From: Microscillaceae bacterium
GTDB taxonomy: Bacteria > Bacteroidota > Bacteroidia > Cytophagales > Microscillaceae
Direction of reading: 5' to 3'
DNA length: 64,000 nt
Assembly (NCBI GenBank): GCA_025054775.1
Contig: JANWZA010000062.1
Span: 1 to 64,000, forward strand
Shown here: piece by piece, positions 1-64,000 of the stretch
Layout: each line of letters opens with the position of its first letter
Numbering within the stretch: the stretch's first letter is position 1
Translations under genes and position numbers: made by a program
The notes under the pieces: model-generated
Databases searched by the model: none
Told to the model about the DNA's origin: nothing
The model's input: the letters and a program-made list of their open reading frames with translations, nothing else

Positions 1-106
1 TTCTACTGTAAAACGAAAACTGCAGTCTTTATTTAAATCGTTGTTTGCCTTTAGCTATACCATCTTTACAAAATTTTGTTGATTTGCATTTGGGACATCG
101 TTCCAT
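1..106 (-). pseudogene. IS1-family transposase N-terminal relic, cut by window edge
   Basis: Read on the minus strand from the ATG at 106, the sequence encodes MERCPKCKSTKFCKDG followed by GKQRFK. This is the CxxC zinc-finger start typical of IS1-family InsA-like proteins. A TAA at 29-31 stops this frame. The expected continuation, KDCSFRFTV, appears at once in another frame, so about 2 bases are missing where the next cysteine codon should be. The rest of the element would lie left of base 1. About 150 bases here (roughly 7-157, including the leader) match the second relic at 39199-39786 almost base for base, including the same 2-base loss. Seen: motif and frameshift. Known: this finger opens IS1 transposases. 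Inferred: a dead copy. Confidence 0.75.
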
Positions 107-157
107 AGTTTCAGGGTTGTAGTAATTTTTTTGCAAAAAAATCTATATAAAATTAAC

Positions 158-681
158 AATACCAAATTTAATTCTGATGCGGATACAATTTACTAAGCGA
201 AGGCAGAAGCTTTTGTGGCTATGTGAACTTTATGAGAACCAAGTTTTGGCTTGGTGGGCACTATTACAAGTTGAATTTAAAACATGGAGTACATAACTTA
301 TTTCTTTATTATCTTCTAAAACTGAATGAGATTAGAATAATGAGACTAAGGGTCGGTTTTGGCCTACCATAAATGTTCAGCAGAAATCATTGCATAAAAT
401 CAAAATTCAGTATACTTCAAGCCCAACCGAACAGTAAAAAACCGCTGCGTGCCTCTCCTCATTGGAGGATTTAATCACTTTGGAGGATTTAATCACTGCT
501 CCAACCCAAAAAATAGAACTATTGTAACAACACAAAAAAGGGTTATTACAGGGATTATTTCCACAAATAAATGAATGACACAAACGAATAAGTTTCAAAA
601 CGAATAACGTGTATCTTCTGCCTGTCTCTACTAGAATGGGATGTAAAAGATTTTCCAATCAATTGTTATAGGGTAGCTTAA
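158..681. other. Gene-free stretch beside the IS1 relic
   Basis: About 520 bases hold no open frame with recognisable family features. The one longer frame (407-658, minus) has odd composition and no motif. The stretch contains one short tandem duplication, listed separately. It may be decayed mobile DNA, but I could not connect it to a known transposase in any frame. Confidence 0.5.
462..497. repeat. Perfect 18-bp tandem duplication
   Basis: The unit TTGGAGGATTTAATCACT occurs twice back to back (462-479 and 480-497) with no mismatch. It lies in non-coding DNA next to the IS1 relic. A perfect pair suggests a recent slippage event. Confidence 0.9.
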
Positions 682-1482
682 CTATAATTTTTCTAGTAAA
701 ATAGCTTTAAGAGCGGTATGATATTCCTGAAAAGTGGGTAAATTGTTATGACCTCCTCCAATGATTGGTATTAGGCGGGTGTGAATAGGCATAGCTTCGG
801 CTAATTCAATGCTTGCTTTGAAGGGAATAATTTTGTCTTGTGTACCATGAATAATGCGAATAGGGCAACGTACGTATTTTATCCACTTAAACGTTTTGAT
901 AGGATAACGGAGTATCCAGGCAATAGGTAGGAAGGGTAAGTATTGCGAGGTAAGTTTGCTAAAACTAAAATAAGGTGCATCTAAAATAAGCAAGCGCGGA
1001 TTGTTCATAGAAGCTAATTTAGTAGCAAAGCCAGAGCCGATAGAACGACCATAAATAATTATATCTTTCTCATCATATTTCTTTTTTAGTTCATCATACA
1101 CGAATTGCGCATCTTCTTTAAGGGCTTTTTCACTGCGTTTGCCCGTACTTTTGCCAAATCCTCGGTAATCAAACATAAATACTTCGAAGCCGTGGACGGT
1201 AAAATGTTTGGCATATTTGCCCCAGCCCTTGATGCTGCGCGTGTTGCCGTGAAAATACAACACTAATCCGCGTGGATTGTCTACCTTAAAATGTACTGCA
1301 TTGATACGCACTCCACGCTTAATGTCAAAAAAATATTCCTCAAAAGGTATATCATACTTAAATTCAAAATCGTGGGGCAGTCGCTCGGGGTGAAAAATAA
1401 ATTTCTCTTGAATAAAATACATAACTAAATTGATAATCAAATAAATTATTATTCCTATAACAACCCAAGTTATGATATTCAT
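682..1482 (-). CDS. Alpha/beta hydrolase, membrane-anchored, S33-like
   Basis: A 266-residue serine hydrolase of the alpha/beta fold, similar in plan to the Bem46/ABHD13-type proteins. Residues 4-23 form one hydrophobic N-terminal helix, so the enzyme is probably anchored in the inner membrane. An oxyanion-type motif YFHGN lies at 76-80. The nucleophile elbow GRSIG puts the serine at residue 147. Asp216 (HGTQD) and His245 (GGGHNN) complete a plausible triad. The substrate cannot be read from sequence. It is the last gene of a likely minus-strand run: the upstream lipoprotein gene stops 19 bases before its start, and the large propeller gene precedes that one. Fold and triad are firm; the biological role is unknown. 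Confidence 0.85.
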   Translation of the reverse strand: MNIITWVVIGIIIYLIINLVMYFIQEKFIFHPERLPHDFEFKYDIPFEEYFFDIKRGVRINAVHFKVDNPRGLVLYFHGNTRSIKGWGKYAKHFTVHGFEVFMFDYRGFGKSTGKRSEKALKEDAQFVYDELKKKYDEKDIIIYGRSIGSGFATKLASMNNPRLLILDAPYFSFSKLTSQYLPFLPIAWILRYPIKTFKWIKYVRCPIRIIHGTQDKIIPFKASIELAEAMPIHTRLIPIIGGGHNNLPTFQEYHTALKAILLEKL

Positions 1483-1501
1483 AAATCAAAATAGGTATGC
1501 G

Positions 1502-2422
1502 TTAGCTTAAAATTTCTATTTGATTGAAGAGTAAAAAAGCTAGCCGAAGCGTGAGCAATCGCTCGTTTTTAGGTATTTTTTTACTAACTATGAGTGATAT
1601 TTTGTAGAAGGTTTGGGTGCGTGGTCTTTGCACAAAGTTATAAAATTTCCAGTGATTGGGAGTAGTTTCTAAACTGATTTTTTGCCCAAACTCCCAAAAG
1701 GTTGGATTGCTTTTATGGGTTTGTTTTTTGTTTTCTTGTATCCAAATTGCTATATCATATTTTGATTTGTAATTTTTAAGTCTTACTTCGGTAGTAGTTT
1801 CTTGGCTAACATCAAAATAAATAGGAATTGGGAGTGCTAAAGCAAACTTCTTTTGGATATATTTTTGCAGAGGTTCATGAAAAACCCAAAAAGCCTTTAA
1901 TCGCTCATTGTCAGTTATGATTAGATCTTTCAATATATCGGCTTGTTTGTTTTGTAGTATTTGGCTAAATTGTAAATTATCAAAGTAGGCGAGGGCAAAG
2001 CGTTTTTTCCCTTTTTGGAGGTCAAGAGGTAGGGCGAGATATTGTTTTTGAGTCATTTCTTTTTGCTGTTCAGGTGTGAAATTTGCCCAGGTATTTTGTT
2101 GGTTTTTTGTGGTTAAAATCCAGATTTCTGTGTTCAAGTTTTTGAGAAAAAGAGCATAATCTTGTATTGCCACAAAGTGTAAATGCCAAAGCGTATCTAT
2201 GCCGAGTTGGGCTAATGGTGGTGGATTGAGAGTATGAAAAAGTGCCTTTTGCCAAGTTTTATTTACTAAAAGTGCTGAGTCAGCTAAGCATACAATATGT
2301 CCTATTTGTCTGAAACTTCCCCAAGTTTTAAGTGGTGGCTCTACGGGTTGGCAAGCCACATAAATAACTAATATCCAAACAATAAAATAACCAGGTTTCA
2401 TACTAAAAAAATATTTTTTCAC
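1502..2422 (-). CDS. Putative lipoprotein, DUF4837-like
   Basis: A 306-residue protein with a hydrophobic N-terminus ending in VIYVAC followed by QPVEPP. This reads as a relaxed Bacteroidota lipobox, so it is probably a lipoprotein exposed to the periplasm. The remainder has the rhythm of the DUF4837 family: short strands and aromatic patches, a central segment on an external ligand or peptide-like sequence, and a conserved-looking tryptophan region (FWEFGQ). That assignment is from memory of the pattern and is weak. It sits 44 bases downstream of the large BNR-propeller gene and 19 bases upstream of the hydrolase gene, so the three are probably co-transcribed. No enzyme motif is visible. Confidence 0.6.
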   Translation of the reverse strand: MKKYFFSMKPGYFIVWILVIYVACQPVEPPLKTWGSFRQIGHIVCLADSALLVNKTWQKALFHTLNPPPLAQLGIDTLWHLHFVAIQDYALFLKNLNTEIWILTTKNQQNTWANFTPEQQKEMTQKQYLALPLDLQKGKKRFALAYFDNLQFSQILQNKQADILKDLIITDNERLKAFWVFHEPLQKYIQKKFALALPIPIYFDVSQETTTEVRLKNYKSKYDIAIWIQENKKQTHKSNPTFWEFGQKISLETTPNHWKFYNFVQRPRTQTFYKISLIVSKKIPKNERLLTLRLAFLLFNQIEILS

Positions 2423-2466
2423 CTTTACCGATTTTTAGGCTTGGAAAGATGAAAAAAGACTAATCT

Positions 2467-5400
2467 CTAATTCTTTATTTCTAGGGGTGCATAAGGTTTT
2501 AGGAGATCAAATCTGATTTCGTTCCAAAGTTTAAGCAATTCGGCATATTCTTGGCTAAAAAATTGGTTAAATCTTTCTAATGTTTTTTGGCAAAAGAGTT
2601 CGGTGTGTTTTATCAAAAATAGTTGTTCTTGGGTGGGCTCGTCCCACGAGCCAAGTAAGCTAGATAGAGTTCCGTTTACTTTAGCATTTACATTTTCTGC
2701 ATTACGGAGTATGCCCTGTACGTTAGTTTTGCCCACTACCAATTCAGTTATTTTTGTAATGCTATCTTGTACGGCTTTGAGTTGATTTTTCAGTTTTTTG
2801 CTTGTCTCGTCTTCTTTCTCCTCGTTTATCTTTTTCTGAATAAACTCAATATTTGTTTTAATTTCATTCAACCTATCCATTGCCTCAGTGATAACGCTCA
2901 CGGTATTTTGTAGCTTTTTTACTGCATTTAATTTGCTTTGCATAGCTTCAAGGCTAATGTCTATGCGTGGGTCGAGCAGTACATTAAGCATAGTAGAATC
3001 TCGGTCTGTGCCATAGATGTAGCGAATTTTGTATTTACCTGGTAGTACGAATCCCATGGCGGGCTCTGGGTCGTCGGGTTTAGGTTTAGGGGCAGTAGAG
3101 GGCATACGAACCGATTTTTGGTCAAAATTCCAATAAATGCGGTTTATGCCTATGCTTGGTTTTACTTGCAAGGTACGGATAAGTTGATTATTTTTATCCA
3201 AAATTTCTATTTTTACTTGCAAGGTGTCGGTTGGTGTACTTTTGTTTGCTTCTGTATTAGTTGGATTTGTTGCGTTGTTAGCTATGGTATTGCTTGTATT
3301 TGTTGAATTAGTAGTATTTTTTTTAGACTTTATTTGTCCTATGCTAAATGTGAGCATAGCTCCACGGGGGCGATTCTGCCCCAGAAATTCACTGTTGCCT
3401 GCAAAGCGAATTCCTGCGGCTTCTTTATACTCTACCATATATGCATCAGGTGGATTGAAAGCTACAATAGGTTTGCTAAACAAATCACTTTGTTGAGCAA
3501 GTTGGCGAAGTGGGCGAATATCATCAAGTACCCAAATAGCTCTTCCGAAGGTGCCGATAACCAAGTCGTGTTCGCGTGGGTGGATTTGCATTTCTGTTAC
3601 AGGTACAGCAGGAAAGCCATTTTTCCATTGTGTCCAAGTTTTGCCATAGTCAATGCTGATATATAAGCCGAACTCAGTTCCCAAGAAGAGCAAGTTAGGT
3701 TGAACTAAATCCTGTATAATGCTTAGGCAAAAGCCATAGATTTGCGAATTGTCGGCAATACGCGTCCAAGTTTTGCCGTAGTCCGTAGTACGGAAGGCAT
3801 AGGCTTCCCAGTTATTTCTGCGGTGGTCATCAAATACGACAAAGGCTTCTGCGGCATTATGGTGCGAAGCATGGATTTGTGGTATCCACGTATTTTCAGG
3901 TACTCCTTTAATATTTTTGATAACGTTTGTCCATGTTTTGCCACCATCTTGGGTAAGTTGTAAATTGCCGTCGTCAGTGCCTACCCAAATTACTTCCTGT
4001 TTCAAAGGGCTTGGGGCAATGCTAATAATCGTGCAATGATTTTCGGCAGCTGTAACATCGAAAGTAAGCCCCCCACTTTCGTCTTGTTTTTGCTTTTCTT
4101 TGTTGTTAGTGGTCAGGTCAGGAGAAATGATTTGCCAACTATCGCCACGGTTGGTGCTTTTGTGTAAGAATTGACTGCCATAATAAATCGTTTTTTTGTC
4201 AAAAGGGCAATGAGCAATTGCGGCGTTCCAATTGAAGCGAAGTTTCAAATTAGGTTGCTCAACTACGGGCTTAATAGATTTAGAATTGCCTGTAGTTAAG
4301 TTGATACGTGCTAAATTGCCCCCTTGCGACATGGCATAGCACGCGTTTTTATCGCTTTGGTCAGGCACTACATCGAAGCCATCACCGAAGTAAAGTTCTT
4401 GCCAATGGTAGTTGCGTATGCCACCATTTTGCCATACATAAGCAGGGCCTCGCCAAGAGCCGTTATCTTGCAAACCGCCATAAATATTGTAAGGGATTTC
4501 ATTATCTACTTTAATATGGTAGAACTGCCCCAAAGGTAAGTTTCCTATGTGCTGCCACGTATTACCTCTATCGCGTGAAATGGCTAACCCGCCGTCATTA
4601 CCTTCAATAATGTAGTGTGGGTTTTGGGGGTGAATCCACCATGCGTGATGGTCAGGGTGAATACTCGTGGCCCCACCATAAGGTAAGATTACCTTGAATG
4701 TTTTTCCTCCATCCTCTGAAACTGAAACCGAAGAGTAAAGATTGTAAATGCGATTTTCATTTTGTGGGTCTACGTAAATTTCAGCATAGTAGAAAGGTCT
4801 ATCTCCAATATGTTGGTCTGTAATTTTTTTCCATTTTACCCCACCGTCTTCCGATTTGTAGAGGGCGTTTTTTTTGCTTTCAATCAAAGCATATACAATT
4901 TTAGGGTTGCTTAGAGCAAAGGCAAGTCCCATTCTGCCAAGTTCGCCTGAGGGTAGTCCGTCAGTTTCGGTGCGTTTTGTCCAAGTTTTGCCTGCATCCA
5001 GGGTAACATACATCCCTGAGCCAGCTCCTCCTGACTTGAAAGTCCAGGCTTGTCTTCTAAACTCCCACATACCTACAATTAATTTGTCAGGGTTGGACGG
5101 ATCCACTACCATTTCACCTACGCCTGTGCGTTCGTTCACGTATAAGATTTTTTGCCACGTTTTGCCTCCGTCTGTGGTTTTGAACACACCGCGTTCAGGG
5201 GAGTCTCCCCAGGCCGATCCTTGCACGCCTACAAATATCACCTCAGGGTTGTGTTTGTGAATAATTATGCGGTGAATATTGCGTGAGTTTTCTAAGCCTA
5301 AATGTTGCCAAGTCTTACCGCCGTCAAGCGATTTGTAAATGCCATTTCCTGAATTTTGGCTGTTGCGTGGGTTGCCTTCGCCTGTTCCTACCCAAATGAT

Positions 5401-5724
5401 GTCAGGGTTTTGTTGATTGATGGCTATCGCACCGATAGCTTGCACTTTTTGTTCATCAAAAATCGGTGTCCAGCTAATTCCTCCATTCTCCGATTTCCAC
5501 ACTCCTCCTGAAGCTGTACCTACATAAATAATGTTAGGATTGCTATGCACCGCATCAATAGCAGTAACGCGCCCACTCATACCTGCAGGACCGATACTAC
5601 GAATTTTAAGATTTTTTAATTTTTCAAGGTCAAGTTTTTGGGCTAATGCTTTAGTAATATTGTTTAAGAATAGCTCTAACAACAAATTGAGGGAGATGAG
5701 AACTGCAAAGGGAGAGAGTTTCAT
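2467..5724 (-). CDS. Secreted BNR/sortilin (VPS10)-like beta-propeller protein
   Basis: A 1085-residue exported protein. A signal peptide (MKLSPFAVLISL onward, ending near KALAQ) is followed by IRSIGPAGMSGRVTAID, a typical start for this Bacteroidota family often labelled glycosyl hydrolase. Many Asp-box/BNR blades follow (SENGGISW, SLDGGKTW, TTDGGKTW, TLDAGKTW, SEDGGVKW, TQDGGKTW, SIDYGKTW). An Asn/Thr-rich linker lies near residues 765-800. The C-terminal third contains a helical, coiled-coil-prone segment. I chose the start at 5724 because the signal peptide begins there and a promoter match (5773-5804) lies inside the longer open frame that runs to 5880. No sorting domain or glycosidase catalytic pair can be assigned. 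The role is probably binding or processing of external polymers or proteins (inference). It heads a likely three-gene run. Confidence 0.85.
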   Translation of the reverse strand: MKLSPFAVLISLNLLLELFLNNITKALAQKLDLEKLKNLKIRSIGPAGMSGRVTAIDAVHSNPNIIYVGTASGGVWKSENGGISWTPIFDEQKVQAIGAIAINQQNPDIIWVGTGEGNPRNSQNSGNGIYKSLDGGKTWQHLGLENSRNIHRIIIHKHNPEVIFVGVQGSAWGDSPERGVFKTTDGGKTWQKILYVNERTGVGEMVVDPSNPDKLIVGMWEFRRQAWTFKSGGAGSGMYVTLDAGKTWTKRTETDGLPSGELGRMGLAFALSNPKIVYALIESKKNALYKSEDGGVKWKKITDQHIGDRPFYYAEIYVDPQNENRIYNLYSSVSVSEDGGKTFKVILPYGGATSIHPDHHAWWIHPQNPHYIIEGNDGGLAISRDRGNTWQHIGNLPLGQFYHIKVDNEIPYNIYGGLQDNGSWRGPAYVWQNGGIRNYHWQELYFGDGFDVVPDQSDKNACYAMSQGGNLARINLTTGNSKSIKPVVEQPNLKLRFNWNAAIAHCPFDKKTIYYGSQFLHKSTNRGDSWQIISPDLTTNNKEKQKQDESGGLTFDVTAAENHCTIISIAPSPLKQEVIWVGTDDGNLQLTQDGGKTWTNVIKNIKGVPENTWIPQIHASHHNAAEAFVVFDDHRRNNWEAYAFRTTDYGKTWTRIADNSQIYGFCLSIIQDLVQPNLLFLGTEFGLYISIDYGKTWTQWKNGFPAVPVTEMQIHPREHDLVIGTFGRAIWVLDDIRPLRQLAQQSDLFSKPIVAFNPPDAYMVEYKEAAGIRFAGNSEFLGQNRPRGAMLTFSIGQIKSKKNTTNSTNTSNTIANNATNPTNTEANKSTPTDTLQVKIEILDKNNQLIRTLQVKPSIGINRIYWNFDQKSVRMPSTAPKPKPDDPEPAMGFVLPGKYKIRYIYGTDRDSTMLNVLLDPRIDISLEAMQSKLNAVKKLQNTVSVITEAMDRLNEIKTNIEFIQKKINEEKEDETSKKLKNQLKAVQDSITKITELVVGKTNVQGILRNAENVNAKVNGTLSSLLGSWDEPTQEQLFLIKHTELFCQKTLERFNQFFSQEYAELLKLWNEIRFDLLKPYAPLEIKN

Positions 5725-5772
5725 AGTTCGGTTATTTTTGCGGTTAAGCGAGTATTTTTTTGCAATGCTAAG

Positions 5773-5804
5773 CAAAGATATGTAAAAAGACTTGATTTTT
5801 TCAA
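5773..5804 (-). promoter_or_regulatory. Bacteroidota-type promoter for the propeller gene
   Basis: On the minus strand TTG (5802-5804) and TATCTTTG (5773-5780) are separated by 21 bases. This matches the Bacteroidota primary-sigma pattern TTG/TAnnTTTG. It lies about 50 bases before the ATG at 5724 and argues against the upstream start at 5880. Confidence 0.7.
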
Positions 5805-6033
5805 CATTGAAACAAGAAACGATTTTGCGACTTTTTTGGGATTGAATGCTATAAGTTATGTTGTTGGCGATAAAGTTCAAGCCACGTTGAATTGAGTTGC
5901 GTAAAACAATAATCTAAAATCTATTGATTTTCAAAGCAATTTTTTTAGGTAGAGTTATTAAGCAAGGTTTCATTTCAGGAAACGGAATTTGAAAATTTGC
6001 AATCTACCAAACTAAAAATCCATTACTTAGGAA

Positions 6034-6387
6034 TTATTCAAAAACATCTTGTAAGTGTGTAATGATAGGTTGCTGATTTTCGTAATGAATAGCAATCACA
6101 TCAAAGCGAATATCTTTGTGCCAATTTGTGGCAATGATATACTGCTCTGCAGCCTTGCGAATAGCTTGTATTTTTTTAGGGCTGATAGTTTGTTCAGGAA
6201 AGCCAAAGTTGGTACTTGTGCGAAGTCGCACTTCTATAAATATCAATAATTCATTTTTAAGGGCAATCAGGTCAATTTCTGCACGTTGGTATTGAAAGTT
6301 TTTAGCAAGAATTTGATAGCCATTATTTTGTAAGAACAAAGTTGCCAACCTTTCACCCTCTTGTCCTAGTTCTTGTGTTTTGCCCAT
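6034..6387 (-). CDS. yraN: YraN/UPF0102 family endonuclease-fold protein
   Basis: A 117-residue protein of the YraN (UPF0102) family, normally 110-130 residues. It shows the family features in order: GQEGERLATLFL near the N-terminus, YQILAKNFQYQRAEIDLIA with the Glu-Ile-Asp centre, and LIFIEVRLR, which supplies the E-x-K-like position of the Holliday-junction-resolvase-like fold (here R in place of the common K). The molecular role is unsettled; DNA processing is usually proposed. The start at 6387 lies 6 bases after the DUF2147 gene stop, so the two genes are almost certainly co-transcribed and perhaps translationally coupled. Confidence 0.88.
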   Translation of the reverse strand: MGKTQELGQEGERLATLFLQNNGYQILAKNFQYQRAEIDLIALKNELLIFIEVRLRTSTNFGFPEQTISPKKIQAIRKAAEQYIIATNWHKDIRFDVIAIHYENQQPIITHLQDVFE

Positions 6388-6393
6388 AGGTCA

Positions 6394-6861
6394 TTATTTT
6401 TTGAGTTGTAACCTAGTCCAAGTGTCGGTTCGTCCAAAAAGTGAAACCCCAATATACCCACGCACATCTAGGGTATTTTTGTCAGGCATTTTAATAATGC
6501 AGTTGTAAGTACTACCGCTTTCAGGGTCGTAAATTGTACCGTCCTCCCAAGTATTATTGCCTTTATAGACAAATCCTTTAAGCAGTACTAGCCCCATAAG
6601 AGGTTGATTTTGTTTTTCCTTGTCAGGGTTATTTTTGTCTACTTTGGGTTTTCCTGTATTAGGGTCAATAGGTTCTTTAAGCCATACAATTTTTCCTGCA
6701 AATTTTCCTGTCTTGGTTTCGTAGATATTGATACGGGCTTTGCCGTTGCTAGGAAGCCACAAGCCGACAATTGCTCTTCCATCATCTTGGGCGAAAGCAA
6801 AAAGGAAGCAGCTGAGCCAAAAAAAAGTAGGTAAAGCGAGAAAAGAAACGGTTTTTTTCAT
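6394..6861 (-). CDS. DUF2147 periplasmic protein
   Basis: A 155-residue exported protein with a clear signal peptide (MKKTVSFLALPTFFWLSCFL, cleaved near FAQ). The mature part matches DUF2147: AIVGLWLPSNGKARINIYE, GKIVWLKEPIDPNTGKPKVD, then MGLVLLKGFVYKG and GTIYDPESGSTYNC, ending GYIGVSLFGRTDTWTRL. Proteins of this family form a small beta-rich fold. Their function is unknown, although they have repeatedly been noted near envelope or fatty-acid genes. It lies directly upstream of yraN with a 6-base gap. No metal or catalytic site is obvious. Confidence 0.88.
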   Translation of the reverse strand: MKKTVSFLALPTFFWLSCFLFAFAQDDGRAIVGLWLPSNGKARINIYETKTGKFAGKIVWLKEPIDPNTGKPKVDKNNPDKEKQNQPLMGLVLLKGFVYKGNNTWEDGTIYDPESGSTYNCIIKMPDKNTLDVRGYIGVSLFGRTDTWTRLQLKK

Positions 6862-7035
6862 AGTTATCTCTTTGGTAGTTTGCTAATTTTTGAGCATAGG
6901 TTATGAATAAAAACCTAAAAAAAATAAATAGGTTTGATGTTTTTAGCTTACAACAAAATTTTATCAATAGCTATACCAAACGAAAAAAGCCCTTGTAATT
7001 TTTTAAAATGAAATGGTTAAGAAGTAGTTAATTAT

Positions 7036-7068
7036 ACACTTGCAAGGTCAAAGCAACCTCACAAGTGT
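7036..7068 (-). terminator. Stem-loop 3' of enolase gene
   Basis: ACACTTG (7036-7042) pairs with CAAGTGT (7062-7068). An inner AGGT/ACCT pair lies inside a symmetric CA/CA bulge. It lies 20 bases past the eno stop. No T-run follows on the minus strand, so it is a plausible 3' stabilising or Rho-independent-like hairpin but not a textbook terminator. Confidence 0.4.
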
Positions 7069-7088
7069 GAATACATGGGGATACAAAG

Positions 7089-8757
<1,669 letters not shown>

Positions 8758-9504
8758 ATGTTAAAAAAAGCCGCTTTGAAAATGCTCAATTATTTAGGCT
8801 ACGAAGTTTCTAAGCGAGGCGTACCCCCTACCACAGGGTTGGAGTCTTCGTTTTTGGAAATTTACCAAAAATGTAAGCCTTATACTATGACTACCCTAGA
8901 GCGAATGTATGCTACTTATAAAGCTACCGAATATGTAGTTCTTAATCAAATTGCAGGCGACTTTGTAGAGTGTGGCGTATGGCGAGGTGGAAGTTGCATG
9001 ATGATAGCTTACACGCTCCAATTTTTAGGTGAAACTAATCGTAAAATTTGGCTCTATGATACATTTGAAGGCATGCCTGTACCTTCTGAAAAGGACAAGA
9101 ATTTTAGAAACCAATTAGCCAAATTTCAGTGGGCAAAGAGCCAAAGGCAAGGTCATAATGATTGGTGCTATGCTTCTTTAGAGGAGGTTGAAAAAAATTT
9201 GCGACAGACAAACTACCCTTTTCATTTGTTCAAATTAGTAAAAGGAAAGGTAGAAGATACTATTCCACAAATTACACCTGACCAAATTGCTCTCCTGCGT
9301 TTAGACACAGATTGGTATGAGTCTACTTATCATGAAATGAAATATCTTTATCCGCTTGTCAGTCATAAAGGTGTACTTATGGTTGATGACTATGGGCATT
9401 GGGAAGGGGCAAAACAAGCCATTGACCAATATTTTGCAGAAAATCAGGCATTTCCATTTCTCCATAGGATTGACTACACAGGTAGAGTGGCTATTAAGTG
9501 CTAA
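8758..9504 (+). CDS. TylF/MycF-like O-methyltransferase
   Basis: A 248-residue SAM-dependent methyltransferase of the TylF (macrocin O-methyltransferase) family. Visible family features are GDFVECGVWRGGSC at residues 67-80 (SAM-binding loop), IWLYDTFEGMP, LLRLDTDWYEST with the Asp pair that binds Mg2+ in this family, and LMVDDYGHWEGAKQAIDQYF with a second Asp pair. Characterised members methylate sugar hydroxyls. In Bacteroidota such genes are usually tied to surface glycans, but no glycosyltransferase cluster is present here, so the substrate is open. Its stop overlaps the stop of the convergent thiolase-like gene by 11 bases. Its length equals the family norm. Confidence 0.85.
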   Translation: MLKKAALKMLNYLGYEVSKRGVPPTTGLESSFLEIYQKCKPYTMTTLERMYATYKATEYVVLNQIAGDFVECGVWRGGSCMMIAYTLQFLGETNRKIWLYDTFEGMPVPSEKDKNFRNQLAKFQWAKSQRQGHNDWCYASLEEVEKNLRQTNYPFHLFKLVKGKVEDTIPQITPDQIALLRLDTDWYESTYHEMKYLYPLVSHKGVLMVDDYGHWEGAKQAIDQYFAENQAFPFLHRIDYTGRVAIKC

Positions 9505-11017
9505 TAATTTTTGCATAGTTAGTTCGCTTTTCATTTTGGTGGGTAATTTGCACTTTTAGCCCTACTAACTCTTTGGTAATCAGATTTTTTAGTTCGTTAG
9601 TAGGTTGTTCTAACAATGCCAAAGTACGGTTTCCTTGTGGTAACTTACACACTAAAACAGCTTTGTTTGGCTCACCTTGTGGGTTGCAAATTATGGTATA
9701 GGCTTCAATTTCGGCTTCTCCTGCATATGCTTGGGTAGGTTCGGGCAAAGTCTGTTGGTTAATTTGCATTTGTGCGTTTTTTAATATGATTTCTTGTTGT
9801 TCTTTGAAAGGCGTTTGTGGTGGTAAGAGGCTATAAATTCCTACGGCAATTTTAGTCATATACCAGCCTACGGAAGTAATCATTACTTTGGCATCGGGTT
9901 GATGCCTAATGGTTTGCACGGCTTCGGCTATGGCATGCAGGCTGTAATTATTGCCCGCTCCTCCAAAAAACGAAAGCCCTCCTGTGAGGCTCAAAGGACG
10001 TGCATCATTTTCAGAGATTTGTAATACATCCATAGCCATTTCAACGGCGATAGGAAAACAACTATAAAAATCAAAGTGAGTAATCTGTTCAGGTAAGAGT
10101 TGGGCTTGTTGTAAAGCAATTGGAATAGCTTGTTGCAAGGCTAAAGATTGATGAAAGTTGGGTCTTTGTAAAAAATCCCAAATATCGTTAAGCTGAGCCG
10201 AACCTTGCACGCACACGTAATGCCCTGTGGGTATGCCCAGTCTCTCGGCGTGTTGGAGGTTGGTAATCAGAATACTTGCCGCCATATCTACCTGAATATT
10301 AGCTACCATTCGTTTGGTATAAGGTAAAGCAATGTAGCGATTTTCCGTAGTAGGTTCTACAATTTCTTGAATAGAAAATGCTTTTTGCGTCCAAGCGTAA
10401 GGATTTTTTGCAGCAGTTTGAGCAAATTTTTCGTATATCTTGCCTATTTTTTCTTGGTGTTCTTCGAAGCTGCGGTTTTTAGCTTTTCGGTAAGCTGTTT
10501 CAAAAAGTGGGTAAGTGTGGGCAGGTAAAAACAAATCGTAATTTGCCTCAAAACTTGTAATACCGTCAGGATTTTCTTCGCTTATATAGTCAGGCTTTTG
10601 CATTTTAGGAAAATCTAATTTCATACCTTTTTGTAAAGCCTTTTTCATACCATACATACACTCAGCCCCCGCAATTAGTATGGCTTCTGCTTCACCTTTT
10701 TCTATAGCAAGGCAGGCTTTATTGACTAAATATTGAGGATTATTACCCCCTACGGCACTGTAAAATTTATTTTTTATTTCAATTTGTAATGCCTCAGCCA
10801 AGGCTTGAGGAGCATCGGCGTAGCTGTAAGAGAGTATATTGACAACATACACCGTATCGATCAAGCTACGAATGCTCGGATTCCCCGTATCTTGTATAGC
10901 TTGCTCAGCAGTACGTTGCATCATTGCCAAGGGGTGAAGCAAGGTTATATCCTCTTGCCAAAATTGTGTAAATTGACTTACACCTACAATTACGGGAATT
11001 TTTTTAGGGTGAGGCAT
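9494..11017 (-). CDS. Thiolase-like protein with TLP1-type C-terminal domain
   Basis: A 507-residue protein of the thiolase superfamily resembling mycobacterial thiolase-like protein type 1. The N-terminal half (IPVIVGVSQFTQF, then AILIAGAECMYG) and the second half (FYSCFPIAVEMAMDVL, GGLSFFGGAGNNYSLHAI) follow the thiolase duplication. The extra C-terminal ~90 residues match the expected additional domain. The usual nucleophile segment (Cys-x-Ser-Gly) is replaced by AVGGNNPQYLVNKA, with Asn where Cys is normal, so ordinary acetyl transfer is doubtful. A role in acyl-CoA handling is inferred. The gene is solitary and convergent with the methyltransferase gene, sharing 11 bases at the stops. 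Confidence 0.8.
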   Translation of the reverse strand: MPHPKKIPVIVGVSQFTQFWQEDITLLHPLAMMQRTAEQAIQDTGNPSIRSLIDTVYVVNILSYSYADAPQALAEALQIEIKNKFYSAVGGNNPQYLVNKACLAIEKGEAEAILIAGAECMYGMKKALQKGMKLDFPKMQKPDYISEENPDGITSFEANYDLFLPAHTYPLFETAYRKAKNRSFEEHQEKIGKIYEKFAQTAAKNPYAWTQKAFSIQEIVEPTTENRYIALPYTKRMVANIQVDMAASILITNLQHAERLGIPTGHYVCVQGSAQLNDIWDFLQRPNFHQSLALQQAIPIALQQAQLLPEQITHFDFYSCFPIAVEMAMDVLQISENDARPLSLTGGLSFFGGAGNNYSLHAIAEAVQTIRHQPDAKVMITSVGWYMTKIAVGIYSLLPPQTPFKEQQEIILKNAQMQINQQTLPEPTQAYAGEAEIEAYTIICNPQGEPNKAVLVCKLPQGNRTLALLEQPTNELKNLITKELVGLKVQITHQNEKRTNYAKIIST

Positions 11018-11178
11018 ATTTGAATAGAATATTTGTTAATATTTTTTTAGCCTTTTCAACTTTTCAAAAATACGCAACAGAATTCAAATATACAACTCAA
11101 ATCAAGAATGATAAAAGGGTGATCTAAATTAGCACTTTTTTTGCTATCTATTCAAGTTAATTAGCTTACTAACTATTT

Positions 11179-12696
11179 ATGAATAAAAAAGTTGCTTTCT
11201 GGTTGCTAATAGCTTGTTTTTCAAACTCTTGTTTATTAGCACAACCAACTCCAACCTTTAATAGCAAGCAATTTCTTACCAAAATTTACAGCCTCAAAGA
11301 TAGTTTAGCAGTCGGAGTAAAAAAAGGTAAAAAGATTCTTCGCCAAAACATAATAGCTGTTTTACCCAAAGCCCGAAAAGCGGCTTTTACTGCTATGAGT
11401 TTTTTAATTCATTATAATATTAACAACCTACCTCAAGAGGTTCTTGATGATACGCTTTACGCTGAAAACGAAGAAAATCCCCTTTTTGCAGGGGTTTATG
11501 TGCGAAATTTGGGTAAAGAGTTTAATTCTGAATTTGATGATTATGCTCCCGTTTTAGCTAATAACGACTCCGTACTCGTGTTTACCTCACGTAGAAAAGG
11601 CGCTTCACAGAACAATATCAGTTGGTTAGATAATTCCTATTTTGAAGATATCTACATAAGCCGCAAAACTCCCAAAGGCTGGTCCGAACCACAACAATTT
11701 AGCCCTAATATCAATTCGGAGTACCATGATGCCTCATTATTCATTCCTAGCAGTGGCAAAGAGTTGTATATCTATCGTGATAAGAACCGAGGGGATATTT
11801 ACGTAAGCCACTATGATAGCATAAAGCGCGAATGGGAAAAGCCAATAGCTCTCCCTAAACCTATCAATTCTCCTTATGCCGAGTACTCTTTATGCTTAAC
11901 AGAGTCAGGAAATACGATTTATTTCGCAAGCGACAGACCAGGCGGATATGGTGGAATTGACCTCTACATGACTACCAAAGACGAGAAAGGGAAATGGAGC
12001 GAACCCATCAACCTGGGACCGAATGTAAATACGATGTTTGATGAGGACTCTCCTTTTTTAGCAGCAAATAATCGTTTGTTTTTCTCTTCCAAAGGGCATG
12101 ATGCCTTAGGCGGATATGATATTTTTTATACTGAATTTGTAAATGGGGAGTGGGCAAAACCTAAATCTTTGGGAAAATTAGTAAATACAATTGATAACGA
12201 AGTTCATTTCGTTATCTCCAAAGACCAAAAGGTAGGATATTTTGCCTCTACACGTGCCACAGGCTTCGGTGGTGAGGATATTTATGAAGTTCGCTTCTTT
12301 CAGAAGAAGGCTAAACAAGAAGAAGTTATTGCAGAACTCAAACCTGAGGTCGGTTCTAAAATTATACTCAATATCTTTTTTGATTCTGAACAAACAAATA
12401 TCCAACCTGAATACTTTTCTATTATTGAGCATCTTTGCAATTTTCTACGTGAATATCCATATGTAAAAATAGAAATTAGCGGACATACAGACAGCAGGGG
12501 AGTTCCTGAGCATAACAAAGTAATTTCCGAAAAACGAGCCAAAGCTGTAGTAGATGTCCTGATAGCACAAGGCGTTTCTCCTGATAGATTAAGTTTTGTA
12601 GGATATGGTGCAGACCGACCCATAGCTCCTAATACTACCGAAGCAGGTAGAGCGTTTAACCGTAGAATTGAATGTACGATTGTACAAGTGGAATGA
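11179..12696 (+). CDS. OmpA-family protein with PD40 propeller repeats
   Basis: A 505-residue outer-membrane-associated protein. A signal peptide (MNKKVAFWLLIACF, cleaved near LLAQ) is followed by a region of WD40-like/PD40 repeats (YAPVLANNDSVLVFTSRR, YHDASLFIPSSGKELYIY, YSLCLTESGNTIYFASDR, DEDSPFLAANNRLFFSSK, EVHFVISKDQKVGYFAST). The C-terminal ~110 residues form an OmpA peptidoglycan-binding domain: NIFFDSEQTNIQ, IEISGHTDSRG, SEKRAKAVVDVL and RAFNRRIE. It probably tethers the outer membrane to peptidoglycan while the propeller binds a partner. Similar architectures serve type IX secretion (PorE) in this phylum, but no other secretion gene is adjacent, so that role is not assigned. Confidence 0.88.
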   Translation: MNKKVAFWLLIACFSNSCLLAQPTPTFNSKQFLTKIYSLKDSLAVGVKKGKKILRQNIIAVLPKARKAAFTAMSFLIHYNINNLPQEVLDDTLYAENEENPLFAGVYVRNLGKEFNSEFDDYAPVLANNDSVLVFTSRRKGASQNNISWLDNSYFEDIYISRKTPKGWSEPQQFSPNINSEYHDASLFIPSSGKELYIYRDKNRGDIYVSHYDSIKREWEKPIALPKPINSPYAEYSLCLTESGNTIYFASDRPGGYGGIDLYMTTKDEKGKWSEPINLGPNVNTMFDEDSPFLAANNRLFFSSKGHDALGGYDIFYTEFVNGEWAKPKSLGKLVNTIDNEVHFVISKDQKVGYFASTRATGFGGEDIYEVRFFQKKAKQEEVIAELKPEVGSKIILNIFFDSEQTNIQPEYFSIIEHLCNFLREYPYVKIEISGHTDSRGVPEHNKVISEKRAKAVVDVLIAQGVSPDRLSFVGYGADRPIAPNTTEAGRAFNRRIECTIVQVE

Positions 12697-12776
12697 TTAT
12701 GAATGTAGTAATTCTTTTGATAATGACTTACAGGTAATGCACAAACCTTTTACAGTTTTTGCAGTTTCGCTATATC

Positions 12777-14312
12777 ATGGCAGAAGTTCGACTAATTTTA
12801 GGCGACCAACTGAATCCTAACCACTCTTGGTTCAAGCAAAAAAACGACCATGTGCTCTACGTTATGATGGAAGTTCTACAAGAAACTAATTACGTAAAGC
12901 ACCATATCCAAAAAATAGTAGCCTTTTTTGTGGCAATGCGAAATTTTGCCTACAACCTGCGTACCCAAGGGCATAGAGTTCTATATCTACAATTAGACGA
13001 TGAACAAAATTTACAAACAATTCCTGCCAATTTAGAGCAGATTTTTAAGCAATACCAAGCTACGAGTTTTGCTTACCAACTGCCTGACGAGTATCGTCTA
13101 GACCAACAACTCAAAGCCTTTACCCAAAGGCTATCTATTCCTACCCAAGTATATGACACTGAACACTTTTTGACCAAACGTGAGGAAGTAGCTCAAACTT
13201 TTGCAGGTAAAAAAACTTATCTTTTAGAAACTTTTTACCGAAAAATTCGCAAAAAATACCACCTCTTAATGCAAAATGAGAATGAACCGCTTACAGGAAA
13301 GTGGAATTATGATGCAGAAAATCGTAAGAAATATGATAAAAAAGTACCCATTCCTGCTCCACTTTTTTTTAAGCGAAATGTGCAAGATATTGTAGAAATG
13401 TTGCAAAAATACAAGGTAGAAACTATTGGAAAAATTGATGCACAAAACTTTATTTGGGCTTGCACACGTGCTGAAGCCGAAGCCTTGCTACATCATTTTG
13501 TGCAGAATAGTTTGCCTTACTTTGGCACTTATGAAGATGCTATGCACACTAACGAGCCGTTTTTATTTCATTCAAGGCTTTCTTTTGTAATGAATGTAAA
13601 ACTATTGCACCCTTTGGAAATTGTGCAAACAGCTATTGAACATTGGCACAAAAATCAACACTTTATTACCATTGCTCAAATAGAAGGTTTTGTACGTCAA
13701 ATTGTGGGTTGGCGCGAATATATGCGCGGCGTGTACTGGGCAAATATGCCTGACTATGCTCAACTAAATTTCTTTAACCATGCACGCCCTTTACCCTCGT
13801 GGTTTTGGACTGGTAACGTGAAAATGAATTGCTTAAACCAAGTTATCAATCAATCTTTAGAGAGAGCCTATGCCCATCATATTCAGCGTCTTATGGTAAC
13901 AGGAAATTTTGCTCTTTTGATAGGGGCAAATCCTAACGAGGTAGATGCCTGGTATTTAGGCATTTATGCTGATGCAATTGAGTGGGTAGAAATCACTAAC
14001 ACACGTGGCATGAGCCAATACGCCGATGGTGGGTTAGTAGGTTCAAAACCTTATGTAGCTTCGGCAAATTATATGGATAAAATGTCCTCTTATTGCCAAA
14101 CTTGCCCTTATGACAAAAAGAAAAAAATAGGTAAAAATTCCTGTCCTTTCAACAGCCTTTATTGGGATTTTTATGCCCGCAACGAACATTTGCTAGCCAA
14201 AAACCCAAGAACTGGTCTAGCATACCTCACTCTAAGCAAAATGGATAAAACCGAAAAAGAGGCCTTATTGAGACAAGCACAATTTTATTTGGATAGGATA
14301 GAGGAGTTATAG
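12777..14312 (+). CDS. Fe-S cluster photolyase/cryptochrome (PhrB/FeS-BCP family)
   Basis: A 511-residue DNA photolyase-related protein that probably repairs (6-4) photoproducts with FAD and light. The N-terminus MAEVRLILGDQLNPNHSWF is typical of the FeS-BCP branch (DUF523-free, formerly DUF504-type naming aside). The FAD region contains QIEGFVRQIVGWREYMRG and MVTGNFALLIGANPNEVD. Four cysteines at residues 352, 440, 443 and 456 have the same spacing as the [4Fe-4S] ligands of Agrobacterium PhrB (350, 438, 441, 454, as I recall them). I start at 12777; the frame extends six codons upstream without family similarity. It is convergent with the EEP-family gene, 5 bases apart. Confidence 0.9.
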   Translation: MAEVRLILGDQLNPNHSWFKQKNDHVLYVMMEVLQETNYVKHHIQKIVAFFVAMRNFAYNLRTQGHRVLYLQLDDEQNLQTIPANLEQIFKQYQATSFAYQLPDEYRLDQQLKAFTQRLSIPTQVYDTEHFLTKREEVAQTFAGKKTYLLETFYRKIRKKYHLLMQNENEPLTGKWNYDAENRKKYDKKVPIPAPLFFKRNVQDIVEMLQKYKVETIGKIDAQNFIWACTRAEAEALLHHFVQNSLPYFGTYEDAMHTNEPFLFHSRLSFVMNVKLLHPLEIVQTAIEHWHKNQHFITIAQIEGFVRQIVGWREYMRGVYWANMPDYAQLNFFNHARPLPSWFWTGNVKMNCLNQVINQSLERAYAHHIQRLMVTGNFALLIGANPNEVDAWYLGIYADAIEWVEITNTRGMSQYADGGLVGSKPYVASANYMDKMSSYCQTCPYDKKKKIGKNSCPFNSLYWDFYARNEHLLAKNPRTGLAYLTLSKMDKTEKEALLRQAQFYLDRIEEL

Positions 14313-14317
14313 GAGTT

Positions 14318-15439
14318 TTAGCGAATTTGATACATACCTACTAAAGGAAAATGGTCAGAATAAGGCACTTGCGTAAGTGTTTGGAAATGGTGAATATATA
14401 ACTTTTGTTCATCAAAGAACTGATTATCAATACGCAAAAAAAAGAGTTTGCCATTGTAGCTAAAGCCCCAACCCTTCCCTTTGGCTTCAAATGCATTTTG
14501 CAATCTGCTGCGTAATACATTGTAAGTGTAACTATATGGAACATCATTCAAATCAGCACAAACAATTACAGGGTAGGGGCTTTGCTCAATACAAGGCAGA
14601 ATCTTTTCTATTTGTTTCGCCCTATTCACAAAACCATAGCGAAGTTTACGAGCAATTTCGCAAAAATTACTTTCTACTTGTTGCCAAAAAGCATATTTCT
14701 GAAAAATTTTTCTCTCGTCTATTGCCATTGATTGCAGGTGTAAATTGAAAATGCGTATCGTATCCTTACCTATTTTTACATCTGCATAAATGGCTTGAGG
14801 GTATTTTCGCTCTCCTATCACTATCTTTTGCCCTTGAATAATAGGATATTTGCTTAAAATAATTAAACCAAAATAATTCTCTTGGTTTTGCGAACTAAGC
14901 GTTGGATAAGAATAAAAATAGTATTGCCGTTTTTGAGCTAATTCACGCACTGTATTGAAAAGTTCCGAACTTTCTTGGTGATAAAATTCTTGCAAACATT
15001 TGATTTCGGCAGGGTGTTGAGCTACCCATTGAATAATTTTTTCGGCATATCCTAAATACTCTTGCTGAAGGTATTGATAACTATTAAACACGCGTACATT
15101 ATAACTTAATACCGAAAAAACTGCAGAAGAGGTTGTGGTGTGTTGAAAGTTCCAAGCGAAAGTACGAAAAATGAAAACTTGCCCCATTGCCAAAACTAAC
15201 CCTGAAATTAGGCTACATTTGGGCTTAATAAGTAGCCAATAGATAACAAAAAAAATATTCAACAATAATAAGATAGGCAAAGAGAGTGAAAAAAAGCCGA
15301 TCAACCAATAGTGAATAGGTGAAATATAAACTAAACCATAATTACAAAGCGTAAGGACCGCTAACAAGATATTAGCCTTGAGACGTTTTTTTCGCCAAAA
15401 TTGTACTAACAGAGTATAAACAATACGCTTGTAATTCAT
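14318..15439 (-). CDS. Membrane-anchored endonuclease/exonuclease/phosphatase family protein
   Basis: A 373-residue protein with three N-terminal membrane helices (about residues 22-40, 45-65 and 78-95) followed by an EEP (exonuclease-endonuclease-phosphatase) domain. Catalytic-type motifs in order are LSYNVRVFN, IKCLQEFYHQ (metal-binding Glu), IFNLHLQSM, VIVCADLNDVPYSYTY and YSDHFPLVGMYQ with the terminal SDH. This architecture is common in Bacteroidota, and the substrate is unknown; the catalytic domain should face the periplasm if the third helix enters from inside. No signal of truncation. It is convergent with the photolyase gene, with the stops nearly touching. Confidence 0.87.
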   Translation of the reverse strand: MNYKRIVYTLLVQFWRKKRLKANILLAVLTLCNYGLVYISPIHYWLIGFFSLSLPILLLLNIFFVIYWLLIKPKCSLISGLVLAMGQVFIFRTFAWNFQHTTTSSAVFSVLSYNVRVFNSYQYLQQEYLGYAEKIIQWVAQHPAEIKCLQEFYHQESSELFNTVRELAQKRQYYFYSYPTLSSQNQENYFGLIILSKYPIIQGQKIVIGERKYPQAIYADVKIGKDTIRIFNLHLQSMAIDERKIFQKYAFWQQVESNFCEIARKLRYGFVNRAKQIEKILPCIEQSPYPVIVCADLNDVPYSYTYNVLRSRLQNAFEAKGKGWGFSYNGKLFFLRIDNQFFDEQKLYIHHFQTLTQVPYSDHFPLVGMYQIR

Positions 15440-15655
15440 GAACTAAAAATCTTATCCCGCTTAATATTTTTGGTGTACCTCAAAGATATTACGCAAATAT
15501 ACATTTTTTAGGAGAAAATATAAAGGTTTTTTCATAAGTTCCTGCAAATACAACCTCTTTTTGTAATAATTTAATTCCACTATTTTGTGCCTCTGTTTCT
15601 AAAATGAATGAGGTAATAGCTCAAGGCAAGTTTTGGAATCGTCGCTATTATATTT

Positions 15656-15684
15656 TTGAAGCCCATCTTTTTTTCATAACTTTG
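15656..15684 (+). promoter_or_regulatory. Bacteroidota-type promoter for the FAD/Fe-S oxidoreductase gene
   Basis: TTG at 15656-15658 and TAACTTTG at 15677-15684 are 18 bases apart. The predicted start site lies about 45 bases before the ATG at 15735. Confidence 0.6.
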
Positions 15685-15734
15685 CATTTGATTATGGCAA
15701 GCTTTCTTTGCTAAGAGGCTATTCTTTTGCTATT

Positions 15735-18704
15735 ATGCTGAAAATCAATCGAAAAGATTTAACTACTGCCTTCCAAACCCTGCAAAAAAAGTTGGAAGGT
15801 GAATTTTATTTTGACGAGGTAATGCGTACTTTATACGCTACTGATGCCTCTGTATATCGTGAAATGCCCTTAGCAGTATGCTTACCTAAAAATGATACGG
15901 ATATTCAAACGCTTATTCGTTTTGCCAATGAATACAACGTACCGCTAATTCCACGTAGTGCAGGAACTTCGTTAGCAGGGCAAGTAGTGGGCAAAGGCAT
16001 TATTGTAGATATTTCCAAATATTTCAAAAAAATTTTTGAGGTTAATCCTGAACAGCGATATGTGCATTTGCAAGTGGGGGTTGTGAGAGATGAACTGAAT
16101 TTATTTCTGAAAAACTATAATTTAGTTTTTGGTCCTGAAACTGCTACGGCAAATAGGGCTATCATAGGCGGAATGATAGGTAACAACTCTTGTGGGGCAA
16201 ATTCTATTGTATATGGTAGCACTCGCGAACACGTTTTGGAACTAAAAGGGTTTTTGAGTAATGGGGAATATGTTACCTTCAAAGCTTTGAACGAAAATGA
16301 ATTAGCAGAAAAATTACAAGCCCCGAGTTTGGAAGGAAAAATTTATAGAGAAATTTTTAATATATTACAAAACCCCGAAAATCAAGCTGAAATACGTAAA
16401 GAATTTCCCAAACCGAATATTCCTCGTCGTAATACAGGCTATGCTTTAGACCTCCTCTTAGAAACTGCTCCTTTTACCCAAGGCAAAGAAGCATTTAATA
16501 TGTGCAAACTGATTACAGGCTCCGAAGGTACACTCTTTTTCATTACCGAAGCTAAACTCCGACTTTCAGAGCCCATTCCACCGCACCGCTGTTTGGTAGC
16601 TTGCCATTTTCAGAGTATTTATGAAAGTTTGCAAGGCAATTTAATTGCCCTACAATTTCAACCAACGGCTTGTGAATTGATTGACCATTTCATTTTGGAA
16701 TGTACTAAAAATAATTTAGAACATCAAAAAAATCGTTTTTTTGTGCAAGGTGAACCGCAAGCCATCTTGATAGTAGAAATTGCTCGCCATACTGCTGAGG
16801 AGTGCGATAAAATTGCCCAAGAATTGATAAAAAGTTTGCAAGAACATCAACTAGGCTATGCTTTCCCTGTCATTCAGAGAGAGGACATGGGCAAGGTGTG
16901 GGCCTTGCGGAAGGCAGGTCTGGGGCTGTTAGCAAGTATGAAAGGAGATGCCAAACCCGCCGAAGTAATCGAAGACACTGCCGTTGCCGTAGAGGATTTG
17001 CCTGCTTATATTGCCGAAATGAATCAAATGTTACAAAGTTTGGATACGCAAACCGTACATTATGCCCACGCAGGTACAGGCGAAATTCACCTAAAACCTA
17101 TCTTAAACCTAAAAACTGCCGAAGGACACCGAAAATTTAGAGAAATTGCTTACCAAACGGCAAAAATTGTGAAAAAATATCAAGGTTCGTTGAGTGGAGA
17201 ACATGGCGACGGCAGACTTCGTGGTGAGTTTATTCCCTTCATGGTAGGCGAAAAAAACTATGCTTTGCTTAAAGAAGTAAAGCGAATTTTTGATGAAAAG
17301 GGTATTTTCAACCCTAATAAAATTGTAGATACGCCTAAAATGGACGAAAGCATGCGGCACGAACCGCATCACCAACATAAAGAGCGAAAAACTATTTTAG
17401 ATTTTAGCTCCACAGGCGGTATTGAGCGGTTGGCAGAGCAATGTAGCGGCTCAGGTGATTGCCGAAAAACCGAACTCATCGGTGGCACGATGTGTCCGAG
17501 TTTTATGGCTACACGCAATGAAAAAGAAACTACCCGCGCAAGAGCAAATATTCTACGCGAGTTTTACACCCGCCAAGACAACCCTCATGAACAGCCCCCT
17601 CTCACAGAAGAGCAAGTGTTAGAAGTGTTAGATTTGTGTCTAAGTTGTAAAGGTTGCAAAGCCGAGTGTCCCTCAAATATTGATATGGCAAAAATGAAAG
17701 CCGAATTTTTACAAAGTTACTACGATAAAAAGCCCGTACCTTTTCGTACTCGCCTTATTGCAAGCTATACAAAAAGTAACCAACTTGCCAGTTTCGTACC
17801 CGCTTTGTATAACTTTGTGATAACTAATAAATGGACTAGCAGCCTTTTCAAGCGGATAGTAGGCTTTGCCCAAAAGCGAAGTTTGCCCACTTTGCAACGC
17901 ACTACACTGCAAAAATGGTATCGTAAAAATGCTCGTAAACAATTGATTAATAAGCCCTTAAAAGGGAAGGTGTACCTCTTTGCTGATGAGTTTACTAATT
18001 TCAACGATACGCATATCGGTATACAAGCTATTCAACTGCTCAATGCTTTGGGCTACGAAGTAATTATTCCACAACACGTAGAAAGTGGGCGTACTTACCT
18101 TTCCAAAGGACTGGTACGCAAAGCCCAAACTATTGCCAAGCAAAACGTAGCACTTTTGCACTCACTCGTTTCTGCTGAAATGCCTCTTATTGGCATAGAA
18201 CCTTCAGCTATTCTAACTTTCAGAGATGAGTACCTTGACCTCATGGATACACAACTTTTGAAAGAAAAAGCCCAACAATTAGCCCAGAATTGTCTTTTGA
18301 TCGACGAATTTTTGGCAAAAGAAATAGACAAGGGAAATATAACATCCAGCCAATTTACACAAGAAAAACGATTGATAAAACTGCATGGGCATTGCCACCA
18401 AAAAGCCCTTGCCAGCCTCGTACCACTCAAAAAAGTATTGTCTTTGCCCACTAATTACGAAGTACATCTTATTCCTTCAGGCTGCTGTGGTATGGCAGGC
18501 AGTTTTGGCTATGAAAAAGAACATTACGAAATTTCAATGCAAATCGGTGAATTAGTACTTTTTCCTAAAATCCGTGAATCTGCCCCTGAGGTATTGATCT
18601 GTGCCAACGGCACAAGTTGCAGACACCAAATTAAGGACGGAACACATAAAACCGCTTTACACGTAGTAGAAATTTTGTGGCAGGCATTCAACAATAGAAA
18701 TTAA
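15735..18704 (+). CDS. FAD-linked oxidase/Fe-S oxidoreductase fusion (D-lactate or 2-hydroxyglutarate dehydrogenase-like)
   Basis: A 989-residue, three-part flavoprotein resembling YdiJ and GlcD-GlcF fusions. Residues about 45-260 form the FAD_binding_4 (PCMH) domain (PLIPRSAGTSLAGQVVGKG, IGGMIGNNSCGANSIVYGS). About 270-530 form the FAD-oxidase C domain ending HAGTGEIHLKP and SLSGEHGDGRLRGEF. Then follow ferredoxin-like cysteines (CSGSGDCRKTELIGGTMCPS, CLSCKGCKAECPSN) and a C-terminal CCG region (HGHCHQKAL, GCCGMAGSFGYE). It likely oxidises a 2-hydroxy acid and passes electrons through Fe-S centres to the quinone pool. The exact substrate is not readable. I use the ATG at 15735; nine extra codons upstream lack similarity. 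It stands alone with its own promoter. Confidence 0.9.
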   Translation: MLKINRKDLTTAFQTLQKKLEGEFYFDEVMRTLYATDASVYREMPLAVCLPKNDTDIQTLIRFANEYNVPLIPRSAGTSLAGQVVGKGIIVDISKYFKKIFEVNPEQRYVHLQVGVVRDELNLFLKNYNLVFGPETATANRAIIGGMIGNNSCGANSIVYGSTREHVLELKGFLSNGEYVTFKALNENELAEKLQAPSLEGKIYREIFNILQNPENQAEIRKEFPKPNIPRRNTGYALDLLLETAPFTQGKEAFNMCKLITGSEGTLFFITEAKLRLSEPIPPHRCLVACHFQSIYESLQGNLIALQFQPTACELIDHFILECTKNNLEHQKNRFFVQGEPQAILIVEIARHTAEECDKIAQELIKSLQEHQLGYAFPVIQREDMGKVWALRKAGLGLLASMKGDAKPAEVIEDTAVAVEDLPAYIAEMNQMLQSLDTQTVHYAHAGTGEIHLKPILNLKTAEGHRKFREIAYQTAKIVKKYQGSLSGEHGDGRLRGEFIPFMVGEKNYALLKEVKRIFDEKGIFNPNKIVDTPKMDESMRHEPHHQHKERKTILDFSSTGGIERLAEQCSGSGDCRKTELIGGTMCPSFMATRNEKETTRARANILREFYTRQDNPHEQPPLTEEQVLEVLDLCLSCKGCKAECPSNIDMAKMKAEFLQSYYDKKPVPFRTRLIASYTKSNQLASFVPALYNFVITNKWTSSLFKRIVGFAQKRSLPTLQRTTLQKWYRKNARKQLINKPLKGKVYLFADEFTNFNDTHIGIQAIQLLNALGYEVIIPQHVESGRTYLSKGLVRKAQTIAKQNVALLHSLVSAEMPLIGIEPSAILTFRDEYLDLMDTQLLKEKAQQLAQNCLLIDEFLAKEIDKGNITSSQFTQEKRLIKLHGHCHQKALASLVPLKKVLSLPTNYEVHLIPSGCCGMAGSFGYEKEHYEISMQIGELVLFPKIRESAPEVLICANGTSCRHQIKDGTHKTALHVVEILWQAFNNRN

Positions 18705-18885
18705 AACTTTTGAATGCATACATTCTGAACTAAAATGTACTAATGACCAATTTGAGCTTTCCTTCACCTTTTTGCGAAAGCGGAAGGGATAGAGCGAATA
18801 CCTAAAAAATCAATTTAAATAGCTATTCAAAGCTGGGCTAAATGGTTCCCTTATTATAGCAATTCTGACAAGTCAATTTCAAATT

Positions 18886-18915
18886 TTGCGTTCCAAGCTT
18901 TTTTTCCTACCTTTG
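18886..18915 (+). promoter_or_regulatory. Bacteroidota-type promoter for the MoxR gene
   Basis: TTG at 18886-18888 and TACCTTTG at 18908-18915 are separated by 19 bases. The ATG at 18947 follows 31 bases later. Confidence 0.6.
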
Positions 18916-18946
18916 CTCAATTTTGCAAAACTAATCCTGTAACCCT

Positions 18947-19942
18947 ATGGCAAGCATAGAGCAAGATTTTGAGATACGAATAGACTACCACAAAAAAATA
19001 AAAGATGTATTCAGAGAAGTAAGCAAAGTAGTGGTAGGGCAAGATTATATGATAAACCGCTTGCTGATTGGCTTGTTTACACAAGGGCATATCCTTTTAG
19101 AAGGTGTACCAGGTTTAGCTAAAACGCTCACAATCAATACTTTAGCTAAAGTACTTGATCTCAAATTTCAGCGTATTCAGTTCACCCCTGATTTACTGCC
19201 TGCTGATTTGATAGGCACAATGATTTACAACCAACGCGAAAGTGAGTTTGAAGTAAAAAAAGGACCTATCTTTGCTAATATTATTTTAGCAGATGAAATT
19301 AACCGCTCTCCTGCTAAAGTGCAATCAGCTCTTTTGGAATGTATGCAAGAAAAGCAAGTTACCATAGGTGAAACTACCTTCCTATTAGATAAACCTTTTC
19401 TTGTGTTAGCTACGCAAAATCCGATAGAACACGAGGGAACTTACCCCCTCCCAGAAGCACAAGTAGATAGATTTATGATGAAAGTATATATCCAATATCT
19501 TTCCAAAGAATTAGAGTTGGAAATGATGCGAAGGATGACTAATATGAATTTTTATCCCGACATCAATGCGGTTTTGAATAAGTATGATATTTTTGCCATT
19601 CGTAACGAAATAAACAAAGTAACTATCTCCGAAACTTTAGAAAAATATATTATTGAATTGGTTTTTGCTACACGCTTCCCTCAAGAGTATGGTCTGAAAA
19701 ACGAAGCGCATTACATTCAATATGGCGTTTCGCCAAGGGCAAGTATTCACCTCAATTTAGCCGCCAAAGCAATGGCATTTCTAGATGCAAGGAATTACGT
19801 TTTGCCCGAGGATATTAAGGAAGTAATGCCTGACGTGTTTAACCACCGAATAGTACTCAATTATGAAGCCGAAGCTGATGGTATAACCACTATGCAAATT
19901 ATTCAAAATATTCTGAATAATGTTCCTATTAGCAAAGAATAA
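18947..19942 (+). CDS. MoxR-family AAA+ ATPase
   Basis: A 331-residue MoxR AAA+ ATPase, close to the usual 320-340. Walker A is GVPGLAKT at residues 53-60; Walker B lies in IILADEINRSPAKVQSALLE; sensor 1 is in VLATQNPIEHEGTYPLPEAQ; and the DRFMMKV segment follows. The C-terminal lid carries GVSPRASIHLNLAAKAMAFL. MoxR proteins act as chaperone-like remodellers, normally next to DUF58 and von Willebrand A-domain genes. Here the next gene is dnaX, so the usual partners are absent and this copy is an orphan or has moved away from them. It has its own promoter match. Confidence 0.93.
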   Translation: MASIEQDFEIRIDYHKKIKDVFREVSKVVVGQDYMINRLLIGLFTQGHILLEGVPGLAKTLTINTLAKVLDLKFQRIQFTPDLLPADLIGTMIYNQRESEFEVKKGPIFANIILADEINRSPAKVQSALLECMQEKQVTIGETTFLLDKPFLVLATQNPIEHEGTYPLPEAQVDRFMMKVYIQYLSKELELEMMRRMTNMNFYPDINAVLNKYDIFAIRNEINKVTISETLEKYIIELVFATRFPQEYGLKNEAHYIQYGVSPRASIHLNLAAKAMAFLDARNYVLPEDIKEVMPDVFNHRIVLNYEAEADGITTMQIIQNILNNVPISKE

Positions 19943-20066
19943 TAGACTTGTTAGCTCAAATATGGCTTGCAAAAATTTTCCTGCTCATATTCAAAAATTA
20001 AAAAAAGTTTGCAAAATAAATAGAACAAAAATGCTAAAAAAATTGTAAATGTTGTAAATTACAAGC

Positions 20067-21794
20067 ATGGAAAACTATATTGTTTCAGCTCGTAAGTACC
20101 GACCCTCCACTTTTGATACAGTAGTAGGCCAATCGCATGTTACCACTACGCTTAAAAATGCTATTCGTGAAAATCGTTTGGCACAAGCCTTTCTCTTTTG
20201 CGGCCCCAGAGGAGTAGGGAAAACTACTTGCGCTCGTATTTTAGCCAAAACTATTAATTGCCTCTCGCTCACAGCAGATGTGGAAGCCTGCGGCAAATGT
20301 GCCTCATGTATGGCTTTCCAAAATAATGCTTCTCTTAACATTTATGAACTAGATGCCGCTTCAAACAACAGTGTTGATGATATTCGTAACCTTGTAGAGC
20401 AGGTTCGCTTCCCACCACAAGTAGGTAAGCGAAAAGTCTATATCATTGACGAGGTGCATATGCTCTCCACAGGAGCTTTTAATGCCTTTCTTAAAACATT
20501 AGAAGAACCCCCAAGCTACATAATTTTTATTTTAGCTACTACCGAAAAACATAAAATTTTGCCCACCATCCTTTCACGTTGTCAAATTTTTGACTTCAAA
20601 CGCATTGAACCACAAGATATTAGCCAACATCTCCAAAAAATCGCCCAAAAAGAAAATATTGAAGCCGAGCCGGAAGCCCTTGACCTTATTGCTCAAAAAG
20701 CCGACGGAGGCCTACGCGACGCTTTATCTATTTTTGATATGTTGGCTACTTTTTCTAATAATCGTATTACCTACCAAAATACGATTGAAAACCTACACAT
20801 TTTAGATACCGATTATTATTTCCAAATGACCGATGCTCTATTACAACAAAACCATAGTCAAGCCTTATTACTTTTTGATAAAATCCTCAAAAAAGGTTTT
20901 GACGGGCATGTGTTTATCACAGGTTTAGCCGAGCATTTTCGTAATTTACTTGTATGCAAAGACGAAGCTACAATACAACTTCTAGAAACCTCACCAAGAG
21001 TAAAGCAACTTTTTGCTACACAAGCCAAGAAAACTAGTATGTCGTTTTTACTTTCGGCTCTTAACCTGGCTAATCAATGTGATTTGAACTACAAGAGTAG
21101 TAAAAATCCTAAACTACACGTAGAACTTACTTTGCTCAAAATTGCCTACCTTAATGCTGCTATCAGTGTTGCCAAAGGCGGAAGTGCTTTGCAAGAGATA
21201 GATGAGATTGAAAAAAAAAAGCCCGACACAAGTTGTGTAACTAATTCAACTCCTAAAAATGGACAGGAATTACACGAACCCGCCCCTACTGACTTTGCAC
21301 CTAAAACTACGAGTATTAAACAAACTCCTAAAATAAGCTTTAATCTGCAAACTACTGAACCGCCTCAAACGCAACCTAATACGCAACAACAGCCCAAGTT
21401 TGATTTCAATTCGGATAATGTAAAAGATATTTTGCGAAGACTCAAACTCAAATTAGAACAGCAAAAAAACAGAGAGAAAGATAATAAACGATACGCTTCA
21501 TTTCTCCAATTCTTGGAAAATACCCGCCTAAAAATCATTGAGCCTTACACCATAGTATTTGTCTATCTAGAAGATGAGCAACAAACCATTTTTCAAGAAA
21601 TGCAAGAGGGATTACATAAACACTTTCAAGAAAGTTTTGGTATTCGGCAAATACAAGTTATTGCTCAAAAAGACGAGCCAAATCCCCAAGCTTCTAAAAA
21701 GACTTATACCTCTGCAGAAAAATTTGAAATTTTGTTGAAAAAGAATACAGCCCTACAACAACTCAAAGATGAATTAGGGTTAGAAATTATTTGA
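20067..21794 (+). CDS. dnaX: DNA polymerase III gamma/tau subunit
   Basis: A 575-residue clamp-loader subunit. Walker A GPRGVGKT is at residues 46-53, zinc-binding cysteines are at C64, C75, C78 and C81, Walker B-type VYIIDEVHML follows, and the SRC motif is in ILSRCQIFDFKRI. The AAA+ core ends near residue 365 with the collar domain (LHVELTLLKIAYL). A Pro/Gln/Thr-rich linker and a small C-terminal domain make this a tau-like length. I see no programmed frameshift signal with certainty, although a run of nine A lies at about 21215-21223 in the codons after EIE, which could serve as a slippage site. The stop overlaps the convergent AlbA_2 gene by 8 bases. Confidence 0.96.
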   Translation: MENYIVSARKYRPSTFDTVVGQSHVTTTLKNAIRENRLAQAFLFCGPRGVGKTTCARILAKTINCLSLTADVEACGKCASCMAFQNNASLNIYELDAASNNSVDDIRNLVEQVRFPPQVGKRKVYIIDEVHMLSTGAFNAFLKTLEEPPSYIIFILATTEKHKILPTILSRCQIFDFKRIEPQDISQHLQKIAQKENIEAEPEALDLIAQKADGGLRDALSIFDMLATFSNNRITYQNTIENLHILDTDYYFQMTDALLQQNHSQALLLFDKILKKGFDGHVFITGLAEHFRNLLVCKDEATIQLLETSPRVKQLFATQAKKTSMSFLLSALNLANQCDLNYKSSKNPKLHVELTLLKIAYLNAAISVAKGGSALQEIDEIEKKKPDTSCVTNSTPKNGQELHEPAPTDFAPKTTSIKQTPKISFNLQTTEPPQTQPNTQQQPKFDFNSDNVKDILRRLKLKLEQQKNREKDNKRYASFLQFLENTRLKIIEPYTIVFVYLEDEQQTIFQEMQEGLHKHFQESFGIRQIQVIAQKDEPNPQASKKTYTSAEKFEILLKKNTALQQLKDELGLEII

Positions 21795-22482
21795 TAAACT
21801 GACTGCTAATTTTTGAACTCTCCTCATCCTGCCTCAACTCAAAAGTATCCTCCTCTTTTAAGTGAGGTACAATAGACAATACTTTGGCTAATACCAAAAG
21901 TACCAAAGTACGTGATGCCACACGATAAGGAATATTTGCCAGTTCTGCAAATTGTTTTACGCTAATTCGCTTATTATCCGCTAAGTATTGCATTAAAATT
22001 CGTTCTTTTTCGCCGAAACGAAACCGAATATTTTTATTTTTGGCTTTACCCTTCAGTACCTCTTTCATTTCTTTACTGGCTTGTACCGATTTGTCTGCCA
22101 AGCGAATATATGCCCTAAAATTTTTTTTAGGTTTATACTCAACAAATGAGTAATATCCTTGGGTAGATTTGGGGATATGATAGATAAGCACCTCACGTTC
22201 AGTGGTTTTACTATCAATCGGTAGGCGTTCTAAATGATAGGGGAGTGGGGGAAAAGTATGTTTTTGAATTGCTTTTTCAATTAGGTACTCATCTTCGTCG
22301 GGGTTGCTTACACCTTCAATCCGTTTATCATCGTGGATACCCACCAGGAGAACCCCCCCGTTGGAGTTAGCAAAAGCTACCATTTCACGTACTAACTTTT
22401 CGGGATGGTTGGCTTTGAGTTTGAACTCCAACGTTTGCCCTTCGCCTTTGCGAACGAGCTTTTTTAGTTCTTGTAAGTCCAT
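21787..22482 (-). CDS. AlbA_2 (Schlafen-like) domain transcriptional regulator/ATP-binding protein
   Basis: A 231-residue protein with the AlbA_2/Schlafen domain: GEGQTLEFKLKANHPEKLVR at about 13-32 and MVAFANSNGGVLLVGIHDD at 34-52. The C-terminal half has a winged-helix look (ILMQYLADNKRISVKQFAEL, IPYRVASRTLVLLVLAKVLS). Family members are usually annotated as ATP-binding or helix-turn-helix regulators, with no well-defined regulon. The gene is shorter than the roughly 400-residue forms and seems complete for the short Bacteroidota type. Its stop lies inside the dnaX C-terminal codons (8-base overlap), and it diverges from feoAB. Confidence 0.8.
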   Translation of the reverse strand: MDLQELKKLVRKGEGQTLEFKLKANHPEKLVREMVAFANSNGGVLLVGIHDDKRIEGVSNPDEDEYLIEKAIQKHTFPPLPYHLERLPIDSKTTEREVLIYHIPKSTQGYYSFVEYKPKKNFRAYIRLADKSVQASKEMKEVLKGKAKNKNIRFRFGEKERILMQYLADNKRISVKQFAELANIPYRVASRTLVLLVLAKVLSIVPHLKEEDTFELRQDEESSKISSQFIK

Positions 22483-22614
22483 AAAAAGAGGTATTTTCTG
22501 TGATGTAAAGGTAGCAAATATTATGTAAAACTAACTAAAATGTAATTTTTTTTTTTTTTCAAAATCAACTCAAAATTTATTTCTTGAAAAAAAGCAACTT
22601 TTTTAAGGCATTAT

Positions 22615-22647
22615 TTGTATTAAATCTAAATAAAAATATTATCTTTG
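22615..22647 (+). promoter_or_regulatory. Bacteroidota-type promoter for feoAB
   Basis: TTG at 22615-22617 and TATCTTTG at 22640-22647 are separated by 22 bases. The feoA ATG lies about 40 bases downstream at 22689. I see no clear Fur box or riboswitch. Confidence 0.7.
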
Positions 22648-22688
22648 CAGTCTCAAAAATATCCTAACTTTCCAAGTCTAAAAAAATC

Positions 22689-22913
22689 ATGAAAAATTTA
22701 GCAGAACTTAAAGTGGGTGAGAAAGGCATTATTAAATCTTTTTTAGACGAAGTTATGTCGCTCAAATTATTAGAGATGGGTATTCTACCTGAAACGGAAG
22801 TTCAAGTGCGATATGCCGCCCCCTTAGGAGACCCTATTTGTATAGAAATCGTAGGTGCTAAACTCTCTCTTCGCTTGGCAGAGGCAAGTAAAATCGTAGT
22901 GCAAGGGCAGTAA
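22689..22913 (+). CDS. feoA: Ferrous iron transport protein FeoA
   Basis: A 74-residue SH3-like FeoA protein, normal size. The family pattern is clear: LAELKVGEKGIIKSFLDE, LLEMGILPETEVQV, then a hydrophobic strand PICIEIVGAKLSLRLAEA. FeoA is a cytosolic accessory factor thought to tune the GTPase of FeoB. It stops 32 bases before feoB, so the pair form one transcription unit behind the promoter at 22615-22647. FeoC is absent, as is usual outside gamma-proteobacteria. Confidence 0.93.
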   Translation: MKNLAELKVGEKGIIKSFLDEVMSLKLLEMGILPETEVQVRYAAPLGDPICIEIVGAKLSLRLAEASKIVVQGQ

Positions 22914-22945
22914 CTATAGCCCTTAAAGTGTAAAGTTATCTCTGT

Positions 22946-25066
22946 ATGAAAATTGCATTAGTGGGAAACCCTAATTCAGGAAAATCCTCTCTCTTTAATC
23001 AACTGACAGGACTTCACCAAAAAATAGGTAATTTTGCAGGAGTAACAGTAGATAAAAAAACAGGAATTTGCAAAATTTCACCTACCCAAGCCGTAGAAAT
23101 TTTAGATCTACCTGGGGCGTATAGCCTTTATCCAAGGTCTTTGGACGAGAGCATTGTAGCCGAAGTCCTGCTAAATCCATATAGCACAGACAAGCCGGAT
23201 GCTGTTATCGTAGTAGCAGATGCTTCTAACTTAAAACGTAATCTATTGCTTTTCACCCAAGTACACGATTTGGGCATACCTACGCTTTTAGTGCTTAATA
23301 TGTTAGATATTGCTCAAGAGAAAGGCATTTATATAGATACTGACAAATTAGCCCAAGCCCTTGATACACAAGTAGTTTCTGTAAATGCTCGCACAGGAGA
23401 AGGCATAGATAGCTTGAAACGAACTTTACACCAGTGGGTAAAAGAGAAGCCACAAAATAGAAACGAAATTACACCCATAATCAATAGTTATTTTCTTGCT
23501 CCTGAGGTAGTAAAAAATATTAAGCAAAAGTTTCAACTTTCGCAGGATTACATTGCCTTCTTATATGCTAATCAATACGAATCCCTACAATTTATTACTC
23601 CTGAGGCTAAAGAATTGATTGAAAGCATAAACCAACAATATCGGTTAGATACCTTAAAATCCCAAGCTCGTGAAACTTTGGCAAGGTATGAAATTTTAGA
23701 GGATATTTTACAGACTTGTATAAAAAAAGAACCCCTTTCCCGACCCAAAGGTAGCCTCTACATAACTGAGAAGTTGGACGTAATTTTTACGCATAAAATC
23801 TATGGCTATTTATCATTTTTTGCTATTCTTTTTCTTATTTTTCAAGCAATTTTTACCTGGGCAACCTACCCTATGAACCTGATAGATAGTTTTTTTGGCT
23901 TTCTGCAAACTTGGCTCAAAGATAACCTCCCCAAAGGTATTTTTACTGACCTTTTAGCAGAAGGAATTATGGCGGGTTTAGGGGGGATTTTTGTCTTCAT
24001 TCCGCAAATTGCTATCCTATTCGGATTCATTGCTATTTTAGAGGAGACAGGCTACATGGCACGCGTAGCCTTTATCATGGATAAACCTATGCGAAAATTT
24101 GGGCTGAATGGTAAAAGTATTATTCCGCTTGTTTCAGGAGTGGCGTGTGCTATCCCTGCCATTATGGCTACTCGTACCATTGACAACTGGCGCGAACGGC
24201 TTTTAACCATTTTTGTTGTACCGCTTATGAGCTGTTCGGCACGTATTCCTGTATATGTTATTCTGATTGCTCTTGTCATACCTAATACATATCTGTTCGG
24301 TTTTATTCATTTGCAAGCCCTCGCTTTAATGGGTTTATATGTATTAGGTTTTATATTTGCTTTGGCATCTGCTTTTTTGTTAAAAACTTTTATACGTACA
24401 AATGAAAGTAGCTATCTTATTTTAGAATTACCAAGCTACAAACTCCCACATTGGGCAAATGTAGGGTATACTATCAAAGAAAAAGTACAAACCTTTGTGT
24501 GGGAGGCAGGTAAAATTATTTTGGCAATTTCCATTTTATTATGGGCCCTGGCTTCTAATGCTCCGCAGGGAGCTATGGAAAGAGCTGAAAAAGAAATAAA
24601 AGAAAAATACAAAGCATTGAGTAAGAAGGAACTAGACAATAAAATTGCGGCGCGTAAGTTAGAAGTTTCTTATATTGGCATCTTGGGCAAAAGTATAGAG
24701 CCTATTATTGCCCCTTTGGGCTATGATTGGAAAATTGGTATTGCTTTGCTCACTTCCTTTGCCGCAAGAGAAGTGTTTGTTGCTACTATTTCTACTATTT
24801 ATAGCATCGGTACAGAAAGCGAAGACTTGGATACAATACAAAAACGCCTTCGAGCGGAGATAAATCCCAAAACTCAAAAACCTTTTTTTACTCCTGCCGT
24901 AGGCTTTTCGCTTATGGTTTTTTATGCCTTTGCTTTGCAATGCATGAGTACTGTGGGGGTAGTTTATCGTGAAACCAAAGGTTGGAAATGGACACTCGTG
25001 CAATTATTTTACCTTACAACTTTGGCCTATTGTACAAGTTTTGTAGTGTTCCAGCTCTTGAAATAA
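22946..25066 (+). CDS. feoB: Ferrous iron transporter FeoB
   Basis: A 706-residue inner-membrane Fe2+ transporter. The N-terminal G-protein domain shows G1 GNPNSGKSS at residues 7-15, G2/G3 around FAGVTVDKKTG and DLPGAYSLYP, and G4 LNMLD. A linker to about residue 280 is followed by the membrane domain with the paired Gate motifs: YMARVAFIMDKPMRKFGLNG, IIPLVSGVACAIPAIMATRT, and later SFAAREVFVATISTIY. The C-terminus (VFYAFALQCMSTVGVVYRET) is typical. It works with FeoA upstream. Length and motifs are normal, suggesting an active transporter used in micro-oxic or reducing conditions. Confidence 0.96.
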   Translation: MKIALVGNPNSGKSSLFNQLTGLHQKIGNFAGVTVDKKTGICKISPTQAVEILDLPGAYSLYPRSLDESIVAEVLLNPYSTDKPDAVIVVADASNLKRNLLLFTQVHDLGIPTLLVLNMLDIAQEKGIYIDTDKLAQALDTQVVSVNARTGEGIDSLKRTLHQWVKEKPQNRNEITPIINSYFLAPEVVKNIKQKFQLSQDYIAFLYANQYESLQFITPEAKELIESINQQYRLDTLKSQARETLARYEILEDILQTCIKKEPLSRPKGSLYITEKLDVIFTHKIYGYLSFFAILFLIFQAIFTWATYPMNLIDSFFGFLQTWLKDNLPKGIFTDLLAEGIMAGLGGIFVFIPQIAILFGFIAILEETGYMARVAFIMDKPMRKFGLNGKSIIPLVSGVACAIPAIMATRTIDNWRERLLTIFVVPLMSCSARIPVYVILIALVIPNTYLFGFIHLQALALMGLYVLGFIFALASAFLLKTFIRTNESSYLILELPSYKLPHWANVGYTIKEKVQTFVWEAGKIILAISILLWALASNAPQGAMERAEKEIKEKYKALSKKELDNKIAARKLEVSYIGILGKSIEPIIAPLGYDWKIGIALLTSFAAREVFVATISTIYSIGTESEDLDTIQKRLRAEINPKTQKPFFTPAVGFSLMVFYAFALQCMSTVGVVYRETKGWKWTLVQLFYLTTLAYCTSFVVFQLLK

Positions 25067-25188
25067 GGCAGTGGTTCACAACGCGTATAACGCGTACAAT
25101 CAATTTTGTAGCTATTTCATTTTGCCACTCTAAATATTTTAGCTCCTTTCATAATCTTGGGCGAGTTTGGGTATTTCTTTTCCACGTT

Positions 25189-25218
25189 TTGTCAAGCCAT
25201 ATAAAATATGTATATTTG
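25189..25218 (+). promoter_or_regulatory. Bacteroidota-type promoter for the DPBB-LysM gene
   Basis: TTG at 25189-25191 and TATATTTG at 25211-25218 are 19 bases apart, with the chosen ATG at 25244 about 25 bases on. Since this -7 element overlaps the upstream start codon at 25208, it favours the ATG at 25244. Confidence 0.6.
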
Positions 25219-25243
25219 CAAATTGATAAGCAATAAAAACAAT

Positions 25244-25750
25244 ATGCAAATTGAGTTTCGCATTTTAGGGCTAATACTGACTGCTCTCTTATTAGCCTTT
25301 CAACAAAAAAGTAGTGGAAATATAATAGAGCGTGGATTAGGTGGGCTAATTGAAAATAGTGCCACAGCAGAGCAGGCATTAGCTTTGCACCGCTTTTTAG
25401 CCATAGGAAAAACATTCTGGATAAGAAACCCCGCTAATAATTTAGAAACTCCTGTAAAGATTATAGGCAGATTACCCAATACAGGCATAAATGATAAAAT
25501 CATTATACGTATTTCACAAACAGCTTACCAAAAATTAAACTTAAAAGGTAAAAAATTTGCGATTGAAATCCTGAAACAAGCCTCTACTCAAAAAATTACC
25601 CATGAGGTAACTAAAGGTGAAAATATTAGCATAATCAGTAAAAAATACGGAATAAGCACCGAGAAAATCAAAAAATGGAATGACCTCAGTACAGACTCGC
25701 TATATTTAGGACAGAAACTTACTATTTACAAAATAATTAAAACAGATTAA
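25244..25750 (+). CDS. Exported DPBB (RlpA-like) and LysM protein
   Basis: A 168-residue exported protein with a short signal peptide (MQIEFRILGLILTALLLAFQ). The middle part (ALALHRFLAIGKTFWIRNPA, then VKIIGRLPNTGINDKIIIRI) follows the RlpA-like double-psi beta-barrel pattern, but the catalytic-type Asp and His are not clearly kept. The C-terminal ~50 residues form one LysM domain (HEVTKGENISIISKKYGIST, then LYLGQKLTIYKI). It should bind peptidoglycan. Whether it cleaves glycan strands like RlpA is uncertain. It is followed closely (30 bases) by the DUF2452 gene. Confidence 0.72.
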   Translation: MQIEFRILGLILTALLLAFQQKSSGNIIERGLGGLIENSATAEQALALHRFLAIGKTFWIRNPANNLETPVKIIGRLPNTGINDKIIIRISQTAYQKLNLKGKKFAIEILKQASTQKITHEVTKGENISIISKKYGISTEKIKKWNDLSTDSLYLGQKLTIYKIIKTD

Positions 25751-25780
25751 CAGGTATCCTTAATATTTTAATCCTTTTTT

Positions 25781-26239
25781 ATGACCACAGAGCCTAATTC
25801 CAACCCAATAGATGCTACCAAAGTAGCTACGGATCCTGCTTTATTGCCGTATGCACACACTATAGGTAGTTTTGTTATTAAACCTACCGAAAGAGGAAAA
25901 ATCAAAGGCAATGCTATGGCAGCAATGTATCAGCAAACTAATAAGCAGTTACAACAGGTATATGAGCAAATGAAGGCCTTAGCAGAGCAAGCCCGTCGTA
26001 TTCAAAAACGTATAGAAATTTCTACCCAAATCTACGAGGCAGAGATGAACTTTGAACCTGTAGTAGGGCATACCTATTACTTGTATCTGCGTAAAAATGG
26101 CAAATATGTCCTTTCTATGATTGCTCCAGAAGAGTGGGGTAAAAATCCACCTTACGAATACATTTCCACAGCTATCTTGTTAGCAGACCATACGTGGGAC
26201 GTATTAGCTTGGAACGAAAATAGTTTTTCTCAATCGTGA
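25781..26239 (+). CDS. DUF2452 protein
   Basis: A 152-residue protein of the DUF2452 family. It carries the characteristic core LPYAHTIGSFVIKPTERGKI, a helical stretch (MYQQTNKQLQQVYEQMKALAEQ, here given in part), and FEPVVGHTYYLYLRKNGKYV with the MIAPEEWG end. It lacks a signal peptide and membrane segments and is probably cytosolic. The function is unknown. It lies 30 bases after the DPBB-LysM gene and may be co-transcribed with it, but that neighbour gives no clear clue. Confidence 0.82.
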   Translation: MTTEPNSNPIDATKVATDPALLPYAHTIGSFVIKPTERGKIKGNAMAAMYQQTNKQLQQVYEQMKALAEQARRIQKRIEISTQIYEAEMNFEPVVGHTYYLYLRKNGKYVLSMIAPEEWGKNPPYEYISTAILLADHTWDVLAWNENSFSQS

Positions 26240-26362
26240 TTAAATTATGCGAAAAAAAGTTAATCCCTTTTGACTAAACTTTGAAAAAAATTGCCTTAAT
26301 GCAAAGCTAATTTTGAATAAGGCTGAAACGAAAAACTTGATTGTATTACTTGTACAAAAATT

Positions 26363-27289
26363 TCAAAAATAAAACAAATGCGCTTTTAGCCCCTCTAGCG
26401 GGCTAAACGAAAAGGCAGGAGCAGGTAAGCGAATAAGCCGTAAATGCTTAAAAACTTGCTTAAAAAAGCGATTTTGGGTACGAATAGCAGACAAGTCCCA
26501 ATCTAATCCGATGTACCATTGCCTATAAGGAGTAAGTCCAATAGCTATGTTTTGTTCATCTCTGGCAAAAAGCATATTACTTGCTCCATAACCGATTGCA
26601 ATGTGAAGCCATTTAGGAACATACCGATTATGTTTCCAAAATTTATCTAAATCTAACGAAAGCCAATAGGTTTGCCCGTTGTAGTCTTTGAGCCATTCTT
26701 GGTGTAAACCTCTGCCTAAAAGTTGTGGTCTTTGAGGTGCAAAGGGAGTTGGGGAAAACGAAAATTTAGGTTGTATTCTTACCTCGTTCCAAGCCAATTT
26801 CTGCCCCCAAAAACAAAGTGAACCTAGGATATTAGCTACAAAATCACTCACTGAAGCTCCATATTTAGGTGAGAACCCGTCAAAAATTTCAATCGGTGTC
26901 ATAAGAGCTATACCCGCGAGAAGGCCCCAAAGTGAGGCTTTTCTCTTAGAAAGCCCTGCCCACGTAAAGGCTTCAGCAGAAATTTGGCTAATATGAAATG
27001 CACTATAAAAGTGCCCTATTTTGTCTACTTGTTTCCACTCGTGGCTGTCATCAAAAAAACGAAATTGTGAAGTGCTGTTTTTATCATACCATAGAAAATA
27101 CAATCCCGTCATACTTATTACATAGCCGCTGCCTGCTATGTAAGTGAAGGTTTTAAGACGCTTACTATTCGTTCGGTTGGTTGAGGCTTTTTGTGTAAGG
27201 CTGTCAGTTTGGGCAAATATACTATTAAAACATAAGAAAACACTTATTAAGCAACTACATAAACATTTAAGAATAAAGAAAAAATACAT
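26363..27289 (-). CDS. DUF2279/YfiM-family membrane protein
   Basis: A 308-residue exported or membrane protein. The signal-like N-terminus (MYFFFILKCLCSCLISVFLC, ending near IFAQ) decides the start at 27289 rather than 27319. The central part matches DUF2279/YfiM: VDKIGHFYSAFHISQISAEA, two short hydrophobic helices (ASLWGLLAGIALMTPIEIFD) and GASVSDFVANILGS. The C-terminal half is rich in aromatic beta-strand-like segments (LSLDLDKFWK, PYRQWYIGLDWD), typical of the Bacteroidota version. An outer-membrane or periplasmic lipid-handling role is possible, but no function is established. A perfect 8-bp hairpin overlaps its last codons. Confidence 0.78.
   Translation of the reverse strand: MYFFFILKCLCSCLISVFLCFNSIFAQTDSLTQKASTNRTNSKRLKTFTYIAGSGYVISMTGLYFLWYDKNSTSQFRFFDDSHEWKQVDKIGHFYSAFHISQISAEAFTWAGLSKRKASLWGLLAGIALMTPIEIFDGFSPKYGASVSDFVANILGSLCFWGQKLAWNEVRIQPKFSFSPTPFAPQRPQLLGRGLHQEWLKDYNGQTYWLSLDLDKFWKHNRYVPKWLHIAIGYGASNMLFARDEQNIAIGLTPYRQWYIGLDWDLSAIRTQNRFFKQVFKHLRLIRLPAPAFSFSPLEGLKAHLFYF
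26385..26407 (-). terminator. Hairpin inside the 3' end of the DUF2279 gene
   Basis: TTTAGCCC (26385-26392) and GGGCTAAA (26400-26407) are perfect complements with a 7-base loop. On the minus strand the stem is followed by T-rich sequence across the stop codon. It could terminate transcription with the coding end inside the stem, but the T-run is interrupted. Confidence 0.35.
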
Positions 27290-27532
27290 AAATTTGGAGT
27301 GTAGGTTTAGATTAGGCAAAAATTGCTAAGAAAATTGTAAAGGATATTTTATTTTACAAAAAGTATATCAAACAGCAATTCAGATTACCTGTAGAAAAGT
27401 ATTCAAAAAAACATAAATTTTTGATATTTTCCAAGGATAGTTTTTAATTTTGCCTTAAAAAACTCAATATCTATTTTCGGGAATAATCCTAAGTTAAACT
27501 TATTTTCCACCTTTTCAACCTTTTTGTCGTTT

Positions 27533-27863
27533 ATGGCATCTTTAGCGTAGATGATCGTATGACCGTAAGAACACTCAAAGAGAATTTAAGGAAACTTTTG
27601 GTGTGTCGCTTCGTGTTTACAAAAATAATAATGCAGGTTCAGGAGCGCGCCTAGCAGAAGACGATGCTCGCCTTGGTGCCTTAGCAGATGAGTGAGAATC
27701 TCTAGCAGCCGAAGGCGGTTTAGAAATTACTAATGAAATGACCGTAGGTGAATTTGAAAAAGCCTTTCAAGCGAAATTTGATATTGCCGTGTAGGTAGCT
27801 AATGCTGATAATACCAAATTACTGAACAATGACACCAAATTAGTAGAAGCAAGAAATGCTTAA
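27533..27863 (+). pseudogene. Decayed ~105-residue conserved Bacteroidota protein
   Basis: Reading across one frameshift gives MTVRTLKE, then (next frame) EFKETFGVSLRVYKNNNAG and ARLAEDDARLGALADE. A TGA follows, then ESLAAEGGLEITNEM, TVGEFEKAFQAKFDIAV, a TAG, and VANADNTKLLNND ending in TAA at 27861-27863. The two internal stops could each come from one base change (TAG from CAG gives DIAVQVANADN). The two halves look related to each other (MTVRTLKExFKETFGVSLRV and MTVGEFEKAFQAKFDIAVQV), so the parent protein had an internal duplication. I recall intact relatives in Bacteroidota as short hypothetical proteins. Function unknown. A strong terminator follows directly. Confidence 0.75.
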
Positions 27864-27885
27864 TTAAAACCGTGCGTGCTTTTAC

Positions 27886-27919
27886 AGCCTTCACCCGTAA
27901 AGTGAAGGCTATTTTTTTA
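27886..27919 (+). terminator. Rho-independent terminator after the pseudogene
   Basis: AGCCTTCAC (27886-27894) pairs perfectly with GTGAAGGCT (27902-27910) around a 7-base loop, followed by A and seven T. This is a textbook terminator and marks the end of the now-decayed upstream gene. Confidence 0.88.
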
Positions 27920-28077
27920 CCTATTTTCAAATTTTTATAATAGTTTATCAATAATTATACCAAAAAAATTTGCTTATTTCGAATAAAAATTGTATTCTTG
28001 CATATATTAAAATACTGCAGGGCTATGCTCTCAATAAAAAAATTCACCAAATTAAAAAGTTAAAAGATATAAGAGAT

Positions 28078-29676
28078 ATGGCACAAAAAGCAGGGCTTTC
28101 GCAAACACAAACCATTACACAAATACAAAAATTATCGCCTCAACAGATACAGTTTATTAAACTATTGCAAATCCCAACAGCAGAATTAGAGGCACGCATA
28201 GAAGAAGAACTTGCAAATAATCCTGCTTTAGAAGAAGTACGAGAAGATTACCGCAAGGACGAAAAAGAAGAAGCTAACGAAGAAAGAGAAATAGATAGCC
28301 TTAAGGAGGAAACCTACGATGAGTATGATAGTAGCTATGAAGATAGCTACGAAAGCTATGATAATAGCTACGATGATTACGATGGTGATAGTTCAGAAGA
28401 TAGCAACTATACAGAAAATTATGATAATGTTGAGTATTATGATAACAGCCAAGACATCAATATAGATGACTATCTCAACGATGACTACACAGGCTATAAG
28501 ATGTATGGCGATGGTAATGAAAGAGAGGAGGAAAAAGAAATACCTATTGCCACTTATGAAACGCTAAATGAAAAGTTAGAGACACAATTAGGATTTTTGG
28601 GCTTAACTGAAACCCAAAAGAAAATAGGAAAACACATCATTGGCATGCTTGATAATGATGGTTACCTTCGTAGAAGTATTGAATCCATCACCAATGATTT
28701 ACTTTTTTACGAAAACATAGAAACTACTCCTGAAGAGGTAGAAAGTATTCTGAAAAAAATACACCATTTTGACCCACCCGGAATTGGAGCAAGAAATCTC
28801 AAAGAATGCTTGCTTATTCAACTTCGGAGAAAAGAGAATAATCCTTACAGCCGTATCGCAATTAAAGTATTGGAAAATTGTTTTGAGGAGTTTACTAAAA
28901 AGCACTATGATAAAATTCAGCGAAAGTTAGGGATCTCCTCTGAAGAGCTCAAAGGAGCAATAAAGTGTATCTTGAAACTAAACCCTAAACCCGGAGAGGC
29001 TTCAGGTAATGAATTAGTTAATTCACATTACATTATTCCTGATTTTATACTTACTAACAATAACGGAAAACTAGAACTTACGCTCAATGCTAAGAATGCC
29101 CCTGAGCTCAGAATCAATCAAACCTATGCCGAAATGTTAGATACTTATAGTAAAAGTAACAAAAAAGATAAAGCCATCAGAGAAACCATTACCTTTGTAA
29201 AGCAAAAACTAGATGCCGCCAAGTGGTTTATTGATGCTATCAAACAACGCCAACAAACATTGCTCAAAACCATGAATGCCATTATTGAATATCAATACGA
29301 ATTTTTTTTAGAAGGAGATGAAAGTAAGTTCAAACCGATGATCCTCAAAGATATTGCAGATAAAATTGGCATGGATATTTCTACTATTTCGCGTGTGGCA
29401 AATAGTAAATCTATCCAAACTGAGTTCGGCATTTATCCGCTTAAATATTTTTTCTCCGAAGGTATTTCTACCGAGACAGGCGAAGATGTAAGTAGCCGAG
29501 AAGTAAAATCAATTTTGAAAGAACTAGTAGAGAACGAGGACAAAAGAAAGCCTCTTTCAGATGATAAACTGGAAAAGTTACTTAAAAGTAGGGGATATCA
29601 AATTGCACGTCGTACCGTAGCTAAATATCGTGAGCAATTAAATATTCCCGTAGCACGCCTACGCAAAAAACTTTGA
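28078..29676 (+). CDS. rpoN: RNA polymerase sigma-54 factor
   Basis: A 532-residue sigma-54. Region I at the N-terminus is Gln/Leu-rich (IQKLSPQQIQFIKLLQIPTA, ELEARIEEELANNPALEE). It is followed by a ~100-residue Asp/Glu/Tyr/Ser-rich region II (near residues 60-160, with repeated YDxSYxD-like blocks), then the core-binding domain (LGLTETQKKIGKHIIGMLDN; HHFDPPGIGARNLKECLLIQL region), and the helix-turn-helix (DIADKIGMDISTISRVANSK). The C-terminal RpoN box is ARRTVAKYREQLN. I start at 28078 because region I begins there; the frame is open 36 codons further upstream. No activator gene (AAA+ enhancer-binding) is adjacent. Confidence 0.95.
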   Translation: MAQKAGLSQTQTITQIQKLSPQQIQFIKLLQIPTAELEARIEEELANNPALEEVREDYRKDEKEEANEEREIDSLKEETYDEYDSSYEDSYESYDNSYDDYDGDSSEDSNYTENYDNVEYYDNSQDINIDDYLNDDYTGYKMYGDGNEREEEKEIPIATYETLNEKLETQLGFLGLTETQKKIGKHIIGMLDNDGYLRRSIESITNDLLFYENIETTPEEVESILKKIHHFDPPGIGARNLKECLLIQLRRKENNPYSRIAIKVLENCFEEFTKKHYDKIQRKLGISSEELKGAIKCILKLNPKPGEASGNELVNSHYIIPDFILTNNNGKLELTLNAKNAPELRINQTYAEMLDTYSKSNKKDKAIRETITFVKQKLDAAKWFIDAIKQRQQTLLKTMNAIIEYQYEFFLEGDESKFKPMILKDIADKIGMDISTISRVANSKSIQTEFGIYPLKYFFSEGISTETGEDVSSREVKSILKELVENEDKRKPLSDDKLEKLLKSRGYQIARRTVAKYREQLNIPVARLRKKL

Positions 29677-29747
29677 AGTAAAAAGAAGTGTTATAGAAAG
29701 CAGAAAATCTTATTTTTTTAAGTTCTCACCTAAAACAATGTATTTTT

Positions 29748-30086
29748 ATGTTTGATATAGTAAGCCTTATGGGCAAAGTGAAAGAAATGCAACAAAAGAT
29801 GCAACAAGCCCAAGAGAATTTGGAACTCATAAAAGCTACTGCTGAAGCAGGGGCAGGCATGGTAAAGGCTACTGTCAATGGTAAAAAGCAAGTTATCCGA
29901 ATTGAAATAGATAAAGATTTGCTTAAACCTGAGGACGCCGAAATGCTACAAGATTTAATAGTAGCTGCTGTGAACAAAGCCCTTATTGCAGTAGAGGACA
30001 AAGGACGCGAGGAAATTCGCAAAGCTACCGAAGGAGTCTTGCCTAATATTCCAGGCCTCAATTTGGATGATTTAATGAAAGCCTAA
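29748..30086 (+). CDS. YbaB/EbfC-family nucleoid-associated protein
   Basis: A 112-residue YbaB/EbfC DNA-binding protein, normal length. It shows the N-terminal helix VKEMQQKMQQAQENLELIK, the strand-turn VKATVNGKKQVIRIEIDKD and the helix LQDLIVAAVNKALIAVEDKG. Homologues bind DNA as tweezer-shaped dimers and coat the nucleoid. In many bacteria ybaB follows dnaX; here dnaX is 8 kb away and the flanks are rpoN and murF-alr. The gap to murF-alr is 16 bases, so those two may be co-transcribed. Confidence 0.9.
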   Translation: MFDIVSLMGKVKEMQQKMQQAQENLELIKATAEAGAGMVKATVNGKKQVIRIEIDKDLLKPEDAEMLQDLIVAAVNKALIAVEDKGREEIRKATEGVLPNIPGLNLDDLMKA

Positions 30087-30102
30087 CTCTATTTTTCATT
30101 TC

Positions 30103-32553
30103 ATGTTTAGTGTTCAGGAAATTATACAAATTACGCAAGCTGAGCCGCTACACATCAGTACACCTAACACCCTCATAAAGCATTTACTTACAGACAGCCG
30201 CCAAGCATTTTTTCCTGAACACACGCTCTTTATTGCTCTAAAAGGTAGTAACCATAATGCACATACCTTTATTCCTTACTTAATAGAAAAAGGTATCACT
30301 AATTTCTTGGTTTCTGAAAATATTTTTTTGTCCTCTTTGCAAAGCCAGTCGCTAAATTTGCTCAAAGTTCCAAATACTTTGCAAGCACTTCAACAAATAG
30401 CCCAAGCCCATCGCCAAAAATTTGACTACCCTGTCATTGCTATTACAGGAAGCAATGGCAAAACTATCGTAAAAGAATGGTTAACCGAGTTGTTAAGCCC
30501 TTATTTCAATGTGGTCAAAAGCCCTAAAAGCTATAATTCTCAAGTGGGTGTGCCACTCTCAGTATGGCACATGACGCACAAACACAATCTAGCTATTTTT
30601 GAAGCAGGAATTTCTATGCCAAATGAAATGCAGAAACTTCAAGCAATACTTCAACCTGATATAGGAATTTTTACTAATATCGGCGAAGCACACGATGAGG
30701 GCTTTCTAAACAGAACACATAAAATTTATGAAAAATATACGCTTTTTCAGCATACGCCTATAGTTTTTTCGATAAATCAAGACCTACTAGCCCAAAAATT
30801 ACCTAAACTTCATGCCAACTTTCAAGTCATTAGTCTTACTACCTCTGCTCAAAAAAAACACTATACAGAAGTAAAATTCTTGGATAAACAACAGTTTTTA
30901 CATACTTTACAAATTCCTTTTTTGGATAAGGCTTCGGTAGAGAATGTGCTAACCTGCCTGTGTATATGGTTACATTTCGGCTTACCCGTGTCTGATTTTC
31001 AAGCTAAAATTGCCAACTTGCGGGCTTTGCCCATGCGTCTAGAAGCTAAACCTGCTCTTAATCAATGCCTTTTGGTAGATGATAGCTATAATAATGATTT
31101 AGCAGGCTTAAAAATTGCATTAGATTTCTTACAACATCAACCAAAAAAAAAGCGTGAGCCGATTTTTATTCTTTCTGATATGTTAGAAGCCAGTCATGAA
31201 AGTGAAGTGTTATATCAAAATATTGCTCAGTTATTACAGCAGTATGCTCCTTATCAATTGATTGCCATAGGAAAGGAATTTTCAAGACAAAGTATTTTCT
31301 TTCCAGAAAAAAGTATTTTTTTTGAAGATGTAAACACTTTCTTACAAAGTAAAATCTATAAAAACTTTGAAAACGCCCAAATTTTACTTAAAGGAGCACG
31401 TAAATTTGGCTTTGAGCGTATAGCTCAAGCCCTTACTAGCCAACAACATAGCACCGTTTTAGAGGTGAATCTAGAGGCTTTGGTGCATAATCTCAATTTC
31501 CACCGAAGTTTGCTCAAACCCGAAACCAAGATTATGGTTATGGTGAAAGCCTTCGCTTATGGTAGTGGTATTCGTGAGGTAGCCTCTTTACTACAATATC
31601 ATTTAGTAGATTATTTGGCAGTTGCTTATGCTGATGAAGGGGTAGAGCTTCGGCAAAATGGTATTCATTTACCCATTGTGGTGTTGAATTCTCAAGAGAG
31701 TGATTTTGAAAATATACTCACCTACCAACTAGAACCTATCCTATATAGCCCGACAATATGGCAAAAGTGGTTACATTTTTTAGCCCGACATGCTGATCCT
31801 TCGCAAACTTATCGCTTGCATATAGAAATAGATACAGGTATGCGACGGCTCGGCTTTGACCAAACGCAATATGAATGGCTCTTAGATAGCCTTGCTCAAC
31901 TTCCGACCTATGTCAAAGTGGCTTCTGTTTTTAGTCATTTAGCCTCTGCCGAAGACGAGGCAAGTGATGAATTTACAAGAAAACAAATTGCTGATTTTGA
32001 ACAAATTACCAAAAGAATACAAGCAATTTTGCCTTATCCTTTCTTACGGCATATTGCCAACTCCGCAGGTATGGCGCGCTTTCCAGAAGCTCATTTGGAT
32101 ATGGTTCGTTTAGGAATTAGTTTGTATGGAATTGCCCCACACCCACATTTCAAGCCTTATTTACAACCTGTAACTACCTTAAAAACGGTAATTTCACAAA
32201 TAAAATACCTGTCGCAAGGTGAGAGTATTGGCTACAATCAAAAAGGAAAAATGCTTAAAGACGGAAAAATTGGCGTTATAGCTATAGGATATGCTGACGG
32301 ATTTAACCGAAAGTTGAGCAATGGTATAGGAAAAGTTTGGGTGAATGGGAAAACTGCCCCCGTAATCGGAAACATTTGCATGGATATGACTATGATTGAC
32401 CTCACCGATATAGAAGCCCAAGAAGGCGACGAGGTAATTATCTTTGGAAAAAACTTTACTATTGATCACTTAGCTCAACAATTAGGCACTATTCCTTATG
32501 AAGTGCTTACAAGTATTCACCCAAGAGTCAAGCGTGTATTTTATATGCCGTAA
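30103..32553 (+). CDS. Bifunctional MurF/alanine racemase
   Basis: An 816-residue fusion. Residues 1 to about 450 are MurF (UDP-MurNAc-tripeptide:D-Ala-D-Ala ligase) with DSRQ in the N-domain and an ATP-binding ITGSNGKTIVKEWL. From about 455 an alanine racemase follows (LEVNLEALVHNLNFHRSLL), with the PLP lysine in VMVKAFAYGSG at K482, and the second half carries SIGYNQKG and NICMDMTMIDLTD. The fusion is widespread in Bacteroidota and couples D-Ala supply to its use. In the MurF part the family's DAYNANP motif reads DSYNNDL, a deviation typical of fused forms. The C-terminus HPRVKRVFYM is normal. Confidence 0.95.
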   Translation: MFSVQEIIQITQAEPLHISTPNTLIKHLLTDSRQAFFPEHTLFIALKGSNHNAHTFIPYLIEKGITNFLVSENIFLSSLQSQSLNLLKVPNTLQALQQIAQAHRQKFDYPVIAITGSNGKTIVKEWLTELLSPYFNVVKSPKSYNSQVGVPLSVWHMTHKHNLAIFEAGISMPNEMQKLQAILQPDIGIFTNIGEAHDEGFLNRTHKIYEKYTLFQHTPIVFSINQDLLAQKLPKLHANFQVISLTTSAQKKHYTEVKFLDKQQFLHTLQIPFLDKASVENVLTCLCIWLHFGLPVSDFQAKIANLRALPMRLEAKPALNQCLLVDDSYNNDLAGLKIALDFLQHQPKKKREPIFILSDMLEASHESEVLYQNIAQLLQQYAPYQLIAIGKEFSRQSIFFPEKSIFFEDVNTFLQSKIYKNFENAQILLKGARKFGFERIAQALTSQQHSTVLEVNLEALVHNLNFHRSLLKPETKIMVMVKAFAYGSGIREVASLLQYHLVDYLAVAYADEGVELRQNGIHLPIVVLNSQESDFENILTYQLEPILYSPTIWQKWLHFLARHADPSQTYRLHIEIDTGMRRLGFDQTQYEWLLDSLAQLPTYVKVASVFSHLASAEDEASDEFTRKQIADFEQITKRIQAILPYPFLRHIANSAGMARFPEAHLDMVRLGISLYGIAPHPHFKPYLQPVTTLKTVISQIKYLSQGESIGYNQKGKMLKDGKIGVIAIGYADGFNRKLSNGIGKVWVNGKTAPVIGNICMDMTMIDLTDIEAQEGDEVIIFGKNFTIDHLAQQLGTIPYEVLTSIHPRVKRVFYMP

Positions 32554-32612
32554 GTAAGTTCTCCTGCTTACGTAAAAACTTGTGCCTTTATTCCAAATGA
32601 TGTTTACCCTTC

Positions 32613-34952
32613 TTATAAGGGCAAATCAAAGTAAAATGTAACTCCTTTGCCTACTTCGCTTTCAGCTTGTATTTTACCATTTAGTTTTTGAACTACAAGA
32701 TTATAGACAATATGCATACCCAAACCACTGCCTCCCCCTTCACGATTGGTAGTAAAAAATGGTTCGTAAATTTTAGCTAATACTTCAGGGGGCATGCCTA
32801 TCCCATCGTCTCGATATTTCATAAGTAATCGATTGCCTTGCTTACGGGCTTCAATCCACATATTACCTTCTGTACGCCCTTTGAAAGCGTGAATAAGCGA
32901 GTTCATAATCAAATTAGTAAGAATTTGTGAAAAAACTCCTGCATAGCTATCAATCTCAATGTCTTCACAATCTAAATGTACTACGTAAGGTTTACCTTTG
33001 AGCTCGGGTTGTAAGGCAATCAGTGTTTCCTGCAAGTAACTTTTAAGGTTAAATACGCGTTTGGTTTCACTGGTTTGCTCTACAGCTACTCGTTTGAAAC
33101 TTTGTACTAATTCGGCGGCACGACGCAAGTTGGTAAGTAATATTTGATTGCCTTCGCTCATAGTTTCTAAGTACTCCTCCAAGTCCTTGCGTTTCATAGC
33201 ACCTGCAGCATATAGTTCTTTGAATTGCCGAGTCTTGGAGTCCATTCGTGAGGAGGCGGTAACGCATATTCCCACAGGTGTGTTGATTTCATGTGCTACT
33301 CCTGCCACTAAATTCCCTAATGCTGCCATTTTCTCTGCCTCTACTAACTGGTTTTGAGTAGCTTTAAGGGTATTTATAGCCTCATCTAATTGCTCGTAAG
33401 CTATAGCGTTATCTAAGGCAATGCCTGCATAAGAGGCTATAGTTTTCATTATATCCATATGAGAACTGGTATAGGCAGCCACTAATGAACTTTTGACCAT
33501 CAGTAAACCAATTATTTGGTTTTCACTTTGCATAGGATAGTACATAGCCGAGTTGAAATCTACGCTAAGGCTATTCACATTTAGCCCATGTTGCAAAAAA
33601 TCCTCACGCTCATCAATAATAAGCGACCTACCTTGTAAAATGCAAAATACGATTGGGTTGTCTTTCTCTTCAACAGAGAGCGTATAAGCAGGTAAAAACT
33701 TACCACGTTCTACGCTCATCTTGCAGTCAATTAGTTGTTTTTCAGGATAGTACTGTACCATGGCAAAGCCTTCTACGGGCATTAAATCCTTGATGTAGGT
33801 ATGAATAGTTGTAAAGATTTCCTTAAAAGTGAGTGCTGAAGTAATATTTTGCCCAATACGGCTCAAAATCGTAATAGTTTCATTGGCTTTGCGGAGTTTC
33901 TTAGATTGCTCTTCTAAATGATTTTTTTGTAATAGGATTTCTTTATTCTGCCGTTCTACTTCTTCTGTTTTTTTGGCAAGTTCGGCAGCATGCATTTCAA
34001 TTGCCTCTTTTTGTAAGAGAATTTCTTTATTTTGCCGATTGATTTGTTTATTTTGGCTCTCCATAATAAGAGCTTTGGCTTCTAGTTCGTTTTTAGCTTT
34101 TTCTAATTCCTCTTTTTGAGCCAAAATTTGACTGTTAAGTATTTGTAAGTCAGTTTTTTGAGCTTCTAACAATTTGTTTGCTCTACGGGCTTGTAAGAAA
34201 CTTCGCACAGCTACTATAGCTAATACCGCTAAGATAAGCGAGGCTATAACAAAAAGCCAAATAGTGAATCTTTGAGAGCGGATCTGTTCATCGAGTGATT
34301 TCTTAATGATATCTGCTTTATTGAAAGTATTGTCCTCGCCTCGCAAATCAGCTGATTTATTAGAATATTCTAAAGCCTTTTCTAACTCATTTTTTTCGTA
34401 GTAGGCTTCGGCAATACCTTCGGCTAATTCAGCGGTGCGTTTTTTATCGCCTAATCGTTCATAAATTTGCATTGCCTCTGTATAGTGTTGGATAGCTCCA
34501 TCAAGATAGTCGCGCTCTAAAAAAGTATAAGTTCTGTAAAAAAGCCCTGTCTCGGCTTTGCACATAGCAATTATCTCTGGTTTTTGTGTCTTTTCAGCTA
34601 ATTGAATAGCTTTTTTGTAGTAGCTGAGAGTAGTTTCAAAATTATTCATTAAAAATTCATAACCACACCTACCTATGTTTAAGTTAGCGCGTATCATACC
34701 TAGTGTATAGTTTATGGCTTTAGCAGAGTCCAAAGTACGTTTGGCATATTCAAAACCTTGTTTTTTGTTATTTTGGGCTAAATCTTCTGTAAGTGTATTC
34801 ATAAGGTCTATTTTCTGCTCCGAAAGAGGCATTTTAGGTAAGATAGCTTTAATGCTGTCGATTCGGTTGCAATTACATTGCCCAAAGAGCAGATTCGTAG
34901 ATATGTTAGAGTGAATAGTAAGCCAAAAACAAAAAACAAAAAGGCGTTTCAT
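32613..34952 (-). CDS. TPR-GAF sensor histidine kinase
   Basis: A 779-residue membrane kinase. A signal peptide (about 1-25) precedes periplasmic TPR-type helices (NLNIGRCGYEFL, AEGIAEAYYEKNELEKALEY). A membrane helix lies near 232-256 (FTIWLFVIASLILAVLAIVA). Then follow a ~100-residue coiled coil of repeated KxILLQKEAIE-like heptads, a GAF domain (about 375-525), and an H-box MAALGNLVAGVAHEINTPVG with the phosphoacceptor His554. The HATPase part has N-type LTNLIMNSLIHAF, G1 YRDDGIGMPPE and G2 GGGSGLGMHIVYNL. It has no receiver domain and no neighbouring response regulator. The signal is unknown. It is convergent with murF-alr. Confidence 0.9.
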   Translation of the reverse strand: MKRLFVFCFWLTIHSNISTNLLFGQCNCNRIDSIKAILPKMPLSEQKIDLMNTLTEDLAQNNKKQGFEYAKRTLDSAKAINYTLGMIRANLNIGRCGYEFLMNNFETTLSYYKKAIQLAEKTQKPEIIAMCKAETGLFYRTYTFLERDYLDGAIQHYTEAMQIYERLGDKKRTAELAEGIAEAYYEKNELEKALEYSNKSADLRGEDNTFNKADIIKKSLDEQIRSQRFTIWLFVIASLILAVLAIVAVRSFLQARRANKLLEAQKTDLQILNSQILAQKEELEKAKNELEAKALIMESQNKQINRQNKEILLQKEAIEMHAAELAKKTEEVERQNKEILLQKNHLEEQSKKLRKANETITILSRIGQNITSALTFKEIFTTIHTYIKDLMPVEGFAMVQYYPEKQLIDCKMSVERGKFLPAYTLSVEEKDNPIVFCILQGRSLIIDEREDFLQHGLNVNSLSVDFNSAMYYPMQSENQIIGLLMVKSSLVAAYTSSHMDIMKTIASYAGIALDNAIAYEQLDEAINTLKATQNQLVEAEKMAALGNLVAGVAHEINTPVGICVTASSRMDSKTRQFKELYAAGAMKRKDLEEYLETMSEGNQILLTNLRRAAELVQSFKRVAVEQTSETKRVFNLKSYLQETLIALQPELKGKPYVVHLDCEDIEIDSYAGVFSQILTNLIMNSLIHAFKGRTEGNMWIEARKQGNRLLMKYRDDGIGMPPEVLAKIYEPFFTTNREGGGSGLGMHIVYNLVVQKLNGKIQAESEVGKGVTFYFDLPL

Positions 34953-35242
34953 GGCAGTTAGGCAAAAAAGCAGTGAATTGTCAAATAAGGTGCAATATAG
35001 CTAAAAAAAATAGTTAGGCAAATGTTTAGTAGGATTTTGATCTGCTCTTTGAAATCAAATTCTTCTTTGCATAGCCCCTGCCTGTAAAGTAATAAATCAA
35101 CACCCTATTACTTCGCTGAGGTATGAATAAGTTAGCATAAAAAGGTATGAAGATAAAATTACACTCCCTAAATTGCAAAAATACAGAAAGTGTAATAAAA
35201 AATTCCTATTTATTTGTTTTGCAGCAAAATAACCATCAATCG

Positions 35243-36059
35243 TTAATTTTCTATGGTTAAGTCTGTATGTTTCGCGATTTCTGCGTTTGACAAAGAAGTT
35301 TGCAATAAATTTTTAGCAATTTCTCTTTTTTCTTCCAATTTGGCTGTATAACGTACACTATTTTCGATACGTCTGTTCTCTTGAAAATGGTCATACCTTT
35401 TCTTATCCTCCTCTGTTAAACTTTCATAATGTAGCTTTTCTTTTGCTTTGTCCAAGCCTTTTGCCTTAAAAGTATCTTTTACTCGCTATTTTTGAGAAAA
35501 TAAACCCACTCGTCAAGGGTATCTTTGGCCACATTATTGAAATTATTTCTTTCAGAATGTAGTATTTTGGAAAAATATCCGATACTTTTTCAACCTTGAA
35601 CTCCTGTTTTTGTAGCGTGGTAGGTAGTAAAATATCCTTTTCGTGCAAACCAATAAATTCGCCTTTGTATTCATAAACATAGTCTTTACCTTGCCCTAAA
35701 CCGAAATAGACAATATTTATGGAATAAATTTTTTTTGATAGTTCCATACGGTTACCTTCTTTGATGTATTCTGTAACTAATTTAGACACACCAAAAAGCA
35801 TGCGTTGAAAGTAATCAATTTCAGAATCATTTTGTATTTCTACTAACATCAACTCGTTATTTTGGCCTTTTACCAAAATATCCACTCGGTTATATTTGTC
35901 GTATTCGTCTTGTTTGTTGCCTTCGCTTTCTAAAATACTTTCTATCGTTACATCAAAACACAATAATTTGGACAAAAAGCCTTCTAAAATTTCAAAGTTG
36001 GCTTTGTGCCGAAGTAATTTTTTCAATGTCCAATCAAAGCGAATGAGTTTTCTTTGTAT
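35243..36059 (-). pseudogene. Broken Rpn-family PD-(D/E)XK nuclease/transposase gene
   Basis: Three reading frames must be joined. Frame 1 gives IRFDWTLKKLLRHKANFEIL, then RVDILVKGQNNELMLVEIQN (the D-x(n)-ExQ nuclease core) and FQRMLFGVSKLVTEYI. After KYYILKE the family sequence moves to another frame (RNNFNNVAKDTLDEWVYFLK) and then a third (KDTFKAKGLDKAKEKLHYES to NAEIAKHTDLTIEN). The natural start codon seems lost: the ATG expected before QRKLIRFDW reads ATA (36057-36059). The 35466-36026 and 35243-35455 open frames are fragments of this one gene. Intact relatives (PF12784-like) are recombination-promoting nucleases spread as transposable genes. This copy is recent enough to read easily but inactive as written. 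Confidence 0.85.
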
Positions 36060-36481
36060 AGTTTTTGGGTTGTGGTAAGTGTTTACAAAATTACAAAAAA
36101 GTGGTGTTTTTTGTAATCATTGGGCTATATTTTCAAGTGTACATTTTTATTCAACTTTCCAAGGGTTAGCAGTTTTTGGAAAATTAGTAGAAAAAAATTG
36201 CGTTAGAATATTGTACGGGCTTACCCTTTCCATCTCTAACGCATTTCAACTCTGCAGAACTACAGATTTGTCCTTAAACTCATAAGGTTTGATTCCAAAA
36301 ACCAGCTATTTGTCTAATCTGTGTTATCCGTGTGCTAATTTTGTTTGGTCTATTTTCAGACAAGGCTTAAACAGAGAACACAGATAACACAAATAGAACT
36401 GATAAACACTGATTTTTAGTATCCTATATCTACCTTACTTTGAAACAAATCAGTAAACTTACATAGTTACAAATACTTCAC
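36060..36481. repeat. Intergenic stretch with two inverted repeats
   Basis: About 420 bases without a gene. TGCGTTAGA (36199-36207) is exactly inverted as TCTAACGCA (36235-36243). Further on, CTGTGTTATCCGTGT (near 36319-36333) and ACAGAGAACACAGATAACAC (near 36371-36390) form a longer, imperfect inverted pair. Such patterns are typical of short dispersed repeats in this phylum, but I cannot test copy number here. Confidence 0.5.
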
Positions 36482-37075
36482 CTAGCCCACTACTTCGGCT
36501 TTTTGTTTTTTCCAATTTGCCAAACAAATGCCACCTGTAGTTTCGGTATGAATTACTGCCTCCAATTCGCGAAGGATAGCCTCTATATCACGCGCAGCAG
36601 TGAAAAAGTTTACAGACTCGTACTTTATAATACCGTCTTTGTTGATGATAAACGTACCACGCAAAGCTATTGGCGAACCTTCAAAAGCTAATTTGCCTTC
36701 TTCATCATAGAAATATTCACCTGCTAAAACACCATAATTAGCTGCAATAGTTTTGGTTTCATCAGCTACAAGTGGATAGGTTACCCCTTGAATACCATTC
36801 TCACTATGAGGGGTTTTAAGCCAAACTTTGTGTACTTCGGCACTATCTGTAGAGCAACCTACTACCACTGCACCCAAGTTTTCAAAATCGGCTAAACGCT
36901 CTTGAAATGCTAACACTTCCGAAGGGCATACCCCTGAAAAATCCTTGGGATAAAAGAAAAAAACTACATACTTTTGCCCAAGATACTGCTCCAAAGAAAA
37001 ATCTTTTACAACATCTTTGCCGTTTACTACTGCCACTGCCTTGAAGGTAGGGGCTTTTTTGAGTACTAAGGTCAT
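36482..37075 (-). CDS. Peroxiredoxin, 2-Cys type
   Basis: A 197-residue AhpC/Prx1-like peroxidase reducing hydrogen peroxide and organic peroxides in the cytosol. The peroxidatic cysteine is C50 in FFYPKDFSGVCPSEVLAF; the family's usual PxxxT/SxxC is met, although FTFVCPTE is replaced by FSGVCPSE. The resolving cysteine is C184 in GGICLANW near the C-terminus. CSTDSAEVHKVW and LRGTFIINKDGI are further family marks. On the minus strand TATCTTTG (37132-37139) lies about 57 bases before the ATG and may be its -7 element. Its reducing partner (AhpF or thioredoxin reductase) is not nearby. Confidence 0.93.
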   Translation of the reverse strand: MTLVLKKAPTFKAVAVVNGKDVVKDFSLEQYLGQKYVVFFFYPKDFSGVCPSEVLAFQERLADFENLGAVVVGCSTDSAEVHKVWLKTPHSENGIQGVTYPLVADETKTIAANYGVLAGEYFYDEEGKLAFEGSPIALRGTFIINKDGIIKYESVNFFTAARDIEAILRELEAVIHTETTGGICLANWKKQKAEVVG

Positions 37076-37131
37076 AAAATGATAAAATTAAGTTTGAAAA
37101 TAATTTACCATAAATGCTATACTAGATAACG

Positions 37132-37139
37132 CAAAGATA
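37132..37139 (-). promoter_or_regulatory. Possible -7 element of the peroxiredoxin promoter
   Basis: TATCTTTG on the minus strand, 57 bases before the ATG at 37075, fits TAnnTTTG. No clear TTG at 18-22 bases upstream. Confidence 0.4.
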
Positions 37140-37244
37140 CATATTTTGTCTTTTTTATTGCTTGATTTTCTTAGTTAAGCCTAATATTTCAACCAAAATA
37201 TGTATTTTTGTTTTATTCTAATCTCTAAAGTAGTATCTTATCAT

Positions 37245-37826
37245 ATGTCCGAACTTGAAGCCTACCTTTATCTTGGGCTAACGCATATTACCGATTTGAA
37301 CGGCTATGACCACATTTTGTTCATTGTGGGCTTGTGCGTTGTTTATCAACTCAAAGATTGGAAAAAAATCTTGGTTTTGGTTACCGCCTTTACACTAGGG
37401 CATAGCCTTACCTTGGCGTTGGCTACACTCAATATTATTGCCTTAAATAGTAAGTTTGTAGAGGTTTTTATACCAATAACAATTATACTAACAAGTACTT
37501 ACAACTTCTGGACACAAGGCGAACTAAATGCCAAAACGCAAGGTACGCGTTATGCCTTTGCCGCATTTTTTGGGCTAATCCATGGGTTGGGTTTTTCTAA
37601 TTTCTTACGGTCTATGCTAAGCAGAAAGCAAAGCCTTTTTGATCCGTTATTAGCCTTTAATATTGGTTTGGAAATAGGGCAGTTAGCAATTGTAGTTATT
37701 TTTTTTACTTTGCAATATTTGATGGTCAATCTCTTAAGGCTGAAACAAAATCATTGGTTTACAGCTATTAATGGAATGGTAATTGTTCTTGCAGTGCAAA
37801 TCTTATTCAAAAATATAGTAGTTTAG
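37245..37826 (+). CDS. HupE/UreJ-like membrane protein
   Basis: A 193-residue membrane protein with about six helices. The HupE/UreJ-2 family marks are clear: LGLTHITDLNGYDHILFIVG, FTLGHSLTLALATL and FAAFFGLIHGLGFSNFL, with histidines inside or near helices suited to metal coordination. Characterised HupE/UreJ proteins move nickel or cobalt ions, and the Bacteroidota single-domain type is usually annotated only as HupE/UreJ family. I start at the ATG 37245 because the 15 codons before it lack family similarity. No hydrogenase or urease genes are in the window, so the metal is unassigned. Confidence 0.82.
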   Translation: MSELEAYLYLGLTHITDLNGYDHILFIVGLCVVYQLKDWKKILVLVTAFTLGHSLTLALATLNIIALNSKFVEVFIPITIILTSTYNFWTQGELNAKTQGTRYAFAAFFGLIHGLGFSNFLRSMLSRKQSLFDPLLAFNIGLEIGQLAIVVIFFTLQYLMVNLLRLKQNHWFTAINGMVIVLAVQILFKNIVV

Positions 37827-37912
37827 GTTCAAAAATAATGGTAGTTTAGGAGGTAAGTGCAGAGAAACTGCTGTGAAAATCAGTTCTTTAATAAACGAAA
37901 GTATGGTGCTGT

Positions 37913-37943
37913 AAAAAAAATTGCCCCCGTTTGCTTGAGGGCA
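37913..37943 (-). terminator. Rho-independent terminator of the transaldolase-CBS gene
   Basis: On the minus strand TGCCCTC and GGGGGCA (37937-37943 and 37922-37928; one G-T pair) enclose an 8-base loop and are followed by eight T (37920-37913). It lies 66 bases past the stop of the minus-strand transaldolase gene. Confidence 0.8.
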
Positions 37944-38009
37944 AAAGTTTTATTCAAATGAATAAATGCGAAATTTATTGTTTTTTATACCTTTATTAAG
38001 TTTCTAGTT

Positions 38010-39038
38010 TTACCCTATTAGGTTCATTTTCACAAAATCCTGTACATCAAGCATACCTATAGGTTTTTGGTCTTTTACTACAATAATGTTGTCAATACTT
38101 TTTTGCTTAAATATTTTTACTGCCTCTTCTAACAACGCTTCAGGGTGGATAGTAATAGGTAATTGCTTTTTTACGAACTTATTCATTTTTTTGTTTAGTA
38201 AGGCTTTACCATTTTCGGCTAAATTCCTTCTCAAATCGCCGTCAGTAAAAATTCCTACCAAGTTCCCTTCGTCATCAACAATAGAAACAGCCCCTAATCC
38301 CGACTCTGTCATTTGGTGAAGTGCCTCAAAAACGGTGTCCTCTGTTTTTACTACGGGATTAAATTCACTAATTACTTCTTGCACACGCATAGTAATCAAG
38401 CGTGTATGTTCTACAAATTGGGCTGTACCTATGGCAGTAAGGCTGTTCTCGTTCAACTTTTTGAGAACATTCCAAGGCACGGTAATCGTATGCACACCTG
38501 CTAAAATGGCAGTTCTTACATGTTCAGCATGACGCACAGAAGAGAACATAACTTTGGTAGAATACCCATAATAATTAACGGCTTTTACGCACTGCTCTAT
38601 CAATGCAATAGCATCGTGGCCTTGGTCTTGCAGGCGCCCTACCAAAGGGCAGACATAATCAGCACCTGCTTGCATAGCAAGGTAGGCTTGGTTAAGCGTA
38701 TAGACCAAGTGAATGTTTACACGCATTCCCTTGTCTTTGAGTATTTTACACGCCTTAAGAGCAATATTAGATGCGGGAATTTTGAAAACAGTTTTTTCTT
38801 TTTCCAAACCTAAGGCTAAAATCCGCTCTGCCTCAGCGACAATCTCTTCAGCTGTATCGCCAAGTGCTTCTACTTGTAAGATAGGTACTAGTTTGGCAAG
38901 TTCTATAATCGCTCCGTCTATATCGGTAATGCCTTGACGGTGCATAAAAGTAGGAGTGGTAGTTAAACCCGTAAGAATACCCCAATCAAAGGCTTCTTTA
39001 ATTTCTTTGAGGTCAGCAGAGTCTAAATATAATTCCAT
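38010..39038 (-). CDS. Transaldolase/fructose-6-phosphate aldolase-like enzyme fused to two CBS domains
   Basis: A 342-residue fusion. Residues 1 to about 220 form a compact TalC/FSA-type aldolase: MELYLDSADLKEIKEAFDWG, GLTTTPTFM, the Schiff-base lysine K86 in TVFKIPAS, and NIHLVYTLNQAYLAMQAGAD with YVCPLVGRLQDQG. From about 228 to the end there is a CBS pair (VSIVDDEGNLVGIFTDGDLR and IDNIIVVKDQKPIGMLDVQD) like that of arabinose-5-phosphate isomerase KdsD. CBS pairs bind adenine nucleotides, so allosteric control of pentose-phosphate flux is the natural inference. I start at 39038; the 12 codons before are not family sequence. It has its own terminator and stands alone. Confidence 0.9.
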   Translation of the reverse strand: MELYLDSADLKEIKEAFDWGILTGLTTTPTFMHRQGITDIDGAIIELAKLVPILQVEALGDTAEEIVAEAERILALGLEKEKTVFKIPASNIALKACKILKDKGMRVNIHLVYTLNQAYLAMQAGADYVCPLVGRLQDQGHDAIALIEQCVKAVNYYGYSTKVMFSSVRHAEHVRTAILAGVHTITVPWNVLKKLNENSLTAIGTAQFVEHTRLITMRVQEVISEFNPVVKTEDTVFEALHQMTESGLGAVSIVDDEGNLVGIFTDGDLRRNLAENGKALLNKKMNKFVKKQLPITIHPEALLEEAVKIFKQKSIDNIIVVKDQKPIGMLDVQDFVKMNLIG

Positions 39039-39121
39039 TAGTTTTGCTTGTATGGTTTCTGTTGTGCTAAACAATAGGTAAAGCTAATCCAAGTTAGTTA
39101 AAGCTAATCTAACTTAAATGG

Positions 39122-39129
39122 CAAAAATA
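39122..39129 (-). promoter_or_regulatory. Possible -7 element of the transaldolase-CBS promoter
   Basis: TATTTTTG on the minus strand, about 84 bases before the ATG at 39038, fits TAnnTTTG. No TTG is seen at the usual distance. Confidence 0.3.
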
Positions 39130-39198
39130 TTGAAAAAAGCTATAATTTCTATGTTTTTATCTTAATAATTCTTGAAAAAATGAAGAAAAGCGTGAATA

Positions 39199-39727
39199 TC
39201 ATATGGAATTGTTAAAATAGTATAGATAAATCACTTTAAACATTAAAAGTTTAACTAAATAGAGTAGCATGTAAACAACTTTAGAATAACATTTAGTTTT
39301 CCTTCTTAATCGTGCTAAAAAATGACGAAAAAGACTATTCTATCCTTCAACCATAAACGCTTCCGCTTTGGATTGTATATGTATACTCTGGCACAAATGC
39401 TTCTTATGCTTTCCAATAAGCCGTACAAACCCTCCCCCTTTATCTTTGGTTCAATCTTCTTCCAAAGTTTTTCACCAGTTCCAGTTCCCCTGGTACCAAC
39501 TCCGCAATAAATGAATTTACGCCCATCTCTATCAACAGCAATCCATATCCAACAATAGTTTTTTTTGAACTAATATATGTATGCATCTCATCTATTTTAA
39601 TAACTTCAATAGCATCATTACTCCGAAATTGTAAAACGAAATGCAGTCTTTATTTAAATCGTTGTTTGCCTTTAGTTATATCATCTTTACAAAATTTTGT
39701 TGATTTGCATTTGGGACATCGTTCCAT
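39199..39727 (-). pseudogene. IS1-family transposase pseudogene
   Basis: On the minus strand from the ATG at 39725-39727: MERCPKCKSTKFCKDD (zinc finger), then after a deletion IEVIKIDEMHTYIS, and in another frame NYCWIWIAVDRDGRKFIYCG and KLWKKIEPKIKG. Shifted again come TAYWKA and FVPEYTYTIQ, and finally NSLFRHFLARLRRKTKCYSK to a TGA at 39199-39201. These are the IS1 landmarks in the right order: catalytic DEM, W-I-W, the YWKAY region and the LFRHFLARxxRKTxCYSK tail. At least three frameshifts and several stops make it inactive. Leader and finger match the relic at 1-157. The central HTH portion is deleted, so this is shorter than a full ~700-base IS1. Confidence 0.88.
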
Positions 39728-39786
39728 AGTTTCAGGGTTTTAGTAATTTTTTTGCAAAAATAATAAATCTATACAAAATTAACAAT
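39628..39786. repeat. IS1 leader/finger repeat, copy 2
   Basis: About 150 bases closely matching bases 7-157 in the same orientation, with few substitutions and small gaps. Similarity stops around the AATTAACAAT sequence in both copies, which may mark the outer element end. Confidence 0.85.
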
Positions 39787-40403
39787 ATCTTATTTTCTTA
39801 ACTTTAATTTACCAAGAAATTAAAACCTTTTAGCCTCTCGTAAGGGTGTATGCCATGTAAAAGAATACGTGAACGTGCTGCCAAATACCCTACAAGACTA
39901 TTGTTGCAAATAATTGCACTAATCTACCGAATACATTAGAGGTTTGGTTGATATATAGAACCTAAATTCATACGACTAAAACGAGACCCAAGTGGAAAGG
40001 AAGATTCGGACTGAATAAAAAATATATGTTTACGTTCCTAAACCTATCCCCAACGGGTTGGTTTTCTTGGCATATTTAGCGGCGCACTGCCTTGAATTGT
40101 TCAACCTAAGTAATCTTGTACTAATATGCAATGGGAAGTATTAATAAACATTAGTAGAAAAAATACTGACATAAGAATTGAATAACATGCATTTTTTCAT
40201 AAAAATAACAACATGTAGTTAAGGGTAAAACATAGGCTAAATTTTATTCCCTATGCGTTTTTTAGGTTGCTTATGTTGAATAATACTATTTTTTTATTCT
40301 TAACATGAGTATTTTTCGCTTATTTATTTTTGTATAATTGCCAAATAGTAAGAAAAAATTATATTTGCATCTAATAAGCTATATTTCACCGTCTTCTTTA
40401 GTC
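39787..40403. other. Gene-free stretch upstream of a sensor kinase
   Basis: About 600 bases with no frame showing family features. One segment around 40060-40140 reads briefly like protein (FFLAYLAAHCLELFNL) before stopping, which suggests decayed coding DNA. TATTTTTG at 40325-40332 could be a -7 element for the kinase gene. Confidence 0.4.
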
Positions 40404-40430
40404 ATGCCTTATCATTTATTTTATTTTCAG

Positions 40431-42407
40431 ATGCCTAAATCCTTATTTAATAGTTCTCCAAAAATCAATTGGATTAGGGTAGCGTGTTTCCTATTTATTA
40501 GCTTACAATTTCAAGATATTTTTGCACAATCTCCCACCTCTACTTTTTCTTTAATCTATTTGGATAGCTTAAAAAAACAATTTGCCAAAGACCACTCTAT
40601 CACAGTGTTAACAAATATGATTAACTACTTGAATTATTTTGTAAGCCAAGGTGCTGTGGAAATCAATGATGTAGAACAAAACTTACAAGAAATACATGAA
40701 ATTGTTAATACAGGAAATAAATATAAAACCTTGAAACCGCTGATATTTCAAGGAATGGGCTATCTAGCTGCACATAAGGGTAAGAAAGAATTAGCAGTCC
40801 AATACTTTGAAGAAGGGGCTTCTTATTATGAAAGTAACCAAAAAACTCACGAACTAGCTGATTTTTTTCTCCAAATCGGAATTTTCTTTTATAATACCGA
40901 GCAGTTACAGGATGCCTTAGCTTACCTTAAAAGAGCGCGCAATGCACTTAAAGTAGAAGAGCTGAACTCCCCAATTCACCGAAATATCCTTAATACTGAA
41001 GGACTTACTTACAAAAAGCTAAAAAGTTATGAACGTGCTGAGCAGGCCTTTTATAAGGCCTTACAAATTTCTACCAAACTCAAAGATACGACTTGGATAG
41101 GGCTGGTTAGTGGTAATTTAGCAGTAGTGTATGTTGCCAAAGGAAATCTAAACGAGGCTCTCAAACTTTTGCGAACAGACGTAACTTATAGCTTAAAAGG
41201 TAAACTTTACATGAGTGCCTCTAACGCTTTGGCAGAAATGGGAAAAATATTCCTATCCCAAAGAGCATATCCACAAGCTGAAAATGCCTTAGATAGTGCC
41301 CTGTTCATTATCAATCAATTTGGACAAGGAGAACTGATAACAAATACCCTCAAAGGCAAAAAGAATATTTTTCAACTCCTATCCAAACTTAAAGAGCAAC
41401 AAAAAGATTACCAACAAGCTCTCTCTTACAAAAAACGATTTATTGAAGTAAGCGACAGCCTCAATAATTTGAACAAACACAAAGAATTAGAAATTTTAAT
41501 GGGACATTACCAATACCAAGATGCTCAAAAGGAACTCCAAGTTCTTATCAAAGAGAATACCCTCAAACAAACCTATATCTATTTCTCTTTTATCGTGTGG
41601 GTAGTTGTAATTATTACTGTTGCTATACTCCTTAACAAGAATAGACTTCTAAAAGAAAAACAACGCCAAATTGAAACCCAAAAAGCCTACCTTGAAAAAA
41701 TGAATTTTACGAAAACTATGCTTCTCTCAGTAATCAGCCACGACTTTCGCAGTCCCTTAGCGGCTATTAAGAGCCTCATTGGACTCTTGCAAGATAATGC
41801 CATCTCTCCCCAAGAAGCTACTAATTATTATCCTTACATTACTGAAAAAATTGACGATACTCTCAACTTTTTGGAAAGCCTGCTTACTTGGACAAAAGGA
41901 CAAATGGACGGAATGAAACTAAACCCTACCTGGATAGACCTCCATTTACTAACTCTAGAAACTATTAAATTCTTGCAGCAAAGCCTCCAAAATAAAAAAA
42001 TTACTATCAATAATCGACTTAAAGCCCCCCTCCAAGTTTATGCTGACGAAGCTACCCTCAAAATCATTATCCGAAATTTACTTAACAATGCTATCAAATA
42101 TAGCTATGAAAATACTACTATCACTATTGATTATGAAATACTAAACCAAGATTTCGTAAAAATTAGTATCCAAGACCAAGGTATCGGTATGAAACCCGAA
42201 ACACTTTCCAAACTCTTTACTCAAAATCTACAAAGTGTTGAGGGAACAGCCCAAGAGAAAGGAAGCGGCTGGGGATTAATATTTTGCAAAGATTTTGTAG
42301 AAAAAAACGGCGGAGAAATCAATGTAATTAGTGAGCCTGGCAAAGGCAGCACTTTCTACTTTACTATACCTCTTAAACCATTGACCCTAAAAAGTGCTAC
42401 CACTTAA
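40431..42407 (+). CDS. TPR sensor histidine kinase
   Basis: A 658-residue kinase. A signal peptide (cleaved near DIFAQ) is followed by a TPR array (LIFQGMGYLAAHKGKKELAV, NILNTEGLTYKKLKSYERAE, LAVVYVAKGNLNEALKLL). One membrane helix follows (IYFSFIVWVVVIITVAILL, about residues 380-398), then a short coiled coil, the H-box MLLSVISHDFRSPLAAIKSL with His437, and the ATPase boxes IIRNLLNNAIKYSY, DQGIGMKPE and GSGWGLIFCKDFV. This is the classic Bacteroidota TPR-HisKA-HATPase plan with no PAS or GAF domain. An ATG at 40404 is also possible. No response regulator is adjacent; the next gene (convergent) is unknown. Confidence 0.9.
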   Translation: MPKSLFNSSPKINWIRVACFLFISLQFQDIFAQSPTSTFSLIYLDSLKKQFAKDHSITVLTNMINYLNYFVSQGAVEINDVEQNLQEIHEIVNTGNKYKTLKPLIFQGMGYLAAHKGKKELAVQYFEEGASYYESNQKTHELADFFLQIGIFFYNTEQLQDALAYLKRARNALKVEELNSPIHRNILNTEGLTYKKLKSYERAEQAFYKALQISTKLKDTTWIGLVSGNLAVVYVAKGNLNEALKLLRTDVTYSLKGKLYMSASNALAEMGKIFLSQRAYPQAENALDSALFIINQFGQGELITNTLKGKKNIFQLLSKLKEQQKDYQQALSYKKRFIEVSDSLNNLNKHKELEILMGHYQYQDAQKELQVLIKENTLKQTYIYFSFIVWVVVIITVAILLNKNRLLKEKQRQIETQKAYLEKMNFTKTMLLSVISHDFRSPLAAIKSLIGLLQDNAISPQEATNYYPYITEKIDDTLNFLESLLTWTKGQMDGMKLNPTWIDLHLLTLETIKFLQQSLQNKKITINNRLKAPLQVYADEATLKIIIRNLLNNAIKYSYENTTITIDYEILNQDFVKISIQDQGIGMKPETLSKLFTQNLQSVEGTAQEKGSGWGLIFCKDFVEKNGGEINVISEPGKGSTFYFTIPLKPLTLKSATT

Positions 42408-42417
42408 TCCCCTTCAA

Positions 42418-43866
42418 TTACAAAATTCGCTTTAGCAAATCATTATCCATTTTGAGGTATTTGCAAACACTAAACCCTTGTGTGGATAACTTTTTCAGCC
42501 TATCTATATAACCTAATATCCGAGACTCACGCTCACTTTTTGACGTGGACGATGCCGTTTTAATAATCTTCATTATCAAAAGTGGCTGAGTGCATACCTC
42601 TTTACCTAATAGCCGTATCTGCCGTTGAATACTATGCGATAACTGTTCTAATAAATCTTGTTCTTTACGAATATGATACAACACGGCTAAAAAGACCTTA
42701 ATTTCTAACAAAACAAAAGGAAATCTTTTAAGACTCACCGAATTTAATAAATTATTGATTTGTTTAGAAGCCTCTTCATACTTATTAGCATAATAAAACG
42801 ATAAAGCTCTATACACAACATAAGTTACATACTGAGGAATATTTTGCACATCTGGCTCAAAGTCGTGAAAAAGCCCTTCATTTTCCTCTGACAAAGTGTG
42901 TTGTGTATTCAACCGAAGATGACGCTCTAACTTGGTAAGCAGAAAACGTGCAGGATAAATATAAAAATTGTAACTAGACATCAAACTGCTAATAGAATCA
43001 TTCACTATATCAAAGTAATTTTCTGCCTTCCTATATAGTTTGTAATAGTTGTAATACTCCAACCGCAGGAACTCCAACACAATTCGTAAATGGTGATACG
43101 TACTATCTAAGGGATACATATTGAAATAACTTTCTACTTTCAGAAAAATATCTTCTATCGCCTCGTTATTCTCTTCGTTCTCTTGATCTTCAGTTTCGGC
43201 TTCTACAAACAGGCGATGGAATACATTTACACAACTTTGGTACACATATAACCGATGTGAACGATACATCTTACAGTTATAGTTAATCTCTTTTGTTAAA
43301 AGCGACAACTCTAATTTTCCCTGTTCGTCATTTGTAAAACTATAATATCCATATTTTTGAAAGTATTCTGCTAAAAGATTTTCTACTTTATCTACGGCAA
43401 GTGTGTAAGCCACATGTTTGTTATACAATTGTGAGTATTCAAAATATTCAGGTGTGTTAATGTGTAATTTTTTAAGCGTTTTATACACAATCATTAGCTC
43501 ATTAGATAAATCATAATCTAATAATTCTTTTTCCATCTTTTTCAATGTGGCAATGGCGATTGTCCGTTTTTTAGTAAATATAATTTCATAAATATTTGCC
43601 ACCTTTCGTAACAAATCTGTACGCGGACTTTCTATTTGTTCTAATAAGTATTCTTCTATCTTTTGGTTCAAACGTGAGCGTAGAGTATAATAAGCATTCG
43701 TATTAACGCTTAATTCTTGCATAATTTTAGTATCTGGCAACTGCTCTTTGTACATCAGTCTTAATAATTGTGCTGACTTTTCGGCATTGCTCTCCAAGAG
43801 TTGTTGATAAATTTTCTTATAATCGTTTTCACTTAATTGTTTGATTATGCTTTTCAGTTTTGCCAT
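42418..43866 (-). CDS. Conserved-looking helical protein of unknown function
   Basis: A 482-residue protein I do not recognise. It lacks a signal peptide or membrane helix and appears almost wholly alpha-helical, with TPR-like spacing in places (YVVYRALSFYYANKYEEASK, EIKVFLAVLYHIRKEQDLLE). The N-terminus (KLKSIIKQLSENDYKKIYQQ) and the early segment (MQELSVNTNAYYTLRSRLNQ) look like a small DNA- or protein-binding helical module before the repeats. It faces the TPR kinase gene tail to tail, 10 bases apart, and diverges from kup. Codon use resembles its neighbours. I infer a scaffold-type protein; no catalytic motif is visible. Confidence 0.75.
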   Translation of the reverse strand: MAKLKSIIKQLSENDYKKIYQQLLESNAEKSAQLLRLMYKEQLPDTKIMQELSVNTNAYYTLRSRLNQKIEEYLLEQIESPRTDLLRKVANIYEIIFTKKRTIAIATLKKMEKELLDYDLSNELMIVYKTLKKLHINTPEYFEYSQLYNKHVAYTLAVDKVENLLAEYFQKYGYYSFTNDEQGKLELSLLTKEINYNCKMYRSHRLYVYQSCVNVFHRLFVEAETEDQENEENNEAIEDIFLKVESYFNMYPLDSTYHHLRIVLEFLRLEYYNYYKLYRKAENYFDIVNDSISSLMSSYNFYIYPARFLLTKLERHLRLNTQHTLSEENEGLFHDFEPDVQNIPQYVTYVVYRALSFYYANKYEEASKQINNLLNSVSLKRFPFVLLEIKVFLAVLYHIRKEQDLLEQLSHSIQRQIRLLGKEVCTQPLLIMKIIKTASSTSKSERESRILGYIDRLKKLSTQGFSVCKYLKMDNDLLKRIL

Positions 43867-44138
43867 AATTGTGTAGTTTTTTTAGTACAAAGCAGTTACT
43901 CACTTAAAATATAGAGTACAATTTTTGTTATCATTTTTGCAAAATTATAAAAAAAAAGCGCGACGTAATAAAAGCCATAAAAAAAACTTTTCTGACTCCT
44001 AACTTTACGCGCAAAATACTTCATATCAGATAAAAAGATGTTCAAAACTAATCCCTTACTACTCTCACAAGCCGATACTTTCATTACTTCGCATTATATT
44101 TTTAACAACCATTCACCTACTAAATAAAAAAAACTCTT

Positions 44139-44146
44139 TACTTTTG
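44139..44146 (+). promoter_or_regulatory. Possible -7 element of the kup promoter
   Basis: TACTTTTG fits TAnnTTTG and lies 31 bases before the kup ATG. No clear TTG upstream at the right distance. Confidence 0.35.
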
Positions 44147-44177
44147 CAAAAGAACATTACACTTTTTCTCCATTCGC

Positions 44178-46196
44178 ATGAGCAGAGAACAACACAACTC
44201 CCACGCACAAAAGTTAAGCTTAGCAGGTCTATTAGTTACATTAGGTATTATATATGGCGACATTGGAACCTCTCCTCTCTATGTAATGAAAGCTATTGTA
44301 GGAGAGGAAAGTATTGACAAGATCTTAGTCTATGGCGGTATTTCCTGTGTTTTTTGGACTCTCACTTTGCAAACTACTATCAAATATGTTGTTCTTACCT
44401 TACGTGCCGATAACAACGGGGAAGGAGGTATTTTTTCACTTTACACCCTAATCCGTAGAAGGCGAATTGCCTTGTCAAAAAACCCTGCCGAAGCCCGCAA
44501 ACGGCAACTCACACGTATTTCTGTGGTAGCTATGATTGGTGGCGCTGCCCTTTTAGCTGACGGCATCATTACTCCTCCTATCTCCGTATCCTCTGCTATT
44601 GAAGGTCTACGTATCCTTGATAAGGATATACCCACGGTAAGTATTGTAATTGCTATCATTTCTGCTATATTCCTCTTTCAGCAGTACGGTACGGCAGTGG
44701 TAGGTAGCTCCTTTGGACCTATCATGTTTATTTGGTTTACCATGCTAGCGGTATTAGGACTTAACCAGATTATTGCCTATCCCCAAGTTTTGCAAGCGCT
44801 TAATCCACTCTATGCTTATTTACTCATTACGCAAACCAAAGGAGGTTTTTGGTTGCTCGGGGCTGTCTTTCTTTGCACCACGGGTGCTGAAGCCTTATAC
44901 TCCGATTTAGGACATTGTGGCAGGAGAAATATACGCATTAGTTGGATATACGTAAAAACGTGCCTTATCCTTAACTATTTTGGGCAAGGTGCCTGGCTTA
45001 TGCAACACGTAGGACAAAAGTTAGGCAACGGTAATCCTTTCTACTTAATTATGCCTGCATGGTTTTTGTACATTGGCATTACTATCGCCACTCTAGCTGC
45101 CATCATTGCCAGCCAAGCCCTTATTACGGGTTCTTTTACTTTAGTGGGTGAAGCTATTCGCCTAAATATGTGGCCTAAAGTAAAACTCAATTATCCCTCT
45201 AATACTAAAGGGCAATTATACGTTCCCAGCATAAACTGGCTACTTATGTGGGGATGTATAGGAGTTGTACTCCTTTTCAAGGAGTCCTCTGCTATGGAAG
45301 CCGCCTATGGACTTGCTATCACTATTACCATGCTCATGACTACTATCCTTTTCACCTTTTACTTATGGCAACGCCTTAGAAACAAGATACTAATCTTTGT
45401 ATTTCTAGCTATCTATCTTACAATTGAGGTCTCTTTTTTAGTTGCTAATTTAGTCAAATTTATGCACGGGGGATATGTAACCCTTTTTATTGGTGGTCTG
45501 ATTGCGTTTGTTATGTGGATATGGTTGAAAGCTACTGAAATTAAAGCACGATTAACCGAATACGAGCCTTTGGAAAAACATATTCGCGATTTAGAACGAC
45601 TCAGCAAGGATAAAGAAGTACCTCAATTTGCAACTAACCTCGTTTTTATGACAAGCGCCGAAAAACCCGAAGAGATTGACAAGAAAATTATTTATTCTAT
45701 ATTCCAAAAACAACCTAAAAGGGCAGATGTCTATTGGTTTATCCACGTAGATGTTGTGGATAAACCTTACAACATGGAATATCACGTAAAAACCTGGGCA
45801 AGAGACGATGTCTACAAAATTACTTTTAGACTCGGCTTTAGAGAAGAACAACGAATCAATTTATTTTTTAGAATCGTAGTTGAAGAACTAGTGAAAACAA
45901 AAGAAGTAAATATCTCCAGCCGTTACAAATCATTAGAAAACCGTACAGGAGACTTCCGCTTCGTAGTGATTGAACGCTTTTTGTCTTATGATAATGAACT
46001 CCCTTTTTTGGAACGATTCGTAATGAATTCTTATTTCTTTATTAAAGAATTCACACCCTCAGAAGAAAAGTGGTTTGGCTTAGATACCAGTTCAGTAGTG
46101 GTAGAAAAAGTGCCTCTTATTATTAGACCCGCTGACAATAGAGTGAGAGAAAGGTTAAAACGAATTCAAAACTTAGAAGTACACGAGGATTTTTAG
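44178..46196 (+). CDS. kup: KUP-family potassium uptake transporter
   Basis: A 672-residue K+/H+ symporter of the KUP/HAK/KT family, standard length. About twelve membrane helices fill residues 15-460, beginning with LGIIYGDIGTSPLYVMKAI. Further marks are LRADNNGEGGIFSLYTL, ALLADGIITPPISVSSAIEG, GAEALYSDLGHCGRRNIRIS and ASQALITGSFTLVGEAIRLN. The soluble C-terminal ~200 residues follow. Kup proteins serve low-affinity potassium uptake, often under acid or hyperosmotic conditions. The sdaAB gene starts 35 bases downstream and may be read through from kup, although the functions are unrelated. Confidence 0.96.
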   Translation: MSREQHNSHAQKLSLAGLLVTLGIIYGDIGTSPLYVMKAIVGEESIDKILVYGGISCVFWTLTLQTTIKYVVLTLRADNNGEGGIFSLYTLIRRRRIALSKNPAEARKRQLTRISVVAMIGGAALLADGIITPPISVSSAIEGLRILDKDIPTVSIVIAIISAIFLFQQYGTAVVGSSFGPIMFIWFTMLAVLGLNQIIAYPQVLQALNPLYAYLLITQTKGGFWLLGAVFLCTTGAEALYSDLGHCGRRNIRISWIYVKTCLILNYFGQGAWLMQHVGQKLGNGNPFYLIMPAWFLYIGITIATLAAIIASQALITGSFTLVGEAIRLNMWPKVKLNYPSNTKGQLYVPSINWLLMWGCIGVVLLFKESSAMEAAYGLAITITMLMTTILFTFYLWQRLRNKILIFVFLAIYLTIEVSFLVANLVKFMHGGYVTLFIGGLIAFVMWIWLKATEIKARLTEYEPLEKHIRDLERLSKDKEVPQFATNLVFMTSAEKPEEIDKKIIYSIFQKQPKRADVYWFIHVDVVDKPYNMEYHVKTWARDDVYKITFRLGFREEQRINLFFRIVVEELVKTKEVNISSRYKSLENRTGDFRFVVIERFLSYDNELPFLERFVMNSYFFIKEFTPSEEKWFGLDTSSVVVEKVPLIIRPADNRVRERLKRIQNLEVHEDF

Positions 46197-46231
46197 TCTT
46201 TAGCATAACCCTTAAAACCAATACAACACCT

Positions 46232-46906
46232 ATGAACCAAAAAAGTGGTATCTTTGATATGATAGGCCCTATAATGATTGGACCTTCCAGTTCCCATACT
46301 GCAGGTGTAGTTAAAATCGCTAATGTTGCCTATAAAATTCTCGGTGGACAACCCGACGAAGCTGTTATCACCTTTTACAACTCCTTTGCACGTACCTATG
46401 AAGGACACGGAAGCGATAAAGCAGTCCTAGGAGGGCTACTTGGATTCGCTACCGATGATGAGCGTATTAGAAACTCTCCACAAATAGCCCAAGAGCAAGG
46501 CATGAAATATACCTACAAGGCAGTTGGAAACGCATCTACCTTACACCCTAATACGATTAAATTAGAATTAACTAAAAACAACAAACGCATAGAAATCATA
46601 GGAGAAAGTAGAGGCGGAGGGCTTATTAACATCGCCTCCTATAACGGATTTAGAGCCGATTTTACCGCTCAACTACCTACGCTCATTATTGAAGCCCTTG
46701 ATATTAAGGGAAGTATTGCTTTTATTGCACAAGTTTTAGCTCAAGATGATTGTAACATTGCTACCATGAACGTATCACGAAAAGCAAAACACGATATAGC
46801 CTGTCATTTTATAGAAATGGATACCGCTCTAGAAAATATAACTATTCAATACCTGCTCCATTTGAAATGGATACATAATATAATTTATCTTACTCCTATT
46901 ACTTAA
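46232..46906 (+). CDS. sdaAB: L-serine dehydratase, beta subunit
   Basis: A 224-residue SdaAB-type beta subunit. The N-terminal half matches the family (FDMIGPIMIGPSSSHTAGVV, then FYNSFARTYEGHGSDKAVLG), and the C-terminal ~75 residues form an ACT domain (SIAFIAQVLAQDDCNIATMN). With the iron-sulfur alpha subunit it deaminates L-serine to pyruvate. The alpha gene (sdaAA) normally follows, but here a repeat array and uppP come next, so the partner must be elsewhere, unless it was displaced when the array arose. The last ~10 residues (WIHNIIYLTPIT) are AT-rich and may be a shifted end. Family membership is firm. Confidence 0.9.
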   Translation: MNQKSGIFDMIGPIMIGPSSSHTAGVVKIANVAYKILGGQPDEAVITFYNSFARTYEGHGSDKAVLGGLLGFATDDERIRNSPQIAQEQGMKYTYKAVGNASTLHPNTIKLELTKNNKRIEIIGESRGGGLINIASYNGFRADFTAQLPTLIIEALDIKGSIAFIAQVLAQDDCNIATMNVSRKAKHDIACHFIEMDTALENITIQYLLHLKWIHNIIYLTPIT

Positions 46907-46933
46907 AATGTTTTTGTTTATTACATAAAATTA

Positions 46934-47310
46934 AGGTAATATACAAAAATACTTTTTCTTAATTACTTAAATTTAAAGTAATATATAAAAACAATTTTTA
47001 TTATATAAGTAAAACTAAAGTAATATATAAAGACACTTTTTAACAACTCCTTAAAATAAAAAAAATATGTAAAAATACTTTTTATTAACTAAATAAAACT
47101 AAAGTAATATGTAAAAACACTTTTTTTTAATTACCTAAAAACAAAGTAATACATAAAAACATTTTAACTCAATTAAATACATTAAAAACAATATATAAAA
47201 AAACTTTTTATTAGTTACGCAAAGCTAAAGTATTATAGAAAAAAACTTTTTATTAGCTAGTAAAAATTAGGATAATATATAAAATTATTTTTTTTATTTA
47301 TAACAACCAA
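46934..47310. repeat. Degenerate 42-bp tandem array A (about nine units)
   Basis: Units of 42 bases share the core AGTAATATATAAAAAC followed by a T-run and ATTA. I can align about nine units, beginning near 46934, 46975, 47017, 47059, 47101, 47143, 47186, 47227 and 47269. They diverge by perhaps 15-30 percent. The DNA is over 80 percent A+T. No open frame crosses it convincingly. The same period and core recur in array B at 50294-50630. Confidence 0.8.
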
Positions 47311-47394
47311 AAAAAAGAAACAAATTAAATTAAACTTATAAGCTAACTAAAAAATATTATTAACTAAAACAATTTTTATTTACTTTCTAATTTT

Positions 47395-48177
47395 ATGACT
47401 ATTTGGCAAGCTATTATTTTAGCTATTGTAGAAGGAATTACAGAATTTTTACCTATTTCTTCTACAGGTCACATGATTATTGTATCGGCAATAATGAATT
47501 TACATTATAATGATTTTACAAAAGTATTTGAAATAAATATTCAATTTGGAGCCATCCTTTCTGTAATAGTGCTATATTATAAGAATTTTTTTCAAGATAT
47601 AAAATTTTACTTAAAGTTATTTGTGGCTTTTTTGCCTGCTGCTATTGCGGGATTTATGTTAGGAAAATATATAGACCAACTTTTAGAGAGCGTGCCTGTA
47701 GTAGCATTTTCTTTGCTTATCGGTGGTGTGTTTTTGTTATTTATTGATAAAATTTTTAATAACCCTACTAAAGAAAACATAGAAATTCCTTACACAAAAG
47801 CCTTTGTTATTGGTCTGTTTCAGTGTATTGCACTTATTCCAGGCATAAGTCGTTCTGCAGCGAGTATTATTGGTGGTATGTCGCAAGGGTTAAATAGAAA
47901 ACAAGCTGCTGAATTTTCATTTTTTCTTGCCGTTCCTACTATGTTTGCCGCTTCTGCTTACAAACTGCTTAAAAGTTATAAGAGTATAGATACTCAACAT
48001 GTTTATTTATTACTAATTGGAAATGCGGTAGCTTTTATTGTTGCTATGTTAGCTATCAAATTTTTTATTAACTACCTTTCACGTTACGGATTTAAGCTGT
48101 TTGGTTACTATCGTATAACTTTAGGGCTTTTACTCCTTATTTTATTAGCCTTAAAAGTAAATTTACAGGTTTTATAA
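47395..48177 (+). CDS. uppP: Undecaprenyl-diphosphatase
   Basis: A 260-residue BacA/UppP-type membrane enzyme converting undecaprenyl pyrophosphate to the lipid carrier phosphate for peptidoglycan and glycan synthesis. Family motifs are the N-terminal [19 protein letters not shown] (with the E-x-x-E/Q-x3-PIS motif) and the later [15 protein letters not shown], both needed for catalysis, plus [19 protein letters not shown]. About eight helices, normal length. It lies just after repeat array A and 11 bases before the LolD-like gene, so the two are likely co-transcribed. Codon use here is notably A/T-ended. Confidence 0.96.
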
Positions 48178-48188
48178 GCCTTTTGCAT

Positions 48189-48881
48189 ATGAAAAGAATA
48201 GTCCTTAAAGCAAATAAAATTAACAAATTTTTTTACGAACCGCACAAATTTCAAGTATTAAAGGAAATCGAATTTGAAGTATATAAGGGTGAATTTGTTT
48301 CGCTTATAGGTAAGTCAGGATGTGGCAAATCTACGCTTTTGTATGTGCTTTCTACGATGGATACAGACTACGAAGGGGAGTTATACATTAACCAAGAAAA
48401 ACTTACAGGCAAAAGTCAAAATTTTTTAGCTAATTTTCGCAACCAACACATTGGATTTGTATTCCAATTTCATTATCTTTTACCTGAATTTACAGCGCTA
48501 CAAAATGTCATGCTACCTGCTCTTAAATTAGGCAAATATTCTTTTAAAGAAATAGAAGAGCGCGCATATCAAAAATTAAAACTTTTAGGCATTCACAACC
48601 AAGCCCTTAAACCTTCTAATAAACTTTCAGGCGGACAACAACAACGCGTAGCTATCGCTCGTGCTCTTATTAACGAACCTACTATTATCATGGGTGATGA
48701 ACCTACAGGAAACCTTGATTCTGTTAATACACAAAATGTTTTTGATATATTTAGAGAACTTACCCGTACTTACCACCAAACCATTATTACCGTTACACAC
48801 GATAAAGAATTTGCACGCAACTCAGACCGCATTATTGAAATGAAAGACGGCACTATCCTAAATACAAATGCAAAACTATAA
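48189..48881 (+). CDS. LolD/MacB-like ABC transporter ATPase
   Basis: A 230-residue ATPase of the LolD/MacB/FtsE group. Walker [10 protein letters not shown] is at residues 41-49, the Q-loop lies in [20 protein letters not shown], the signature is [15 protein letters not shown], and Walker B is [13 protein letters not shown], followed by the H-loop in TVTHDKEFA. LolD works with LolC/E permeases to release lipoproteins to the outer membrane; no permease gene lies next to it here. I start at ATG 48189; the frame can begin two codons earlier at a TTG. It lies 11 bases after uppP. Confidence 0.92.
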
Positions 48882-48905
48882 GTTGTTAAATCTATACCTA
48901 AAAAA

Positions 48906-48936
48906 TTTGAATAATAAAATAAAAATAATATCTTTG
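48906..48936 (+). promoter_or_regulatory. Bacteroidota-type promoter for kynU
   Basis: TTTG at 48906-48909 and TATCTTTG at 48929-48936 are 19 bases apart. The kynU ATG at 48966 follows 29 bases later, so kynU need not depend on read-through from uppP. Confidence 0.7.
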
Positions 48937-48965
48937 TAAAAGAAATAAGAATATAAATTAATTTT

Positions 48966-50261
48966 ATGCAAAACTTTCAAAATACATTTGAATTTGCCCA
49001 AGAATTAGACAAAAACGATGCACTTGCACCTTTGAGAGAGCAGTTTTACATTCCAAACAAAAACGGCAAGCCTGTTATTTATTTCTGCGGAAACTCTCTT
49101 GGCTTACAACCTAAAAACGTGAGAGAATACATAGAAGTAGAGTTACAGAAATGGCAAACGTTAGGAGTAGAAGCGCATTTTGCAGGTGAGCCACGTTGGT
49201 ATGATTATCATAAATCACTTAAACCCGCCCTTTGTCATTTGCTAGGTTGCTTTCCTCACGAAGTTACAATAATGAATAATTTAACGGCTAACCTTCATAT
49301 ACTTTTTACTACCTTTTACCGACCTACGCCACAACGTTACAAAATTCTTATTGAAAGCCCCACGTTTCCTTCAGACTATTACGCAATAGAATCACAAATA
49401 CAAAATGCAGGATTTGACCCAAAAAATGCACTCATAGAAGTATTTCCTGATATTAATTCTGAAACAATTAGTATAAAACACTTATTACAAACTATAGAAC
49501 AACACAGAGAACAATTAGCAATAGTTTTTTTCGGAGCGGTAAACTACTATACAGGGCAATTTTTTGACCTACCTGCTATCGTGCAAAAGGCTCATGAAGT
49601 AGGAGCATATGCCGGATTTGATTTAGCACACGCTATAGGGAATGTACCACTTTACTTACACAAAATAGAAGCTGATTTTGCAACGTGGTGTAGCTACAAA
49701 TACTTAAATTCAGGGGCAGGAGGAGTTTCAGGTATTTACATTCACGAAAAGTATGCTACAAATACTTCTTTACCACGTTTAGCAGGTTGGTTTGGATATG
49801 ATGAAAATGAAAGATTCCTTATGAAAAAAGGTTTTAAGGCTATACCTACTGCCGATGGATGGTTGCAAAGTAATTTTCCTATTTTACAGATGGCTGTTCA
49901 CCGTGCTTCGCTAAAAATTTTTGAGCAAATTACTATTGAACAATTACGCCAAAAAAGTATACAATTAACTAATTTTGCCGAATATGTTATTGAACAAGCT
50001 ATACAAGCAAGTGAAAGAAAAGATATATATATTATTACACCTAAAAACCCTAATGAAAGAGGTTGCCAACTCTCTATAGCTATAGAACATAACGGAAAAA
50101 CTATTTATAAGCAATTAAAAGAAAATAATATTATAGTAGATTGGAGAGAACCTAAAATAATTAGATTAGCACCTGTACCTTTGTACAATACTTTTCAAGA
50201 AGTATATTATTTTGGACAAGTATTAACAAGTATTTTGCAAAATAGTTTAGTAAGCGTATAA
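48966..50261 (+). CDS. kynU: Kynureninase
   Basis: A 431-residue PLP enzyme cleaving kynurenine to anthranilate and alanine (or 3-hydroxykynurenine to 3-hydroxyanthranilate). Diagnostic regions are VIYFCGNSLGLQPKNVREYI, EAHFAGEPRWYDYHKSL, TIMNNLTANLHILFTTFYRP, the cofactor aspartate in AGFDLAHAIGN, and WCSYKYLNSG with the PLP lysine at K245. The C-terminal domain ends at VDWREPKIIRLAPVPLYN. Length is normal. No other kynurenine-pathway gene (tryptophan dioxygenase, kmo, formamidase) is nearby. It sits between the two 42-bp arrays and has its own promoter. Confidence 0.96.
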   Translation: MQNFQNTFEFAQELDKNDALAPLREQFYIPNKNGKPVIYFCGNSLGLQPKNVREYIEVELQKWQTLGVEAHFAGEPRWYDYHKSLKPALCHLLGCFPHEVTIMNNLTANLHILFTTFYRPTPQRYKILIESPTFPSDYYAIESQIQNAGFDPKNALIEVFPDINSETISIKHLLQTIEQHREQLAIVFFGAVNYYTGQFFDLPAIVQKAHEVGAYAGFDLAHAIGNVPLYLHKIEADFATWCSYKYLNSGAGGVSGIYIHEKYATNTSLPRLAGWFGYDENERFLMKKGFKAIPTADGWLQSNFPILQMAVHRASLKIFEQITIEQLRQKSIQLTNFAEYVIEQAIQASERKDIYIITPKNPNERGCQLSIAIEHNGKTIYKQLKENNIIVDWREPKIIRLAPVPLYNTFQEVYYFGQVLTSILQNSLVSV

Positions 50262-50293
50262 ATACATAACTATTTTTTTTAACTAAAAAAATT

Positions 50294-50630
50294 TAAAGTA
50301 ATATATAAAAATTTGTTAATAGCATTACTTAAAATAAATGCAATGCAAAAAAACTTGTTAGTAGTATTAACTAAAATGAGAATAATACTAAAAAAATTGT
50401 AAAGTATACTATATGATAAAAAAACAATATACAAAAAATTGTAAAAACTACTAAATAAAATAAAAATAATATGTAAAAACTTGTTAGTAGTATTACTAAA
50501 AGTAATAACAATGTATAAAAACTTGTTAATAGTATTATTAAAATCAAACGTAGTATACAAAAAAATGTTAGTAGTATTACTTAAAACAAAAGTAATGTAA
50601 AAAAAAATTTTAGTAATGTTAAAAAGCGTG
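50294..50630. repeat. Degenerate 42-bp tandem array B (about eight units)
   Basis: Units of 42 bases share the core (A)AGTAATATATAAAAA(C), followed by TTGTTAGTAGTATTACTTAA-type sequence. Eight units begin near 50294, 50336, 50379, 50421, 50463, 50506, 50547 and 50589. The period and core equal those of array A, but the second half of the unit differs (TTGTTAGTAGTATT against CTTTTTATTAATTA). As 42 is a multiple of three, a spurious 93-codon frame with a 14-residue repeat runs on the minus strand. Confidence 0.85.
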
Positions 50631-50709
50631 TTTCAAGTTAAGAAATATTAGTTGTATATAAAACTATAAATAAAAAAAGTATATTTTTTAACTTAAACTT
50701 TTTAGAACT

Positions 50710-51417
50710 ATGGAAAACACCTCTAAACCAAAGGGACAAGAAGATGCACTCGCATCTTTAGCTAAAAAGAAAAAAGCACATAAAATACTACCTGAATCGC
50801 AGTATGATATTTTAACAGTAGCAGAAAACGTATGCAAAAAATGGGAGAATACTCCTGAACTAACTCTACTTTGGGTAAAGCCCGAAGACTTAAAAAAAAT
50901 GGTACAAGAATACCGCACTTTTTTAGAAAATAGAATAAAAGCAGGAAGTGGACGTAGCTTGCAAACGCAAACCTTAAAAAATTTAGATGCACAAATTAAC
51001 AAAGCCGTAGAGGAGATTAAATTAGCAATACTAGTTAAGTTTGGAAAAGAAAAAGGTAAGGCTTATTACAGTGAGTTTGGCATCACCAAACAGGGTAACG
51101 GCTACAAACTGCCTACAGATAGAAATCTACGTTTGAATGCTTTACCTTTATTTGTAAAAGGCGTAAAAACTCATGGATTGAAGGTAGTAGGTTTTGATGA
51201 TAGCTTTTTTGATAGTATAGTAGATATTTATACACAAGCTATCGAGGATACTCGCAAAACAGATAGTGCAGTTTCATTTAATGTAAGTAATAAAAATGAT
51301 TTGCGTAAGCAAATAGAAGCGGTTTTAACTGCTTTATACACACTCATTAAAATCAATTACCCTAATACTTATGAAGGTGAATTACGAAACTGGGGATTTC
51401 AAAGAGAAAAATATTAG
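50710..51417 (+). CDS. Unknown helical protein after array B
   Basis: A 235-residue protein I do not recognise. It starts with a Lys-rich tail (ASLAKKKKAHKILPESQYDI), lacks signal or membrane segments and looks four-helix-like, with two related halves (LTVAENVCKKWENTPELTLL to EEIKLAILVKF, and LPLFVKGVKTHGLKVVGFDD to VLTALYTLIKI). The segment SEFGITKQGNGYKLPTDRNL is the most distinctive. I recall proteins of this sort as lineage-specific hypotheticals in aquatic Bacteroidota, with no function. It lies between array B and mtnA (55 bases upstream of it) and uses codons like its neighbours. Confidence 0.75.
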   Translation: MENTSKPKGQEDALASLAKKKKAHKILPESQYDILTVAENVCKKWENTPELTLLWVKPEDLKKMVQEYRTFLENRIKAGSGRSLQTQTLKNLDAQINKAVEEIKLAILVKFGKEKGKAYYSEFGITKQGNGYKLPTDRNLRLNALPLFVKGVKTHGLKVVGFDDSFFDSIVDIYTQAIEDTRKTDSAVSFNVSNKNDLRKQIEAVLTALYTLIKINYPNTYEGELRNWGFQREKY

Positions 51418-51472
51418 ACAAATAAATTAAATACTATGCTTTTTAAGTTTACTTATTTTTACTCATTTTATC

Positions 51473-52567
51473 ATGCAATATCTTCAAAGAACAATTTGGT
51501 ATACTGCTAATCAAACTATAGAGGTTTTAGACCAACGTTATTTACCGCATCAAATAAATATTATAGAATTAAGTTCTACTGCTCAAGTAATAACTGCTAT
51601 TAAGGACATGATAGTGCGAGGCGCCCCACTTATAGGTGCTACCGCTGCTTTTGGTGTATATTTTGCCTGCCAAGAAACACAACATCAAACAAATAAAGAA
51701 GAATACTTTAACCAACAAATAGAAAACTTAAAAAATTCTCGTCCTACAGCTGTTAATTTATTTTGGGCAATAAATAAACAACTTAATGCTATTAGCGTAA
51801 CTAAAGATTGGTATACAAAAACAAAAATTGCATGGCAAACAGCTTTGCAAATAGTAGAAGATGATGTAAAAATATGTAAACAAATCGGAGAGCACGGCTT
51901 ACTTCTTTTAGAGGAATTAGCACGCAAAAAAAAAGAAAAAAAAATAAATATTCTAACTCACTGCAATGCAGGAAGGTTAGGCTGTATTGAATGGGGAACA
52001 GCTACCGCACCCATTTATTTGGCTCATAAACAAGGTTTGCAAGTCCATGTTTGGGTAGATGAAACTCGCCCAAGAAATCAAGGAGCAAGCCTTACCGCAT
52101 GGGAATTGCAACAAGCAGGTATTCCGCACACCGTAATTGCAGATAATACAGGAGGACATCTTATGCAACATCACCAAGTAGATATTTGTATTGTAGGTAC
52201 AGATAGAGCCACTTGCCAAGGCGATATAGCAAATAAAATTGGAACATATCTTAAAGCCTTAGCCGCTAAAGATAATGGAATCCCTTTTTATGTAGCCTTG
52301 CCCTCTACTAGCATAGATTGGAATATTAAAAATGGACTAACTGAAATTCCTATAGAAGAAAGAACACCTGACGAAGTACGTTACATCACGGGCTGGAACG
52401 GCAAAAAAATAGAAAAAGTATTACTTACTCCTGCTGATAGTCCCGCCTTAAATATTGGGTTTGATGTAACGCCCGCAAGGTTAATTACAGGACTAATTAC
52501 TGAACGCGGTATTTGCCAAGCTAACGAGGAAAGTATGCTTGCATTATTTCCTGAGGCGAAAAAGTAG
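51473..52567 (+). CDS. mtnA: S-methyl-5-thioribose-1-phosphate isomerase
   Basis: A 364-residue MtnA, the aldose-ketose isomerase of the methionine salvage pathway (methylthioribose-1-phosphate to methylthioribulose-1-phosphate). Family motifs are DMIVRGAPLIGATAAFGVYF, RPTAVNLFWAI, ILTHCNAGRLGC with the catalytic cysteine, VWVDETRPRNQGASLTAWEL, and IVGTDRATCQGDIANKIGT with the catalytic aspartate. The end AFDVTPA-type reads GFDVTPARLITGLITERGI. Normal length. No other mtn gene is adjacent. Confidence 0.95.
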   Translation: MQYLQRTIWYTANQTIEVLDQRYLPHQINIIELSSTAQVITAIKDMIVRGAPLIGATAAFGVYFACQETQHQTNKEEYFNQQIENLKNSRPTAVNLFWAINKQLNAISVTKDWYTKTKIAWQTALQIVEDDVKICKQIGEHGLLLLEELARKKKEKKINILTHCNAGRLGCIEWGTATAPIYLAHKQGLQVHVWVDETRPRNQGASLTAWELQQAGIPHTVIADNTGGHLMQHHQVDICIVGTDRATCQGDIANKIGTYLKALAAKDNGIPFYVALPSTSIDWNIKNGLTEIPIEERTPDEVRYITGWNGKKIEKVLLTPADSPALNIGFDVTPARLITGLITERGICQANEESMLALFPEAKK

Positions 52568-52737
52568 GCCATAATTTTCTGTAAACAAAAATATTTTACA
52601 AAAGGATAAGAGAGTTTTACTTTTTATGAATAAATTTTTTTCTATTTATTTATTTTGTTACTTCTAAACAAAACTTTTTAGTTTGTAAAGTTGTTCAATC
52701 ATCCTTAAAAGTTCTTGTTAACTAAAATTATGTAAGC

Positions 52738-53079
52738 ATGAAAAAGTCGGATATTCATATTGATATAACTTTAGATGATAACTTTGTTTGTGAAAAGATT
52801 GTATGGAATGCCAGCGATAAGCCTGTCAAGGGTGCAGAAGAGGCAAAAGCTCTTTCCCTTGCAATTTGGGACAGAAGTGGCCTAGGGACAGCCAAAATAG
52901 ACCTATGGACAAAGGATATGGAAGTACAAGAAATGAAACAATTTGTATTAGAAACCATAGCAGGTATGGCAGATACCATTCGCAAAGCCACTGGCGACGA
53001 ACTAATGGCAGCAGAAATGGAAGAGCTGTGCCGCCATCAAACTAAACGCCTTGAACGTGAGTTAAGAGATATGATGTAA
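52738..53079 (+). CDS. gldC: Gliding motility protein GldC
   Basis: A 113-residue GldC, a small cytosolic protein found almost only in Bacteroidota. Family signature segments are SDIHIDITLDDNFVCEKIVW, VKGAEEAKALSLAIWDR and IDLWTKDMEVQEMKQFVLET, then helical TGDELMAAEMEELCRHQTKR. In flavobacteria gldC lies with gldB and mutants have altered gliding; the biochemical role is unknown. Here gldB is absent from the window and the neighbours are mtnA, a small acidic protein and mnmA. The presence of gldC suggests, but does not prove, gliding or type IX secretion in this organism. Confidence 0.92.
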   Translation: MKKSDIHIDITLDDNFVCEKIVWNASDKPVKGAEEAKALSLAIWDRSGLGTAKIDLWTKDMEVQEMKQFVLETIAGMADTIRKATGDELMAAEMEELCRHQTKRLERELRDMM

Positions 53080-53180
53080 TATCGTTGTAAAGCACAAAAC
53101 AAAACCTGGGACGTATAAATTTCATTGACAACAAGCGTTCCTACAAACGGATATTACCCTTTACAAGTAAAAGTATTGTG

Positions 53181-53375
53181 ATGCCGCGACAAGAGATTAT
53201 AGATGCGTTGGTAAGAGAATTGCAACGTATTCACCAACAAGACCCAAACCAATTTTCTCCCTTAGATGAGTTAGCACCTTTTGAGATTTGCGGGGAAGAT
53301 GAGGTAGAGAAATTAGAAAATTTAGCCATAGCAATTGAAACGTTTGAACGAAATAATTTACGTCATTTATCATAA
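53181..53375 (+). CDS. Small acidic protein between gldC and mnmA
   Basis: A 64-residue protein (start ATG 53181; a GTG one codon earlier is possible). It is helical and acidic (IIDALVRELQRIHQQDPNQF, EICGEDEVEKLENLAIAIET). No family recognised. It ends 12 bases before mnmA and so is likely co-transcribed with it, and possibly with gldC 100 bases upstream. The regular helix pattern and codon use argue that it is real. It might be an adaptor for one of the flanking proteins (inference only). Confidence 0.65.
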   Translation: MPRQEIIDALVRELQRIHQQDPNQFSPLDELAPFEICGEDEVEKLENLAIAIETFERNNLRHLS

Positions 53376-53387
53376 ATTAAAACAATA

Positions 53388-54488
53388 ATGAGCAAAAAAG
53401 GACGAGTATTAGTAGCCATGAGCGGCGGGATAGATAGTTCCTTAGCTGCAGTGCTACTTCATGAACAAGGCTATGAGGTAATAGGCATGACCATGAAAAC
53501 GTGGGATTATGCCTTGTCAGGAGGTAAGAAAAAAGAGACGGGTTGTTGTAGCTTAGACTCTATCAACGACGCGCGTGCAGTTGCCGTAGCATTAGGCTTT
53601 CCGCATTATATTTTAGATATCCGTAACGAATTTGGGGACTATGTAATAGACCACTTTACGAATGAATACTTAGCGGGGCGTACTCCCAACCCTTGCGTAT
53701 TATGCAATACACACATCAAGTGGGATGCCCTGCTCCGCCGAGCTGATAAATTAGATTGCGAGTTTATTGCTACGGGGCATTATGCCAGGGTTCGTTTTGA
53801 AAATGGTAGATACATTATTTCCAAGGGGGTAGACCAAGAGAAAGACCAATCATATGCACTTTGGGGCGTTTCGCAACAAAGCTTAAGTCGTACTATTTTT
53901 CCGCTTGGGAATTTAACCAAAAAAGAAATTAGGGCAATGGCTAGTGAGCGTGGATTTGTGGAATTAGTAAACAAGCCTGAATCATATGAAATATGTTTCA
54001 TTCCTGATAATGACTATCGTAGTTTTTTGAAGCGTAGAGTGCCAAGTTTGGAAGCTAGTGTGCGCGGTGGGGATTTTGTGTTAGAAGATGGTACAGTAGT
54101 AGGTAAGCATGAAGGGTATCCGTTTTATACGATTGGACAACGCAAAGGGCTAGGAATTGCCTTAGGTTATCCTGTATTTGTAATAGGTATAGACAAAGAG
54201 AATAACCGCGTTATTTTAGGACAAAGACACGAACTAGCGCGGAGTAACATGTCTGTAAGGCAATTGAATATGGTGAAATATCCAGACCTACAAGGCAAAC
54301 CTGTGGAAACAATAACCAAAATTCGGTACAATGATGAGGGAACCCCTGCCCAAATTGTGCAAGAGGGCGATTTAATGAAAGTGCACTTTCATGAACCTGT
54401 ATTTGCGATTGCTCCTGGCCAAGCGGCTGTTTTTTACGAAGGTGATGATGTGATAGGTGGTGGCTGGATTTACCAAAGTTGGAATTAG
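53388..54488 (+). CDS. mnmA: tRNA-specific 2-thiouridylase MnmA
   Basis: A 366-residue enzyme installing the 2-thio group on U34 of tRNA-Lys, Glu and Gln. The PP-loop ATP-binding motif AMSGGIDSSLAAVLL lies near the N-terminus. The catalytic cysteine is C103 in TPNPCVLCN, the second is C203 in SYEICFIPD, and FIATGHYARV follows the first. The later GQRKGLGIALGYPVFVIGID and the C-terminal beta domain are complete. Normal length. It follows the small acidic protein by 12 bases; the next gene begins inside or just after its stop. Confidence 0.96.
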   Translation: MSKKGRVLVAMSGGIDSSLAAVLLHEQGYEVIGMTMKTWDYALSGGKKKETGCCSLDSINDARAVAVALGFPHYILDIRNEFGDYVIDHFTNEYLAGRTPNPCVLCNTHIKWDALLRRADKLDCEFIATGHYARVRFENGRYIISKGVDQEKDQSYALWGVSQQSLSRTIFPLGNLTKKEIRAMASERGFVELVNKPESYEICFIPDNDYRSFLKRRVPSLEASVRGGDFVLEDGTVVGKHEGYPFYTIGQRKGLGIALGYPVFVIGIDKENNRVILGQRHELARSNMSVRQLNMVKYPDLQGKPVETITKIRYNDEGTPAQIVQEGDLMKVHFHEPVFAIAPGQAAVFYEGDDVIGGGWIYQSWN

Positions 54489-54517
54489 TAGGTTTAGTGA
54501 AAGTAAATCATTTGAAA

Positions 54518-55042
54518 ATGAAAAATATACGTTTACACAAGCTTGTTCTTGGCTTTATATTCACATTCTTTTCCCTAAAGGTATTGGCTCAACTTTCTAA
54601 CCCTTGTCTTGGGATAGTAATGAATTTAGAAAAAGGGCGTTTTGGTAAATTGACTTTGCCTATTACGGTAGAGATGTTCAAGCAAACGTATCCTTGTTTT
54701 AGTAAAGATGAGACTAATAACCTTAAAGCCTTTTGTGGTGGGGGATTGTACTACGATAATTTACGTATGGTGTACTTTCCACAAAGTAAGTATATTCAAA
54801 TTAGTGAGGGCTTTAAGGGGAAAGTAGTGCCAGCAGTGCTAGGCTTGTCTGAAAAGCAAGTAGGGAATTTATTAGGTACACCCAAACGCAAAGAAAAAGT
54901 GCAAACTTTGGTAGGAGAGGTGCAAACGCACTGGTATTTTAAGAAAAGATATGGTTGTTATAGCCTCGTGTTTGAGAAAGATAAAGTAGTGAAAATCAAT
55001 ATACACTTTACTGATGTAGAAAATAGTCAAATTTGTGATTAA
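54518..55042 (+). CDS. Exported protein of unknown function, SmpA/OmlA-like pattern
   Basis: A 174-residue exported protein (signal peptide MKNIRLHKLVLGFIFTFFSL, cleaved near VLAQ). I prefer ATG 54518 for the signal peptide; the open frame extends back into mnmA to 54479. The mature part has four to five cysteines (NPCLGIV, TYPCFSK, AFCGGGLYY, RYGCYSL, SQICD). It also has a segment VPAVLGLSEKQVGNLLGTPK whose G-x-T/S-x-x-x-V-x-x-x-L-G-x-P rhythm recalls SmpA/OmlA and BLIP-type folds. Its role is unknown, perhaps envelope-related. It lies 30 bases downstream of mnmA and may share its mRNA. Confidence 0.7.
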   Translation: MKNIRLHKLVLGFIFTFFSLKVLAQLSNPCLGIVMNLEKGRFGKLTLPITVEMFKQTYPCFSKDETNNLKAFCGGGLYYDNLRMVYFPQSKYIQISEGFKGKVVPAVLGLSEKQVGNLLGTPKRKEKVQTLVGEVQTHWYFKKRYGCYSLVFEKDKVVKINIHFTDVENSQICD

Positions 55043-55090
55043 GCTCTCTATTTGCTAGAGTGCTTTTCTCTGCCTAATTTTGTAGCTGTT

Positions 55091-55119
55091 TTGTTTGTTA
55101 TTTTTCAAACTTATTTTTG
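55091..55119 (+). promoter_or_regulatory. Bacteroidota-type promoter directly before the permease ATG
   Basis: TTG at 55091-55093 and TATTTTTG at 55112-55119 are 18 bases apart. The permease ATG at 55125 is only 5 bases beyond the -7 element, so the mRNA would start at or very near the ATG. Confidence 0.55.
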
Positions 55120-55124
55120 CATCT

Positions 55125-55988
55125 ATGTCCTCACCAAATTCTCACCCTGAGCAGTGGACTGAAATAATTACCTCTCAAAGTAGTTGGTTTGATTTGCGTT
55201 TGAACGAATTGTGGCGTTACCGCGACTTGGTAATGCTATTTGTATGGCGTGATTTTGTTGCTCAATACAAACAAACGATTTTAGGACCGCTTTGGCACAT
55301 TATTCAACCGTTGACAACTACGATTATTTTTACGATTGTATTTGGGAATATTGCTCAAATTCCTACCGATGGGCAACCTGCTTTCTTGTTTTATATGAGC
55401 GGTATTACGATTTGGAACTATTTTGCGGCTTGCCTAAACAAAACCTCCTCTACTTTTACAGATAATGCGGCTATTTTTGGAAAAGTTTATTTTCCACGTT
55501 TAACTGTACCTGTGGCAACGGTGATTTCAGGCTTGTTTTCTTTTGGTATCCAGTTAGGTATTTTTTTGGTATTTTACGCATATTTTGCTTGGGGGCTGGG
55601 TGTTCGGCTTCAGTTGAATGGATGGCTTTTGGCTATTCCTTATTTAGTTTTTTTAATGGCAGTACTTGGGCTGGGTTTGGGAATTATTGTTTCTGCACTA
55701 ACAACTAAATATCGTGATTTGAAACATTTAGTAAGTTTTGGAGTGCAGTTGCTTATGTACGCTACGCCTGTTATTTACCCGCTTTCGGCACTTTCTGAGA
55801 AGTATCGGTATTATGTATTGCTCAATCCGATTTCGCCTGTGGTAGAGGGCTTTCGGTATGCCTTTTTTGGAGAAGGTATATTTAGTTTTTCGCTATTAGT
55901 TTATAGTACTATTTTTACGGCTATGGTTTTTTTGGTAGGTTTAGCATTGTTTCACAAAGTAGAAAAAACCTTTATGGACACGGTATAA
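55125..55988 (+). CDS. ABC-2 type polysaccharide export permease
   Basis: A 287-residue membrane protein of the ABC-2 (TagG/KpsM/Wzm-like) family. N-terminal amphipathic LNELWRYRDLVMLFVWRDFV, then YKQTILGPLWHIIQPLTTTI starts six membrane helices, with YFAACLNKTSSTFTDNAAIF, the conserved FPRLTVPVA region and LLMYATPVIYPLSAL. The C-terminus (NPISPVVEGFRYAFFGEG) is typical of O-antigen and teichoic-acid exporters. Its ATPase partner (Wzt/TagH type) is normally the next gene; here it is not adjacent, the next gene being a DnaQ/GIY-YIG protein. It therefore relies on a distant ATPase. Confidence 0.9.
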   Translation: MSSPNSHPEQWTEIITSQSSWFDLRLNELWRYRDLVMLFVWRDFVAQYKQTILGPLWHIIQPLTTTIIFTIVFGNIAQIPTDGQPAFLFYMSGITIWNYFAACLNKTSSTFTDNAAIFGKVYFPRLTVPVATVISGLFSFGIQLGIFLVFYAYFAWGLGVRLQLNGWLLAIPYLVFLMAVLGLGLGIIVSALTTKYRDLKHLVSFGVQLLMYATPVIYPLSALSEKYRYYVLLNPISPVVEGFRYAFFGEGIFSFSLLVYSTIFTAMVFLVGLALFHKVEKTFMDTV

Positions 55989-56059
55989 TTGGCTATTTTT
56001 GAGGTAATAAACCTCTCAAAGTGTAATTTTATTGCTCATATTTGCCAAAAAAACTAACT

Positions 56060-57442
56060 ATGAAATTTGCAATTGTTGATGTTGAAACTACTGGTAGTAA
56101 ATATACCGAAGATCGTATTATAGATATTGCCATTATCATTCACAACGGCAGGAGTATAGAGCAAACTTTTGAGAGTTTGGTAAATCCAGAGAGGCATATT
56201 CCTGAATTTATTACTCAACTCACGGGCATAAGTAACGAAATGGTAGCTTCGGCTCCAAAGTTTTATGAAATTGCCAAGCAAATTGTTACCCTTACTCGGA
56301 GTTGTGTATTCGTAGCCCACAACGTACATTTTGATTATGGCTTTGTAAAACAGGAATTCAAGCGTTTAGGCTACCAATTTGTGCGAAAAACGCTTTGTAC
56401 GGTGCGACTTTCGCGCCAACTTTTCAAAGGGTTGCCGTCTTACAACTTGGACAGCTTGTCTAAATATTTTCAAATACAAAACCACAGCCGCCATAGGGCT
56501 ATGGGTGATGCCCAAGTTGCTGCCTATATTTTTGAGCAACTTTGGGCAAAAAATACGACCATATTGCAAAAAAATATTTTGGATAATGAAATAAAAGCCC
56601 CTAACTTACCTCCTAAAATTAGTCAAGAACAATTTGAAAAACTACCTGAGGAAACAGGAATTTACTATTTCTATAACGAGCAGGGCAACATTATTTATAT
56701 TGGTAAAAGTAAAAATATCAAAAAACGTGTTGCTTCGCATTTTGCCACGAATTTACAAGATAAAAAAAGTATTCCGTTCAAAAACCAAGTGGCAGATATT
56801 AGCTACGAACTTACAGGGAGCGAGTTAGTGGCACTTTTGTTAGAGTCTGACGAAATAAAAAAGCATACGCCTTTGTTCAATAAACAACAACGCAAAAGTA
56901 AATTTCAATATGGTATCTTCAGAAAGAAAAATCGTGAAGGTTATATTGAGTTGTTTATTGATAAAATAAACCACCAACCTACCAAAACACCGCTTATAAT
57001 GTTGGATAGATATGAAACAGCTAAAAGGGTGTTAGAAAAAAAAGTGAGCGATTTTCAGTTGTGCCAGAGTTTGTGCAGTTTGTACACGAGCAAACAAGCC
57101 TGTTTTAACTATCACGTAAAGCTATGTGCGGGAGCTTGCCTCGGCAAGGAATCTCCTGAAAGCTACAACAAAAGGGCTTTGCAAGCCATTGATAGTTTTA
57201 ACAAATATGCTCGTAAAAGTTTTTTAATTGTTGAGCAAGGCAGGAATGAACAAGAGAAAGCGATTATTTTGGTAGAAAAAGGACAATACAAAGGTTGGGG
57301 CTATATAGACAAGTGGGTAAGTATTCAAAACCTTGAAGAGGCATATAGCTACATCAAACGCTATGCCGATAACCGCGACACACAAAAAATTATTAGGACT
57401 TGGCTCAAAAACAAGAAAATAAAAATTGTTTATTTTGAATAA
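56060..57442 (+). CDS. DnaQ-like exonuclease fused to GIY-YIG/UvrC-like nuclease
   Basis: A 460-residue fusion. Residues 1-170 are a DEDDh exonuclease (IVDVETTGSKYTEDR; HNVHFDYGFVKQEFKRL; HRAMGDAQVAAYIF). Residues about 195-280 are a GIY-YIG domain (EETGIYYFYNEQGNIIYIGK and KSKNIKKRVASHFA), followed by a UvrC-like region with SLCSLYTSKQACFNYHVKLC and AGACLGKE. The combination is seen in other Bacteroidota and actinobacteria. A Cho-like role in cutting damaged DNA with proofreading-type trimming is inferred. I start at the ATG 56060; the frame could start at TTG 56042. The flanking genes are unrelated transporters. Confidence 0.9.
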   Translation: MKFAIVDVETTGSKYTEDRIIDIAIIIHNGRSIEQTFESLVNPERHIPEFITQLTGISNEMVASAPKFYEIAKQIVTLTRSCVFVAHNVHFDYGFVKQEFKRLGYQFVRKTLCTVRLSRQLFKGLPSYNLDSLSKYFQIQNHSRHRAMGDAQVAAYIFEQLWAKNTTILQKNILDNEIKAPNLPPKISQEQFEKLPEETGIYYFYNEQGNIIYIGKSKNIKKRVASHFATNLQDKKSIPFKNQVADISYELTGSELVALLLESDEIKKHTPLFNKQQRKSKFQYGIFRKKNREGYIELFIDKINHQPTKTPLIMLDRYETAKRVLEKKVSDFQLCQSLCSLYTSKQACFNYHVKLCAGACLGKESPESYNKRALQAIDSFNKYARKSFLIVEQGRNEQEKAIILVEKGQYKGWGYIDKWVSIQNLEEAYSYIKRYADNRDTQKIIRTWLKNKKIKIVYFE

Positions 57443-57550
57443 AACTGAAAAGTTACATTCAGCATAAAGAAGCTAAATGCACAAAAATCATTTTATTGTA
57501 GCTACAAGAAACGAAATAAAATACTGATTGAAATACCAACTTATTACCTC

Positions 57551-59335
57551 ATGGCAGAACTTGAACAGCCCACCCAAAAAATTATTGATTGGTATAATAT
57601 ACAAAAAATTCTGTTTTTTGCTCGTCCTTACAAGAAATGGTTTTTCTTTTTGGTTATACTTACGATTACCTCGGCTGCTTTAGCTCCACTTCGTCCTTAC
57701 CTAGTGCAATACACCATAGACCACTACGTATATGTAGGCGATTATTTGGGTTTGGCTCTTATGAGTGGTATTACCATTATTATTTTGTTATTGCAGTCTT
57801 ATTTTCAGTATCTTTATACGTATCTCTCCTCGTGGGTGGGGCAAACGATTATTAAAGATATACGCATTACGCTTTATAGGCATATTCTTAACCTTCGGCT
57901 TCGCTTTTATGACAAAACACCCATAGGTAAGTTAGTTACCCGCAATATTTCTGATGTGGAAACCTTATCCAACGTATTTAGTGAAGGGCTTGCTGCTTTG
58001 GTAGGTGATGTTTTACAAATAGTTCTCATTTTGGCACTTATGTTTTATACGCATTGGCAACTTACGCTTGTTAGTCTTGCTTTGTTACCTTTGCTTATTA
58101 TTAGTACTTATATTTTTAAGGAAAAAGTAAAAAAAGCCTTTGATGAAACACGTGCTGCAGTAGCTAATCTCAATGCTTTTGTACAAGAGCATATTACAGG
58201 TATGGCGATTGTACAAATCTTTGGAAGTGAAAAGAATGAATATCAAAAATTTCAAGAAATAAATCACGAACATCGAAGAGCGAATCTCAAAGCAGTCTTG
58301 TATTATTCTGTATATTTTCCTGTGGCAGAGGTAATTGGTGCAGGAGGTACAGGGTTACTGATTTGGTATGGAGCAAATGAAGTATTAGCCGAAGAGATTA
58401 CGTTGGGTGTATTGATTGCGTTTATCATGTATATCTCACTCTTTTTCAGACCAATACGCATGATTGCCGATAGGTTTAACACCTTGCAAATGGGGATTGT
58501 GAGTATGGATAGAATAGTAAAACTTTTGGATAATGACGAGGTAACACCCAACGAAGGCAAGCTTAAACCTAACAACTTGAAAGGAAAAATACAATTTGAA
58601 AATGTATGGTTTGCTTACAATGACAAAGATTTTGTACTCAAAAATATTTCTTTTGAGGTAGAAGCAGGGCAAACGGTGGCTTTGGTGGGGGCTACAGGGG
58701 CAGGTAAGTCTTCGGTTATCAATCTTTTGAGCCGATTTTATGATATTCAACAAGGGCGTATTTTGATTGATAACCACGATATACGCCACTATGATTTGGC
58801 TTATCTCCGCAAGCATATTAGCGTGGTATTGCAAGATGTATTTTTATTTTCAGGTTCAGTGTTAGACAACATTACTTTGGGTAACGAGGAGATTTCCTTT
58901 GAAACCGTACTACACGCTGCCGAACTGGTGGGAGCGAGGGAATTTATAGAAAAATTACCTAACGGCTTTGATTACAACGTTATGGAGCGTGGGGCAACAC
59001 TTTCGGTAGGGCAAAGGCAACTTATTTCCTTTGTGCGAGCTATGGTATATGAGCCCAAAATCTTGATACTTGACGAGGCTACCTCTTCCGTAGATACGGA
59101 AACTGAGGAACTTATACAACAAGCGATTGCCAAAATGATGAGAGGAAGAACGGCTATTGTGATTGCTCACAGGCTCTCCACTATTCAAAATGCGGATAAG
59201 ATCATTGTTTTGGATAAAGGTGAAATCAAAGAAATAGGTTCCCATGACGAACTTTTAGCCCGCAACGGTTATTATTATCAACTTTATCAAATGCAGTATA
59301 AAGAAGTTGCGGCGAAAAACAGTAAGGTAATCTAA
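57551..59335 (+). CDS. MsbA-like ABC exporter
   Basis: A 594-residue half-transporter. Residues 1 to about 330 contain six membrane helices of the type I exporter fold (YKKWFFFLVILTITSAALAP, then SYFQYLYTYLSSWVGQ). The ATPase from about 345 shows Walker A VGATGAGKSSVINLL, the Q-loop VVLQDVFLFSG, the signature LSVGQRQLISFVRAM, Walker B ILILDEATSSVDT, and the H-loop IAHRLSTIQNADK. The signature reads LSVGQ rather than LSGGQ, a known variant. Lipid, LPS-like or drug export are all possible. It is not fused to a peptidase. Not in an obvious operon. Confidence 0.93.
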   Translation: MAELEQPTQKIIDWYNIQKILFFARPYKKWFFFLVILTITSAALAPLRPYLVQYTIDHYVYVGDYLGLALMSGITIIILLLQSYFQYLYTYLSSWVGQTIIKDIRITLYRHILNLRLRFYDKTPIGKLVTRNISDVETLSNVFSEGLAALVGDVLQIVLILALMFYTHWQLTLVSLALLPLLIISTYIFKEKVKKAFDETRAAVANLNAFVQEHITGMAIVQIFGSEKNEYQKFQEINHEHRRANLKAVLYYSVYFPVAEVIGAGGTGLLIWYGANEVLAEEITLGVLIAFIMYISLFFRPIRMIADRFNTLQMGIVSMDRIVKLLDNDEVTPNEGKLKPNNLKGKIQFENVWFAYNDKDFVLKNISFEVEAGQTVALVGATGAGKSSVINLLSRFYDIQQGRILIDNHDIRHYDLAYLRKHISVVLQDVFLFSGSVLDNITLGNEEISFETVLHAAELVGAREFIEKLPNGFDYNVMERGATLSVGQRQLISFVRAMVYEPKILILDEATSSVDTETEELIQQAIAKMMRGRTAIVIAHRLSTIQNADKIIVLDKGEIKEIGSHDELLARNGYYYQLYQMQYKEVAAKNSKVI

Positions 59336-59592
59336 TTTTTTGAAAAGTACCTTTTTATTCACCTTCCCTAAATTTTCTCAAATTAGAACCAAACAAAGTG
59401 GTATATTTTTTGGTAATCACATAATATAATTCTAAAAATAAAGCCAAAAACAAAAAAATAATATACTTCTGCTAATAAAAAGTCAATCTCTCCAAATTAT
59501 TTTAGTCTTTGTAGAAATTATTAGCATATCTTTTGAGATAAATGTTAGCTTTTGTCTTTTCCTTGTCCGTTAGTTCGTAACATCTTTTACTC

Positions 59593-61824
59593 ATGAAAAT
59601 AAAAACACCTTCCTATGCCTCTTTTATTGGATTACTGGCTGGATTATACTTGTCAGTAGGTTATTGCCAAACTTTGCTTGATAGCTCACAACGCTATTTT
59701 GAGCCAAATATTAACGAAATTTTACAGCTACCTGTCGCTCCTCCAGAAGAGAGTAATGTAAGTTCAAATATTTCTACTGGAGCCTATCGTGAACATGCTT
59801 CTTTGACTACTATCACACAACAGCAATTAAAGTTGAGTGGTGCAAGAACGCTCTCAGAGGCACTCATGTTTTTCGTTCCCGGCTATTTTGCTGTAGAAGA
59901 CCAAGATGATATTATTGCAGGTTTTCGTGGGTTAGCACCTGATAACAACTCCAAAGTATTACTTTTGTTCAACGGGCAGAATATGAACACTGAATTTTTT
60001 TGGGGACCGCCTGACGCTATTTTGAATAGCCCTAACTTAGAATATATTGAAAAAATAGAAGTTATTCGCGGACCAGGCTCGGTTACTTTGGGGCAGGGTG
60101 CCTTATTAGGAGTAATCAATATTGTAACCAAAGATGCCAAAGACAGCAAAAATTTACAACTACATACCCACGCACAAGCAGGAAATGATGGCTTTTGGGG
60201 AGTGGGTTTGCAAGTGAAAGCCCAATGGCAACAACTCAAATTCTTTTCGCACATTGCTCAAGTTAGTTACTTAGGGCAAGCTCTTCGCCCTGAAGGCTGG
60301 GTAATTTTGCAAGGCAACCAAGGTTGGGCAGGGGGTAAAGTGGCTGACATGGGACATAGACTGCGACGGATAGATAACTTGACAATGATTAACCAAATTC
60401 AATACAAAAATTGGGACGCACAAATACATAAAATAAAGCAAAAACGCGACCTCTATAATTTCTACCGAGACCGTGAGGTAATTTTACAAGATTTGACCGC
60501 CGTTAATATAAGCTATCAAAAACACCTAGGATTAACCACACGAAACACAACGAGTTTCTCGTTTATCAACGACGAGTATGGTTTACAATCACTTTCAGGT
60601 GTAGTAATGGGAGGTACTGCTGAGCAACGCTACGGCTTAAAAACACTTTTCAATGTAGATAACTTGCTTAAAAATAACAAAACTGCCATAGGTGCAGAAG
60701 TCCGACTTTTTGCTATGGGCTTACCTAATTCTATGGGTAATAATTTTATTGCCAATAAAATCGGGTCGTTCAACCCTGCAACTGCTAACCAAGAACTTAC
60801 TATGGTTTACAGACGAAATATTGAACTCTTTAGCCTTTTCCTTGAAAATTTGTATGCTATTACTCCTCAAATAGACCTCTTTGCAGCAGTTCGTTTTGAT
60901 AAGCACCCTTTCTGGGGGCAGAATCTCTCCCCCAGATTGGGGCTAATCTATAATCCTAACAAGCAAATTTATTTGCGGGCTTCTTACCAAGCAGGCTTCA
61001 GAGGAGCAGTGGGGCTACATTATTCAGGGGGATATCGGAACGACGGCTTTTTGCGCGCTGATAACTATTCTGCTGTTAATCAAAGTAACATACCCAATGC
61101 CCAAAACATAGACCTAATACGCCCCGAACGCATGAGCAATACAGAAATTGCAGTACGTTGGCAAATCAATGATAAAACTTTTGTTACAAGTACGCTCTTT
61201 TACAATACGATTAGCCAAATTATTGATGTAGGAGTATTTTACCAAGACCCAGCAGTGTTTAGAATGGTTAATATTGGAACTGATATCCCTGGAGACTGGA
61301 ATGGCTATTGGTTTTTTAAGAATACCCCTGGTACTTTTTCACAAATAGGTGTTGAAACTATTGCACAATATGGCAACCAATGGGGAAATGTTACTCTAAG
61401 CCATGCTTTTGTAAAGGTACAAAGAGCTACTACTGAACAAAAAGAATTAGCCGAGAGAGCTAGCAGTATGTACTTGGCTAATCATGAAAATCGTTTGTAT
61501 CACAAAGCCTACCCTGAGTCGGTTTGGCGTGGGTATATCTCACTTAAACCCCATTCTAAATGGCAGACGTATTTCAATATGCTGTATTATTCTGATTGGT
61601 ATTCACCTATCGGTACGGTTGCCAGAGGGGGATTGCAACTTAATTGTGGGGTAGGTTTTCAACTTAATGACAAAGTAGAGTTTACACTCACTCTTAAAAA
61701 TTTAACTGATAACCGAAATTTATACCCTATGAATAGCAATGCAGGTGGTCCCGATGTTTCTCCTGGTACAGCAGGCTGGGAAAGTAGAACTTTTTGGCTC
61801 ACTTTAAGAGCGAAAACAAATTAA
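59593..61824 (+). CDS. TonB-dependent receptor
   Basis: A 743-residue outer-membrane receptor. A signal peptide (1-25, cleaved near SVGYCQ) precedes a plug domain (about 60-190: SGARTLSEALMFFVPGYFAV, GFRGLAPDNNSKVLLLFNG, IEKIEVIRGPGSVTLGQGAL, then GVINIVTKDAKDS), followed by a long beta-barrel of aromatic-edged strands. The C-terminus ends in SRTFWLTLRAK with a terminal aromatic strand. There is no carboxypeptidase-like N-terminal extension and no SusD gene, so it is a classical siderophore/cofactor-type receptor rather than a SusC. The substrate is unknown. The gap upstream (59336-59592) shows nothing clear. Confidence 0.9.
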   Translation: MKIKTPSYASFIGLLAGLYLSVGYCQTLLDSSQRYFEPNINEILQLPVAPPEESNVSSNISTGAYREHASLTTITQQQLKLSGARTLSEALMFFVPGYFAVEDQDDIIAGFRGLAPDNNSKVLLLFNGQNMNTEFFWGPPDAILNSPNLEYIEKIEVIRGPGSVTLGQGALLGVINIVTKDAKDSKNLQLHTHAQAGNDGFWGVGLQVKAQWQQLKFFSHIAQVSYLGQALRPEGWVILQGNQGWAGGKVADMGHRLRRIDNLTMINQIQYKNWDAQIHKIKQKRDLYNFYRDREVILQDLTAVNISYQKHLGLTTRNTTSFSFINDEYGLQSLSGVVMGGTAEQRYGLKTLFNVDNLLKNNKTAIGAEVRLFAMGLPNSMGNNFIANKIGSFNPATANQELTMVYRRNIELFSLFLENLYAITPQIDLFAAVRFDKHPFWGQNLSPRLGLIYNPNKQIYLRASYQAGFRGAVGLHYSGGYRNDGFLRADNYSAVNQSNIPNAQNIDLIRPERMSNTEIAVRWQINDKTFVTSTLFYNTISQIIDVGVFYQDPAVFRMVNIGTDIPGDWNGYWFFKNTPGTFSQIGVETIAQYGNQWGNVTLSHAFVKVQRATTEQKELAERASSMYLANHENRLYHKAYPESVWRGYISLKPHSKWQTYFNMLYYSDWYSPIGTVARGGLQLNCGVGFQLNDKVEFTLTLKNLTDNRNLYPMNSNAGGPDVSPGTAGWESRTFWLTLRAKTN

Positions 61825-61855
61825 ACCTCAAATGCAAATAATTCTAAAAAAATCT

Positions 61856-61863
61856 TATCTTTG
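61856..61863 (+). promoter_or_regulatory. Possible -7 element before the small HTH gene
   Basis: TATCTTTG lies 30 bases before the ATG at 61894. No TTG at the usual spacing, so only this half is supported. Confidence 0.4.
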
Positions 61864-61893
61864 CAAAGCTTTTTACCAATACCTTGGCAAATC

Positions 61894-62091
61894 ATGTCCT
61901 CAAAAAGAAAAAAATATAAACCCAAAGATGATAAGCAATTACAGCAAAAAATTTACCGTGATAAACAAGATTTGATACTAAATTTATTGCGTGACAATTC
62001 TTTGACTTTTGCTGAGATTGCTGAAATTGCCGAAATTTCAGAGCTAGAAATTGAGAAAATTGCACAAAAATACATCCATAAAAAGATTTAA
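61894..62091 (+). CDS. Small basic HTH-like protein
   Basis: A 65-residue protein with a Lys-rich N-terminus (SSKRKKYKPKDDKQLQQKIY) and a C-terminal helix-turn-helix look (LLRDNSLTFAEIAEIAEIS, then ELEIEKIAQKYIHKK). The tail resembles the short HTH-like tail of Rpn-type nucleases (NAEIAKHTDLTIEN in the pseudogene at 35243-36059), which hints at a domain origin there. It starts after a -7-like element and ends 12 bases before the PBP1A gene, so they likely share an mRNA. Function unknown; the start at 61894 follows the first ATG. Confidence 0.6.
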   Translation: MSSKRKKYKPKDDKQLQQKIYRDKQDLILNLLRDNSLTFAEIAEIAEISELEIEKIAQKYIHKKI

Positions 62092-62103
62092 CGACTTAAA
62101 TCA

Positions 62104-64000
62104 ATGGTACTTTTTGACCGCTTTATCATCAAAAAAGGCAAATTTTTTAACCTAATAGTAGGTATTTGGATAACTTTTTTCCTAATACCCATAGGAATTA
62201 TTTTATATTTTGTTGCTCTTAACTATAATCTTTTTGGCTTATTTGGAAAATTGCCAAGTTTAGAAAATTTGGAGAATCCTAAAAATGAGTTAGCTTCTGA
62301 AATTTATACCTCTGACGGTGTACTTATGGGAAAGTACTATCGCGAGAACCGAACCCCTGTACAGTTTGAGGAGATTTCTCCTTATCTTATCAATGCGTTG
62401 ATAGCTACCGAAGACATACGCTTTGAGCAACATTCAGGTATTGACCTTCGCGGATTGAGCCGTGCTATCTATGGCTTAATAACAGGCGACAATTCAGGAG
62501 GAGGGAGTACACTTTCGCAACAATTAGCTAAGAACTTGTTCAAACTACGAAAGGAGGGGGGATACAGGGGATACTTACATAAAGTTCCTATTCTAAAAAC
62601 GATTGTTACAAAAACCAAAGAGTGGTTAGTAGCCGTCAAATTAGAGCGAAGTTATACCAAGAAAGAAATCATTACCCTTTACTTGAATACCGTAGAATTT
62701 GGAAGCAATGCGTTTGGTATCCAGACGGCAGCAAAAACTTTCTTTGACAAAGACCCCAGCCAACTCAATGTAGAGGAAGCAGCAGTATTGGTAGGTGTGT
62801 TGCAGGCGCCTACCAAATGGAGTCCTTTCTTGAATAAAAAGAATGCTATCTTTCGTAGAAACGTAGTATTAGAGCAGATGCACAAATATGGATTTTTGGG
62901 GAGTAGCCAATTGGCATATTACAAAAGTTTACCCCTTGTTACCAAACGTGGCGTAGAAGATGCTATTACAGGAATTGCCCCCTATTTACGTGCTGAGGCT
63001 CAAAAATTTTTATTAGAATGGGCAAAAGAAAATGGGCGCGATTTGTATGCCGACGGCTTACGCATTTTCACTACGATTGACTCACGTGTGCAAAAAATAG
63101 CCGAAGAGGCTATGATTGAACACATGAAATATCAGCAGAAATTGTTTTATGCCCATTGGCAGGGAATTGGTGAGCCATGGCGTGATGAATTTTTTAGAGT
63201 AATTCCTGATTTCATTGAAAACGAAGCTAAAAAAACACCACGCTATAAGGCTTTAGTAGAGGAGTATGGCAATGATACCAAAGCCATTGAAGCTGAAATG
63301 AATAAAAAAATTAGTATGCGAATTTTTACGTGGGAAGGAGAACGTGACACCCTTATGAGTCCTATGGACTCTATTAGGCACTACAAATGGTTTCTGCAAG
63401 CGGGCTTTATGGCAATGGAGCCGAAAACAGGGCATATCAAGGCTTGGGTAGGAGGTATTGACTTTAAGCATTTTCAATATGACCACGTAAAATTAGGTAA
63501 ACGTCAACCAGGTTCTACTTTCAAGCCCATAGTGTATGTTGCGGCATTGGATAACGGCTATACACCTTGTAATTTATTCATTGATCAACCTGTAACCTTC
63601 AAGGGGGGAGCTGGTGGCAAGGATTATACTCCGCGAAATAGTTACGGAGGTTATACGTATGCTACTAAAACTATGCGGCAAGCTTTGGGTGAGTCTATCA
63701 ATTCCATCACTGCCGCGATTACTAAACTGATTGGCGTAAAAACGATTGTGGATTATGCCCGAATGTTAGGCATTACTAGCCCCCTAGACCCAGTAGCTTC
63801 ACTTTGCTTAGGTTCAAGTGATGTCTCCTTGTATGAATTAGTAGGGGCTTATGCTACTTTTGCTAATAAGGGCAGATATATTAAACCCATGTTTATCACA
63901 CGGATAGAAGACTATAACGGTAGAGTAATTGCTGATTTTACCCCTGAAGTTAGTGAAGTGGTGAGTGAAGAGGTAGCTTATATGATGCTTGATATGCTTA
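62104..64000 (+). CDS. Penicillin-binding protein 1A (partial, runs off window)
   Basis: The first 632 codons of a class A penicillin-binding protein. A cytoplasmic tail and one membrane helix (about 16-40) precede the glycosyltransferase 51 domain with catalytic E103 in ATEDIRFEQHSGID, GGGSTLSQQLAKNLF, and LERSYTKKEIITLYLNTVEF. The transpeptidase region shows the SxxK motif with S471 in RQPGSTFKPIVYVAALD, and an SxN motif in GESINSITAA. The KTG motif and C-terminus lie past base 64000. It polymerises and cross-links peptidoglycan. It lies 12 bases after a small HTH-like gene. Confidence 0.95.
   Translation, partial: MVLFDRFIIKKGKFFNLIVGIWITFFLIPIGIILYFVALNYNLFGLFGKLPSLENLENPKNELASEIYTSDGVLMGKYYRENRTPVQFEEISPYLINALIATEDIRFEQHSGIDLRGLSRAIYGLITGDNSGGGSTLSQQLAKNLFKLRKEGGYRGYLHKVPILKTIVTKTKEWLVAVKLERSYTKKEIITLYLNTVEFGSNAFGIQTAAKTFFDKDPSQLNVEEAAVLVGVLQAPTKWSPFLNKKNAIFRRNVVLEQMHKYGFLGSSQLAYYKSLPLVTKRGVEDAITGIAPYLRAEAQKFLLEWAKENGRDLYADGLRIFTTIDSRVQKIAEEAMIEHMKYQQKLFYAHWQGIGEPWRDEFFRVIPDFIENEAKKTPRYKALVEEYGNDTKAIEAEMNKKISMRIFTWEGERDTLMSPMDSIRHYKWFLQAGFMAMEPKTGHIKAWVGGIDFKHFQYDHVKLGKRQPGSTFKPIVYVAALDNGYTPCNLFIDQPVTFKGGAGGKDYTPRNSYGGYTYATKTMRQALGESINSITAAITKLIGVKTIVDYARMLGITSPLDPVASLCLGSSDVSLYELVGAYATFANKGRYIKPMFITRIEDYNGRVIADFTPEVSEVVSEEVAYMMLDML

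Follow-up and report, generated by a model that had tools for sequence, protein, structure and literature searches.

Most Gram-negative bacteria depend on Kdo for their lipopolysaccharide, and the precursor of this sugar is D-arabinose 5-phosphate (A5P). PDB entry 3upb carries the title of a transaldolase with covalently bound A5P, and A5P is cited as an inhibitor of transaldolase in PMC7895386. Two further studies describe Escherichia coli FsaA as an enzyme that prefers glycolaldehyde as donor and glyceraldehyde 3-phosphate as acceptor (kcat 16 per s and KM 0.2 mM, as cited in PMC6298115), that yields A5P from these two compounds (PMC6298115, PMC9947464), and that can be used as an A5P aldolase without ribose 5-phosphate as a by-product (PMC9947464). 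As described in PMC3962226, the choice of donor in FsaA is controlled by position 129, replacement of a Phe by Tyr makes TalB an aldolase, and two arginines and one serine form the phosphate site of the latter. E. coli TCM15 is a laboratory strain in which both kdsD and gutQ are deleted (PMC11301363). A transaldolase/FSA protein with CBS domains tied to Kdo or A5P was not found among the open-licence PMC matches listed.

The locus described here lies in a window of 64,000 nucleotides (the whole stretch of DNA analysed, positions 1 to 64,000 of contig JANWZA010000062.1) from a Microscillaceae bacterium. Its minus strand encodes, in a single open frame at 38010–39038 (ATG at 39038, stop codon at 38010–38012), a protein of 342 amino acids in which a transaldolase-type barrel is fused to a CBS pair. 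The automatic ORF listing starts the frame upstream, at TTG 39074; ATG 39038 is taken as the correct start because the MELYLDS start is common to the relatives, in which the length is also conserved. The barrel comprises residues 1–214 (38397–39038, minus strand) and belongs to the TAL_FSA superfamily (PF00923 at residues 3–210, E 6.6e-40; 137.7 bits against a gathering cut-off of 27). The CBS pair covers about residues 218–338 (38025–38387, minus strand), where PF00571 matches in two stretches (E 9.3e-21). Pfam gives TAL_FSA and CBS only, and a SIS catalytic domain was not found in the protein. Built from the sequences of the window protein and of 49 relatives, an AlphaFold2 model of the fusion reaches a mean pLDDT of 92.5 and a pTM of 0.72, and its barrel matches Bacillus subtilis transaldolase 3r8r (Z 29.1, rmsd 1.7, 211 residues aligned) and E. 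coli FsaA 1l6w (Z 27.1). The TAL/FSA-type domain named in the preliminary description of this DNA is confirmed.

The surroundings of the gene in the window consist of genes for a peroxiredoxin, a HupE/UreJ-like protein and a TPR histidine kinase. The preliminary description held that the gene stands alone and has a clear terminator. It does stand alone in the window, and kdsA lies near it in most of the best 80 named loci (see below). The stem-loop at 37921–37944 (minus strand) is a plausible intrinsic terminator but is not above chance, as a simple scan found one stem-loop where shuffled sequences gave 1.1. Elsewhere in the window, a PD-(D/E)XK transposase-like ORF at 35243–36026 (minus strand), with PDDEXK_2 on a 186-residue part and then a separate 70-residue ORF, is probably a broken copy.

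The fusion recurs widely. A search of 57 relatives, the window's genome among them, without any sequence pattern found full-length copies in 28, and the other 27 copies are 53–73% identical to the window protein. A scan of named genomes (GTDB) with the patterns MELYLDS[VA] and LTTTPTFM provided further loci, the best 80 of which were kept and encode fusions of 335–344 amino acids. Mis-assembly, which the preliminary description had named as something that would refute the observation, is ruled out by these full-length copies. Hosts among the best 80 include Thermonema, Thermoflexibacter, Raineya, Labilibacter, Xanthocytophaga and many metagenome-assembled genomes (MAGs) of Bacteroidota, as well as Thermodesulfobacteriota, Chlorobiota, Ignavibacteriota, MAGs labelled Deltaproteobacteria and one labelled Gammaproteobacteria; many of these loci are MAG contigs, the phylum labels of which may suffer from binning. 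Two Desulfobacteraceae fusions share 67% identity with the window protein, a value that matches several members of the window's own family and exceeds that of order members outside the family (53–66%), which suggests horizontal spread.

The barrel departs from known fructose-6-phosphate aldolases and TalC transaldolases at its active site. Three fusions score 162.1, 167.5 and 169.5 bits on the FSA/TalC equivalog model (TIGR00875; cut-off 245.95), on which the stand-alone TalC of the same genome scores 287.5 bits. The residues that go with this model (Asn28, Thr109, and Tyr131 or Phe132) are Thr, His and Leu throughout an alignment of 81 fusions, 80 of them from the best-80 pattern scan, with FsaA and three stand-alone TalCs. 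Thr28 (codon 38955–38957, minus strand, as for all codons given here) occupies the position of Asn28 of FsaA and TalC in all 81 sequences; its invariance in the best 80 loci is partly selected because one scan pattern contains this residue, and it is also present in all 28 relatives found without a pattern. His110 (38709–38711) replaces the threonine of FsaA (Thr109) and the TalCs, and Leu132 (38643–38645) replaces Tyr131 of FsaA and the phenylalanine of the TalCs, each in 81/81. The position of Ala129 in FsaA, which is Ser in TalC, is Cys in 75 and Thr in 6 of the aligned fusions.

Other residues are retained. Lys86 (38781–38783), which the preliminary description identified as the Schiff-base lysine, aligns with K85 of FsaA and is Lys in all 81 fusions, as are Asp6, Thr26, Arg135 and Ser167 in their positions. 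Glu57 (38868–38870) is likewise invariant and of the TalC type (Gln59 in FsaA), and Arg169 is kept in 81/81 as in the TalCs. The MFSSVR stretch, which includes Phe165, is present in 78 of the best 80 fusions. The roles described in PMC3962226 were mapped onto the fusion by alignment and general knowledge of the family. Together, the changed residues and the retention of Lys86 and the phosphate-site residues suggest, at the level of sequence, that the pocket is altered on its donor side and retained on its phosphate side.

The CBS pair resembles that of the KdsD-type A5P isomerases, as the preliminary description had proposed. NCBIfam models for KpsF, KdsD and GutQ are the top matches of this part, and the KpsF/KdsD model TIGR00393 is matched only at its positions 154–267 (64 bits against a cut-off of 203.7). 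When modelled alone (pLDDT 91.2), the CBS part has as its nearest solved structures 4o9k (Z 18.8), 3k2v (Z 17.9) and 3fna (Z 17.4), all of them CBS pairs of A5P isomerases; the fourth is CcpN (Z 16.7), with which the 3fna match is in effect tied. In fold the pair lies somewhat closer to those of A5P isomerases, at Z 18.8, than to those with bound AMP, at Z 16.6; the PDB titles of several similarly folded CBS pairs name AMP or ATP. In sequence searches, 4o9k is the first CBS match of the whole fusion and the second match of the CBS part, behind a protein with many CBS domains.

That the CBS pair is of the KdsD kind is borne out by the fold and by the motif TDGDxRR. TDGDLRR (38226–38246, minus strand) is common to the fusion and KdsD and also occurs in the 4o9k chain; TDGDxRR is present in 23/23 KdsD, 25/27 fusion and 1/12 other CBS pairs. 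Among the best 80 fusions, 62 have TDGDxRR, 17 TDGGLRR and one (L102) TDGVLRR. The 18 variant loci fall between L099 and L130, with 10 titled Flavobacteriales; there, the sensor may have changed or have lost its ligand. The TDGDxRR of KdsD and the fusion also occurs in a different CBS-containing ORF (L181, G044:C19:163900-165100). In a CBS tree of 62 rows made by a quick method, fusion and KdsD pairs form two separate groups, and a constraint that unites the two against the 12 other CBS pairs is not rejected (p-AU 0.445); they may or may not be sisters, and direct acquisition of the pair from KdsD is a possibility that the tree neither rejects nor supports. CMP-Kdo is presumably the ligand of 4o9k and 3k2v, the latter of which names no ligand in its title. 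By analogy with KdsD, the CBS pair of the fusion would act as a feedback sensor for a ligand of the Kdo pathway, most likely CMP-Kdo.

The fusion and KdsD replace each other across genomes. A search for TIGR00393 (KpsF/KdsD) in the same 57 relatives, own genome included, found the fusion in 28, KdsD over the cut-off in 19 and both in none. Matches of the KpsF model in the 28 fusion relatives cover just the CBS end, and no KpsF-like A5P isomerase was found in them at E 1e-5 with all candidates scored, although a remote SIS protein or an unrelated isomerase may still exist there. KdsA is borne by 47 relatives (over the cut-off in 45, in pieces in 2), among which 28 have the fusion, 18 have KdsD, and a single one, a 79% complete genome, has neither.

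The same pattern is seen in a sample of the phylum (392 genomes, at least 90% completeness requested, first 5 or 6 candidates per genome scored), which contains the fusion in 7 genomes, KdsA in 282 (E 1e-50) and KdsD in 275 (E 1e-40; 270 over the cut-off). KdsD is missing from 11 of the 282 KdsA genomes; seven of these are all seven fusion genomes, and four (G079, G251, G318, G334) are without the fusion. None of the 271 genomes with both KdsA and KdsD has the fusion. The exclusion has a Fisher p of 1.3e-11, or of 4e-10 when the count of KdsD is restricted to matches over the cut-off, both with kinship ignored; seven families that contain both fusion and KdsD members serve as a rough guard against the effect of kinship. 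The exclusion is not absolute, as 3 of 50 other named fusion genomes (loci L064–L113 of the best 80) also have KdsD. Thermonema rossianum is an example of an isolate with the fusion only.

Gene neighbourhoods point in the same direction. Upstream of the fusion and on the same strand, kdsA lies within 400 bp in 54 of the best 80 loci and farther away in 2; the examined flank is without kdsA in 20 and cut by a contig end in 4. Downstream on the same strand, a KdsC-like HAD phosphatase is found in 42 of the 80 (within 400 bp in 39), counts that may be low because the ORFs of the flanks were called in a simple way, and KdsB and a WaaA-like gene are nearby in 9 and 8 loci, respectively. For KdsD itself, kdsA is within 400 bp in 16 and within 3 kb in 49 of 56 pairs, which were picked by hand from visible rows rather than at random. 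In the window's genome the fusion is not near kdsA, and the Kdo genes are scattered (KdsA on C55, KdsB on C15, WaaA on C7, KdsC-like on C18). Of the 57 relatives, 54 have KdsB and 52 have WaaA; all 28 fusion relatives have KdsB and 26 have WaaA, which a profile search did not find in the other 2.

Some neighbourhoods contain additional genes. A LegC/DegT-type aminotransferase is encoded near the fusion in 5 and an Fe-alcohol dehydrogenase in 4 of the best 80 loci, and both genes adjoin the kdsA of genome G042, which is of the fusion-associated type (these observations concern L096 5568-7850, L134, L080, L116, L122, L083 and L154 5763-7860). They resemble the 8-amino-Kdo genes of Shewanella (KdnA/KdnB). 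Seven relatives (G021, G023, G027, G039, G045, G054, G056) have KdsB and WaaA and are without KdsA over the cut-off, KdsD and the fusion; a distant, NeuB-like KdsA-type synthase adjoins kdsB in one of them (G056:C3) and in the fusion genome G041 (G041:C58). Perhaps another 3-deoxy-ulosonate replaces Kdo here.

By its neighbours and its pattern of presence and absence, the fusion belongs with Kdo synthesis. It probably makes A5P for KdsA (Kdo 8-phosphate synthase), as a non-orthologous replacement of KdsD, and would thus supply the sugar phosphate to a synthase with which it is co-inherited. In the proposed mechanism, the phosphate of A5P would occupy the old Arg135/Ser167/Arg169 site, with its C1 at Lys86. 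A5P is the fructose 6-phosphate chain without C1, with identical stereocentres, so its C1 can sit at this lysine. The donor side of the pocket would be rebuilt by Thr28, His110, Cys130, Leu132 and Phe165, with Glu57, Lys86 and His110 acting as acid, base and electrophile, and a pentose 5-phosphate would be converted to A5P in the pocket, starting either from ribulose 5-phosphate or from ribose 5-phosphate through C2 epimerisation. This in-pocket formation of A5P from ribulose or ribose 5-phosphate is put forward with a little less than even confidence; the leaning towards it comes from the invariant His and Leu, which replace residues that glycolaldehyde addition by FsaA keeps unchanged.

The main rival assigns the same role, A5P for KdsA, to an aldol synthesis in which a glycolaldehyde enamine on Lys86 would add to glyceraldehyde 3-phosphate. 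FsaA gives A5P from these very substrates in vitro, as PMC6298115 and PMC9947464 describe. A closed C1 pocket would also favour a two-carbon donor. FsaA, however, manages this reaction with ordinary residues and needs no others, so an aldol synthesis leaves unexplained why Thr is invariably replaced by His and Tyr by Leu. To our knowledge, moreover, these bacteria have no steady source of glycolaldehyde, which counts against this route, and it is considered rather unlikely.

The KdsA proteins that accompany the fusion are themselves distinctive. The KdsA of the window's genome scores 342.1 bits on the Kdo 8-phosphate synthase model (TIGR01362), the cut-off of which is 314, and in the 50 named fusion genomes KdsA is over the cut-off in 46, just under it in 1, in pieces in 2 and represented by a distant relative only in 1. 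A KdsA tree of 79 rows was made by a quick method; its 58 fusion rows are the KdsA from fusion flanks and the unlinked KdsA of the window's genome, and other unlinked KdsA, 3 short rows, 5 duplicate loci and locus L050 are outside it. KdsA linked to the fusion form a deep clade: a long branch with SH-aLRT 100 separates 58/58 fusion-associated KdsA and that of G042 from 19 KdsA of KdsD genomes (E. coli included) and one second copy, in a tree that carries a long-branch warning (L160 with E. coli). At L160 (1302-4265, in G470, a MAG labelled Gammaproteobacteria), an open frame of 988 residues contains a second KdsA, which is of the other type.

In the phylum sample, KdsA of the fusion type occurs in eight genomes with at least 535 bits, the next type reaching 342. 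Seven are the fusion genomes, all of which have it with at least 540 bits, and the eighth is G042, where it is the only KdsA over the cut-off and is accompanied by KdsD without the fusion. This combination suggests that fusion-type KdsA uses A5P, the product of KdsD. Both systems occur together in G457 and G463; each of these genomes has two types of KdsA, one copy apiece, and the fusion-type one adjoins the fusion.

Fusion-type KdsA differs from other KdsA in conserved motifs (KANRSS to KDNRSS, CRQT to CMQT, KKGQF to KHGQF), and the KdsC-like phosphatases score only 42–52 bits against a KdsC cut-off of 208; on this basis the product may be a variant sugar. The second rival builds on these features and on the 8-amino-Kdo-like aminotransferase and Fe-alcohol dehydrogenase genes beside some fusion loci and the KdsA of G042: the fusion would form another aldose phosphate, to be processed by the divergent KdsA and KdsC-like proteins of a Kdo-variant module. 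It is improbable, given that the KdsA of the window's genome exceeds the Kdo 8-phosphate synthase cut-off (342 against 314 bits), that KdsB and WaaA are above theirs, and that G042 pairs the same KdsA type with KdsD, the product of which is A5P. The reading of the preliminary description, an ordinary transaldolase or fructose-6-phosphate aldolase that serves the pentose phosphate pathway and is subject to energy control by a nucleotide-sensing CBS pair, agrees with the TAL_FSA fold, the Schiff-base lysine and the AMP- or ATP-bound CBS pairs of similar fold, but is rejected as highly improbable because the genome has a separate TalC over the equivalog cut-off that the fusion itself does not reach, because the fusion is without equivalents of Asn28, Thr109 and Tyr/Phe131, and because its linkage to Kdo genes and its exclusion match the pattern of KdsD.

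A broader, tentative proposal follows the predicted synthesis of A5P by the fusion through evolution. A second and unrelated A5P enzyme, an aldose-ketose isomerase or C2 epimerase derived from the Schiff-base and acid-base machinery of the transaldolase barrel, may have evolved on this barrel, equipped with a KdsD-type sensor for CMP-Kdo and with its own KdsA clade. It may have spread through Bacteroidota, Thermodesulfobacteriota, Chlorobiota, Ignavibacteriota and other groups, and may have taken the place of KdsD more than once, on several occasions. The fusion genomes appear to be without an A5P-making step, a gap that the fusion would fill. If the prediction of A5P synthesis holds, a family whose nearest profile is that of fructose-6-phosphate aldolase would receive a new label, a natural example of an aldolase scaffold rebuilt for A5P would be available, and two unrelated catalysts of one step would share one kind of regulatory domain.

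Compared with known systems, the fusion shares with TalC/FSA (TIGR00875; 3r8r, 1l6w) the barrel fold, Lys86, Asp6, Thr26, Glu57 in its TalC form, Arg135 and Ser167; it differs in its score (162 bits against a cut-off of 246), its added CBS pair, its gene context and four positions of the pocket (Asn28 to Thr, Thr109 to His, Tyr131/Phe to Leu, and Ala129/Ser to Cys or Thr). The engineered use of FsaA as an A5P aldolase relies on the same scaffold and has A5P as its product, whereas the protein used there (PMC6298115, PMC9947464) is E. coli FsaA without a CBS pair or a link to Kdo. Francisella tularensis transaldolase 3upb has the same fold and, by its title, covalently bound A5P, which is an inhibitor there (as cited in PMC7895386) and the proposed product in the fusion. 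With KdsD/KpsF/GutQ (TIGR00393), the fusion has in common the CBS pair (in fold and in the TDGDxRR motif), the slot beside kdsA and the presumed product A5P; the catalytic domain is of the SIS type in those enzymes, whereas that of the fusion has an unrelated fold.
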